A DNA stretch of 64,000 nt. Origin: Polytrichum commune (Eukaryota > Streptophyta > Polytrichopsida > Polytrichales > Polytrichaceae). The first letter of the stretch is position 1, and each line of letters begins with the position of its first letter. The translations under genes were made by a program, and so were the position numbers. The notes beneath the pieces were generated by a model. The model ran no database searches. It was given only the letters and a program-made list of their open reading frames with translations, and had not been told where the DNA came from. This document shows positions 1-64,000 of this stretch, one piece after another. The stretch spans positions 44,690,796 through 44,754,795 of the forward strand of contig OX485807.1 of NCBI GenBank assembly GCA_950295325.1, in the 5' to 3' direction.

Positions 1-367
1 TACATGAGGGGTCGAGGCCTTCAGAGTTTGAAGCCAATTCACATGAACTATTGACTCGGACCCAGGAGGGAGGAAGCTTTGACATAGCTCCAAGGAAACA
101 AATTGGGAACTTTCAATTTTGGTCCGACCCAATTCTCTTCCCTTGGGTCGAATTAGATTTTGTCAGTAGTACATTAAAATACGATTCCACCTCATCAGAA
201 TGTGAATGATCTTGACTCCATCATGTAAAAGCTTTCGTCTGGTTGGATTACTGAATCAGATTAGACCAAGCACGTACAAGGATTTACGCATGCCAGAGCC
301 CCAAATCGACCCTGACTCGTGACGTAAAGTGGACCTGGAAAGAAGCGATCTATGACCGACTATTCGA

Positions 368-997
368 TCAAGAAGGGAGAGTTGCACCAACCGGGGGAAC
401 ATCGGTGTTGAAGCTTTGGTTCGACTCGAGGTATCCCGAAGGCGGGGCTCCCCATGCCGCCATCGCAAAACCGGACACTTGTCGAAAATTGTGCGGGATC
501 ATTTGCGAGAATTTCCGTTTCTGAAGCTCCGATTCACTTGGCACTTGAACCACTGGATCGCGGACCCGAAGCTTCTCCAAGCTGATCGACTGCCGAAATG
601 GATGCAGTGGACTGCTGGTACTCGTATGATTATTAGGACTAGTATTAGTACTACTATAAGAGCTTCTTGCAGCTGTTTTGATGGCCTTTTGATCGCCACC
701 AAGAAGAATGTCAATTCCAGGGCCGCTGCAACATCCAGCAGCCGCCTCTGGGACTATGTTTGTTGTTGCGTTTGATCGACCCATTACTGTGAGCTTTGAT
801 GAGTTCGCGTCGCTGGTTTCTGGACTTAAATCCACATCTTCAAATCCGCCGCGAGCATTGCTGCTCTCTGCAATGTCGATGGCAGCGCTGTCCAGATTAG
901 ATGGGTCGAGAAGCCGCGACGTCGGGTGCTCGTTTGATAGATGCTCACTCAAAATCGTGGGCAAAGGTCGCGGCATGTTGCATTTCTGCACAGCCAC
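368..997 (-). CDS. Possible 5' exon of an unknown Ser-rich protein gene
   Basis: An open frame of 209 codons starts at an ATG at 997 and runs leftward to a stop at 368. The product is rich in Ser, Thr, Asn and Pro in its middle part and has a more ordered, charged stretch near residues 130-180 (segments such as SLEKLRVRDPVVQVP and FSQMIPHNFRQVSGF). I recognise no domain, membrane segment or signal peptide. It lies about 900 bp downstream of the SLC13 gene on the same strand, with a small transposon between them. It could be a complete short protein or a first exon spliced to sequence beyond the left edge; a GT near the end (in GTTGGTGCAA) would allow splicing. Base composition is richer in GC than the flanking spacer, which favours real coding sequence. 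No function is proposed. Confidence 0.4.
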   Translation of the reverse strand: MAVQKCNMPRPLPTILSEHLSNEHPTSRLLDPSNLDSAAIDIAESSNARGGFEDVDLSPETSDANSSKLTVMGRSNATTNIVPEAAAGCCSGPGIDILLGGDQKAIKTAARSSYSSTNTSPNNHTSTSSPLHPFRQSISLEKLRVRDPVVQVPSESELQKRKFSQMIPHNFRQVSGFAMAAWGAPPSGYLESNQSFNTDVPPVGATLPS

Positions 998-1062
998 GTT
1001 ATCATGTTTTGGAGATGAGAGTTTTTGTTTTCAAAGCTCAAGGTTAATCCCATAGCATATTT

Positions 1063-1740
1063 TGGGTGATAAATGAGAGGTATCCTTAAATTTTCTCAAA
1101 CTCCCATGTTTTGGAAGAGAGTTTTACCCCACTTTTGACAATGTATAATGTTCAAGGAGTGTTCAAGTGGTGTTGGAACCCTAGATTTTGGGTGAAATGA
1201 GGGGAGGTGTGTGGCTTTGGCCAAAAGCCGAGTATTTGTACGCTCCTTGTCAAAATTTCAAGAGCACCACTTCAGGTGCCTTCAAAAGTTTGCCATGAAA
1301 TTTATTTTAATATAGCCTGCTTTTGGCCAAAGTCAAACACCTTCCTTCATTTGACCAAAATGGAAGGTTCCACCAACACACGAATAGTTGACATTTAAGT
1401 AAATTTGGACAAACCACTCGTCCAAAAATAATAAGGGATGTGCACTTGTGGGGGGACAAAAACATCAAATGACAACAACAAAAGCAACAACACGACAACC
1501 ACAACTTTGGATGTTTGTATTCCATGTTTGGCAACCAACATAATTCTGTAGTTTTGCAATCTAGTGTACGCCATATTGGCGGTTGGGATTGTCCAAAATT
1601 CATGCATAAATCCAAATATACTAAAATCCTAGTTGAATGCTCCTTATAACATTATAGAAAGTCAAAAGTGGAGCAGAACTCCTTGCTAGAGCATGAGTTT
1701 TTGAGGGACTTTAAGGATATTACTCTATTTTAAGGTTTGC
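1063..1740. mobile_element. Non-autonomous element with long imperfect terminal inverted repeats
   Basis: The stretch near 1063-1170 is repeated in reverse complement near 1628-1740. Shared blocks include TATCCTTAAA, CCACTTTTGAC and TATAATGTT, in the same order and spacing over about 100 bp. The roughly 450 bp between the arms has no coding potential. Both arms are diverged, so the insertion is old. The family is not identified; it resembles a MITE with long inverted ends. It fills most of the gap between the putative gene ending at 997 and the SLC13 stop codon at 1900. Confidence 0.6.
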
Positions 1741-1744
1741 GGTC

Positions 1745-1890
1745 CTTATGTGTCCTCTCAATTGGATGCCTATATTTGAGTGGTGGTATAGGGCAAGGCT
1801 TGTTATAAAGAACATGCAACAAAAATAAAGACATACAATTTTACATTGACATTGGACTATGTGCTCAAAATATATTAGTCATTCTAGGTT
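1745..1890 (+). repeat. Dispersed family A copy
   Basis: This carries the two hallmark blocks of a family found many times in the window: CCTATATTTGAGTGGT near 1768 and ATTGGACTATGTGCTCAAAA near 1850. It ends about 10 bp from the SLC13 stop codon and so probably lies in that gene's 3' UTR. Confidence 0.6.
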
Positions 1891-1899
1891 GCAGTAGGT

Positions 1900-4800
1900 T
1901 TATCTTACCATTCCTGCCAACAAGGGTGTCAAGGCCAGTGTAGTGGGAATAATGGCAAGCCACCAAGCCCACCAATACTCAATGGTCACCGTCACACCCA
2001 CTGTAACGAACAAAAGCCAAAGCTGAACACACAAACGTTCATGAAACAAAAGTTAATAAATATTTATGATAATTGTTGCACTACAAACATATGAACCCTA
2101 CGCAATCATCCCACATCAATACAAGAATCTATCATTGAAACATATTTGCAAATTTTCCAATTACATAAGGCAAGTTTACAGTGACATAAGTCAATCGCCT
2201 AGGACTCATATGCTTGAAGTGATGAGACAGGAGCAAACGCATACTCTTTGTTAACAAAGTCGCGGGATAAGTAACACAAATGTATTGTGTAGATACCCAT
2301 TTCAACCCATTTCAACAACATCGATTTTTTAACTGGGAAAAAGGAACGAAATGACATGATAATTCCTTTACCTGAAGCAACCCACCGTACTTCAAATAGT
2401 CCACAAACTTATAGCCTCCCGGGCCATAGACCATGATGTTGGTGGAACAACCGGTGGGAGTCATAAAACCCGCCGACGAAGCCATCATCAAGGTGTAAGC
2501 AAAAGGCTTGAAATCCAAATTTTGCTGAGAAGCAGCCGCTAATGCCACAGGAAACATGATCGTCACTGCAGCGTTGTTTGTGATGGCCAACGAAAATACA
2601 GTCGTGGCCACGTATGTGCAACTAATGAGTCCAAACTGCATCATTCGACCATAAATATATGTCATTAGTGTTTGACAGATTGACTTGCTTTCTACAACCC
2701 AGTTTCGGATTGATTGTTTATTCACTTACAAGTTAACCTCACCTGCACAAAGGTGTACGTTTAGAGATTACAATGTCACATTTGCATGATAGCAAGGTTG
2801 AGTGCTCAAATGTGTCGTGAAGTGGAATATTGAAGGTGGACCCAAAGGCCTTAACCTGGATCCGATGGGAACTCCAAGGTTAAGCCAATTAAGGCCCGGG
2901 ATTATGCTTGGATGGGTGACAATTTTGTGGTTCTTATTTTGACATCAAAATAAGGTTAAGAAAGTAAGAGTGGAAATTGAAAGTTTTTGTGTGGTTTTCT
3001 CAGCACTTGACTTTTGGTGCACCCTACCACCTGTGGTCCACCCAATCATAAGTGGAGGTATCTGGGTGAACTGGATATTTTCATCCTACCATGTGAGAAC
3101 TTGTGGGCTTGTCCTTTGAGGGGAGAGGTGTGCAGGCCGGCTTGTCTGCGCCCTTTTAAAGGTGAACACCTTTGAAAGGAGAGATCAGTCTTTGGGATCC
3201 CTTTGATTCTTGTGATGCTCGTATGAGATTACATATAGACTTAGACCAACTTGAATATGAAGTGATGCCGTAATTCAAGCCGGTGGCGACATCGGAGTTT
3301 ATGTTTCTTTTTCGAAGGTGGCTTATGTGAGTGTGTGGAACTATATTATATCATCATTGAATATTTTTATGAGTGTCATGTATAGGGCAACACTAACATG
3401 AACATAATACAGCTGATTGAGCTGCTTACAACAGATTTGCCAGCAAGCCCCATGAGAGCTCTAGCCACTACATCTGCAGCCCCACTTTGAACCATTGCCT
3501 CTGAAATTCCAAAGGCAGCTGAGATCATGATAAGTACAGGCATCTCCAAGGCATCCTGTTCATAGCATTCATTTCCTTTAGAGCATATGCACTAAGATTT
3601 TAATACACATACTGACTGGTACAATATTAGTATATATATATATATAGAGAGAGAGAGAGACACAGAGAGAGTTGCATGATTGTATTGACAGACTTGCATG
3701 TACTTAATGTTGTGGTTAATTGCAGTAGTCTGTCTGATGTTGAATTGTTTTTTAAGTAATGAACATTGTAAAAGTCAATAAGTAGTTGTGTTCATTGAAA
3801 CTTTGAATGCTCTCAATATATTATTTTGCACATTGTTCTGAAAATGATTACCATTGCATCACGAGGTGTCAGACATCTGAAGATAAGTAGACCAGCACAA
3901 GCAAATAATCCTGCGGTGATAAGCTCAACTCCAATGGCACTTGCAATTACCATTGCAACAACAATAATAGCTGCAAGACTTGCTTTGCGGCGTTGGATTG
4001 GCACAAAGCCTGGCAACTGCATCGCGTCAAAGCTCAGAATTAAGTTGACCTTACCCAAGACATGAATATGGTACATGCATATGACATATTGTTCTGAAAC
4101 TTAATAATATGACAATCCATTCGGATGTTTGTAATTTGAGGAAGTTGATTTTGGTTGTAGCTTGTTGTAGAACAGTTTACAGACACGATTTAAAGTAAAT
4201 ACTTAGAAATTACACTCAGAATTGAGATACCTTTGCAACGAGAGCAAATGTGGAGTTGTTCCGATGCTTCGATACAAATTCACTACCATCAGCTACCATC
4301 AACAAACAATCTCCTGCAGCAAGCTCTAACAATCCAATCGGACTGGCACAAACCAATACACATTGCAGATACTTTGAGAGGATGCATCAATAATCCAGGA
4401 TTCATTTGTTATTGTCACAGTGGTGATAAAATCTTGAATGCTATAGAACCTCGAATTTCAAACTGTTTCAATGCTACAGAAAGTTGAGAATTAGCAAGTC
4501 ATTTATTTAAAATTTCAACTTACTCATAATTTCCTACCAGTTTATAACCTTTGCATGACGATGCACAGCCACAATGGCAGCTTTGTAACGGGCCCTGAAT
4601 TGAAGCTCTGCGACCCGTTTTTGAACCATGGGAGACCCTGCTGCAATGACTGCCTCTACCAGACATTGGTTGAGGGTTAACTGGTTCAAATCAACTTGTT
4701 GTTGACCCTGAGATTCAAATACAACATATGTCTGAAAATTAGCATCCCAAATTAGCATCTATCAATCCTACTATGAGGTTTGTTTACCCAAATTCAATAT

Positions 4801-6515
4801 TATGTACCCCAGTCATACACTTTGGGGTCTTCAAATGTGTGGTACATAGTGTCGGTTTTAGGTTATGTGTGCAATTTGGTTATGTGTGCAATTTGGGTAT
4901 GCCTGCCTATACATCCATAAATTTGCAAAGTGATATAACAGATGTCAGCAATAGAAATTGTTGAAGATAGAGTACCTCATCTTCAGAAAGGGCCAAGCCA
5001 TCGAGTTGGGTCAAAGACAAAACCGAATCAATGACACCTGTGAAGTGCAAGTGATCTTTGGGAAGCATGACAAAAGTCCCAGCAGGGTTTATAGTGGACA
5101 CGCCATCACGTTCTATTTGTAATAATGTGAGTCCTGGTTGTCGATTTAAACCCGCTTGTTCAACCGTCTTGTTGGCTAATGAGGAAGTAGGTTTGATAAC
5201 AAGGACCACACTGTATTCCCTGTGAAGCACGGAGAAAGTATTTATTCATTAAATTAGGATCGACCCGATGGAGCCACAGATATTGAAATGTATATAGTTA
5301 CAGCCAAAAAAATAAATTTCGCCCTAATCAATTTCAGTGTACTCTGACGGACTTGTACCTTGCATTGAAGGTAGTGTTCTGTAAGGTAAGGCGGTCAGGT
5401 AGTAGCTTTCCGGATAAGGCGAAAATGTAAAGAAGACCAGCAACAGTGATGGGTACGCCCACGACTCCAATCTCAAATATATTCATCTTCAAATCAGGTA
5501 CCTTTTTGGCAGCCATGGATAGGACTACAAGGTTTGTACTTGCACCAATAAGAGTCATTGTTCCACCCATCAATGCTGCAAAGCTTAATGGCAACAAGAG
5601 TTTCGACGGTGCCATATTTACCTGAGGAAATTCAAGTTTCCGAAACATCATCATGCCCATTAGGGTTTGCTGTGTAATGACCGCTAGTTCATAAAAATTT
5701 ATTGGATTGGAAGATAAATCATCTTTGTGAAATCCAACTCTCAATGTCAGGGCATATTTGATCAAAGAGAAAGTCTACATATTGTTATTACCTTAACTTG
5801 AAGCAGTGCATATCCTACCTTTTTCGAGAACTCCACTATGGGAGGGATCATCATTGCCACCAATGGAATATTTGCAAGAAAAGCACTGAATATCGCCACA
5901 GGCACACTGAATTTCACAAGCACCCAAACAATACTGTTTGCACTCTTCCAAACCCTCTGCCCAGGCTTGTTGATATTTTTCTTTGTGCTAAACAAAACTG
6001 ATGAAACATATTCCAAACCCCCAGATTGCTCAATACCTGACAATATTGCAAGACACCATATATAATTGTTAATCACATGTCAAATGCACACTACACATCC
6101 AATAATGCAAACACTTTTATTCTCAGAACACTTACAATTGTCCATTCTTTCTATTTAACAGGTCACCATCATATAACATGCAAATTACAAAGAGATGATG
6201 ACGAAAATCACCTTTGGCTACAATAAATAGAACACCTACGGCAAGCATGGCTTCGTCAGCAAAGCCATGGAATGCATCTTCTACAGTCAAAATCCCAAGA
6301 GGGAGAAATATTATTAATGTCCCCATCATAACCATATATGGTGGAGCAAGCTCTGCCACAAGGGCAACCAACATGCATCCCACAAGGGAGAGAGTGGTCC
6401 ATCCTTGCCATTGCACTTCTGGGAAGCCCACAACAATATTGCCTGTAACATTGCCTGTCACATTGCCCAAGCCGGTCCCTGTGGCATTGGTGGTGACATT
6501 TGGTATGCTTGCCAT
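1900..6515 (-). CDS. SLC13/DASS-family sodium:sulfate symporter with two TrkA-C domains (SAC1/SLT-like)
   Basis: Likely plasma-membrane Na+-coupled sulfate (dicarboxylate-type) transporter. Exons on the minus strand: 6515-6212, 6036-5792, 5621-5359, 5219-4976, 4707-4538, 4342-4231, 4016-3852, 3555-3430, 2635-2372 and 2022-1900. They total 2016 bp in frame, giving 671 residues. All introns are GT-AG. The N-terminal membrane half carries SAFLANIPLVAMMIPP and GGTMTLIGASTNLVV. Residues about 271-446 form two regulatory RCK_C/TrkA-C domains (RDG near the first, AVHRHAK and AAGDCLLMVAD in the second). The C-terminal membrane half carries ITNNAAVTIMFP and TPTGCSTNIMV. The paired Asn-Thr motifs and this membrane-RCK-RCK-membrane layout are those of algal and bryophyte SAC1/SLT transporters. 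The start ATG precedes four N-X-T sequons in the first 25 residues. The last codons (ATG GTAAGA TAA) could also be a splice donor, so the C-terminus is slightly uncertain. Confidence 0.9.
2790..3320 (+). mobile_element. 5S rRNA-headed SINE-like element, copy 1 (in an SLC13 intron)
   Basis: Positions 2853-2925 align with the middle of plant 5S rRNA. GGATCC, GAACTCC and GTTAAGC are followed 24 bases later by GGATGGGTGAC, matching the A-box and C-box of the 5S internal promoter, where the spacing is 23. The roughly 380 bp that follow are unrelated to 5S rRNA but recur in the copy at 18.3 kb, and the tail recurs near 52.7 kb. The element lies in the intron between SLC13 exons 8 and 9, in opposite orientation to the gene. 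This suggests a SINE3-like retroposon with a 5S-derived promoter. Copies are diverged. Confidence 0.7.
3631..3671. repeat. (TA)n(GA)n microsatellite
   Basis: An alternating TA run passes directly into a GA run inside an SLC13 intron. Confidence 0.9.
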
Positions 6516-7123
6516 TATGTATCATCGATGATGTTGTTGTTGATGGAATCGCACAAGAACACAATACATTGACTTCTCCTCTACAAACATCAAAATCATA
6601 GCAACTCCTCAGATGCGAGAGGGGGCCCCTGGTCCAATGTTTTTATTGACACAAAAGATTGAATCCAACCTCAACCTGAACGATCCACATTGTGACAAAA
6701 CTCATCAAAACTCCATGGTCGATAAATTTGTTGAATCTGCAAACAGCTGATAAGATGATCACTCAGGTTTCGACATGTTGGCTATCTCTTCGAGCCGCCA
6801 TTTGTTTGCTGTTTTAGATTCCTCGGCATCAACTCAGGTCCACCTTTGGAAATTGGTGGCTGTGTATTCATGATGCAACTACTATTAGGGTTCCAGTAGA
6901 AGTTGTGATGCAGTGAAGAAGAGATTAGAATGACTCTAACTACGGTTAATACTGTGGGTGTACACATAATTTGTGCCAGCCCACATTCATTAACATCAGT
7001 GGTTCACATTGTAGGTTACAATATTTCTATTGGATTGGAAATAGCGTGCATCGGGCATTTGAAAGACTTCCAACCTAAGGGGAAGGAGGTGGGAGTATAT
7101 TAGGGTTACACACTATGCATGTT

Positions 7124-7209
7124 CATAACATTTACTCAACACTCTTTTCTTGTCCAATGGGGCCCTAGGATATAATAGTCAAATGTTCGAAAAGTTGAGT
7201 AATGTTATG
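7124..7209. mobile_element. Palindromic foldback MITE, short member
   Basis: The ends are inverted copies (CATAACATTTACTCAAC and GTTGAGTAATGTTATG). The interior has GGGCCCTAGGATATAA, which resembles GGGCCCTGAGAATATAA in the larger family members at 34.6 and 57.0 kb. Confidence 0.6.
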
Positions 7210-8879
7210 TTCTAGTGCAATGGCATAATAATTACATACTATTGTTGGTAATATATACCCAAAACCAACACCTGTAAATCTTGCACAATAGGTATGTAGT
7301 TTGAACATATGCTATAGGTGTTCAATCACCTACAAATGCAACTTTCAACCTTATAACTTTTGCATACGGTGTCCAAATGATGTGTTGGAATCCTCTTGAT
7401 GGCTTGCAAACAAGAAACTATATGTGATTTCAACGAATTCTATAATAGGAACTATGCTCAACACTTATTATGTCAATTTTAGGTGTGTTGACCAGAGATA
7501 GATAGATAAAAACTCTAGGGCTTCTACAAGGCCGGCATGAATAAAGTGTTTGTTGTAATATTAATGGCCCAGTGCCCACCGGGCTAAGGGTCATTCGGAC
7601 AATACTGCTTTCCTCTTTCGAGAATATAACTTTAGTGATTGATTAAAATAACCAATAAAAGTAACCATTAGGGGTAACCATTTAGAGTAACTATTGGTTT
7701 GCTTGTTATATGTATATTCATTCTATTGGTAGTGATTGCTTGTTTTCTATTCTTCGTTTATGTAGAAGGATTGCACTGGCATAATGTATAGCAGAGGTGT
7801 TAATTGCTTTGAATGTGTGTTTGATGGTAGTTTCAGATAGTTGAAAGTTTTTTTCTAGTTGTTTCATTGAGGGGGCATATGTGGTTCCTCTAGCTCTAGC
7901 TGTGATGACTATTAGTGGGTCTACTTTCCACCCTTGGTGGCTGACTATTTTGACCATATATTGCAGACCACATTACAACCCTACCATTGGCTCCTGGCTC
8001 TCGCATAAACTTTGTAGCACCGTCAATATAACTCCAATTCTTTCTACGAATGCAACAATCAACTACTCACATCATGAGCTACATGAGGACATTTAGGTCA
8101 ATTTTTAAAAATGCTGACGTATTTAGTCATTTTTTAAGGTATCATGCTCATTTTTTAGATGGATTTTTGGAGAAATAAGTAAGAACATGTTTTTGAGTGA
8201 AGTTATTAAAAGGGAAACTTAGCCGAGAGCAAGAGTGATCCAACAGTAAGCTGCGAGATGCAGTAATAACTTCTAGCCAACATCTTCAGGTTTAGGTTTA
8301 GGTTTAGGTATAGGTTGCAACACAAGCACTCCATCAAAATAAACAATTAATGACGTTTTGAGACGGAGTTTGTGTGGGGTCCCAGGGTCCCACCATAAGG
8401 TTCATATGCAAAATAAATATTGATTTAGATGTCTTTACAAATATGCAAATTTCTCTAATGAAATCCATATGGACTTGAAGAAAGAACCAATAGTCCATTG
8501 ATGTTGCCACTTCAAATTAACAACAAATGTCTTATTGGGGTCCAACCATGATAAGGTGTACCACCAAGGTCTAAACAGAAAGGAAGCCTCACATTTCATA
8601 AGGGCTCATGTTCGAGGCAACATTAATAATTAAAATTATTAATTATTAATGAAATGTGATGACAATATCTATAATTGTGCTAAGACTTGACTATGAACCT
8701 AAGTAAAGTTCAAAATAAGACCTTGATAATCAATTAAAGGAACATCAAGGACCATGAGAAAAGGTGATGTGCGACACAATCTTTTACACCTTAGCATGGA
8801 TGCCCATTGAGCTTCTCCAATATAGCCTACAATTTCATTACAAATGCAGGAGTAAACTCTAATGGGTTGTCCATCAAAA

Positions 8880-9200
8880 TTGCAACTAACAATTGAGCAA
8901 CCAACTTTTAAATGGTCATAATTCTTCCAATACAACTCAAAATTGAGCAAAAACACCACCAAAAGAAGCACAATTTCAATAGCTTTCCAACAATGTGTAG
9001 ATGAGGAAGATTGAATCATAACAAACCTTAGAATCTGCAAAAGTAGATTGTTGTTTAAAAATCAATTGTTAAACGTAACCTACCTTCAAATGCTCATAAC
9101 TCTTGTCAATAGAACTTGATATTGGACAAAACCATCACCAAAAGAAGTGATATTTCAAGAGCTTTCCAATGATACGCAAATTTAAAGCAATATGATAAAT
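8880..9200. repeat. Imperfect tandem duplication, period about 180 bp
   Basis: Two diverged direct copies share blocks such as CACCAAAAGAAG and AGCTTTCCAA at about 180 bp spacing. The phrasing is typical of the untranslated parts of old retroelements, but no protein trace is seen. Confidence 0.45.
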
Positions 9201-10740
9201 ATCAAGTTCAAAAGGCTCAATAACATATCAAGCAATTGTGCAACTTGGTACTAAAGGTTTAGGTGAAAGATTGTTGTGAAGGAGACAAAGCTAATTAGTC
9301 TCTTGATTAGCTTTTGAGATAGAGAACCTAATTCCTTAGTTCTCATGTTTAAACATCATTTTACATTAAAAATTATTTTATCCACATTTTATATGTGAAA
9401 GTTACAAATTTTGAATATTAACTATGTACTTACACGTGCATGGGGCCCACCGTACATGCATTCATTACTTCTATAATATGACATTTTGGGGGTCCAGGAG
9501 TATCGTATTAACAATGTTACAATTGTATTATAGTGGTAGATTTCAACTGGAAACTTCGGATTAGAAAAGTTCATGTCATTATATCAAGGTTGTCATATTA
9601 TCGAGTGTCATATTAAAGAGGTAGGAATGTATGGGGATGACTACTAGCTAGGTGTATATGTGCCCACACTATTTAATACAAGCAAGCGAAGCGTTGCCAG
9701 CTCAGCTTATTCTTCCGATCTATGCACACGTGTCTGATTTCCATACGTTGACGGGTCCAACCAACCGCCTCTTCAAAACCTAGCGCACAAGTAGGGGAAG
9801 TGGTTCATGCGAATGCCACCAGATTCACCTGATGGCGGCACTGATTAGGGCGGACGCATGGGAAAACCTTAGGAAACCAACAATCATTCTGAAAAATCCG
9901 TGCTGCTCTAGCCAGTTCCCTATCAGCACATCAAAGGAAATTCAATTCAAGTGATTCTAGTACGGCGACATCAGGAAGATATGAGAGGGGCGTGGAGCAA
10001 TTGCCTGAGTCGCACTAAATCACTCCATGGTACAGGCAGCCATCGGTACCAAACTTAATTAATGGAGAAGTGGAGGAATTATGAGGAGGTTGGCAATTAT
10101 AGTGATGGTGTTTGGAAATTGAGTATTTGAGAATGTAATTTGTAGGTTGTTGATGTGGTGACTTCAACAACTTGACATTCATGTCAGGTGTTGCCTGTTG
10201 TGGAGATCCTGTTTCTACCCAGGAAGCCAGAGCGTCGAAGTACCTACACCTCGTGGTTTTCAAGGTTCATATGTCATGAAATTGGCTGCACTTTCAGGAT
10301 CCGATGAAATACGATTGATGAGCAGAAGGTTCAAAATGAACCTCACAATGGACTGCAACAAGAACAACAACAGCCTGATCCTCATATTGAATTCCGACTT
10401 GCAATGCTTACAGACCTCTTTCATGACCAGCTACTGTATCGATCCAACAAGATGTAGGAAGTGGGCTGAAGCCACACAAAGAACACATGAAGTACTCATC
10501 TAAGCATTTGAAATGGGTAGTCATGTTTGCGAGAGGGGTAATGACCGTTGTGAGATCTACCTCGGAGTATATGTATATACTTTTATTGTCCCCAACACTT
10601 TGCGGTTCATCGAAAATTTCCTGCTATATGGTGTTAGGTCAAACTCGCACAACATATTCCGATTGTGGTGTTAGGGAAAAAGTGAGGCCCGGGGAGTTAC
10701 GCTACGAGATCATTAATTGCTTGTAAGAAGCTGACCAAGC

Positions 10741-13700
10741 ATGGATGAGAAAGAAAACTTCTTAGGCTCCGCTGGAGGAGATCAGATGCAGCAACGCATT
10801 CCAATATTTTTAAACATAAGTCCCTGCAAGCCCCTAAGGAGTCTCGTTGTGCCGAAGAAGAAGATGGTATGTACAAACCTGAGAAACTGCATGCTAATTG
10901 TGCAAAAAGTTATCATTCTCATCTATCTATATTTCCTCCATTGAATGTGAAGGACACAAGGAACTCTAGGCAGATTATCACCTAGGGGAACATGTGGTAA
11001 AAGTGGATAAAACCTGGTGTCTACAATTAAGGCTCAATTCTGACCAGGTTCTGCCAAGGTCTTACTGGTGAATGGAGATTGAGGTCCATTCACAAGGTTT
11101 TGGTCCACTTTTACCACATTTTTTCCCCTTGGTCTCACTGAGGAATAAGAATTGAGCCAATTCACTGGGTTTTGTCCACTTTACCACATGTTTCCCTGGT
11201 ACTCACTGAGGAATGGAGATTGACGCCCAATTCTCTAGGTTTTGTCCACTTTTACTACATACTTCTTTACCGGCAAATTCCCCAAGTTCCTTGTGGAAAG
11301 AGTCACACGATTTGTATGTGTATGAAGTTCGAGAAAGACGAGGCTAAGTTGGCATTGATCTCTGGTGCAGATGTACACCAAAGAATTCGGTGTGGTGACG
11401 GAGGAGAGGGCAAAACTAATGCACCCTCCCCCTCAAGATACCGAAAACCTAAACATCGCAACCCTCGACAATGTTAACACTTCTTCATCGTCACAAGCAG
11501 CTTGCCAAACCCACACTCCCATCAACGACCAAGAACAGGTAGCTTTTCAGACACTCATGGAATCCAACTCCACTTTGGAGAAGAAGCTGCACGAAAAGGA
11601 CGAGAAGCTCCAAGAACTGACGTCCAAGTGCGACCACTTCCAACAGATCGAGAACTTATGCTCCGTACTACAGACGGAGGTGAACCTGAAGAACGAGCAG
11701 GTGGAGGCTCTGGAGAAGACGCACGTCTACTTGCAACAGCAAGCGGACGACAGCGAGCGGAAGCACTCGGAGGAGTTGATGTCGCTCGTGAACGCGTTGG
11801 AGGTGTCGACGAGCGAGACGCGCGCACGCGAGCGGCTCGTCCAGATCCTGGCGAGGGACTTGCAGAAGCTGAAGACGAACCTCGAGCGGTGCAAGGAGGA
11901 ATTGCTGCGAAAAGACAGCAAGGTGAAGGATCTGGAGGAGGAGTTGAAGGTGATGATACGATTCCTCAAGAAAGCGCAGGCGGAGAGATCGTCCGACGCG
12001 GCGAATTGCACGCAGAATGTGAAGGTCCTGGGGCCTCAAGCATCCAACGGAAGCAGTGGCAATAAGTACACCGATCTTCGGCAAAGAAATCTGCGAGGTA
12101 TGCTTGTCTATGGTAAGGTCTGTGGGTGTTGTTTGGTTCGATTTTCATGTTCTCCAACTTCTACCGATTAGATTTACACAACAAGACTCATGTTGCATTG
12201 GCAAATCTACAGTGAAACATCTGCAACATCTGGGATTGAAAATAGGACCTCCCTTGATTTAGTTATGGTTATTGTATGTTTGTTGATTTTCTTAACTTGA
12301 AACATAGGTTCTTTCAATTGTGTTCATTATTGAGTGTAGAGTAGTTATTAATATTTGAAGATGTAGTCCAATCTCTTTTAAACATGTGTCTTTATGATGT
12401 TTTCTCTTTGGTCTTCACGGAACCTTATACCAATCAAATATAGGGGTCCGTTTAAGAAAACGAGCCACTTAAGACCCATCTACTTTAGAGGGTGCTTAAA
12501 CCAACCCTTTTGCTCATTTAGCATATCTATCTATCTATCTATAGCATCCAAATTGTATAAGAGATATGGCATGCATGTCTTATGCCATGCGCACACTAGG
12601 GGGCCAGTCACTGTTGCTTCTCGGCAACATAAGGAGTCCTTCTTAATAGGGAAAGTTCATCTCTTTCCGAAATATATTACTATTAGTGAAGATTTGTCAT
12701 CCTACTCATAGTAGCCTCATTATATGTATTGTACTACAGTTTCACCCATTCACTTCATTGCATACAAGATAAAAACTTCTATTAAGATGGAAACTATCCC
12801 ATTGATGTGGGTTAGTCGCTAGTTCTAGTGTGGGCATGTTATTAGCAAATGCAAACCACATTGTCATAAGAGAAATATGAATGAAAAAATTTCACCACAT
12901 GTAGTAGTTTCTCAATACCGTCATATAGGAAGAAGGGGGGGAGGGTCCGGCCACTACCTAACTCCAAAACAAGTTCAAGTTGTATAAGTCTTACTTTGTC
13001 CACACCTCACTTTCTCCCAACCCTTTGAACATGAAAGTTGTTGTTTTGAACCAAATTAACCTCTAAATTGGGGTTAGAGACCCCAACTTAGTGTAGTCTG
13101 ACAAATTAAGATGAATCATCAACCAACCTATAGAGGCATGAAGCAAAGTCCATATGACAAGGCCTTGTTCCAGTTGGGGTCATTAATGTGGGGAAACCCC
13201 CATAATATTTATATTGTAGCAACTGATGAGAGCATAGGGGCAATGTTGGGTGAGGATTAGGGTAGGGATCCTTTAGGTCATGTGCATATTCCTTGAAAGA
13301 TGTGTTGGACAACCATGGCCATGGATGTAGTGTTTTTTGGAGTTAACTAGTATTTACATTGATTTTTTTTGTGTTCATTGGTTATTTCATCAATTCTTGG
13401 ATGACATTATTTTCGCTTGGAATAAACAGTGTCAATCCTGAAAGTTACTAGATTTTACTTGAACACAATGTATTGGATATTTTACACAAGAATTACAACA
13501 AAATGTGTATCATATCAAGTTTAGCTCTCACCATGTCATGAAGGGCGCTTGCTATGGTCTATATTCCTTGTGTTTGTGTCCAATGAAGACACAACACATC
13601 AATGAGATTTGAGATGGAATACATAAAAGTTGGATTCAACCCAATATGCAATCTTTTCCGTATATATGAGGGCAAGGAACGACCCAAAGAATGCATAACG

Positions 13701-16700
13701 TTGGAAGGAGGGTGGTATAAAACAGAACTAATTACAAGAAATGAGGAGGAAACGAAATATAGAATAAGTAGTGTGTTGAGAGGGACGACCAGGAAGCATG
13801 TTGGGAGGGAAGGAAGATGGATTCATGGTAGAATCTACTTGTTTTTGCTAGACTGTGTGTAGCCAACGATCACATGGCACCTCTATAGAATGTTCTCTCT
13901 CTAATTACTCGTCGGATTTTTGTTATGAGGAAAGAGAAGGAATTATCGTATACGAGAACGTACCTCTCATCTGTCCAACATTAAAACTTAATCCCATATA
14001 GCTTTGTTGCCGATCAGTGTCCGGGGAGATTTTTGGGCATAATCGGTTGAGATCCTAGTGTTTGCAAAGTCCAATCGGTTACATGTTGACATCCTTCGGT
14101 TTTTCTATATTAATTTGAGGCATATTCCATAATTCCTCTAAAGTGATCAGTAATTTTCTTGAAATCTTGAACTTCAACCGGTTATTTCTCAAACTCAACC
14201 GGTTCAGCTGTAACTAACTGTCGGTTCTCCCCGGTTCTCTCCGATCATTGTTGCCCATTCATCTCAAAATGACCTCGAGTAGACTAATTCGGGGTATGTA
14301 AAGCTACTTCCGATGTGGAATCAACCGAATCGAACAAAGTAACCTCCGGGCTGCATACTTCAGAAATTTCATGTTGGATGAATGAGAGGTACGCTCGTAT
14401 ACGATAATTCCCTCTCTCTCCCAGTTAAGAAGGGTCCATCATCGATAGCAGACTAGGTGAATAGAGGTGAAAATTTTGATTCTGTGCAGGCGAGGGCCGT
14501 CCCTGGACGTGTCCCGAATCCCAGCTCCACTCGAAGCGAGAGCTCCAAGCGCTCGTCAGCAAGCTCAAAAGAAAAGGGGAAGTGTGGAACGTCCTCGAGA
14601 AATCGGCCTTGATCTCGGCCCTCGAAGCAACCGAACAACGGATTCCTGAGAAACGCGCTGTGGACTCCGACTTCAAATGTCACCGTGACGAAGAACGGAA
14701 GAAGCTGAAGAGAGTAGTCACCAACTCGTCGTCAGCTTCGACAGTTCGCGGATCCTCCCCTAGTTATAATCACCACCACCATCACCACCGCGACGATGGC
14801 CACAACCAGCGGCACAACTATAATGATGCCGCCGCCGACGGTCATCATCATCAGGTGCAACACCACAAATTCGCGCTCTGCAGCGTGAAGGCGTTGCCCT
14901 CTGGCAAGGAGAACCATATATACGAGGATTCGCGCCACCATGGCCACTCAACTCATGGCCACCACCACCACGGTCACCGCGGCAGCGATAGTGTCCGATC
15001 ATCAGCGCTTGAGCAGCAGCTGAAACAGGAGAACCAGACGCTGCAAGCCAGACTGAAGAGCCTGAAACGGCAGCTGAATCTGCGGTTGAATGAGCTCCTG
15101 GCCGCGCAACGCGAGCGCACCGAGGTCGCCGCGAAGCTCGCGCACGTGCAGGAGGTCGCGCGGGCCATGAAGGGCGACATGGACCGGCAGGTGCATCTTA
15201 TGTTGCTCTCTTTCTCAACACACACACACACACACATATATATATACACACATATTTATATACACACACATTATAAACTCCTTTAGTGCACTATAAACTG
15301 CATGATATCATGCTTGTGACAAGTGAAGTGTACATGATATTGAGGAGTTTTGTAGTGTTAATATGGATGAATGATAGAAGAGAATTAGTGTAGCATGTGA
15401 CATTATGAAATAACACAGAGTCAACATTGCAAAAATGACAATAATTATAATGATGATAACGTGATGCGTGCGAGCATGTGGTTTGAATTATTTGGTGGTT
15501 TATTTTAGTGTCAAGACCCATGATATATGGAAGGGAAACGTGACAACAAGGAGTAGGATTTAAACTAAGAGCATCCATTCCCTAGGGTTTTGGGATACAA
15601 GAAAAGGAGCAATATTAAGGAGGTTGATATGAAATTTATATTTCCCTCAAGTTTTGCCATGTGTCAATCCTACATAAGTTGAGACCCTCCTTGAAGCCCA
15701 CATGGAAACTACATCATGGCTCTGGTAAAGATGAAATACAACAAGCAACTACATGATGGTCTCTTTCCAAAGAAAGAGGTTGCAATTAAAAAGATCTATT
15801 AATTTATAGTTGTTTCTTGAAAAAATTACAGTGCATAGATTGTGTACATGGTCATGCATAACGCAACCAAGGAGTTGAGTAATGTTATGTATTAGGACAC
15901 CTATATTTGAGTGGTATGTGGTTTGGTGTGGCTCCAAGGACGGTTACCAAGAAGAAATGTGTTTGAAAGAGATTGGACTGTGTTCTCAAAATATGATAAC
16001 CATTCCAAGTTTAAAACTCAACATAATCAAGGGACCTATATGAGTTGCTATAACTATTCCATAAACTCGAAATTGGAAGACTATGGTAGGGCTCCCTTGT
16101 AGGGGTTTGCCAAGCTACAAGCCCTACAAGAGCAAGATTCTATAAAATTGCCAAGGCCGTAGGGCACACTTCACTTCCATGATGATTTAGATATTCATGT
16201 TAGCTTCAAAAATTATGAGAAAAATGTCTACAGTCTTGATTTGGATTTGTTGGTTGTCTTGTACCAATTGCATGTTTTGTATCCTAGGAGAAGTGGGTTA
16301 GTTGGAGAAAGCAACCATTTAAGAACTATCTACCTTAAGGGTGGGGTTCCATTAGGCTTCAAGACTGAACAAACTCCAAAATTGAGTTGCATCCTAGTGG
16401 TTGAGAGCTTGGTCCCAAGGAGCTAACACTAGGGTCATGTCCAAGGTATGAAAAATTGAAGTGGTGATAATGTGGCATCACTCAACCATCAAATCGCAAC
16501 GATCCTCAGTCTAGAAAATAATCCTCCTAGTTTGAGAAACCAATCTTCAAGCTATTTTTTAAAATGAGCAACACTCAACAAGAATTTAAAATTAACGATA
16601 GGTTTTTTAATCTTACTTTGGGTTTGGCTCTAAGACACCAACCTCAACAACCTCTTGAGACTCCCATGTTCCTTGTGTATGAATCTATTGGTTTCTCCAT

Positions 16701-17277
16701 GTAAATTTTATTGTGTTTTGTAACTTCTACATATGTTGAAATGCTCAAAGTGACCACAATAAGTGGGTTTAACCGACTTGAATGACAACTACTGAGGATT
16801 TCATATGTACGCTAGGACGGCAAAATGAGCTTCATGTGACCTTATTTTGGAAAAAAAACATAATACTGCTAAGAATATAAAGAGGTGAAAGATACGTTGT
16901 GGTAATGTCTAAGTAGAGTGATGAATCACTTACGAGTTCCACAAAAAATTATTAATGAATTAAGAAAATAAGATGTTATGGAACATTATGTTTTCAACAA
17001 TTTATCCTAATAAATAAATAATGAGTAGGTGCAAGAATTGCATGTGGGGCTTGAGGAGGTGAGTGCCGAGAGGACAACATTGCGAATGGTGTTGGAGCAA
17101 CGTGAGACGAGCTTGTCAAGGTTGCGAGAAGGTAGTGTTGGAGGGTTGATGGAGAAGGTGGAGTTGGAAAGCTCCGCGGCCACATTACAACTCAAATCCA
17201 ATAATCTCCTCCACCGTGCCATACAATTGCGCTTGGGTTGGCACTCTTGTATTAATGTTGCACAACTCACACTTTGA
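10741..17277 (+). CDS. Coiled-coil protein with His-rich linkers, function unknown
   Basis: Four exons join in frame: 10741-10866, 11371-12097, 14490-15190 and 17029-17277, giving 600 residues. Donors are ATG|GTATGT, CGAG|GTATGC and CAG|GTGCAT; the phases (0, 1, 0) match the acceptors. Residues 1-42 form a basic head (PLRSLVVPKKKM). Residues about 90-260 are a long heptad-rich coiled coil, encoded by unusually GC-rich sequence. A Pro/Cys motif (GRPWTCPESQLHSKRELQAL) follows. Next comes a linker with several His clusters (about residues 375-450; runs of four to six His with Asp and Gly), then a second coiled coil and a short C-terminal segment. No motor, kinase or membrane domain is visible. 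The His clusters could bind metal or only be a flexible spacer. Introns of 504, 2392 and 1838 bp are packed with repeats. I do not recognise an orthologue; the exon 1 assignment is the least certain. Confidence 0.7.
10976..11275. mobile_element. Family C MITE, rearranged, in intron 1 of the coiled-coil gene
   Basis: A left end (GGGGAACATGTGGTAAAAG near 10985) is met by three direct, diverged copies of its inverted partner (GTCCACTTTTACCACAT near 11102, 11174 and 11246), spaced about 70 bp apart with TCACTGAGGAAT between them. Related ends occur at 29.15 kb and at 32.8-33.1 kb. Confidence 0.55.
12098..12480 (-). repeat. Dispersed family A, long copy in intron 2 of the coiled-coil gene
   Basis: The reverse-oriented hallmark block (AGTCCAATCTCTTTTAAACA) lies near 12367. 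The upstream 270 bp also match 50.26-50.46 kb (shared GTGTTGTTTG, GCAAATCTA and other blocks), so the full element is nearer 380 bp. Its far end is adjacent to the exon 2 splice donor at 12098. Confidence 0.55.
13932..14421. mobile_element. Family B MITE, full-length copy in intron 2 of the coiled-coil gene
   Basis: Terminal inverted repeats of about 48 bp share the core ATTATCGTATACGAG followed by GTACCTCTCAT and TCCAACAT. The right end stops about 70 bp before exon 3. The interior has several CCGGTT repeats and no coding potential. A shorter relative lies at 32386-32630. Confidence 0.75.
15218..15270. repeat. (CA)n/(TA)n microsatellite
   Basis: A compound dinucleotide run lies 27 bp after the exon 3 splice donor at 15190. 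Confidence 0.9.
15335..15625. repeat. Family D repeat, copy 1
   Basis: It matches 42645-43000 (reverse) and 48010-48480 (same orientation). Shared blocks include AGTGTAGCATGTGA and CATTCCCTAGGG-like sequence. Both ends show inverted traces of a motif like CCTCCATAATGTCAC, suggesting a TIR element. It sits in intron 3 of the coiled-coil gene. Confidence 0.55.
15885..16025 (+). repeat. Dispersed family A copy
   Basis: It has CACCTATATTTGAGTGGTAT near 15898 and GAAAGAGATTGGACTGTGTT near 15965. It is one of the best preserved copies and lies in intron 3 of the coiled-coil gene. Confidence 0.7.
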
Positions 17278-19454
17278 ATTGACATAACATTCTCCAACCT
17301 GCAAATGTGTCCTGCTCTCTTTCTATGATAATCTTCTTTTGATTTGCTACCCTCGATCCAAGTTAGGTGAATGCCGAGGCTCAAAGTTGAAAATGAAGGT
17401 GTAGTGTAGGATCGATTGTGGAAGTGATCTTTGTCCATGTCCTATGATAATCACTCTCAAATCTCATGTTCATGGGGAATATGTTGCAAATTAGTGGGGT
17501 CTAAGCTCCAGGTCCCACTCATGCGCATGCTATGAAAGGTGAGTAATGAATTCCAACTAGCCTTGCATGTGGCCAACTTTTTGTTGTAAATTCTAAGGTT
17601 TTTGGGGGGTGTATTCATATAGATGGTGGTGGACGTTTCTAAATGTATTAGAAACAAAGAGATTATTGTTTAAATCAATGTAGTCATATAAGCCATTTAC
17701 CTCTTTCCAACTTGCTATTCACCACACTATGAACTTTGAGTTGATATTTTTATAAACTAATGTGCATTTCAAACTTTGATTTGATCAAGCACTGCATTAT
17801 TTGCTAACCCCTAGATGTCAACCCCCAAAAGTAAACGGGTTTGAGTTAGACAACCTTTCATACATATTCTTTCAATTATTGGGGGGGGGGGGGGGTAATT
17901 TTACAATCGTTTTTGGCTTTGACAAAGTTCTAAGCCAAAGTCTAACATTTTTGCACTCAAAGTTGTCAACATGTTTTTTGACAAATACAAAACACAAGAA
18001 AGGTCTAATATTTGATAAACACAACCACACACACGAATCCAAAGCATTCTGCAAGCACCACTCAAGTCCAATATGGGAGACACCCATACCTAGCCCTTCT
18101 TATTTTTCCCTCACCAAGTAATCAAAGAAAGTATATGTCTATACGCACACGTACTTCAAATTCAACAAGAAGAAACATGAATAGAATCTTCACCAAATCT
18201 GCCATCTTTTGGTGTAGATAATAGTGATGAATATATAGAAATCTTTAAAAATAGAAAATATTCAATTTGGACACCTTTATCGTGGGTGCAACATGGCGGT
18301 ATGGACAAAGGGTTGCCAAGATGTTGATTTTGTAAGGAAATGGCTTAACCCAAGGTCTTAACTTGGATCTAGTGAAACTCCAAGGTTAAGCTACCTAAGG
18401 TTGGAATTGTGCTTGGCTGGATAACCTTCCTAACCCTTCAATTTTTTGATGCACCATATGGCCCAATGGAGTTATCACACATGGGTATAATAGTGAATCA
18501 TATATATTTTCAACCAACCATATGGGAATCCATGGACTTATTGCCTTCTTTTTTGGGGGGGGGGGGCGGGGAGGGGTTGGAAGGTGCATGCCGATTTGGT
18601 TGTGCCTATTCAAGGTGTCCACCTTGAAAGGAGATAGTAGTTTTGTAAACCCTCTGATTTTCATGATGCCCATTTCAAAATTACATATAAACTTAGAAAT
18701 AAACCAACTCAAAGATGAAGCAACACTAGTATAATTCAAAATTTTAGCATTAAAGGAGTAACCTACAAGCATGGAAATGAAGCATAGGTTGAAATTTTAC
18801 TTTTGATTTCAAATTGTTCAATGATTGATTGCTATAGATTAGAATATATAAAATGACTATTACTGTATGTATATGGCCAGTAGAGGCCGGGCCATGGTTT
18901 TTTTTTTATGTCCCTTGTACCTCATCCTAGGCCCTGGTTCCACTAACATTCCTAATCCTCAGGATCAACGAATGTCATCTATAACAAAGTATTCATCCAC
19001 ATTATTCGTCCCATTCTCCCCTTCTCGTCGTCTCTCATTCTGCTTCTCCGAACTCGGAGTGGAGCTGCGGCTGTTGGTGCCGTCGGTGATTGTTTCATCG
19101 CATCGATTCGGCTAAGAGTGATTGGCAAGTCATCTCTGTAACATTTGCCAAGTACTTGCAATCAGTGTTCATCCACATTTTCGTTTCTGGAGGCGATTAA
19201 GATGCAGGGGTTGCGGATAAATTTTATGGTTGTAGGGTTTGCTTGCCCTGTTTCGGAGGGGGCTTCAAAACCCTGCAGCACCGAGCTTGTAACGGATTGG
19301 CAGCCAATTCTGTGAAGGTTAGATTCTTGGGCGTGTCTTCTTTTTATTTATTTCTGCACTTGGACAGAGTTATGTAAATTTATCTGGATTCTTTGGAGCT
19401 TAAGTTGGAGAGGGAGCAGCTTTTGAGCAGAAGCTAGGGTTTGGTGTGGAGGTC
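17278..19454. other. Intergenic region upstream of CACTIN
   Basis: No credible coding exon. It holds a poly-G run of about 16 bases (17881-17896), a second G-rich run near 18556, and the second 5S-headed element. The segment 18880-19454, with CT-rich and GC-richer sequence, is the likely promoter and 5' UTR of the CACTIN gene. Confidence 0.6.
18290..18770 (+). mobile_element. 5S rRNA-headed SINE-like element, copy 2
   Basis: GGATCTAGTGAAACTCC and GTTAAGC are followed after 23 bases by GGCTGGATAACCTTCC, which matches the 5S rRNA C-box (GGATGGGTGACCTCC) beyond the part shared with copy 1. The body matches copy 1 through blocks such as ACCTTGAAAGGAGA and ATTACATATAAACTTAGA. A poly-G run lies in the middle. 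Confidence 0.7.
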
Positions 19455-21326
19455 ATGGGGCATCGAAAGGAGAAGAAACGGGAGAAGAGCCACAAAAGGA
19501 GGAGAAGACAGAGTAGTAGCACAGAAGATTCGGAGAGTGATGATTCGGACAGGAGTCCACCTAGGGTTTCAGTGGAGGATTTGAGGGAATATCAGGCCAA
19601 AAAGGCTCAGAAGAAGGCATTGAAAGTGGCCAAGAGGCTGAAGACATCGACTGTTTCTGGCTACTCCAATGACAGCAATCCTTTTGGCGACTCGAACCTG
19701 ACAGAGAGGTTTGTATGGAGGAAGAAGATAGAAAAGGACCTCACACAAGGGTTGAGTCCCTCAGAAATGTCGTTGAAAGCAGAGAGGAGGCGGCAGAAGG
19801 AGAGGATGGCAGAGATTGAGAAGGTGAAGAAGCGGCGGGAGGAACGCGCAATTGAGAAAGCGAATCATGAGGAGGAGATGGCCATGCTTGCGCGGGAACG
19901 AGCGAGAGCCGAGTATCAAGACTGGGAAAAGAAAGAAGAGGAGTTCCACTTTGAACAGAGCAAAGTTCGATCCGAAATTCGTCTGCGGGAGGGCCGAGCA
20001 AAGCCTATTGATGTGCTTTCTAAGAACCTCAACCTGTCTGAGGATTTCGATACCGAGGTTAGTGAGCCTTATAAAATTTACAGGGGTTTAACAGTGAAGG
20101 AGATGGAGGAGCTGCGCGTCGACATCAAAATGCACCTGGAGTTGGACCGTGCGACTACCACTCACATTGAGTTTTGGGAAGCCATGATGGTAGTTTGTGA
20201 TTGGGAAATTGCACAGGCACGGAAACGAGATGCACTCGACAGGGCAAGGCTGCGAGGAGAGGAGCCTCCTCATGACCTTGTCGCAGATGACCTGGGTCTC
20301 CATGGGGTAGATGATGAAGTAGATCGTATGTTGAAGGACCAGACTGTAGCAGAGTTAAATAATCTGCAAGAGCAAACAGAGGCAAAGATGCAGACAGGCA
20401 CTGCACAGGTGGTGGAGTACTGGGAGGCGGTACTGAAGCGGCTGCATATATACAAAGCTAAGGCTCGATTGAGGGAAATACATGCTGGCTTGCAACGACA
20501 GCACTTTGAACGAATCGAGTATGTTGATGGAGGAGACAGACGTCCAGTCAGGGAAGAAATCGATGTGGTCGAAGAAAGACAGCCTGCGGGTGGATGGGAT
20601 GAGGTTGAAGCAGTCTCTCCAGAGCCAATGCAAGAAAGGCCAGCACCAGAGGACGAGGAAGACGCTGGGAATTACTCCCCCGAACCAGTTCAGGAGTTTG
20701 ATGCAGCTGATGTCTTGGATCCTGAAGCAGACAAAGCTGATCTGGAGAGAAAGAGGGCTGAAGTTTTGGATGAGCAGCAGCGCAGATTACAGGAGGCAGC
20801 TGCTAGGCCGACAGCTTTAGACGAGGATCCACTTGAACTTACAGCCCCAGAGCGAGCCCTGGTCCTGAAAGCCATGGGCGGAATGGACGAGGGCGATGCA
20901 ATGCTTGGTTCAGGAGCAGAGGTCAATCTCGAATCGCAGGTATATTGGTGGCACGATAAGTACAGGCCTAGGAAGCCGAAATACTTCAACAGGGTGCACA
21001 CAGGATATGAGTGGAACAAGTACAACCAGACGCATTACGATCATGATAACCCACCGCCAAAGATTGTCCAAGGCTACAAATTCAACATTTTCTATCCGGA
21101 TCTCGTCGACAAGACGAAAGCACCCACATACTTCATCGAGAGAGATGGGAGCAACGGAGAAACATGTCTCATCCGCTTCCATGCTGGCCCTCCTTATGAA
21201 GACATCGCTTTTCGGATTGTGAACAAGGAGTGGGAATACTCCCACAAGAAAGGGTTCAAGTGCACATTTGAGCGTGGAATCCTTCATGTTTACTTCAATT
21301 TCAAGAGATATAGGTATCGCCGTTAG
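19455..21326 (+). CDS. CACTIN: CACTIN, spliceosome-associated protein
   Basis: An uninterrupted frame of 623 residues. Cactin proteins are conserved nuclear factors of the spliceosomal C complex needed for efficient pre-mRNA splicing. The first 40 residues are a Lys/Arg and Ser/Asp-rich basic region (start MGHRKEKKREKSHKRRRR), as usual for speckle-localised splicing proteins. Residues about 60-180 are a charged helical stretch. Residues about 185-355 match the cactin mid domain (KPIDVLSKNLNL, EFWEAMMVVCDWE, VVEYWEAVLKRL). An acidic linker follows. The last 125 residues are the highly conserved C-terminal cactin domain (YWWHDKYRPRKPKYFNRVHT, FKRYRYRR at the very end). The ATG at 19455 fits the family N-terminus. 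The gene has no intron, unlike its neighbours. Length is near the usual plant size. Confidence 0.95.
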   Translation: MGHRKEKKREKSHKRRRRQSSSTEDSESDDSDRSPPRVSVEDLREYQAKKAQKKALKVAKRLKTSTVSGYSNDSNPFGDSNLTERFVWRKKIEKDLTQGLSPSEMSLKAERRRQKERMAEIEKVKKRREERAIEKANHEEEMAMLARERARAEYQDWEKKEEEFHFEQSKVRSEIRLREGRAKPIDVLSKNLNLSEDFDTEVSEPYKIYRGLTVKEMEELRVDIKMHLELDRATTTHIEFWEAMMVVCDWEIAQARKRDALDRARLRGEEPPHDLVADDLGLHGVDDEVDRMLKDQTVAELNNLQEQTEAKMQTGTAQVVEYWEAVLKRLHIYKAKARLREIHAGLQRQHFERIEYVDGGDRRPVREEIDVVEERQPAGGWDEVEAVSPEPMQERPAPEDEEDAGNYSPEPVQEFDAADVLDPEADKADLERKRAEVLDEQQRRLQEAAARPTALDEDPLELTAPERALVLKAMGGMDEGDAMLGSGAEVNLESQVYWWHDKYRPRKPKYFNRVHTGYEWNKYNQTHYDHDNPPPKIVQGYKFNIFYPDLVDKTKAPTYFIERDGSNGETCLIRFHAGPPYEDIAFRIVNKEWEYSHKKGFKCTFERGILHVYFNFKRYRYRR

Positions 21327-24082
21327 GGTTCTGAGGATGGTTGACAGAAATGTACTTTTGGAGGGATGTACTACTTCGGTTGTAAAGAGATGAGGCCTCG
21401 AGCAGAGTTGTCTTGATGCAATGGGTGTACCTAGAAGAAAGGTACTCCCATTCTGGAACTATTTTTGATCCAATGAATATTTTCTTTTGTATCATGCATG
21501 AAATGAATTTGTATACCCCCCCCCCCCCCTCCCCTCTCTCAATTAAATATGCCTTGTATATAGGAATTATTGTGGTCAACATTCAATTCCTGAAGCAGGC
21601 AGTCTTCAGAAGATTGGTTGATTTGGATAGGCTTGTACTCAAATTTATTTGTTTTTGCAATCATCTGCTCCTCCTGTTCTTAGATTCTCATATGTGGCTT
21701 TGTGAAATCTGTTGAGTCTTGTCACTCTTTACATGAGGGTCTTCGTTGCAAATAGCTGTTTATTTCTCTTACTTCCAGTAGGATACTGTAGGGCCTCTGT
21801 GAAAATGCAGAGTCATATACAACCTGAGGTTGTGAAGATTCCATGTACAGAATTGCTCAAAGTGTTGAAGCCTGCAAACAGGAAGCTGGAAGGTTTATTT
21901 GAAGGTTTACAATGGGGATGAGAAAGGTCTTCCTCCAAGTTCTTTCTGGTAGTTAGGGCTTTCAGTATCCTCTTGCTTATTCTCAGGTGGGTAAATGTAG
22001 GAAAGGTTTATACTGGGCATATTGGGAAACCTGGTGTTTTTAAGAGGAAAATATCATCAGAAATGAAGTGGTTGTGGCCACCTCTCCACTGATATTCTTT
22101 TGGTGAAACCTGTACTCAGACTGGGGCCCACTATGGCGACCTGACCCCTTTCCTTTCAGAAGAGTTCAACTGAGGATTTTGTAGAAGCATGTTAAGGTTG
22201 ACTTGAAACATACAATTAGATTATTCATTGAAAATGGTCTAGTATTGCAGACACTGAACTTAGTTTGTGCTGATGGGCGATTCTTTGTGGATTTTCTTCC
22301 CACAAAGTTTTGTATTTCTGATCTTTGTTTGTTGGAAAAGTGAGGAAACCTTGCAGAGATTTTCTAAGCAATATTGTACTGAAATAAGCTTGTTTCTCAA
22401 GGCTGAGGAGTTTGTGATGTGTTTGATCAGTTTCGTCATAGTGAGGATGTTTGTGTTCTGCGTTTGTGGGTATGATGCCATCACGAGGCTTTCTGATATC
22501 ATGCAACCAAGCAGACTAGTTTTGAATTGGTTACAAATAAGGAATGTGGGCCTTATGTGGTAGTCTTGTCACTCTTCTTTATTGAACACCTATATTTGAG
22601 TGGTATAACCGTATGTGACATGAGGAGATGTTAAGAATGGACACTAGAAAGACAGGTGGTAATGAGATAGAACTATGTGCTCTGAATGTAGACACCATTC
22701 GAAGTTCGGTAGTTAACATAATTGGTAGAGTCAATGTGGCTCTTTCTAGAGAGAGCATCTTCACTTTGAAACTTGAAACGACAATCTACATGATTGACAA
22801 TTGCTAATCGGACGAGACAATTCACAATTCGATTGAATGGCCAAGATTGTCTATGGAGTTGGAAGTGCACAGTGTCACAAACCTTAGGCATTCTGAGATG
22901 CTCTGTCTTGCTACCTGTACCAAGTAGGTCAAGGATGGTGGCATTGAATTTTACCCCTAATTTACGGAGTTCAGAAGACATCGAGGTCGAAGCTGACTTG
23001 AAATGAGATCACCCTAGACAAGCCTCATGATGGGTGAACCAACTTTTCAGAATTGACAAGGTCTTGTCCAGAGAGAGAATTCATGTCTGCCACATGCCCA
23101 TGTGACTTGAGTGATAAAGTGATGACTGGAATATGGAAAGCGATTTTGCACACACATATAAGAGTAATTATTTTTCAAGAGGACTTGTCCTTTGCATCAC
23201 TGTGACGCGACCACAAGTAGTTGTATTTGAACCATGTGATCATTTAAATAACTTTACATTTGTCGCGATGTGGGTCCTTTGTTTTTCATTTCCTTTTAGT
23301 AGAGTCTCACGGGTCCAAAGGTGGTACCTAATTTCAAAGGAGTTCACATTCAGGTTTAGGTCCATGATATTTGGGGCCAAGTCCAAAACAACCCTTTAAT
23401 GGGCCTCATTTCCGAACTCAAAATTGAATCCAAACTTGAAGATTGGTTTCTCAAGCTAGGAGGAATATTATTTATGAGTAGAGATTGACAACATTTGACA
23501 CAAAATGTTGTCATATTAGATCACTTCATTTTTGCATACCTAGTGTAATCTTCTTGGACCTGAAATTTTACTCCTGACCGATAGGATTGTTTGGTTTTGG
23601 AGTTTCTTCGGTTTTGGACCCTAGTGTAAACCCACCATAAGATAGTGCTACTGAATCTCGACTTTTGTTTAGGGACTCACTCCAATTTTGTCATTCTTGA
23701 CTGGGAAGATTGCTTGACTTTGGTCTTGGACCTTGATGTGAACCCACCCAAAGTTACCATGTATCCAGGTGCAATGAAGGGGGCATGTATTTCATCCATA
23801 AATTTCATCCATGCATCACGGAGCTCAGAACTTGCTCGCTTGGGAGTTCAGCAGATAAGCAGGTGGCAGCCGCGGCGGCTATGGAGATTGCTCACGCTCT
23901 CCATCGCATAAATAAATGCGAGTAGAGTAGGCCGCCATTCGATCTTACAGCACATTAGTGTGTAGAAAGAGAGAGAGACTCGGGAAGGAATTTGTAGAAG
24001 GAATTTTCAATTTTCAATTTGCAAGTGTCTGATATTGAGCACAGGATTGAAGGAGAACAGGATTGATTATCCGGCAGCAGCT
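21327..24082. other. CACTIN 3' UTR and spacer before GET3D
   Basis: The first few hundred bases are probably CACTIN 3' UTR (poly-C run near 21518). Family A lies at 22590-22700. The part near 22780-22860 matches 53230-53310 (shared GGACGAGACAA context). The block 23560-23760 holds two diverged direct copies of a motif ending in GTGAACCCACC-like sequence, related to 39.0 kb. The last 150 bp (GA-rich, then the GET3D leader) are promoter or 5' UTR. No credible coding exon was found. Confidence 0.55.
22590..22700 (+). repeat. Dispersed family A copy
   Basis: It has CACCTATATTTGAGTGGTAT near 22588 and GAACTATGTGCTCTGAATGT near 22671. The middle is diverged. Confidence 0.6.
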
Positions 24083-27000
24083 ATGGCGCTTTCATGTGTT
24101 TCGAAACCGCCGTCGCTCCTGTCTTCGCACGCTTCTCGAGTCGGCGGTGTCGGTTCGTTTCCCCGCCAGGCCGTGCGGTTATTAGTAGTGAATGTGCGGC
24201 CATTGTCACGACAAGTTAAGGTTAAGGTGCATGCCAGTAATAACACGCGGCTGGTGACTTTTGTTGGAAAAGGAGGAGCAGGCAAAACCACTGCCGCTGT
24301 TCTTGCTGCTCAGGTGCGCCATTTGTAGTGGTTTTCACGTAGCATCCATTGTGTGATTGGTGTCACAACTTCTAGTGTTGTGTATCGAGTGGTTCTCCTC
24401 CTTTGATTGTCGCGCACAGTCTGCTGGTGCCGTTTCTGGCTCAATAGCCCGTCCTTTGGCACTGGATTATGTCAATTTCTAATTTATCGTCAATCAGAGC
24501 GCGCCAATTCGAGAGTGAGGTTCGTTTGAAGTGTGCGGCCGAGCCGTTGAGCTCAATTGTTTTGGGACATTAAGAGTTGCCTGTACACAAAGGAATGTGG
24601 AGGAGGAGGGAAGATCGCTGCTAATGTTCTTGCTGCTCAGATGTGCTCCTCCGCCATTGTAGTAGTTTCTAGCATCGACTGTGTGATTGGTGTCTAAACT
24701 TTTAATGTTTTGTGTGGAGTAGTCCCCCCCCCCCGTTTGATTGTCAACTATAGCTGTCTGGTGCTGTTTCTGGCTCAATAGCCCAGTCCTGTGGCACCGG
24801 ATTACGCCATCGTCCAATTTATTGCCGATCAGTGGGCGCAAATTCGAGAGTGAAGTGTGCAGCCAAGCTGTCCATCTCAATTCCTTTCAGGACATTAATA
24901 GTCGCCTGGTACAGAATTGAATGCGGAGGAGCAGCTAAAACTACTGCCGCTTAGGTGTGCTCCTCCGCTATTGTAGTGGTTTCTACGTAGCATCGACTGT
25001 GCGATTGGCGTCTCAACTTCTAGTATTGTGTGAAGAGTGGTCTCCTCCTTTGGTTCTTGCGCACAGTCGTCTGGTGCCGTTCTGGCTCAATAGCCCGGTA
25101 CTTTGGCACGGAATTACGTTATCGTCTGATTTATCACCGATCAGAGGGCGCGCATTCGAGGGTGAGGTTCATTTGAAGTGTGTAGCCTAGCTGTTGAGCT
25201 CAATTTTTAGGATAATTGTTGCCTGGTACACTAAGGAATAGGAGGAGCAGGCAAGGTTATTGCCACTGTTCTTGCTGCTCAGATGTGCTCCGCGGTCATT
25301 GTAGTGGTTTTTAGCATCGACTGGTGTCTCAACTTAGATAGTATAGTGTGTGGAGTGGTTCTCCTTTAATTGTCGTGCTCTGTCTTCTGGTGCCATTTCT
25401 GCCTCAACAGCCCGTCCTTTTGGCACTGGATTACGTCATCTTCCGATTCATTGCCGATCAGAGGCCGGAAATTCGAGAATGAGGTTTCTTTGAAGTGTGT
25501 AGCCAAGCTGTTGATCTCAACTCTTTGTAGGACAATAATAGTCGCCTGGTACACAAGGGAATGCTCCTCCTCGAATCCAGACTTTCATAATTACTAATTC
25601 CATATTTTGAAAATTTGCCTGTGCGTGCAAGTGTGTACACAAGCATAAACAAATGGCGGTTGGAGAAATTTCGATCTTCGTGTAGAGGAGCATTCCAAGC
25701 TGTTGATTCCTGCTTTTTAGTTTGAAGCAGAAGTTTCTTATAGATTGAATGGCGTTTCAGACTTCCACCTGCTTATTAGGTCTCCTATTGCAAAAGTACA
25801 GGCGATTAGTTTTTAATGGCTGTAAGAATCGTTGATACAAAGTCATCAACTATTTCCTGTAACTATCCAACAATTCAAATGGTCACTTGGTTGCAGCCTC
25901 CTATAATTGCAAAATCAGCACGATCTGCAAAAATCCTTTTCACTCGCACTATGTCGTTTAAACATGCAAGTTATCATGTCTTGATAACAAACTTAAGAGG
26001 GGGTTGATTAGTGGAGGTGATGGTGAATACTGTTGCGGTGGATTCACAGGGGGCAACGTCAAGGGATTGGCAGGCAGAAGCTGAAAGTTCAAAAGGGGCC
26101 ATAACCAGTGTGGTTGCTGCGTGTGCAGTACTACGCCAGCACTGGCTTGCGCACCTGCCTCCTTGTACAATCTCAAGACCCCACCGCTGATGTCCTCCTT
26201 GGTGTAAAGCTAGGTATTACTCCTACTTCATTCAGAGATGGCAGTCTCACTGCTTTTCGACTTGAAACAACCAAGGTATTTTTGGCTTCGAGATCTTCTT
26301 GCTGATTAGGGTAGAGTTTCTGATCATGGATAGCTGTAGTCGGGCTGTAGTCTTTCTGCTTGACAAATTGAATCTGATTGGCTAATCAACTCGTGTAACA
26401 GAATGTTTGTAGGAGTCAAGTAAGATCATTTAGACTTTTGGTTGGATTCTGGGTGAGTATGTGACTCATACAACTGCGCGCGTTGTGATTTGGCATGGCG
26501 CTTGTGTTTAGATGCTCATTGAGCCCTTGGCTCAGATCAAGAATGCAGATACGCGCCTCAATTTTAGTCAAGGAGCTCTGGATGAGGTACACACTCAACT
26601 CGAGGGAGGGTCACAAGATGGACATGCATGAGCTAAGAATTCTAAGAATGCCACCCACGTATTTTTGCACGTCCAAATCTCCTTTACAGCAGTCATTCTT
26701 TATCCTGCCAGTGTAACTCAAATGTTAGATTATCTGAGATGAGGTGCATTTGAAATTCTAGGTAGTTGGTGAAGAGCTGAGTGTGCTCCCAGGGATGGAT
26801 CCTATTTTGGCGATGGGTGCAATTGAACGTCTTACAGGCTTCAGTGGGCTTTCTAAAGGAGCGGGGAAGAAAGATGAGAAGGATTATGACGTTGTTGTGT
26901 ATGACGGTCGAAACAGTGAGGAAGTTTGTCGAATGTTTGGGTCAGCTGAGAGAGCAAGGTAACTCTTCGATTGATACATTGTAAGCCGTTTATCATCAAA

Positions 27001-28203
27001 AAGTGTACTTTTCTGCCAGTATAAGCCTAGTTTCATCTGTTGAACTTGCAGAGATTGTGCTCAAGTACAAGCACCTCTCGTATCTGTTCACCCAGGTATA
27101 TAAGTTTATAACTCCCTCGTCTATACTGGATGTCCAGATGGTATGCTAGCCGATTGCGAGCCATTGCAGAGAAGACAGATACAGGACGGATGGCCTTCCC
27201 TTCGTTTATGAAATTCATGGAAGGCGCATTTCTTGATGAAGGCAAAGCAACTACGAGATCAACAAATGAGATCTGGGAAACAAGTGATCGCATCCTTTCG
27301 GTATGTAGCACTGCCTGGAGTATTCTGCCCAGTTCTCAACATGCCTTTTCAGGCTTGTTGAAGTTTCTCACATTCTGTTTGTCAGGCTTTGTTCTTGATA
27401 AGCATGTAAGAGTATGTTGGTGAATGACATGTCTAACATTTTGGCTATCGATGCAGAGGGTTGTTGAAACATTTCAAGACCCGAAAAGATTCTCGTGTTT
27501 CTTGGTTACAAATCTAAACAACCCCATATCAGTTGATACAGCCCTACGCTACTGGGGATGTGCAACCCAAGCAGGAGCATATGTAGCCGGCGCTCTTTAC
27601 CCCCCCTCTTCTGAAGCATCACCTCCAAACGCTGCATTACAGGAGAAGTTCTTACCTCTGAAAGTTGCAGGTGTACCTCACGTCTCATTTGGCTCTCCGC
27701 CAGATTGGAATGAGACTTTAGAAAGGTTGAGTCAGGAAGCTAAAGGCGTTCTGAATGGAACAAGTCAAGCCCAACCTATCCCCCATCCTGTCGTCTTTGA
27801 CCAATCAGCACGAACTGTAACACTCTTTTTGCCTGGCTTTCAGAAGTCAGACGTGAAACTATCACAGGTATATGTTCTCCTCTGTTGTTGGCATTTATGC
27901 AAATAACCATTGTTGCAACCAAGTTTATCTCTATTGTTTGGCCATACTTGCAGTATCATTTGAATTGTGGAAGTTGTGTTTGAACTAGCAGCATACCCCT
28001 GATTCAGGAGTGGTAATGTTCCATTGTATGTGACAAACAAATGACATTCTAAACCTTGAATGCAGTGGAGGGGAGGATCTGAGTTACTGGTTGAAGCTGG
28101 GGATCAGCGACGCAGTGTAGTACTGCCTGCTGCCATGCGCGGCAAGGTTGCAGCAGCCAAGTTCCAGGACAAGAGCTTGATTGTCACAATTAAAGCCCGT
28201 TGA
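24083..28203 (+). CDS. GET3D: GET3D: chloroplast ArsA/GET3-like ATPase with C-terminal alpha-crystallin domain
   Basis: Seven exons join in frame: 24083-24313, 26129-26275, 26512-26586, 26762-26958, 27138-27300, 27457-27867 and 28066-28203, giving 453 residues. That is about the size of Arabidopsis At1g26090. The Ser/Arg-rich first 50 residues look like a plastid transit peptide. The deviant P-loop [10 protein letters not shown] is at residues 61-70. A switch I-like QSQDPTA lies in exon 2, and a switch II-region equivalent ([11 protein letters not shown]) in exon 4. Residues about 378-453 form a beta-rich domain of alpha-crystallin type ([17 protein letters not shown] to SLIVTIKAR), the hallmark that separates GET3D from GET3A-C. 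Family members are dimeric ATPases of photosynthetic organisms; their client is unsettled. All introns are GT-AG. Intron 1 (1815 bp) is odd: it contains tandem copies of the end of exon 1. Confidence 0.93.
24272..25562 (+). repeat. Tandem array of partial GET3D exon 1 plus intron sequence (four units of about 320 bp)
   Basis: Units begin at 24272 (the real P-loop exon), 24599, 24925 and 25241, and the array ends near 25562; periods are 327, 326, 316 and about 321 bp. Each unit starts with GGAGGAG and, where intact, runs to TTGCTGCTCAG, the end of exon 1, then continues with the same intron text (GTGGTTTCT, GGCTCAATAGCCC, CCGATCAG, GTCGCCTGGTACA). In exon frame the copies read [23 protein letters not shown] then stop, and [14 protein letters not shown]. 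In units 2 and 4 the donor GT after CAG is AT. The copies are decayed pseudo-exons, old but still easily aligned. Confidence 0.9.
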
Positions 28204-30102
28204 GAATTTCCATGCTCTGTTGGTCAAGATATAACCCCAACAACCGATCTGACATCACGCCCTCTTAAGAGACCTGCAACAAGGTTGGTCTTCACTCGAG
28301 TCATGCTCAAAACTGCACTCCTGTGGATGTATTCCTGGATAACTTACATAATTTGTCTTTGAGAAGTTGCCAAAAAGGCAGACATTCTTTGTAGCTCTTC
28401 ATATTTTCCTTGCAAGGATTCTAGCAGGAAAGCCTAGGTGTACAGATTCCTTTGTACCTCAAATTTTGCTACTCTCAGAATTTCACTTTAAATATTTCAA
28501 TTTTGCAAGAGCTTCATACCAGCTAGAGCGCTGCTCGTAAAAGTAAAAAGAAATGAACACCACCGTCTACTGCTTTTGACTCTTTTGTGTCAGGATGTAT
28601 CGTATAATTGGGTATACTTGTCAACGTTGTACTCAACACTCAGGACACGTCCAAAGGCATGCTTGTACTCCTCCCCCCTCCCCACTTTTCAGCATTAAAT
28701 AAATCTGATTATACAGTACTACACTGATTGACACGAAATGCAGGACCGAGGTGAGCTGGCTGAGGATGGGTTCTCCAATATTTCGTAGAAGCATCATGGA
28801 ACTTTGTCAAAGAGGCTGTAGTTTTAATTGGAGAAGGTTAGTTTTACTCTACTGACATAAACATAAGATGTCTTTCCGTCAAGATAGACTCCGTCACAAA
28901 TTCTGCTGAACAAGTCTTCTTGATAGAATGTACTGGGCGTTGAGGTCGAATGCCAAATCACAACTTAGATCCATATGTTTACGTCAATCAGCTCCCTGTA
29001 TATGGTCCTGTGGGAATGGAAACACTCCACAATGAACCTAATTTGCAATTTTGACATGTGAGATTCAGAGAGAGAATGATTGAATCTACAGTCGTGCTGG
29101 CATAAAGTACGACTGACTGTTTCACCACCCACATGAAACTTGGGGCAATCTATGGCCTGGGAAACATGTGGTAGAGTGGACAAAACCGGGGAATGGTACC
29201 TTGAGGATAGAGTCTGGGCCCTCTTAATTCTGTGTCTTGTTCATTACCATATGTGATAAGCAGGACTGCGCTTTGGTGCCAAAAGGCTAGTTTTTGAGTT
29301 GACACATGGGGTAATTTTTGTAGAGGTTCTAAGTAAGAGAAGCGAGACTTGAGGTGCTTTATTTAAAATTTGAATTAATTTGTGCCGTACCTACTTATCA
29401 CCTACGGTAGTCATTTTATGCAAGCTTCAGTACCTTGTGAAACAGGATATACAGTTAGGAGCAGATACTTGTGGAACCAGTTAACCTCCAGATGCCCACT
29501 GAGGCCATTTGCCACCACTTTAACCCCCTCCAGTCATTTCTGAGTATGCCAAGTTGCCCAACCAAGGAAACCTTTGAAATTTTTCTTCTCAGTAACCTAC
29601 ACAGGTATGTGCAATTAGGCTGCCTCTTCACCCATGCAAATTTCCCAGGGTCAAAACCAGATCAGAAAAACTTTTAAACCTTGTTTCCTTATTCATAAAG
29701 CATGCATAGTAAAAATAAATAAATAAAATCTATTGTATCTCATTTATTGTGGCAGTAAATATATTGATAAATATAGTGTGGGCAACCTAATTGCACATGT
29801 CAGTATAGTGGACATCATATGCTGACGTTTTGTGCAAATGCTCAGCACAAGACTGGGTAGGATTAGTGGGCCCTCCAATTATGGGCGTGGGTGTTCCCTT
29901 GCATCTTGGGCCAAGAAGGAACATTCTTTGTGTGGATTCTCCTCTTGTTGCACCTCATAATGTGTCTTCATTAGGTAGAGGGATCTCAAATGCTGATTTT
30001 CCCTAGTTAGTCCACTTCTCATGGGATATTAAAAACGCGATTAGTATGAGATGATTAGCGAATCCAAATTGAGTTTTAGCTAAATTTTGGAGCTTGTATG
30101 AA
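28204..30102. other. GET3D 3' UTR and spacer
   Basis: The first 500 or so bases are probably 3' UTR. A family C end fragment lies at 29130-29195 (GGGAAACATGTGGTAGAGTG). Nothing else could be supported in the rest. Confidence 0.5.
29130..29195. repeat. Family C MITE end fragment
   Basis: GAAACTTGGGGCAATCTA is followed by AACATGTGGTAGAGTGGACA, matching both ends of the element at 32808-33140. No partner end is found nearby. Confidence 0.6.
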
Positions 30103-30635
30103 CAGGGGCGGAGCCGGAGGGGGGGGGGGCTCAAATTTTTCTTTTTCTTTTTGCAATTGCAATATTAAAATTTTTGGGGCGTGTAATACACCATTGGAAA
30201 TGTGTTTTCAAGACCTTTCCAACAGTTTATTATAAGCCCCCAAATTCCTAAAATTTGAGTTGGTAAAACCCAAAAACATCTGCAGTCATTTAGTGATTGC
30301 AAAGCAAGCTGGTCAAAAGAACCGCAATGGGAAAATGAATGTGGTTCTTTATTGCAATGTTTTCTACGAGTGCATCGAAGGAAAATCGAGCATCTGCTTA
30401 GTATTGGCAATGTCTATTGGCGATGATCGGATGGTCAATCTGATGATCATCTATATCGAAAAGACCATTGCCAAAGCTTTGGATATTAACAACATTATCA
30501 AAAAAATTATGGAGATGTTAGCTCAATAAATGATCAAATTTGACCACCTATTGAAATTTGAAAATAAAACATACATTGGATATTTTTCTATTATGAGGTC
30601 AGCCCCCCTAGGTCAAAATCCAGACTCTGCCCACG
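30103..30635 (+). mobile_element. hAT-family DNA transposon, internally deleted, with remnant of transposase C-terminus
   Basis: The left end CAGGGGCGGAGCC is the common plant hAT terminus, and the right end is its diverged inverse (AGACTCTGCCCACG). The 8-bp target duplication TGTATGAA is perfect at 30095-30102 and 30636-30643. Inside, a reading frame at about 30260-30529 ends in IYIEKTIAKALDINNIIKKI, which resembles the hAT dimerisation tail (ZMYM1-like type). At 533 bp the element cannot encode a full transposase. The central part is related to 62110-62335. Confidence 0.85.
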
Positions 30636-30643
30636 TGTATGAA

Positions 30644-31440
30644 TATCTTGTGCACTATTGAAGCGAATACTCTTTTTCTTTTTAAATGATTACATAGGTC
30701 TCCCCCCTCCAATTACATCGACTATTGAACCTTGAATAGTCAACAAAATTTGAGCAAGTAGCTCAATTTCTTTGGAAACCTTTTCTTTCTAGTGGGCCAC
30801 TCTTGATTGCCATGCCATTATTGAGTGTGCACGTTTTCTTTACCGTGGGTCCTTGGCTCTTCAATATGGTTGCTCTAGTGCAATCTAATCTTCCAATCAA
30901 ATATTGCTTGTGAGAATCTTGTTGTATGTGAGGTGGCAAGGGTTCAAAATTCTAGTATTTGCTTGAGTTTTCATGTTAGTCATGACACTTGTTATTGGCC
31001 CTAAATCCTAAACCCACTTCATGGACAATGATTGAAATTGTTAATTTTATGTCTTGCTCATGTCTCATAATACATATGCAAGCTTATTTCCATTGCCTAA
31101 CAGTGTTTACATGTATTTACTACCAAAAATTTGTGGAATTAGTTAGGATGATTGAACACAAGTAGTTATGATCATAGTACAACCATATGTAGTTATGAGC
31201 AACCTACATTTGCAATAGTGTCAAGTATGATCATCTACACAAAGCATTGTGCCGGTACTCATATTAAAGAAGGAGATTGAATGAACGACTCTTCTTGTTA
31301 TGTTGTCAACCTTCTCATTGGGATGGCTTTACACACAAAATTCTACTCGTTTGAGTAGGGAATGAATATCAAATCATAAAATAACATCTTCGTCATCATA
31401 TGCCATGTGAGGAAATCCACTATTGGAAATAGAAGTATGA
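30644..31440. other. Spacer without recognisable features
   Basis: AT-rich sequence with no credible exon and no strong repeat match seen by eye. Confidence 0.5.
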
Positions 31441-31444
31441 TTCA

Positions 31445-32085
31445 TCCATGAAATACTCCACATTCCATGCTCAATTTGACTTGCATGTGGACTCTCCATT
31501 CCTTGCTCTATCTCACTCGCATGTGGACTCCCCCCATTCCTTGCTCTACTTGATTTGCATGTGGACTCTCCATCCCTTGCTCTATCCAACTCATAGGAGG
31601 ACTCTTCACTATTCACTCCTCAATCCAACTCACACATAAGCTCCATGTATCTTGCACTATCCAACTCATAGGTGGAGTCCTCCTTATATCCTCCTTCGTC
31701 TTATTCATACATGGGCTCCCAATTCCCTGCTCTATCCAACTCATAGATGAACTCCTCCCTATATCCTACCCTCTCTGACTCCTACGTGGGCTCCCTAATC
31801 CAGCCTGCTTTTTGCAACTCATACATGGGCTCCCTAATTGTTGTTATGTCCAATTCATGTGTGAGCTCCTTGATCCTTGTTTTATATGATTTGTAGGTGG
31901 ACTCCTCTCTATTTCTAGCCATGTTTGACTCATACATACATGGGTTGTTTGTTCCCTGATCTATCTGACTCAAAGATGGACTCATCTTTATTTCTTGTCC
32001 TATTTGACTCACGCATAGGCTTCGTGTTTCTTGCTTTGTTTGACTCATAGGTAGAACCTCCCTATATCATGCCATGTGCAACTCA
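31445..32085 (-). repeat. Degenerate tandem array of 12/13-codon repeats
   Basis: About 16-17 units end in a motif like CATRNRTGGACTC on the plus strand. Unit lengths are 36 or 39 bp almost throughout; the two exceptions I measured are 38 and 43. On the minus strand the units translate to a loose repeat such as ESPHASEIEQGM or STYKSYKTRIKEL, with long open stretches at 31374-31616 and 31782-32048. Lengths in multiples of three suggest the array arose or was kept as coding sequence. It now has interruptions and no visible gene context, so it may be a dead repeat-protein exon or a minisatellite. Confidence 0.6.
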
Positions 32086-32119
32086 GGCAACCTATACCAA
32101 GGCCCTAAACCAAGGCTAA

Positions 32120-32350
32120 GGTGAGCAAGTTGGAAGGTTACCTTAATGAACTCAAAGACCTTATTAATGGGGGCTTTATGGCAAAAGCAAGTTGTGCTAG
32201 GTTGAGCTTGGCCTCCTATTTCTATATGTCATGATAGCTAATAAGAAGGTATCCATGTTGGTGAATACATGCAAAACCACTTTGTTCATGACCCCTGAGA
32301 TCATGAAGTTGTTGGGGTTGGAGGTGGTGGAGCAGCACCACCCTGTCAGG
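32120..32350 (+). mobile_element. Possible LTR-retrotransposon fossil (Ty3/gypsy-like aspartic protease region)
   Basis: Short translated stretches (for example TTLFMTPEIMKLLGLEVVE) resemble the region after the protease active site in plant gypsy-type polyproteins. The fragment is small, clearly broken and old. No LTRs or other domains were found around it. Confidence 0.3.
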
Positions 32351-32385
32351 TTAGGAATGTACGGATCTCTTGCGAGACAAACATA

Positions 32386-32630
32386 GTGGAGGAAGTTTCA
32401 CGTTGTATATGAATATATCTCTCATTCATCCAACATAAAGCCCCTGAAATAGTATGTAGTCCCAAAAAGAATTGTTAATCTGACACGAAAATTAGCTTTA
32501 AAGACCCCAAATTAGTCTACTCTAGGTCATTTGCAATGAATTGGCAACAATGCTATAGGGGGTTGACCAAGTTTTTATGTTGGATGGATGAGAGGTACGC
32601 TTATTCATGATAATTTCCTCTCTCCCCTCC
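32386..32630. mobile_element. Family B MITE, internally deleted copy
   Basis: Both ends match the element at 13932-14421 (CTCTCATTCATCCAACAT on the left; TGGATGAGAGGTACGC on the right). The block AATTAGTCTACTC near 32508 and GGCAACAATG near 32543 match the interior of that copy in inverse orientation. At about 245 bp it is half the length of the other copy. Confidence 0.7.
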
Positions 32631-32807
32631 TAGGAGAGAGGTCGATCACCATATCAAAATTAAGCCGGGGTTAGAACCGCCTTCAAAGATGCCTTACCAA
32701 CTTAATCAACGGGAGTTGGCACGCTTTAGGGATCCCCTATTTGCTTCCCTAATCCCAAATTGCCACCTCATGTGTCAAATCACTATGTATAGCTTTGCCC
32801 CAAGATA

Positions 32808-33140
32808 GGGAACTTTGGGCAATATGCCACCTAGGGGAACGTGTGCCGAAGTGTACAAATTTTGTTGAATACTCCCTAAACATCTAATTTAGTGTAACCC
32901 ACACTATTCATCAGCGACCCACACTAATGGTTTTGCAATGATTGCCAGGTGACAACTAGGAAGGGTGTCACATGACACTTGGTGCTACATGACAAGTCAT
33001 GAAGACCACTCTAATCAACATGGTACATCAATTTTAATGCAACATCAAATCAAATGTCTAGTGGAGTAGAGTTCTTTCACCAACATATGTCCACTCTACC
33101 ACATGATTCCTTCGATGCTAGATTGCCCAAAGTTTCTTAC
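32808..33140. mobile_element. Family C MITE
   Basis: The left arm (GGAACTTTGGGCAATATG near 32808) and the right arm (inverse, TAGATTGCCCAAAGTTTC near 33119) enclose about 330 bp. The next shared blocks inward (GGGAACGTGTG; TCCACTCTACCACATG inverse) match the ends in the coiled-coil gene's intron 1 and at 29.15 kb. Confidence 0.65.
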
Positions 33141-33690
33141 GATGCACCTATATATTCTAATTCATTCACGAGTGTATTGCACTTGTCAAATGTTAGATTT
33201 CTATGTCAAGGATGTTTGTCACCACAATGAGTCTATGGCACATCATCTTAGGTTGGAATGTGTCATGTACACCAATTCATATTCCTTGCAAAAGGATCCA
33301 TTTGAAGACCCCGGGGGGTGCACTCCATCGTTAAGTTTAACACCACATGCGATAAAAAAAAAATTAAAATTTTACTTTTTACATAAAGCATCACCAAAAT
33401 GGGTCAAAAAAATTTTAATTTTTTTTTAAGAGTAGATATACACGGTATCTATTACATAGTAAAAAAAATGGTAACCAAATTTGGTGATTTGTTTTTTTTA
33501 TAAAACATACCGTTTCTATATAGAGTGACGAAGAATTGAACTAAAACAAATACTACAAAAATGAAGATGACTAGAAAATTCAAAAATATATAAAGAAGAT
33601 ATTATTAATGATTATGTATATGTGGAAAAAACATCATGGTTTTTAAAATTATCTATGGCATTTAAGATAGGGTAGCAAACTTTTATCGCG
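33141..33690. other. AT-rich low-complexity spacer
   Basis: Long A and T runs (33350-33430 and 33480-33500) and no coding signal. Confidence 0.5.
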
Positions 33691-34630
33691 CGTGGTTATG
33701 AATCGTAAGGGGGTGTGTTCGCCCCAAGTTGAAGACTCCAAATCTTCATGGTTTTGGTGGAGTCCAATTTTCCAGAGGTCTTTATTTCGCAACTTGAGGA
33801 AGGTCGGTTTGGAACTTCTGGACTTTTGGATTCAACAACAATGTGTTGATTTCGGAACATTGGGTGCTCAAATAACGGTGTTTGTTGGACATGAGAATGA
33901 TTTGTGCAATCAAAGGCCACACAGGCAAATGAGACTCCACTACCAAGTGTGCAGTAATATGTTTTTGCAGTTGAATGTCTTGCACATGGTTTAAGAGCAT
34001 TCAGACGTATCCAGAAACTTTAATTATTGATTTTGAATACCATATTTGCTATCCAATTATGGCATTTTAGCAGGGTCCGGAGTTTTATCACTTGTTTTGT
34101 ACTGAAGTTTGATCTTACAAGTTGATCTTAACAAGTTGATCATTTTGAATGAGAGTTATTGAACTATGACCAGCTAAGCTTCCTCCTTTGGAAGCTTACA
34201 GAGGTGTTGAGTTTCGGCAGCTTTCGGTTTGAGATGTGGATGGAATGCAGGAGGTAGAATGTTAATTGAACCGTGATGAATCCAAGTATGAGCATTTGTC
34301 ATTCGAATTTAACCCTGAGGTTAACCCGTAAAGTCGTTTAGCATGTTCATACTTTTGGTTGCATTCTCTCTTTATACTGGATGATATGAAATCTTCATCA
34401 AACTCTTTTCGAGTTACTTTCAGGTGGTGTCAAGAAAAATAACCTTGCGAGATAACAAGCTATCACTATCTACCAAACAGTCCCAGCACAATCTATATTC
34501 AGATTGTTCAATTTCATAATATCGTATGTGTGAGAGGCCCAAAATCGGGCTCCCAAACCCTTTAGGGTTTAAGCCCAAGAGTACATTATTGCATCTCATT
34601 TAAATATACAGTTAGTAAGGAACTTGCCAA

Positions 34631-34809
34631 CATAACATTATTAAGCAGTATACGTTCGTTCATATGGGCCCTGAGAATATAACCATGGGATGCCCAACCT
34701 AGTGCAAGGAGACTCAGATTAAGTTTGAATCTACACTAGGTTGGGACATCCCATGGTTATATTCTCAAGGTCCACATGAACGATCGCACACTGCTTCATA
34801 ATGTTATGA
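34631..34809. mobile_element. Palindromic foldback MITE, copy 1
   Basis: The element is almost one hairpin. CATAACATTATTAAGCAGT at the left is answered by CTGCTTCATAATGTTATG at the right, and the arms meet at about 34715. Internal blocks (GAGAATATAACCATGGGATG; CAACCTAGTGCAAGG) are nearly identical to the copy at 56938-57115. Confidence 0.8.
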
Positions 34810-35599
34810 ATGCATTGGAAAATAATAATGTATATGGGTGCTTGACAAGATCTGACTAACGAAATGTTGCAATATTCATGTAGTTGGTGTTGTGGTTTCA
34901 GCCTGGATTTACTTCGACGAGACATAAGTGAATCTAGTTCAGGGGTTTAGGGTTCTGGGTTTTAGGTTTTGGCAACCTTCAATATGAGAAGGTTTTCTGA
35001 TCATCCACGAGGGATCACCCCCAGATACCCAAAAAAAAGAATTGAAACTGAGTTTTGGCAACAATAAAAACGAACTTTTTTGTGCAAATAGTGGTTTAGG
35101 AATTATTGAGGAATTATTGACACAGAGTTATTGAGGGTGCTGAAGAGGAGATTGAATGACAAGAAAACAAAAACTACAATTGCATAAAGTAGGTTGGAAT
35201 TAATTTCATGGCTACAAGGATGTCAACGTCCATATCACTCGACCAGATGCTTCAAAAAGGCTGACCCGCATGGAGCAAAAACAAGGACCAATTTAGCTCT
35301 TTCTGGAAGCAGATACTCTCAACAGAACAGGTTTAGAACCTCCACAGAAGCTTTACGTCGACTCATAGCTTCTTTCGATGGCTGTGCATCAATCCAGCCG
35401 AGCTCGTAATTCAGTTACTCGTTGAACCTCTTCACTCAATTGCACTTGAATGCAATCCTGTTGTTGGGACCACTAACACTAGAAAATTTTGTAGACTGAG
35501 AATTGAAGCACAATCCTGAAATGGAACCATACATTTGTGTCATGCACGGATCATTTTGTGAACATGATCATCTGTCTGTCCCCATCTAACAATTTGTAG

Positions 35600-35759
35600 T
35601 TTATTCATGTGCAATCCGATGATCGTCTCAGTATTCTTCAGTTGCTTCAAAAATCCACGAGTTTGATGGAGTTGCATGATCGAGTTGCAGGTTACAATGA
35701 GGGAGAGGCACCTGTTATGATTCAGGACATGAATTCAAGTATTGAAATTTGTGTTCGAG
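35600..35759 (+). other. Isolated exon-like segment, unknown product
   Basis: A 53-codon open stretch is bounded by an acceptor-like TTTGTAG and a donor-like GAG|GTGAGG. It has a protein-like composition (ILQLLQKSTSLMELHDRVAG, then NEGEAPVMIQDMNSSIEIC). Nearby short open stretches with splice-like edges occur at about 34424-34510 and 35200-35330, but I cannot join them into a gene. It may be a fragment of a host gene, a decayed gene or chance. Confidence 0.25.
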
Positions 35760-35770
35760 GTGAGGGTTAA

Positions 35771-37530
35771 GGTAGCATGTTGTGTCTAGCTTGGATGATT
35801 ATTAAACATGTTCCCTACACACTTGAATGAAACACTTGGGCTTCCTGCAACATGTTACCGTAGAAGGCACTCTAATTCCATCTATATTAGAGCCCGACTG
35901 TACTAGTGTCCACATAGAATTCAAGTGGCCTCGACCAATACTTGAATGACATGTGACCAGATTCGACAAGATAATTTTTTCTTTGGAATCGAGAGCCCTC
36001 TATGGTGGTTGGTTTTCTTGATGTGTGGGAAGATTATGTACGACCTTGACATGAATAGACATAAAAATAAATAAAGCATTCAATCACGCAGTTCAAAATT
36101 TGGGTACAGGTTTCGCCTGAACATAAACTAGTCTACTCCTGATCGAGATTGCTTTAAATTTGTATCCAAATGACTTTGTTATCAAACTGCTGACCACTTG
36201 ACTGGGTGCTCAGTGCTTACTGTAAATAAGGTATATATAAAGGCTTCATAACACACACTTCCGAACTCCACATACGCATTTGGCCGTTGCATGGAATTCG
36301 CATGCAAAAGTTATAGGAGTTTGAAACGATTATTCTTCTTTCTCTTCAAGGGATCAATCACACAGGCCTTCTCAATTGTGTTCAATTAATGAACCTAGAA
36401 TGTGTCCTTATTTTAAGCACGTACTCCAATCTCATCGTAACATGTGTCTTTTGGGTGTCCGTTCGTAAACACAAGCCTTGCCATATATGTATCACTCAAA
36501 TGTTGGCGTCTACATAAGATTACCCAGTTTTGATTAATTAGTGTGGGTTACCATTCAAAGTTACACGTTGCTATAACATTTTACCAGCATTGTCATTGTT
36601 TACCAATTAAGTTATATCATATTCTTCCACGTGCATACTAATTACTTATGTTGTTTGGGTAAAAAATAATACTCACAATAATTACTTATGTTTTAGCAAT
36701 TCGTAATTCCAGATGGTAATTCACACCAAATTAGACAGAAAGGTGTAGTGTTTAATTAAGGTCCGCATATCTTAAGGCTTCATTTTCTCTAACAAGCTCC
36801 ATAAGAAGGTCTGGAAGTTGTAAACAAGTGAAATGCCCACATATACTACACCTTTTATTTCAAATATTGTGGAGTTCAGAATAGTTTGGATAAATAGTTA
36901 GAGTGGACCACATCGAATTTTCAAATGCCTTAGAGTTAGAGTTGAACATGTGTAGTAGTGTCATATACCAAAATCACAAGTGACCAAATGGGTCACATGG
37001 CTTGGCATGTTGTGGATATTAATGAAGGTGTGACTATGGCGAGTAGCCGAGCAAGTAAAAGTTTACAATGAGGCACACCAAAGGCATTGGTGATACCATG
37101 CATCCTTTGGACAACTTATGTACATCGATTGACTTCATAATAGGCACATTATATTTTGAGCACAAAATTACATATTGCAAAGCAATTTACTGGTTAATAC
37201 ACCCTATTTTGAACACCATATTAGCTCATATGGCGCACACCATCTTTTGGGACAAAGCGGTTAGTGTTTTTTTGATATTTCTTGTGGTCCACGTTAGTTT
37301 TAAAATGTGGGTGCTTAGAATGAGTGTGATCCCACACTATTTAAGATTGATGGTCTACACCTCTACAACCACCGCACAACAAAGTGCCATAGAACCTTAT
37401 TAGTTTCAATACAAACAAAAACATTTCTTGAGTGAGGAGTGTCACACACAATGGGTTGGTTGGAACCTGTGAAAACATTGATGCGGCATGAAATAAATCT
37501 CAATTTTGGCGAACATAAAGAAAGAAAGAG
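35771..37530. other. Repeat-derived spacer
   Basis: It holds family A at 36370-36500. A segment at 36540-36660 matches 63755-63870 (GTGTGGGTTA, GTTGCTATAAC, AGGTTATATCATA-like, GTGCATACT) and more weakly 53940-54060. No credible exon; the frame at 37068-37403 shows no recognisable protein. Confidence 0.5.
36370..36500 (-). repeat. Dispersed family A copy
   Basis: It has TCTCAATTGTGTTCAATTAA and ACTCCAATCTCATCG near 36425, in reverse orientation. The right end is diverged (ATCACTCAAATGTTGGCGTC). Confidence 0.55.
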
Positions 37531-37539
37531 ACAATGCCA

Positions 37540-38660
37540 ATTTCATGGACCGGCGTGAATGAGGGACGCTTCACCGTGATTGTAGCCGCAAGCTCATATG
37601 TGAACTTGGCGTGAATTTACAAAGCTATGCTATGAAACAAGTGCTATTGCGTCCGATCATAGGTTGGCCCTATTGGTAACCATGTAAGGGGAGGTCAAAC
37701 AAACCCCATGATTAGTCTCAAGTTGTATACTAGTGTGTTGTGTGAGCCATGCGGTTCCTGAGGGTGGGTGTTAGGTTGGCAAGGTGTCTAAACTTGTTTG
37801 CGAATTGTGTTGGGTTCTATTCCCAAGGTCGTTCTTCGGGTGGTTGCCTATCCTTTTAAATTGAGCTATGTGAGTTGGTGAGGGCATCTTGTTGTAAGGT
37901 TTAGCCTCATGTTTTGGTGCTTTGATTTTTCACATTTGTGTGTAGTACGTTTTAGGTTGGAAATATAAGGACCTAGTGGTTTTCTAGTCTACTTTTTTTG
38001 AGCATTCAGAGGGTGAGGTATTTCATGGCAATGAGGTGGTTGTGTTGCATGCATGCATGTGTAGGCATGAGGGGGATGTAGCATTGTTCAAATATATATC
38101 ATTGATGATGTCTATGTGGATGCCACCCTCAAATGTGAGGTCTAAGGATAGTGAGGGTTCCAAACCAACCAACTTCTTCTAGTGTATTTGCCAACAATTG
38201 ATATTTGAGTGTTTTCTGTTGAATGGTTGTTGTAGGGTTGTGGTCGTGGCAAAAGGTGCTTTTGATGAAGTGTATGCTATATTTGTGAATGGTGTAGTGG
38301 GTTCTAGGGGGCAGTGGAGGTGATGATTAGTATGCCAAGTTTGAGTCTAACGAGGTATTGGCATGGATTTGTTGAGGTGTAGGGTTACCATGTTGGGACG
38401 GTCTTACCCAAGAAGGGGGGGAGGAGGGGAGGGGGGGGGAGAGAGAGCTAAGTGTGTGTTGGCATTCATTAGGAGGGTGTTGCGTGTGTGGGAGTGGTAG
38501 AGGAGAAGTTTATGTATTTGCCATATTGCTTTGTTGTATTTGGATGTATCATGTCATTGATGGTGAGGTTTGTGCACATGGAGAGGAGGTGTAGGCATGT
38601 GTCAACAGCTTGTAGTGGGCTAAGGATGTAGAGGGGGGAGGGGAAATTAGTAGGCAAAAT
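37540..38660 (+). repeat. GT-skewed repeat element, longest copy (family E/F)
   Basis: The plus strand is markedly rich in G and T over about 1 kb. The left part (37540-37860) matches 58870-59170 (GCAAGTTCATA-like, GTGTGTTG, GGCAAGGTGTCT). The right part (38200-38640) matches the inverse of 48665-49090 (shared text around the CACATGGAGAGGAGGTGTAG block and a G-run near 38415). No intact coding frame is seen. Class unknown. Confidence 0.5.
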
Positions 38661-38699
38661 GGTATGCTTCCTTTGGATGCCCATGCATTGGCCATATGA

Positions 38700-40180
38700 G
38701 TTTTAGAGTTTGCATAATTTGGGCTTCAATGCATTTGGGGGACCAGAAGTACACATAATATTGTATTTAATGTCACTTACTATTTGGAATTTCACAATGC
38801 TATGACTAATTACTGTGCATCTCATTTTTAGCCAACAGAGGTCAAATTTGTTGTCTAGAAATTATAGGATCTTTACTTGGTAAAAGAAAAATGAAGCGCA
38901 ATGTAAAGACAAATGAAGTGGCCCTAATGGCATCACTGTCCTGCCAAATTTTGTAAAATCTTATAGAAGAGGTAACTCCTCCAAGATTGACGAATGAATG
39001 TTTAAGCTTGGGTCCATTCTTTGGGATGAAAGTAAGGTGTTTTGGATCCCAAGTGCCTTGGATTCATATCCTAATATAAACCCAACCTAAGGGCATGTTT
39101 ACACTAGTCATCAAGGACCGTCATCACTGCTCTCCAAATCTCCTCATTGATGATGAAGTTATTGACAGTCCCCCTTCGCGCTACACAAGGTCACCAAGAA
39201 TGAATGAGAAAGTGACGTGAAACTTTACATGTCTAAAAATGAATAATGTTTGGTGGTCACCCAAAATAGAAGCAAAAAAACTCAAATATGTCGTCTCAAC
39301 ATTAAATAAAGGTGATTGTTTGAAAGAAATAAAATCAACAACCTCAAAGAAAACTTTAATCATTATGTGAAATCTTTTTGGTTGTTGAGTTTCAATATTT
39401 CATCAATTTGGTTTGTACACCAAAAGCCAATCACTTTGCATTGATAAGGCCCATTGATTTAATTGTAATCATGGGAGGAAAGCCCTATCCTCATTACAAG
39501 TGTTGAGTAGTGTCCACGATGCATGTAGGGTATGTAACTTGAGATGATGCCCCAATAGTTTTCTTCCATGCATTTGTTCATGACTCATGCCAAAAGACTT
39601 CAAACCTCAAAATTAGTTTTGGAGATGGCATCTTTCTTTATATTCTACCTTTTCTTGGTTTAGCTCAATTCCATAAGAAATAATCTTCTCTGCACATTTA
39701 AACTTCAAAAAATTGTTGATAACATTTTATTTACATGTCTTAGAAAAGCGCGTTGGAATTTGTTCATATCTTATGCAAAATGACTTCAAATCACACACAA
39801 AATTTGGAGGTTGAATATTTTTTGATTTATGAGCTTTTCTTAAGTCGAGCCACATTTATAGATATGTTCTTCTTCTGTGTGCAATTGAGGTCAAAATATT
39901 TGTTGCGGACACAGACCAAGTTCTACATAGTCTTGCAATATGGGGTCTTTGGTCACGTGTGTTAAAACAACCTTAAGGATACGTAACATAAAATTCCGTG
40001 GCAGATAACGACATGTTAATTGAGCTCATAACCTCATGTACACGGACCGTTATTTGTTTCTCATTTTGTTTTTGGCTACCTTAAATTCCTCAAATTTACG
40101 AGGCTGAAATTTTTGTGCTCACAAATGTACTTGAAGAAGCCTTGATCACTCCAATAAAGTATTGGAACTAAACTCAAAGA
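38700..40180. other. Spacer without supported genes
   Basis: AT-rich sequence. The block at 38990-39090 is related to 23.6-23.76 kb. Nothing else could be supported. Confidence 0.45.
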
Positions 40181-40184
40181 ACTA

Positions 40185-40375
40185 TCATGAACAGTCAAAG
40201 TCCACTAACAATCGCATGTACGTTGACTATTCAACCCAGAATGATCAGCCAATTCTTAGCACGTAATCCAATCTCTTTTAAACACGTGTATTTTCTTATG
40301 TCCATTCTTAGATCTTCTCCCTATAACCACACACCACTCAAATGTGGGTGTTTGATTAAGAGAAGTAACTTAACT
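40185..40375 (-). repeat. Dispersed family A copy
   Basis: It has AATCCAATCTCTTTTAAACA near 40265 and ACACACCACTCAAATGTGGG near 40330, ending in TTTGATTAAGAGAAG. Confidence 0.7.
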
Positions 40376-40623
40376 TAATAACGCTTGTTTAGCTTACAAG
40401 ATAGTAGAGAGAGCGCGCGGTGAGGCTAGAGGCCATTCCCATGGGGCGCCATGCATATCATACACATGGCACAGAAATAAGGAGAAAAGAGAGTGTTATA
40501 ATAAGCTAAATTCAGGCTCGGCGCCCTTCTTATTAGTTCCAATTATTAGTCACCTATCCTATCCTTTATTTGTCACCTGGATTTTTAGGAGGAGTGGTCT
40601 CCTCTTCCAACTTAACTTACTAA

Positions 40624-41095
40624 TGGCCACTTCACATACGAGACTGAGAGCCCGTGACCATTACACTTCAAGCACTCTCATTGGTGGAAAAGGCGGAGCC
40701 GGTCCAAGTTCAAGGTTCACACTACGCTTGAGGGACCAATGGAGTATGTGAATGCAAGATGGATGTAAGGTCTACATGGATTTCTACATGGCATCGAATG
40801 GATCGTGTTTCATGGTCACTTGGATTGTTTTCAAAAAGCACCTCTTGGAGGTAGGTCTAACACAAAACCAGGAGACCATGGCACTCTGAAAGCTCAGAAT
40901 TGTCGGTTTATTCTATTTTATCATGTGTGAGGACTTGCATGAATAGAAATTCATTGAAATAGCGTTTGGTTGAGGGCCCGGTTACATATGACTTCACACT
41001 ACAATGGAGGGTCTGTGACCACACTACATGATTTTGGAGGTGTCTTGGGACGGCCTTTGGACACTTTCTTTTTGGGCTCGTGTGTGAAGTGTTTA
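40624..41095 (+). mobile_element. PIF/Harbinger (Tourist-like) MITE, copy 1
   Basis: The ends TGGCCACTTCACATACGAG and CTCGTGTGTGAAGTG are inverted copies. The TAA at 40621-40623 and 41096-41098 is the 3-bp target duplication expected for this superfamily. The interior of about 470 bp is shared with copies at 45.9, 49.5 and 60.5 kb and has no transposase. Confidence 0.8.
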
Positions 41096-41755
41096 TAAGG
41101 TCCAGTCGCACATGATTTTGGTTATGGCTTGGGTTAGAGTAACTAACCACCCAAATTAGTTATATTGTGCCCGCATTGCCCAGTCAAGAGAGTTAACTCA
41201 CATATGAGGTAGCTAGCCTATGCGAGAGCTAATCTATCTCACAACCACACCACTTAGTTAAAATTGAAGGTTTACATAAAATTTATCAAAACAAAAGCTA
41301 GTTAACTTTTGGGACCTTGCTTGTGTGAAGACATCTTAACTCATCCATACTCCTAATGCTAACTAACTTTTACGAACGAGTAGCCCAAGTTTTTGCCTTG
41401 AATGCCCGCCTTTCATTTTTCCCATCTATTCTTTGTTCCACTACAAGGTGGACCACAATATTTCTTACACCATCCTAAATTAGCATACATTTCAAATTAT
41501 AAAATATTATCAAAATGCCATTTCCAATGTTCGAATTTAGATTGTATAGAAACATTTAGGTTCAATATATTTAATCATAATGAAACACAAATGGTGTGGG
41601 CCACAAAATTCTAGTGTATCATAAGTAGTGTCATATTTAGAACTTGGGCAAGTTGAGCAAAACTTTGGTGAGTCAACCTTAACTCCTCTTTGAAATTGGT
41701 CAACCTTTGGTTAGTGGTAACCGGGATGTGCGGCCATCAATCAATTAGCTCACTA

Positions 41756-42261
41756 CAGTGTTCTCCCGCTTAAGTACGCACTTTGAACCGGAGCCGCTGG
41801 TGCACACTTAGTTGGTAGGTGCATACTTTACTGTTATCGCTTTCTAGACCCTCTAATTCGATGAATTGCAATAGGAAACGGATGAAACCTTAGGCAACCC
41901 ACTTGACCGAAATCTAGCTTATCAAGACATTTGTTGAATCTAAAAGTGCCACCAACTTCAAAGGCTTTGAAGCTCTACACATCATTGTCCTCGACATCGA
42001 CGACCAATGGCTTTGCTCCAGTTTTCAAACGGAAGTTGGATAGATGTATGATGAATTGCGACAATTGTTTGAGACGTTTCAGCAAAACGTTAATAAACTA
42101 ACATTAAATGTCAAGCATAAAAAAATCATGCATTCACGGCAAATGATTTTGCATGACATGTTCAAACAATAAAGTATGAACCCTGAGTTTTTTTCAAAAC
42201 ATTTGCGCACATAGATGGGATGCATACTTAAACTAGTGTGTACTTGAGTGGGAGATAATTG
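41756..42261 (+). mobile_element. Tc1/mariner-like non-autonomous element, copy 1
   Basis: It is flanked by TA (41754-41755 and 42262-42263). It begins CAGTGTTCTCCCGC and ends, in inverse, CAATTATCTCCCAC; subterminal TTAAGTACGCAC-type repeats follow both ends. The interior matches the inverse of 43263-43883. The termini resemble pogo/Tigger-type ends. Confidence 0.75.
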
Positions 42262-42640
42262 TACACGATTTACTATAGAGGGATCCCTATTTCATCTTTA
42301 CATTTGCCAAAATATACTTTCCACATGGGATACAAAGTGGTCATGGCAAATGTGAGCATGACATGTGGCATTTTATGAGGGGAAAATAACTATTTTGTGT
42401 TGGAATAGAGAGCCATCTACGGTAGTTGATTTCACCAACCCACATTGTTAGCTAATTCTCCTAGTTAGGTGGTGTAACCATGATTTTAGTGAGCTAGAAT
42501 TTTGGTTAGCTAATCCTCTTGACTAAGTGGTGTGGTTGGACCCTTAGTGGGCCTTGGCCAAGTTCTTCCCCAACTTGCTCTATGTGCCACCTGGCACTTA
42601 TTACTTAACCATAAAATTGTTATTATTATTATTATTATTA
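42262..42640. other. Spacer with short inverted repeats
   Basis: The text TTAGCTAATCCTCTTGACTA and AAGTGGTGTGGTTG near 42500 is the inverse of AACCACACCACTTAGTT near 41238. The first mariner copy is thus enclosed by an older foldback repeat. An ATT microsatellite lies at 42616-42641. Confidence 0.45.
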
Positions 42641-42644
42641 TTCC

Positions 42645-43000
42645 TTAACCTCCATAATATCACCCTCCATAATGTCATTCCCTCTCTTATATCCTAAAAC
42701 CTTAGGAAATGAATGTGCTCAATTTAAATCTCCCTCCTTGTTGTCACATTTCCCTCCCATATATCATAGGTTTTGACATTAAAGTGATCCCCCAAAGAAT
42801 TAAAACCATGGGCTCATATGCATCACATTGTCATCATTGTAATTATTGTCATCAATGTGATGTAAACATTGTATTATTCCACAAAATCACATGCTACACT
42901 AACTCTCTAATATCAAGCATCCATGTTAGCACTACATACCTCCTTAATATCACATGCACTTTGGATGCCATAGGTGCGATATTAGAGTGTAAATGGCCAC
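42645..43000. repeat. Family D repeat, copy 2
   Basis: Inverse of 15335-15625: CACATGCTACACTAACTCT near 42888 and TTGTTGTCACATTTCCCT near 42739 match. Two copies even keep a similar translated phrase (FHKITCYTNSL), which reflects shared DNA rather than a proven protein. Confidence 0.55.
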
Positions 43001-43262
43001 TCCACTCTAGAATGTTGCAAATGCATTCATTCTCCATCCATCCTAAAAATGAAAAGCTAGAACATATGTGCATTAATGTGTGTTATAGTGTCCATTCAAG
43101 GACCATGCACCTTTGATACTTTGGAATATGATCCTACTTCTAATGAGTGAAGAATACAAGGTAGAATGGAATCTATCAACAATTACAACAAAGTGCCTGA
43201 CATACTTTACACATTGAGCCAAGGGACTTGACCATTGAATTCATCCAATGCTTTGTTTTATA

Positions 43263-43883
43263 TAGTAATCTCCCGATTAAGTACACGCCCGTTTAAGTAC
43301 GCATCATGGTTAAGTGCGCAATTTTTTTGACAAAAGTTAGGGTTCATACTTTATTGTTTGAACATCTCATGTAGAGTCATTAGCCGTGAATGCATGATTT
43401 TTTTACACTTGACATTCAATGTCAGTTTGTTAACGTTTCGCTGGAACATCTCAAACGATCATCACAGTTCATCATACATCTATCCAGCTTGTGTTTGAAC
43501 ATCGGAGCAAAGCAATTGGTCGTCGATATCAAGAACAACGTTGTGTGGAGCTTCAAAGTCTTTGAAGTCAGTAGCACTTTCATATTCAAGTTTCATCTGT
43601 TTTCCGTTTTTCAAATGATCATCACAGTTCATCGTACATTTATCCAACTTTTGTTTGAACATTGGAGCAAAGCAATTGGTCATCAATGTCGAGGACAATG
43701 TTGTGTAGAGCTTCAAAGCCTTTGAAATCGGTAGCACTTTTCATATTCAAGTTTCATTCGTTTTCCGTTGCGATTTATCGAATCAGAAGGTCTAGAAAAC
43801 GATATAAGTAAAGTACGCACCTACCAACTAAGTGCGCACCAACCGCTATGGTTCAAAGTGTGTACTTAAGCGGGAGATTATTG
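43263..43883 (-). mobile_element. Tc1/mariner-like non-autonomous element, copy 2, with internal 160-bp tandem duplication
   Basis: TA flanks lie at 43261-43262 and 43884-43885. The ends read AGTAATCTCCCGATTAAGTA and, in inverse, CAATAATCTCCCGCTTAAG. It is inverted relative to copy 1. A block starting GATCATCACAGTTCATC occurs at 43457 and again at 43617, giving a direct duplication of about 160 bp that copy 1 lacks. Confidence 0.75.
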
Positions 43884-43909
43884 TACCATAAAAGATTGAA
43901 ATTGAATTC

Positions 43910-44070
43910 TATGTGGTTATGGGCCCTTGTGTATAGTGTGAAGTTGTAAGCAATCGGACCCTCAATCACATGCTAACTCAATACTTTAGTTTGAACTAAA
44001 AATCAAGCTGGGGAAGATTTTGAATTGTCATGGTCTCGCCGTTTTATGCATTTCCGTCTCAAAGGATCAA
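43910..44070 (-). repeat. PIF/Harbinger MITE fragment
   Basis: Diverged match to the middle of the 49.5 kb copy (GTGTGAAGTTGTAAGCAATC; GGACCCTCAATCACATGCTA). It abuts the right end of the second mariner-like element. Confidence 0.45.
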
Positions 44071-44336
44071 AATACAAACATTTGAGCTTGCAAAAATACA
44101 TTTGAAAAGGAGTCTTTAATTTGGTCCCAGAAACCATATTGTCCACATGGATTGTTTGCATCCATCCTCTAGAAGTTGATATTGTTTAGTATCTAATGGT
44201 GGATGTTGTTTATATCACAAGGCCCACGCATGTGAGCACTTAACATGTAAAAATTAAAATTAAAAAAAAAGTAATTTGGTATAAGAGTTGCCGCACGGAA
44301 GGCTAAGTTATTGGGTAGCATGGTTAGGTTGCAACT

Positions 44337-44900
44337 CTACATTGTTACTTGCAGTATGTGATGAAGATGCAACTTCAAGTAGGAACAATTTTTGGTTCTC
44401 ATCTTCAATCTTATACATAGAATTTTATTCACTTTCACCATAGTTTTTACCTCATGCACAAGATTCTTGTAGAAGGAAGGCTCTTTAGGATTTAAGCAAA
44501 CCAACCCATACACTCGTTCCTTGTTGGATGCCTGAACCCTTGTCTCCAAGGAACCAGTATACAGGTTGGTTCGCCCCAGCGGCCCTTTAGCAACTTAATT
44601 AGGCGGTGAGTTGCAACTTTTTGCGCTTGCATCAAACACCCCACAACATGATGGCTTGGGTGGCATCGTGGTGGGATCCACATGATTGCAGCTACTGCCC
44701 AAGCAATTTGTTGTTGTGCATGGTTTTTTTGGTTCATTGCAACTATCATAGGGATATCTTGTAAAACCCTTATCCACCTCATATCTCTTGTTGAAAATTT
44801 AATCCCAACGAGGTCCGATTCTATTTAATCATGTCTCTAATCCCAATTCAATCAGTTCATGTGTCAATTTAGCTTCCATAAAAATTGTTGGGTAATTCAC
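44337..44900 (-). pseudogene. Broken reading frame of unknown family
   Basis: One minus-strand frame stays protein-like from about 44900 to 44337, though it is interrupted several times. Visible parts include FMEAKLTHELIELGLE, a Cys-rich stretch (CNEPKKPCTTTNCLGSSCN, then CC and C further on) and a charged helical tail (PKEPSFYKNLVHEVKTMVKV). I recognise no family. It may be a decayed host gene or a piece of a mobile element. Confidence 0.35.
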
Positions 44901-44994
44901 GTTTCTTTGTCCAGCTGCACATGTGTTTAGCCCAAGAAGCAACGTCGTAACAATCGACAAGGTACATGTGCTTAACGCCAACATAACAATAATT

Positions 44995-45125
44995 CAAACA
45001 CCTATATTTGAATGACATATGGTTACATATGGATTTACGAACATACACCAAAACCACTTGTATTTACAAGAAATTGAACTACATGCTCAAAACATTCACG
45101 TTGATAATGAACAAGATACTCGTAT
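44995..45125 (+). repeat. Dispersed family A copy
   Basis: It has TTCAAACACCTATATTTGAA near 44993 and AAATTGAACTACATGCTCAA near 45070. Internal part diverged. Confidence 0.6.
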
Positions 45126-45633
45126 GGGCTCCATAAGTTACGAGGGAAGTGGCTATGGCTATGTGGACTCGCTAACCATCTTGTACTAGCGTGTGTTCAT
45201 ACATCTTAGGAGAAGTGAGATGTTCGGGAAAAAGTAAGCATTTAAAGACTCATCTACCGTACATCAAATTCGTTGAGAGCATGAAGGAGAGGTCAAATAT
45301 TCACTAAACTCACTTACGGAAGGACCTTTTACGAATAAGTTAGTAAGTTAGTATTGCGATGTCATGTCAGGAAAGGCAATGAGAATGTCTGCAACACTAG
45401 GAATAATAATGTCAGTGCAAGCGTCTGTGAGACGTTCCGCATAGAATCTAAGCGAGAGAGATCTTCCAATTATTTGCGACCCCAAAAGATGATCTATTGT
45501 TGTCAACTGAGTCTGAAAAAGGCCCTTAGCTCCCACCCTCAATTCGTGGCTCTAAAGAACTAAATTATGACCTCAGGATCATCACGAGCCCGTTGATATA
45601 CTGGAGGTAATATAATAACTAACATCCCATTTT

Positions 45634-45821
45634 TCTTTTCTTTTCTTTTTGAGACAGAAGGTCGATAGGCCAGCGTCAAAGCATAGGGAGCAGTTGACCA
45701 CCTGGCAAGTTTTCCGTCAAGTAGACAGGAGATTTCACAGCCGGGATTCGAACCGCCAACCTCTTCCTTGAGATTTGGGTATCTCTCCACCATCATCTGG
45801 TAGTTTAGGGTCATCTCGGAC
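45634..45821 (-). mobile_element. tRNA-type SINE, copy 1
   Basis: Read on the minus strand it has a perfect pol III B-box, GGTTCGAATCCCGG, about 75 bp from its head and ends in an A-rich tail (plus-strand TTCTTTTCTTTTC). A 17-bp target duplication, AACTAACATCCCATTTT, flanks it at 45617-45633 and 45822-45838. A second copy lies at 60571-60762. The long duplication and tail show LINE-mediated insertion. Confidence 0.9.
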
Positions 45822-45862
45822 AACTAACATCCCATTTTCATGTGGTGGTTTCTTGACACTCA

Positions 45863-46345
45863 GGGCCACTTTGCACACGAGACTAAGAGCATGTGACCAT
45901 TACACTTCAAGCACTCTCATTGGTGGGAAAGGCGGAGCTGGTCCCGAGCTCGCTTCATACTACGCTTGAGGGACCAACGGAGTATGTGAATGCAAGAATG
46001 GATGTAAAGTCTACATGGATTCCTACATGGCATCGAATGGATCATGTTTCATGGTCACTCGGACTGCTTTCAAAAACCACCTCTTGGAGGTAGGCCTAAC
46101 ACAAAATCGGGAGACCATGGCACTCCGAATGTTCAACACTGTTGATTTATTCTATTTTGTCATGTGTGAGGACCCACATGAATGCAAATTCATTGAAGTA
46201 GCATTTGGTTGAGGGTCTGGTCACATATGACTTTACACTACACTCGAGGGTCCATGACCACAGTACATGATTTTGGAGGTGTCTTGGGATGGCCTTTGGA
46301 CACTTTGTTTGGGCTCTCACAATTTCATGGCCATGACCATGTAAT
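45863..46345 (+). mobile_element. PIF/Harbinger (Tourist-like) MITE, copy 2
   Basis: The left end GGGCCACTTTGCACACGAG matches the family; the interior closely matches copies 1 and 3. The usual right terminus is not seen after GGGCTCTCACAATTTCATGG, so the copy is truncated or rearranged there. It lies just downstream of SINE copy 1. Confidence 0.7.
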
Positions 46346-46414
46346 AGTGAGGACCCTTGAATCTCATTCAAAGTCTCTACCAATTGTTTAATTAACATCT
46401 TCTATCAGGATTTG

Positions 46415-46620
46415 CATCAAGCCCACCTCTTAGAGGTGGGGCATGACGCAAATTTGGGCAGATCATGAAACATTATCCATGATATGGCAAGTAGGAATCC
46501 ATGTAGACTTTTCATCCATGATAATTTTTTGGGCCTTTAGGCTTTCACCTTCTAGTGCGAAGTGAACTTGGATGGTGTTGGCCTTTTCGACCAATATGGA
46601 TCGGCCATGTGGAGACAAAT
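46415..46620 (-). repeat. PIF/Harbinger MITE fragment
   Basis: CCACCTCTTAGAGGTGGG and GGAATCCATGTAGACTT match the inverse of the MITE interior. Strongly diverged. Confidence 0.45.
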
Positions 46621-46829
46621 GAGCCACATGTGGATTGGCCCTAAACCAGTTGAACCATTATGTTTCACTTGTCTTTTGGTTTCTTACTTACATGCATTTA
46701 TTTAAGGTATGTAGCTCTAGTATGACATTCTCAACCTTCGTATATATTTGTGGCCATTGGATTGGACCAATAATTGTTACTTGCGGTTAGCAATAGCAAA
46801 TGAATAAAAGTAATCATGTCAAGTTTCAG

Positions 46830-47010
46830 AATTGAGGTTGAAGAGTCTCTTTCTCTTCAAACAACCGCAAAGATCTTCTCAATTGTGTTATTCTTGAGCC
46901 TAGAATAATGTCTATTTTTTAGCAAATAGTATGATCTCATTGCCACACGTCATTTTTCAGTGTCCATTCTAGACTACACCGCAATGTGCAAGCAAGTTGC
47001 CCCAAATTAA
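46830..47010 (-). repeat. Dispersed family A copy
   Basis: It has TCTCTTTCTCTTCAAACAA and CTCAATTGTGTTATTCTTGA. The far end of the family text (AAGTGTTTGATTAAGAAGAA) appears at 47230, so the copy may be split by an insertion. Confidence 0.5.
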
Positions 47011-47259
47011 TATAGGGACATTCCATGTTATTTTCAATTTTTACTACCGCAACATCAAAAATATAATCAAATTTATAATACGGTTGCTATACGTTTGAAC
47101 CAAGAAAGCTGCAAAAAAAAAAAAGTTGACCATATTTGATCCAAGGTATTTTACACAGGTAAAGAGGGAACCTATTCGCAAAAGGCAAACTTGATTACAC
47201 ATATCGGTGTACAATCCTTCCCACTCAATATAAGTGTTTGATTAAGAAGAAGGGCCACA

Positions 47260-48005
47260 TAAGGCCCAATTGCACTAAGACTTGCAATCCAGTTGCCTTC
47301 GCAACTGGATTGCCTCTTTACCCATCCAAGTCACCTCAGGTCAAAATCAAATCACAAAAACTCACAACTTCGTTTACTCATGCCTATAATAACTACAATG
47401 GAAAAAACGATTATTAAATATTTTCTTATTATGACAATCAACAACCAAAATAGGACGGAATCCCAATAAATTAGTGTGGGGCAACCTAATTGCATGTATC
47501 ACTCTAGTAAAGTACCTTTTATAACCCACAAAACACATGGAAAGTCAATGCATACTAAGCAAGTAAGATTTCCATGGCATCCTTGCATGAAACATGGAAA
47601 TGGCCATGCATCGACCTCTCGAATTCCTCGACAAGACAGCAGCGAATCATGCCCACCTAGCTACTACACTGCACTGCAAGTTCAAGATGGATTAATTCAC
47701 TAATTAAGTTAAAATGCTTGCGGCTCAAACAAATTTGAGGGTCGTCATAAAGAGGGCTCCACTCATTCCTCGCCATTAAGTTAATTACGGTGAGCATATA
47801 TATATTGTTGGAAGTTGCATTGGAGTGGTTGCAGTGGAGCGTTGTTGGAACTTGCTTTATTTAGCAGTCATTCATTGCCGATGATGCGTGTTTAGCTCCG
47901 ATTCTATCCATGACGTCCAGTAGTAGATTAACATGATTAAGGAATCCCAGCAGGCCTCATACAGTAAGTGGAACTTGACCGTGACATAGTTTTGTAGTAC
48001 ACTCT
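47260..48005. other. Spacer without supported genes
   Basis: No credible exon. Part of 47300-47480 (CTCTTTACCCATCCAA; GTGTGGGGCAACCTAATTGC) matches 29610-29810, so it too is repeat-derived. Confidence 0.45.
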
Positions 48006-48009
48006 AAAC

Positions 48010-48480
48010 CTCTGTAGTATCACACCTGTGGCAACCAAAGTGCGCGTGATATTACGGAGTTTTGTAGGGTTAGCATGGATGCGTGATACTAGTGAATTAG
48101 TGTAGCATGTGATATTGTGGAATAACACGAAGGAGATGTGAGGACGATTTGAATTCGTTCTCGCGTCACCTGACGTTAGTGTGGTCCACTCCACTTGGCC
48201 TTCCCAGGCGATGTGGTGGACGCATGCACCAACATTCAACAAGTGGCATGAGAAGAAGAAGAATGAGAATGAGAATGAGAAGGTGGCACTCCACGTGCTG
48301 ACACATGGCGCAATGCGAGGGTGTGGGTTGACTTCTTGGGTGGTTTGCATTGATGTCGAATTTCGTGATATAAGGGAGAGAAATGTGACAATAAGAAGGA
48401 GTGAGATTTGAGCTACGAACATCCGTTCCCTAGGGGTTCGGGAGATTCGAGAGTGTGTGACATTATGGAGTTTAGGGTGT
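48010..48480. repeat. Family D repeat, copy 3
   Basis: It matches copy 1 in the same orientation (TTAGTGTAGCATGTGATATT; ATCCGTTCCCTAGGG) and is longer through extra internal sequence at about 48140-48330. End motifs GTGATATTACGGAG and GTGACATTATGGAG recur. Confidence 0.55.
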
Positions 48481-48529
48481 AATAGTTGTATGATTGTGTA
48501 AGGTAGATGTGCCAAATTCAGTTAGTTGT

Positions 48530-48645
48530 CTTATTCAAACACATGTTTTTGAGTGGTGTGTGGTTTGGTGTGGTAATGGATACCAAAATGACATGTGTTT
48601 GAAAGATATCGGATTGTGTGTTCAAAACATGATGACTATTCTATG
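48530..48645 (+). repeat. Dispersed family A copy
   Basis: It has TTATTCAAACACATG, TTTTTGAGTGGTGTGTGG and GATATCGGATTGTGTGTTCA in order. Confidence 0.65.
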
Positions 48646-48649
48646 ATCA

Positions 48650-49200
48650 AACATGCCATTACTCACCTACTACCCACTACAAGAGTCAGACACGTCTTTC
48701 CACCTTCTCTCCACATGCACAAACACCATCCTCCGCACCATCTTAACAACCAGACACAACAAAGCAGTTTGGCATATACACAAACTACTCATCTCCCACT
48801 CCATGAAGAGAGGCACACTCTTAATGAACGCATGCACTCACTTAGGCACCCCCCCCCCCCTCTAGGAACACAATCCCCACATGGCTATATGCGTGCACCA
48901 CAAGCCCATGACACTGCCTCGCCAAACTCAAACCTGACATCCTTGTTATCACCATCACCACCTCCTCCGAGAAAACAACACAATGTACCACCCAAAACCC
49001 AAGCCTACAATTCATTGAATTCATGTTCTACCAAGACTATGACCCCACCACCACAACCCATAAAACAAAATTTAAAAACTAACCATTGTGGATACCCTTG
49101 AAGATGCCGGATGGTATGTAACCCTCGCCATCCTTACAATAGGCATCCAAGGAGGCATTCATAGACAAACAACATCACCAACCTAATCGAACAATGCTAC
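48650..49200 (-). repeat. GT-skewed repeat element (AC-rich on the plus strand), inverted partial copy
   Basis: Inverse match to 38200-38640. Because the plus strand is A/C-rich it shows a 168-codon open frame at 48595-49101 full of Pro, His and Thr. I read that frame as a by-product of composition. Confidence 0.5.
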
Positions 49201-49508
49201 ATCCCTTTGATGCCCATTGCCCATACATGCATGCAAGCAACAAAACCACCTTATAGCTATCGAATACCTTACCCTACTCATGCTTATTAAACGAAAATTG
49301 GAAAACCACCAACCGTTAGTACTCCCCCACCTAAGCAAGCACCAAAACCGCCACATACAAACAACAAAATCCCAATCATGAATCTTATAGCGTGGTCCTA
49401 GGAGAAGTGAGCTAGTTGGGGGAAAGGTAACCATTTAAGACCAATCTACCTTAATTGTTCAATAATAGATATATCGGCACGTTGTGATTGCATGTTCACG
49501 CAAGTTTA

Positions 49509-50011
49509 TGGCCACTTCACACACGAGCCAAGAGCCGAGACCGTGAAATCGTGAGAGCCCAAAAGAAATTGTCCAAAGGCCATCCCAACACACCTCCAAA
49601 ATCATGTAGTGTGGTCACGGACCCTAAAGTGTAGTATGAAGTCATATGTAACCGGGCCCTCAACCAAATGCTATATCAATGAATTTGAATTCATGTGGGT
49701 CCTCACACATGACAAAATAGAATAAATCAGCAGTTATGAGCATTCGGAGTGCCACGGTCTCCCAATGGTTTTGTGTTAGGCCTACCTCCAAGAGGTGGTT
49801 TTTGAAAATAGTCCAAATGACCATGAAACATGATTCATTTGATGCCATGTAGGAATCCACGTAGACTTTACATCCATCTTGCATTCACATACTCCGTTGG
49901 TCCCTCAAGCATAGTGTGAAGCGAACTTGGGACCGGCTCCGCCTTTTCCACCAATGAGAGTGCTTGAAGTGTAATGGTCACGGGCTCTCAGTCTCATGTG
50001 TGAAGCGGCCC
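49509..50011 (-). mobile_element. PIF/Harbinger (Tourist-like) MITE, copy 3, best preserved
   Basis: It is 503 bp with ends TGGCCACTTCACACACGAG and CATGTGTGAAGCGGCCC and a TTA target duplication at 49506-49508 and 50012-50014. It is inverted relative to copies 1, 2 and 4. Confidence 0.85.
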
Positions 50012-50259
50012 TTAACAATCACCAGGCTTGCACCATTTGTGCCAGTAAATTTTAGCAACAACCAGGCCAAATTTAGACCTAAAAACATAATTTAAAGTTG
50101 GGGGGGGCTCATTATGTTGCTTTAGCAAAGGTTCATGGCACTACATGCTTACACGGTTACACCTTCGTCACTGCACCAAGTAGTCATCATGAGGTGCCAG
50201 CAAGAACCACTTGTTTTTCTATTCCGGGAAGAGTTTCTAAAAAAACACTTATTGGTAAG

Positions 50260-50640
50260 CTTATCATGCTTGTTGGGTAAGTTATGTAAGTGTTGTTTGA
50301 TTCGTTGTTCCTTGCTCTCCATCGCCTATTGATCAAAGATAAGTCTTCAAATTTGCATTGCATTAGCAAATCTATGATGGAACGTCAACAAAAATTACAA
50401 TGAAAATCGGATATGATATGGTTTAGTTGTGGTCATCATATGTGCATGTTCGTGGTTTCTGTAATTGAATACGTAGGTTCTCCCTGTTGCTTTCATGTTT
50501 GAGTGTGGAGTAGTTGATAAAGTTGGAGATGTAGTCCAATCTCTCTTAAACATGTGTCTTTATGGTGTTTGTTCTTTGATTCTCACTTAACCACGCACCA
50601 ATCAATATATAGGTGTATGTTTGAGAAAAGGAATTGAATA
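50260..50640 (-). repeat. Dispersed family A, long copy
   Basis: It matches 12098-12480 over its whole length (GTGTTGTTTGATTCG, GTAGTCCAATCTCTCTTAAA, TATAGGTGTATGTTTGAGAA). Confidence 0.6.
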
Positions 50641-50956
50641 ACACATGCATACCTTATCTGAGCCTATGATGGGCACTTCGGACTCCTTTGACAATTTTGG
50701 CCATTGGGTTAGGTTGAGAATTGTCTCATATGTTTGGCATTCGCAAATCCCAAAGATTACCATTTCAACTTTTAGAATCGGAATGGATATGCAAAACTAA
50801 TAGAAGGTCAAAGTGAAGATTCTCTTTCTCTTTGAAATTTGATCACATAAGGTTGAGGCATCTATAACCCATAGAATAAGAGAGTTTGCATTTGTTTAGG
50901 AGGAGTAATTGCAAAAGATTATTTTTCTTGCGAACATAAACAAATTGTAAGAAGAA

Positions 50957-50996
50957 TATGTATGTATGTATGTATGTATGGATGGATGGATGGATG
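50957..50996. repeat. (TATG)n(GATG)n microsatellite
   Basis: Tetranucleotide runs of TATG followed by GATG units. Confidence 0.9.
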
Positions 50997-51244
50997 AAAT
51001 CATGAATTTGGAAATTGCTACAAACTTCAAAGTGTTAAAGTTATGATAACACATAACCACTCGTGTCAATTCTAATGCTTGGCTACGACAATTGTCAAGA
51101 AAATTATGCATGTAATGGATCACAAGCCATCGCCATATAAACCTTAACTCCGTTCACTTAAAAAATGTAGATCTTATCCATATCAAACATTACATGACCC
51201 TGGTGAGCGGTTAAATGGACGTTGTCAACTATGGATGCCAAAAC

Positions 51245-51410
51245 CTTTATGTTCTCCTGATTGTGTTCACAAATGAAACTAGCATGCTTAATGTATTTTG
51301 AGCCTATAGTCCAATCTCCTCATAACACATGTCACTGTAATGTCCATTGTTGCCATAAACCACTCAAGATGTATGATAAAGAAGAGTGACCACATAAGGC
51401 CCTTGAACTA
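51245..51410 (-). repeat. Dispersed family A copy
   Basis: It has ATAGTCCAATCTCCTCATAA near 51306 and ACCACTCAAGATGTATGATA near 51357. Confidence 0.6.
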
Positions 51411-54400
51411 CCTTAAACGAATGTTTAAATAAATGATTTGAAGCATTGAAAGGCACCATTGACTTGCATCGAAGAAATCAAGAATCGAAGGGTAGACTAT
51501 ACCCCTAGGGGGCGCACCTTACGTAACACCTATGAGCACACTTGAGTGCGCAGAAGGGATATTAATTTGAACTTTTATGTACTACATATGCATGTGCTAC
51601 ACTAAATTATAACTCGTAATTATGTACATGTATGAAGGACCTTTAGAAAACATACAACATTTGTATGTGTATGGTAGTGTCACTAGACTTTTATATGATC
51701 AGAATTCCTATTGGATGAAACTAGGATGAAGAATTTTTTCATTTCCTTATCGCATCCATGCATGCATGGAAGAGGTAGTATTAGGGTTTTTAAAGGTGTT
51801 GTTGAATTGAGAACAATGCCACTTCTTGCTTAGGGTTGCAAATGGAATGGGTTGCGCTTCTTTTGTGAAAGTTGATCAAAGGGGATGTGGATGTTTGATG
51901 CAGATGGTTATACTTATGATAGGGGTTGATTGTTATTCAAAAATACATTTGTATACTTATGTTAATGACTATATACAAATATGATTTATTTACATATATA
52001 TTTTGTAACTTGTATTTTTATCATTGAAGTTGTAAGGTTATTGCTTACTTTTACCATCGACTCAAAATAATTTTTAAAATAATAATAATTTTAAAACTAG
52101 ATATAGGGGGCTTAGAGTATGTTGTGAATGTACATGGTTCTTTGTTTTGAATGGAAGGTGCACGTCCTGGGACTATACCTTAATCCTCCAGGATTCTCAT
52201 GTACAGTTAAGCTATTAGAGTAGAGGCACCCATAACCAATCAATCAAGAGATTCTATGCCATATTTGGAGAACTACAAGGTGGTGCAATTTTTTTCCCCG
52301 CGCAGGAAGATAGAAACCATGAGGATTGCAAATTTTTTGGTATTTTTATTCCTTGAATTGAATTACAGAATTGTGAAAGCCAAAAGTTGGCCTGACATAT
52401 TACCAATGACTGAAGTCTACCATAATCGTTCATTTTAACTATTCATTCCTCCTCATTTTAGCACTCAAAATCAAGACATATGTCATGACACTATTGCTTC
52501 CGACCTCATCGAAATTCAGTCCCAGCCTTATCAAAACTAAGGTACCCTATAGATTGCTTATGAGAATAGGTGCCTCTATTGTTATATATGTGTGTGTTGC
52601 CAAACCATTGTGATGGAGTAATGTAATAAAGTAGCATGTGGACATTGGATATGAAATAGGAATGTCAACGGGCATCAAATCGATATTATAGTATAATATT
52701 TTATTTGTAGAGTTGATAACTGCATATAACTTAGGATTTGACCAACTTCAATATGAAGCAACATCGTAATTCATATCGTTGGCAACTTCGGGTTGTGTCT
52801 CTTTGATCACTCAACACCAAGGAATGTGGTTCTTGTGTGATCATTCTTTCTAATTAGCAAACACTTATGTTTTAGTGAGTGGTCTATGCTATAGGTTTGT
52901 AGTTGATTACACTTGATTAGGAAAAAGAAAGAAAAAGGCACATGTTACAATGAGATTGGAGTAAATGCCCGTAAGATATTATGTATTTGAGGTCCAAGAG
53001 TGAACAGTTTATAAGAAGGCCCATGTGATTGTTTAAGGAGGAAGATAAGACCACTCCAACATGAGGCACTAACTCTTTGCCAGTAGCCATGCTCTGTAAG
53101 CCCAACTGGTTTACATTCGAGTTGGAGCCTCTCATTCGCACTAACCCACAGTTGGCGTCATCTCTCTCTAAAAAGATGATATTCACTTTTGACTCGTATA
53201 GCAATCCATGTTCCAATTGTGAAATTCAAAATGACAATCTCAATGATTTACAATGACTAACTGGACGAGACAACCCTTGAGCCAATCCAACAACCATAAT
53301 TGTAAGCACCCACAACATGATTACATACCTTAACATAAAAGCCATGCAAAGGAGGAGATCCCATTGTTGGTTTGAGAAGCGATCACATCTTGGTAATGAG
53401 GGATGAAGGTGAATTGAGTCACATGTGCTATGAACGCACTAAAGTGTATGTAACTTAGTAACAAATTTGCTCACAAAATCTAGTGTTCCATAACATTGTT
53501 AAGCAACTCGTAAGACCATCCCTATGTGTAGTATCAAATCATATTTCCAACAATAATAATAGCCCATTGCAAAAGGACTAATGGACCAATTCCATACACA
53601 TTAATATTTAACCAACTTACCCAACTAAACTCCTAAAGGCTAAAGCAAAATCTTTCCAAAATCACCTGCAACAATTTACTCTAATTCAACATCTTTTTAA
53701 AGAAATTTGACATTTCTTATGATGAATTTGATCGTATGAATAGAATTATTGTGTACTTCATATTGTTCAAAAAGAAATTAGATGTTCACCTATCCAACTG
53801 CTTTAAAATATAACATGTATTTCTAGGACTGTATAGCAAAAATGTCCTCGGTCTTTATTGGTGAAAGCAATGAGAGTAATTATGGTGATGGGTGCAACAA
53901 GTTAAGATGGCATGGGTCCAATTAATGCTAAATAGTCCTATTTGTGTGAGTTTTCATTTGGAGTTACAAGGTGCTATAACTTTTTATTGATATCATCATT
54001 TTTAACTAATATAAGACAAGCAACTACATTATTTATGGTCATTATTGGTGGCCACACTATATACAAGGAAACCAACATTTTAAAATTTGGGGATAATATT
54101 GGAGGTGCACGTCGTATTTCAACCCACAATAGATAACATCATATGCCTACATTGTAGATCACATGATTCCAATCAGATGGAAACTAGTGTTTATTTCACA
54201 AACTTCCAACAAATTTAGGTCCAATGCATACCCATCCTACCCCGAGACGGTTTTGAATCTAAAATCATAATGCTTCATTCGTTTGTAAAAACATATTCCA
54301 ATCAATTTGAAAATGACTATTTCCCCAGTTTTTCTATGTTGAATGTGATGTTATTTTAGAAAGATTATACACAATACATATCTTAACTAGAATGTGTAAT

Positions 54401-55044
54401 GATATGATTCAAGTACTCTATTTTATGTTGACAGTTGTGAGCTTTAAGTCCATTGTAGCTTATTCAAGAATACAAGCTTGGTGTTCCACAACATCATTAA
54501 ACAACTAGATGATGGTCTCTTTCCAAAGAGAGAGACTCTCATTAGAAAAACTATGATAAATTATAGTTGCTCGTCGAAAACTCTATAGTACACAACCTAA
54601 GTGCTTCATGTAAACAAATATCCCAAAATTATAGGAGAATTATGCTTTCAAGATACATGGACCCATGGAACGCAACCAAGGAGCTATATAATGTCATGTC
54701 ATTAGCCTCATTTTTAAGTTTTTTGAAATCTAAAATGGATAAAATCTCCATAATCATCTCAAAACATCATAAAACATGGATGACATCATCCATTTTGTAC
54801 GAGCATGTCCTTATTTGGATGAAAATGTAAAAATATCATCCACATGTGACTTCATCATTCCCATGATTATCGCCATTTCGACTTTCTTGAAAACATGGGA
54901 AAAAATGGTAGATGTTAACCTAATTTTGTCATATAACATGACAATAACAATGGTAATGATTAAAACAATACAATTTATCATAAACTTGTAAGTGAAATCC
55001 AATTACAACTAAACAAGAAAGTTGATGAGTTCTAAGCTAACATA

Positions 55045-55087
<43 letters not shown>

Positions 55088-56935
55088 AAATGTTTATGTT
55101 TGCCCACACTATTGTGATTGTATACATCTCTTCGCCCAAAGCCTTGTAAGAGGTGGATATTTTACAACAATTATGACTAGGTCATGTTTGAAGTAGATTG
55201 GTGTCCACATGAATTGGTTTTTCTTGGAGAACTCTTCAATGATTAGTAAAGCCACAACAAATAGGGAACACTAGGTAGCATGATTTGTTGGAAAACCAAA
55301 ACCATGCCACTTGCAAAAATGGAAATGGGTCTCATACACTCAAGATATGTATAGGGGAGGTCAATAGCATTATATGTAAGGTTTCTCAAAGAGAGATGAA
55401 ACCATGAGCTTGATCCTTCTTTGAGAAAACTTTCTATTAAGAGTTCGTTAGCTTGTTCTGTACCAGAGCATGTTTTGAAAGTCCAATGAAACTTTCGGGA
55501 CGTCCTCTTTTCATTTCAATAAATTTGAGGGAATTTTGAATTTAAAATCGAGTATGCACATAGGACATGTTGTCCTCAATCATGGATTGGCTATGCAAGG
55601 CTAGCAACTTGGTCCACCCATCCTTGTAAGACAAGCTAGGAAGCTGGTTTTTAATAATTAAACAACATTCTTTGTGTATGGTAATTCAAGCAATAAGAAA
55701 ACTTGAACGACTTTGTGTTAATTCGCATGAACTCAAGGTTTGTGACTGAACATATAGTTTCATCTTCTTTATATAACAAATAACTCTAATGCTCTTGAAA
55801 CAATGGTTCTCAATCACAACGTTGTTTGCGTTGACTTCTTTATTCATAGACTAAACCACGATATTCATTCACATCAAAGAGTATAGTTAAGATTTAGCTT
55901 CAACAATTGCCTTCATTCACAACATCATAGTAAGTTCAACCTAGTGGAAGTGGAGTTGGATTGGGAATTGGGTTTGCATCAACTAACAACATCTTCTCAC
56001 ATGAATATAGTTAGAAGGTCTTGAGATTTACGTAGTGCTTCACATCGGTCAAGGTTCAAATATATGTAATGCGTCTTTCAAGGTTATCAACACCAAAATT
56101 CACCAACAAAAATGGGTTTTAAAATTATCCCATGTTGATATTACCTAATCCCAACCGAATCCTCACAATTGTTGTTGAATCATATATAAACAAGGATACC
56201 AAAAGCTTCGAGAAAAAGAGCCTCTGGACAACCATAACATTATTCAACCATCTCGGTTGGTTTCATTGAACTTGGAATGAAGCAATTATATTATGTGGGT
56301 GTCTTGAACAAAGAAATAACATTCAATTATTGTCCATACATTCAATATCATATTTGCAAATTTGAGTGGAGTTATATTCCCATCATTATTCACTAAAAAT
56401 ACTTTTCATAGCATCACTTTTCGTTGAACACACCGTCATTGTTCATAATATAAATATTATTCCCACCGACACTACTCACTATTCATACCAGCGTTGAATT
56501 CTTCTCGTGAAGGTCAGACAACGGAGTCCCCTATCGAATGCTAGTATATAGAAACATTACTCAACCATAGGGATAAATAATGTTACAACCAAGTACCAAG
56601 ATTCATGGATGTTAAAACATGCCGTTACGGCTAAGAAATGTGACCTCATATTCGTTGGTGTAGTATTTTTATTGTTTAGTCCCCTTCAATAAGTTTGTAG
56701 ACGAAGTTCTAGTACACATGTACGGTGTTCAACCAAAAGTATGTACACATATCGGCACACTTTCTTGTGAACCACTATTGTACGTAAGTAGTACCTCGGT
56801 ATCTACAACACTCTCGTGTCATGTATGTATGTGTGTGTATGTGTGTATTTGCATGCATATAATAAAAAAACATATAATACTTTCTATAACCCATTACATG
56901 ATGATCTGAAGAATTAAATCCAGATTTTTAAGAAG
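51411..56935. other. Long spacer without supported genes
   Basis: Over 5 kb of AT-rich sequence without a credible exon. It holds the 5S-SINE tail fragment (52705-52810), repeat text shared with 22.8 kb (53230-53310), a segment at 53940-54060 related to 36.5 and 63.8 kb, and a TA microsatellite (55053-55083). Open frames here are short and show no recognisable motif. Confidence 0.5.
52705..52810 (+). repeat. 5S-headed SINE-like element, 3' tail fragment
   Basis: It matches the tail of copy 1 (GACCAACTTCAATATGAAGC; GTAATTCATATCGTTGGC). The 5S-like head is absent. Confidence 0.6.
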
Positions 56936-56937
56936 CA

Positions 56938-57115
56938 CAATATTATTTAGCAGAATGTGTTTGTTCATGTGGGTCATGAGAATATCACCATGGGATGCCC
57001 CAACCTAGTGCAAGGAGACTCAAATTCAGTCTAAATTTGCACTAGGTTGGGGTATCACATGGTTATATTCTCATGGCCCACACGAACGAACGCACATTAC
57101 TTAATAACGTTATGA
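56938..57115. mobile_element. Palindromic foldback MITE, copy 2
   Basis: Near-identical inner arms to 34631-34809 (CCATGGGATGCCCCAACCTA; inverse TAGGTTGGGGTATCACATGG) and the same outer TTAATAACGTTATG end. Confidence 0.8.
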
Positions 57116-57422
57116 ACCCTCAAAAGATGTATATTTGTTTATTTTCCTTTCATTTTCCTTTCTTTATTTCAATGGAAGCCACCAAGGTACAATAATACAA
57201 TAATGAAGTTGACTTTATAGTGGGTAAACCCATCATAAGTGGAATAGTTATAGTTAAAACAAGCCTCCTATAGGTTGAGGGTTGCATCATGCCATTTGGG
57301 ATCTCTGATGGTGTCATTTTTTATGTTGGATATGGTCAAATAGAGTATTGATAGTATGCAATAATGTCCATGCAACTTTGCCTTCCAAAATAAATAAATA
57401 TTTGTACATAAACAATTTTTAG

Positions 57423-57575
57423 TTTCATAACATTATTCAACATTATGTGGGCCCTTGAAATATAACAGAAATGGGATTTTTGAAAAGTTGTGCATGGAGA
57501 CTTAGATTTAGACCGAACTCCGAACATCTCACTGTTGTATTTGAAGGGCCCACGTCGCTGAGTGATGTTGTGTCA
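57423..57575. mobile_element. Palindromic foldback MITE, diverged member
   Basis: CATAACATTATTCAACATTA and TGTGGGCCCTTGAAATATAA are answered in inverse by TTGAAGGGCCCACG and GAGTGATGTTG. It lies 300 bp after copy 2. Confidence 0.6.
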
Positions 57576-58835
57576 CTTTTATGGAAATTGCACTTATAAG
57601 TCCCATTTGAAGCATGTGAAAATATAATTTATTAGCAAATCACCTTAAATTTTGTTCTATCTTCTTGGTAAATTGAAAGAGGAGTCGGATATATGTAGCA
57701 TGCACACTAAACATTTGATTTAGTGTGGTATTGAAATTGGTGTGCCATGCTAATTTGAGTGGTCTCATATTTCTCAAATAGTAGAAAGTGTGGTATGAGA
57801 TCCTCTTTAATTACCACCCATTGATTGCAATACCATTCATGTGGGTCAATATTGAGTAGTGTGGACCACATGACAACATATGCACAGAGAGAGAGTTGAG
57901 CATTTGCTTGAACAAATTCTATGCTTACTCTCCAACATAGTTCCTTCTTAGTACATCCTCTTGTTTAGAGGCCATATCATTCCATTACATATCTATAAAC
58001 CTTCCAAAACCCAGGAGGGTGGGTGGGCCCATCCCTCTTGATCACAACATTGCAAGATTACTTCTAAGTATTTACAAAACGTCTCTACTTGGTATGTGTC
58101 TAAAGCATTACTAAAACCTTTCAGTATTCACACCATTAAGGTTGTAAGTTTTCCCACCATTAAGTGAAATAATGCATAACATATCCGAGACATATCAAGT
58201 CACTATCAAACGAGTAAATGCCTCTTATTCAAAAAATACTTCAAGTCTCATTCACAAGTGAAAGAGGCTTTGTAATAAGCCTTGCACACACAATATTTTT
58301 GCATGAAGATGAAATACAAAACCTAAGATGGCCGTCCAAAATGTGAAGGGTCTGCCTCACACGTGCCCATGCCACCAACCAAATCCAAAGAGAGGGTTAG
58401 TAACGTACACGAGGTGAATAACAGCAGAGCCCAATTGTTATCTATGTCACACAAATGAATACGATAAAATCATATGGTTTGTATCTAAGAATACTTAACA
58501 ATATTAAGTACTCTTCATGTTCCTTGACCATTTGAGCTAAGTGTGTAACAATACTGAGGCCGGTAGTGTACACCTTCCACAAGTCCTCACAAACTTGCAC
58601 TAATCCGAGTAGTTACTCAGGGTAAAACTGCCTAAGCGGTTTTAACCTTTGAGAGGAGGGCTCAATGCTTTCCCCACCCTTCATATATGATTAGGTAAAA
58701 GCTCTCATCCGTAGATTCTTAGTGTGAGATCTATGGTTGAAAACAGTTAGGTAAACCCCACTTAGCCCTAGAACACTAAGTTCATTAGGGTTATGCTTTT
58801 TTACTAAATTTGTTCATCTATGGCACAGTAAGAAC

Positions 58836-58874
<39 letters not shown>

Positions 58875-60060
58875 ACATTGCCGTAAAAAAGAAATGCTTC
58901 GTCCTTGATCATAGCTGCAAGTTCATACATGTGAATCCAAAACAAAGTTTGCGGAATATGTCTATGGGACAAGTAATATTGCCTCTTATCAAAGGTGTTC
59001 CTTGTGGTAGCCATCTCAAGAGGGGGACTGGGGAGGTCCCCATGGTGGTCTAAAGTTGTAGATCAATATGTTGTGTGTTGATGTGGGTATCACGAGGTTG
59101 GGTGGTATAGTGGCAAGGTGTCTGAATTGGTTTTAACATGTTATGTGCTTGATTATATAGGACCTTGTGATAATATTTAGGTATGTTTACTGTAAGTATG
59201 TGGACTCTATATGATTTACACATGAGATTTCAAAGTGTTAAATATACATGTGTCCAAAACCAACTTTAGGCTCTAGCCTCACATGTTTAAAGCATGTTCA
59301 TTTTAGTCAAACATAGATATTTATATTTATTATTTATTATTTTTGTGTGTGTGTGTGTGTGTGTGTTAAATATCAAAGTAAGGATCGCAATTAGGTGTAG
59401 TTACAAAACTCACACATTGACGTATACACATCTCCATCTCCACGTTCCGTTGTATATCTTCACATTGACCAACTATGCGGTTTAAACCTTGGGATAAAGG
59501 GGGGGGTTAAAAAATGCCCCTCCCAAGTTTATTGTTAATCGTTTTCAATTGTGTCCTACTAGACTAAAGTGGGGTCTCTAAACCCAACTTCAAGGTCAAT
59601 TAGAATAAAACAAAAAGAAACATAAGGTATTCTAGGTTTCTTTGCATTTTCACCCTCCACCTGATAGGTGTCACGAAACTTTACAATAGAGTAGATTGTA
59701 AAACATGTGGAATTGGATGCTCCTATTAGTGTGACTGGAAAATTCATGTGGACCACACTAATTGATGATACAAATAATGTGGATCGAAGACCCCCATCCG
59801 ATGTCTTCCCAAAACCTTGAGAATTAGTTCAAAGGCAAGAATAGCATAGAGTAAAAGAACGACCCATGTCAATATCCTATAAAAAAAACACATGTAAAAT
59901 GACCCACACTAAATTTAGCTTGCGATTTGATGCGGGTCAAAAATGAATGTGGGTTCTAGAGAATGATTGTGGCCCACACTAATAGGATTATTTAGTGGAG
60001 CAATTTAGTGGATCTCCTTGGTAACCAACTGAACATGAACCCTAACCGCCTTGCCATGTC
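57576..60060. other. Spacer with repeats and microsatellites
   Basis: It includes (GA)n at 58841-58871, (TG)n at 59345-59366, the GT-skewed family fragment (58870-59170), and text at 59565-59600 related to 13065-13090. No credible exon. Confidence 0.5.
58870..59170 (+). repeat. GT-skewed repeat element, left-part copy
   Basis: It matches 37540-37860 (ATAGCTGCAAGTTCATACAT; GTTGTAGATCAATATGTTG; GTGGCAAGGTGTCT). Confidence 0.5.
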
Positions 60061-60129
60061 CTCTTTTATATATTTGGTCTCAACTCTCCTTTCCCGGCTC
60101 CCAGTTACCGATCCCCCACTAAATTTACA

Positions 60130-60489
60130 ATGAACCTCCAACCGTCGGATCATATTCCAGGGTTGATCTTGTCCGTCGAAGGGCTGTCCAAGGCGGGTTT
60201 AAGGCACCCCCACGTGCATGGCTTATCGGGACCCGCTATCGCCAACTGGACCCATCAGGACCGTCCGATAGTGACGGAGGCGAGATCTGAGCCGTTGAGC
60301 GCGGGCCTGTGCACTTGCGAGCTCGTTATAGACAACTTATCTGCTGACCTGGATGGTCTTCCGTTCGGGCCGGCTCCCAAAGCAATCCATAATAATCCAA
60401 AGCAATTATTATGGATTATTATGGATTATCAATGCAAAATTAGCCACAAATCACACATTTTCTGGGGTCCTATTGTCAATCGTAAATAG
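60130..60489 (+). CDS. Hypothetical 119-residue protein
   Basis: An ATG-started frame of 119 codons, unusually rich in GC and CpG for this region (GC-rich third positions over the first 83 codons). A TATA-like box (TATATATT at 60066-60073) lies about 60 bp upstream. The product begins MNLQPSDHIPGLILSVEGLS; it has no signal peptide, membrane segment or domain I recognise. The last third, where a short ATTATGGATT direct repeat begins, reverts to AT-rich composition and may not be coding. The frame sits between repeats and could be part of an unrecognised element. Treat it as a candidate only. Confidence 0.3.
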   Translation: MNLQPSDHIPGLILSVEGLSKAGLRHPHVHGLSGPAIANWTHQDRPIVTEARSEPLSAGLCTCELVIDNLSADLDGLPFGPAPKAIHNNPKQLLWIIMDYQCKISHKSHIFWGPIVNRK

Positions 60490-60528
60490 AACATATATAT
60501 ACACTTTCCACACCCTGTGACTTACGGC

Positions 60529-61080
60529 CCCTTCTCCTCACACTCGAGACTGAGAGCCCGTGACCATTACGCTTTTTTCTTCTTTTTTTGAGACAGAAGG
60601 CCGACAGGTCAATGCCAAAGCAGATGAGGTAGTTGACCACCTGGCAAGTTTTCCGTCAAGTAGAGAGGAGATTTCACAGCCGGGATTCGAACTGCTAACC
60701 TCTTCCTTGAGATTTGGGTATCTCTCCACCATCATCCGGTAGTTTAAGGTCATCTCGGACCAGTGACCATTACACTTCAAGCACTCTCATTGGTGGAAAA
60801 CGCGGAGCCGGTCCCAAGTTCGCTTCACACTACGCTTGAGGGACCAACGGAGTATGCGAATGCAAGATGGATGTAATGTCTACATGGATTCCTACATGGC
60901 ACCGAATGGCATCGAATGGATCATGTTTCATGGTCACTTGGACTGTTTTCAAAAAACCATTTCTTGGAGGTAGGCCTAACACAAAACCAGTGGGAGACCA
61001 TGGCACGCCGAATGTTCACCACCGTTGGTTTATTGTGTTTTATTATTCGTGAATATGTGATCTGAATAGAAACCACGTAT
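60529..61080 (+). mobile_element. PIF/Harbinger (Tourist-like) MITE, copy 4, split by a SINE
   Basis: The left part (CTCACACTCGAGACTGAGAG) is followed by SINE copy 2, after which the MITE text resumes (CACTTCAAGCACTCTCATTG) to about 61075. The right end is truncated or diverged. Confidence 0.75.
60571..60762 (-). mobile_element. tRNA-type SINE, copy 2, nested in a Harbinger MITE
   Basis: About 190 bp, closely similar to copy 1, but the B-box is changed to AGTTCGAATCCCGG. The target duplication GTGACCATTAC at 60560-60570 and 60763-60773 is MITE sequence, proving that the SINE inserted after the MITE. Confidence 0.9.
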
Positions 61081-61602
61081 TTCAATGGTCCACATGCCTA
61101 AACCCTAAGTACGAACGCAAACATTGAATGTCGATAACGCTATGAAAGTAAGTAGAGTTGAATGCAAACTCAAACACTATATATCAACTATGGGTATATG
61201 TGGAAGTTACATGTTTGAGTTTAGTGTTAGTAAGGATATGAAAGACTTGCCATCGACTTCGGCATATGAGAGATCAACGAGGAGGATGGTGCAGCGCCTT
61301 TCCTGAAGCGCAAGTCCGATGAAATCCACGTTTCACGAGAAGGGAAGTGTCAATAGGGAAGGTAGCGGCACATTTATGTCTAACACTAAATGTCAAGGAA
61401 TTGAAAATTAATGTTGAGCAAGGTAAGGTGGTAACAACATTAAATATAATCAAACACTAAAATATCCTTTTAAGTGTAGTTATAGTTCAAGAATTTGTGA
61501 AATTTACCAATTGTTTTAGATGCATCTATGGAATACACCTCAAATTAATAAAGGAAAACCGAAAGATCACAAACATGTAATGGTTGGACTTGGAAAGACT
61601 TA

Positions 61603-62745
61603 GGAGCTAGTTTACACTATGGACCAAGAAGTTGTCCCAGGGTGTTGTGAGAGCGATGATTGACTGTTGAACTCGTCCCATGACCACTACAATTTACACT
61701 GAGGAAAAAATGGCAGATGGACCATGGAGGTCAAGGTCCCCAAAATACAAATTTTGAGGCCTAGTAAATGCACTGACATGGTCCAATGGTTTTGCAGTGG
61801 AAGAGGCAAGAGAAGTGGTATGGTAGGGAAAGGCGAGGGCCCATAGCAGAGAAATGTTGTTTCAATTTCTTTTTGGGGGGCTAAATATACAACTCTTCCC
61901 ACTAGGTAAGGCTAACAAGGCACATTTCTCAACATCTATGTGCTATATTGAGTCTTGAAAAAAAGTAAAAAAAAATTCTACGTGCCTTGATCATATCATA
62001 GCCCATGAGACATACCATTTATGCCTTGCCCTACCCCTTTAACCGGCTCCCACATGTTTCACCAAACTACGTGGGACATCTAGAACTCAAGAATTTGAAT
62101 GCATATTTCTTTTGTTGAATTTTGGGGGATTGTAATATACTATTGGAAAGGTCTTGAAAATACCTTTCCAATGGTATATTACACGCCCCAAAACTTCAAA
62201 AATTTATAGTTGCAAAACAAAAAAGATAAATTTGTAGTTATTTAACGACTGTAGATCAGAGTGGCAAAAAGAACCGCAATGGGGACACGATTGCGGGTTT
62301 TTTTTTTTGCATATTTTTCTACTATACTAAATAGGAAATTTAGTGTTTGATACACTAAATACGTACGTATACACTAAACATTAATAACCCTATGAAAGTA
62401 AGTAACATGAAGTGTAAACTCAAACACTAAATATCAAATATGGTAATACGTGGAAGCTACATCTTCGACACTTTGCCCAAGAGAAGACAAGAGAATGGTC
62501 AAAACTTGGTTTTTTTTTCAAAATTACGTTTTTTGGGCATGTATTAGAAAAAATCAGCACATTCACTTTTTGGTGCATGATCATTCTTCTTGGTTTGCAT
62601 TTGGTTTACACCTAGTGAGGGGCCCAAGGCTTTCAAAACTTATTTTTTAAGAAGTCGGACCATGGAAGTTGGACCATGAACTCGGACCATTGAAAAGGGC
62701 CCTCTTCCATGGTCCGACTTTATGGTCCATAGTGTAAACCGGCCC
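61603..62745. mobile_element. Second PIF/Harbinger-like element, about 1.14 kb
   Basis: The ends GGAGCTAGTTTACACTATGG and (inverse) GGGCCGGTTTACACTATGG are matched, with a TTA target duplication at 61600-61602 and 62746-62748. No transposase frame is seen. The inner part at 62110-62335 resembles the middle of the hAT element at 30.1 kb, and 62380-62465 repeats text found just outside the left end (61130-61215). Confidence 0.7.
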
Positions 62746-62748
62746 TTA

Positions 62749-64000
62749 GGATTTTGAGAGTTTATGCCTAAAAATCTCGCCAGACATTGGGGAGACCCAA
62801 CTGCTAGTTACACGTGAACCGATACAGATGCAAAACCTCAATAAAATTGCCAATCCATTTAGAGGAAAATAAAGAACAAACCTCAATGTCGTAAAGAAAA
62901 CACAAAAATTGTGTTTTCTAATGCCCTAATGTCCCCTTCCCACCTGACTTTAGCTAAAACCCAAAGTATTTCCTAAAACCTAGGTAAAGCTCCCTCGGTT
63001 ATAGCGGAGGCATCCGGCTCTCCCAATGCACCTACAAGAACTTGCTCCGCAGATTTTCAAGTATGTTTTAGTTAAGTAGCTTTCACACATGTTCATGGGT
63101 TTATCTACCCAAGCAATGAAATGTTAGATAGTTTTTGTCCCATCCCCAAATGCCTTACTACTCACCTTTCTTACCATCAGTTTTTTGTTAATGCAGCTCC
63201 TCGTACCCTCATAGCTAAGACTAAAAAAAGAAACCAATCACAAGGGCAGGAGGCGACACTTTGAAAGGTCCTACACTCTTGCCTCATGTTCAGGTACCGA
63301 TGGGAGGGGCCGATGCTTGGGGCTTAAAACCTCCACTGTTAAACCATGCCACATCATATGCCAACTAGGCTCGGCAGTAGATAATGTCGATGGTGTGAAG
63401 GCCGTGTTTTTAGAACCAACTTTTAGGCTTAAGCTTACCTAAAGTCAGGTGGGGAGGGGGCATAAGCTTATTATCACGAGCACTCCTTCCCCCCGATGGG
63501 CTTGTCCGGTCCATGGCCGCCATCAATGCTGTTGGGGGAGTGAAGCCCAGATTTTGAATTTGAACTCGTGAGCATAAACAATTCCTCTCCACGAGCAAGT
63601 GTGTCCGTTTCCGTTAGTTGCCCCCCCCCCCAAACCCGGCCCCCTTCATGAGGGACCAATTCAATGCGGCTAGCTTACCTAAAAGGCCGAATTCCAATGG
63701 TGTGGGAAACGTGGAGCATTGAACGGGGAGAACCAACCGCCACACTATTTTGTCTAGTTAGTGTGGGTTATCATCGTTCCGAGTTATGTGTTGCTATAAC
63801 TCCTTTCCAACATTTTTTAATCAACTAGGTTATATCATAACCTTCGGCGTGCATACTCAATACATCAAATATGATATCGAGTGTCATGTGGTATATTATG
63901 TCACTATGGTAACTTTTTAAATGACACTTGTTTTGAATAAGTGAACGAGTATTGTCATGGATGATGGATGAGTTCATCCGTCGGGCCAAAAACCCTACCT
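62749..64000. other. Right-edge spacer without supported genes
   Basis: No credible exon. A poly-C run is at 63622. The segment 63755-63870 belongs to the repeat shared with 36540-36660. Confidence 0.45.

Follow-up and report, generated by a model that had tools for sequence, protein, structure and literature searches.

Within the first intron of a GET3D gene, the end of exon 1 recurs together with its downstream intron, and the question is whether the copies serve the gene, as exons that vary its nucleotide-binding loop or adjust its expression, or are leftovers of a duplication. We addressed it in a window of 64,000 nucleotides (the whole stretch of DNA that was analysed) and in searches of the 408-Mb genome. 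The array is, in our judgement, very probably a neutral tandem duplication of the exon-intron boundary that has since decayed.

The GET3D gene and its first intron

Seven exons on the plus strand of the window (Table 1) splice together into a 453-amino-acid open frame that ends in TGA (28201-28203), a complete GET3D gene. The name, given in the preliminary description, was borne out by the spliced protein, which matched the Pfam families ArsA_ATPase (E 1.5e-14) and ArsA_HSP20 (E 5.7e-12; residues 391-449, the C-terminal alpha-crystallin/HSP20 domain) and contains the Walker A sequence GKGGAGKTT behind an N-terminal extension of about 54 amino acids. Among solved structures only, its top match was Arabidopsis At1g26090 (8elf, E 7.4e-114); Nostoc All4481 (3igf) gave E 5.4e-46, and the next best was 2.2e-6. 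Compared with its own genome, the protein gave seven matches, all seven at the present locus, from which the gene appears to be single-copy.

In PMC10248533, At1g26090 GET3D is described as a Get3/ArsA ATPase with a C-terminal alpha-crystallin domain and as a chloroplast protein in Arabidopsis; the words intron and exon are absent from that paper. Against this description, the protein found here has the same domain plan and shows nothing unusual, and the difference lies in intron 1, which is enlarged here. It measures 1815 nt, versus 156-236 nt for the remaining five introns, and the array occupies most of it. The array notwithstanding, the gene is otherwise intact. Elsewhere in the window, a 640-amino-acid open frame (stop to stop; 19404-21326, plus strand) matched cactin, with the Pfam families Cactin_mid and CactinC_cactus, and no RNA families (at the gathering threshold) or tRNAs were found.

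Table 1. Features of the GET3D locus, in window coordinates (a slash marks the exon-intron junction).
Feature	Position	Strand	Remarks
GET3D exon 1	24083-24313	+	N-terminal extension and Walker A loop; open frame joins six further exons; genome match to residues 1-78
Source of copied exon end	24266-24313	+	16-residue stretch; homology clear from 24272
GET3D intron 1	24314-26128	+	1815 nt, from exon coordinates
Unit 1	24272-24598	+	Working exon end and first intron unit
Unit 2	24599-24924	+	Decayed copy; donor GT gone, CAG/AT
Unit 3	24925-25240	+	Decayed copy; 12 nt deleted; exon end terminates in an in-frame TAG; donor GT retained
Unit 4	25241-25562	+	Decayed copy; donor GT gone, CAG/AT
Hypothetical 64-nt unit 3 exon	24891-24954	+	Acceptor-like CCTTTCAG upstream, donor-like TAG/GTGTGC at end; frame-shifting, TGA after 9 codons
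Intron 1 acceptor region	26081-26128	+	Weak similarity to exon 1 end; possible older copy
GET3D exons 2-7	26129-26275, 26512-26586, 26762-26958, 27138-27300, 27457-27867, 28066-28203	+	Spliced frame open

Extent and divergence of the array

Four repeats about 320 bp apart had been reported, and their starts (24272, 24599, 24925, and 25241) and the end at 25562 agreed with the sequence, the units being 316-327 bp long. The array was recovered in three ways. Between 22000 and 28000, Tandem Repeats Finder returned a single array at 24317-25482 (period 317, 3.6 copies, score 847), a repeat finder gave four collinear copies with spacings of 335/312/317, and in BLASTN of units 1 and 4 against the window the other units were hit at E 2e-51 to 1e-74, with the next best match at E 0.20. 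The array is real and far beyond chance. Every extra unit starts by repeating the final 42-48 nt of exon 1. The repeated part had been equated exactly with the Walker A coding sequence; it does contain Walker A sequence, but only the later part, and homology is clean from about 24266-24272. A repeat reaching further upstream in exon 1, suggested by the unit tails (AATAGTCGCCTGGTAC...), was rejected, although a short stretch is possible: the tail consensus reached a shuffle p of 0.46 locally (with 1259 of 4002 window positions doing as well) and 0.44 globally (1330 of 4002). Single tails ranged over p 0.02-0.98, that of unit 2 alone giving 0.02-0.04 in the local and two of the three anchored tests and that of unit 4 giving 0.02 in one anchored shuffle test.

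When the array and unit 4 were searched against the 408-Mb genome (best candidates scored, very common words skipped), no match turned up outside the present locus, and a dispersed repeat family was rejected on this ground. The remainder of intron 1 (25563-26128) likewise matched only itself in the genome search. At 25695-25707, outside the array, it contains 13 nt identical to part of the unit 4 tail (CCAAGCTGTTGAT), which may be due to chance (E 0.70). A perfect 12-nt inverted repeat (25558-25569/25685-25696), flanked by AAG on both sides, begins at the right edge of the array; a mobile element there was considered and is not supported, 25549-25720 being single copy in the genome search. The window holds further tandem repeats at 31461-31827 (overlapping arrays with periods of 36 and about 75) and at 43451-43769 (a pair of 160-bp units with 88% matches).

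The units are 77-80% identical pairwise, the six K2P distances range between 0.23 and 0.28, and the quartet site support for the three possible groupings is star-like (5/7/7). In ungapped columns, every unit carries 17-22 private substitutions, and the units also differ by indels. The quartet support and distances suggest a rapid expansion followed by independent divergence of the units. Expansion by dimers (units 1 and 2, then 3 and 4), to which the lost donor and the 4-nt gap shared by units 2 and 4 might point, is not supported, given the quartet counts. A neutral rate of 5 to 9e-9 per site and year would very roughly place the array at 12-28 million years, an order of magnitude only, since the rate of the host species may differ from the one assumed. 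The same divergence of 20-23%, with private substitutions and indels in every unit, is unlike that of duplicated contig ends and makes an assembly artefact hardly credible.

Decay and splicing potential of the copied exon ends

Two copies had been said to lack the donor GT and one to carry a stop, and this was the case. The donor is CAG/GT in unit 1 (the real one), CAG/AT in units 2 and 4 (lost), and TAG/GT in unit 3 (kept), and in the P-loop frame unit 3 has 12 nt missing and a terminal TAG stop. The impression that the copies still read like P-loops in frame held for units 2 and 4; in none of the copies is Walker A intact. Preceding GGAGKTT, the working exon has GK, versus EC, EC, and GI in the copies, so that the leading lysine is present in none of the three, and the remaining motif is altered in every copy (GGGGKI in unit 2, GGAAKTT in unit 3, GGAGKV in unit 4).

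We compared exon and intron parts of the units over only 36-48 aligned exon positions, a span that makes the rate comparison coarse. Among the extra copies, exon-part identity was 0.72 (units 2 and 3), 0.75 (units 2 and 4), and 0.69 (units 3 and 4), versus 0.79-0.80 for the intron part. Relative to the working exon, units 2 and 3 scored 0.75 and 0.778, with introns at 0.777 and 0.803, and their exon part is thus not better kept; that of unit 4 is closer (0.854) than its intron (0.795), which counts against neutral decay. With the exon part diverged about as much as the intron part, no coding constraint on the copies is visible, nor is there any sign of the P-loop being kept. Just after the donor, unit 1 (24314-24325) lacks about 8 nt (TGCTCCTC) that are present in units 2-4; in units 2 and 3 the TGCTCCTC stretch is complementary to the exon-end GGAGGAG, a putative hairpin that the working copy lacks.

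Splice sites were then scored with rough plant matrices drawn from general knowledge, and candidate exons of 20-350 nt were considered. The real exon 1 donor had the top score among the 144 GT sites scanned, itself included. There were 1231 acceptor-donor pairs that included a copy, and only 10 of them, all via unit 2, were in frame and open, the best scoring -4.5 versus a top value of 6.6 among all pairs. Sites this poor do not uphold the proposed isoform in which the nucleotide-binding loop would be repeated or altered. More generally, it is extremely unlikely that the copies are coding alternative exons, mutually exclusive or cassette, that yield isoforms whose P-loop is duplicated or altered: units 2 and 4 do give P-loop-like peptides in frame, but their donors are gone, unit 3 has its stop, and GKGGxGK[ST] occurs in none of the three.

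The 12 best-scoring pairs all take in unit 3 and all hit a stop in the phase-0 frame. Another reading is a poison exon, by which 24891-24954 would sometimes be spliced between exons 1 and 2, its stop leading to nonsense-mediated decay and so tuning the GET3D level. The acceptor-like site at 24891, in the tail of unit 2, scores 3.9, versus 0.0-2.3 for GET3D's six real acceptors, which counts against neutral decay, as does the GT kept by unit 3. The value of 2.3 is also surpassed at four further intronic AG sites (25731, which scores 4.1 and lies outside the array, 25531, 24641, and 25283), and the matrix therefore discriminates poorly. The GT donor at 24954 (1.4) scores lower than each of the six real donors (2.4-5.1), the acceptor-like tract also appears in other units, these being copies, with no AG there in unit 1, and the unit comparison bears no sign of constraint. 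Regulation through such an exon is quite improbable; since 24891 scores above the six acceptors, however, this 64-nt stop-bearing exon is the one candidate splicing event of note and worth looking for.

Origin of the array and comparison with known systems

A more far-reaching possibility is that tandem copying of the exon end gave rise to intron 1 itself or lengthened it; the acceptor (26128) would then be a copy, diverged further, of the sequence that supplied the donor CAG/GT. The copied exon ends (TTCTTGCTGCTCAG) do resemble a 3' splice site, scoring 2.8 as acceptors. When the 48 nt before 26129 were aligned with the exon 1 end, their score was reached by 0.4% of the 502 CAG-ending sites and 0.34% of the 3504 AG-ending sites, with the other five acceptors at fractions of 0.21-0.81, and 2% of positions did as well when the start of exon 2 was compared with that of intron 1. 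The values for the CAG-ending sites and for exon 2 are, however, among 16 uncorrected comparisons over several lengths and units that span 0.004-0.73: units 2-4 gave 0.08-0.57 at 48 nt and 0.31-0.50 for their intron starts, and comparisons at 80-110 nt gave 0.028-0.73. At 20 and 30 nt, the intron 4 acceptor outscored that of intron 1. Because the result varies in this way with length and unit, and the intron 4 acceptor is higher at 20-30 nt, the apparent likeness of the acceptor region to the exon 1 end is a lead only, and such an origin of the intron is quite improbable. The two readings can be joined: repeated duplication of the P-loop exon end would have given rise to intron 1 or enlarged it, the acceptor at 26128 would come from the oldest copy, the array would consist of the younger ones, and unit 3 would be a poison exon; we regard this combination as very unlikely.

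Neutral duplication followed by decay, the preferred explanation, would have proceeded as follows. The segment that begins near the exon 1 end (24266-24272) and runs through about 320 bp of intron 1 would have been tandemly duplicated and would soon have grown to four units. Unit 1 would have stayed the working exon end, as it joins the true upstream coding sequence and has the highest-scoring donor in the scanned stretch, while units 2-4, lying inside intron 1, would be removed with it, neutral drift costing them donors, frame, and motif residues. The copies are probably unused. An integer number of units lies between two clean ends, as simple tandem duplication gives, and GGAA stands at both break points (24266 and 25558), which would be compatible with microhomology as the duplication mechanism. 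The early characterization of the locus, an exon end duplicated in tandem with its intron and caught in decay, is supported by the four collinear units and their losses of donors, frame, and motif residues.

For background, we ran Tandem Repeats Finder on 20 evenly spaced 10-kb stretches of the same contig and kept arrays with three or more copies and a period of 100 or more. Two arrays in these 200 kb reached the thresholds, one of them with a score of at least 800; they lie at L023:6870-7622 (period 250 x 3.0) and L030:2641-3395 (period 192 x 4.0). Arrays of such size are not rare here, the rate being a loose one from two events in one sampled contig, and it is therefore not surprising that one landed on an exon-intron boundary.

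Dscam is an example of a mutually exclusive exon cluster. The likeness to such clusters, as the available part of PMC9013439 presents them, is that of tandem copies of coding exon sequence; the difference is that no copy here combines a splice-site pair, an open frame, and the motif, units 2 and 4 having no donor to go with an acceptor and unit 3 having a stop instead of a kept frame. With intron gain by tandem duplication, the locus has in common that the duplicated segment spans a plant exon-intron boundary and carries splice signals; here, however, the copies sit inside an existing intron, and a new intron is not demonstrated. Were the acceptor an older copy, the locus would become a case of such gain, and were unit 3 spliced, it would record a step from duplication to regulation.

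The closest likeness is to degenerate exon duplications. Exon duplication into introns, degenerate cases included, is a known class: in the parts of the sources available, partly degenerate intronic matches to exons are reported for Exonize (PMC12343006) and among tandem exon duplications (PMC9013439), mainly in animals, the word plant being absent from the former. In both settings, exon sequence was copied into the neighboring intron of the same gene and partly degenerated; here, in contrast to these accounts as far as they extend, the copy comprises an exon end plus intron in a four-unit tandem, not a full exon. The copies nonetheless lie in tandem within one gene and have lost coding and splice signals, as degenerate tandem exon duplications do. 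The array shows how an intron lengthens and how cryptic splice sites originate, and it is a clean case of tandem multiplication of an exon-intron boundary, followed by decay, within an intact gene.
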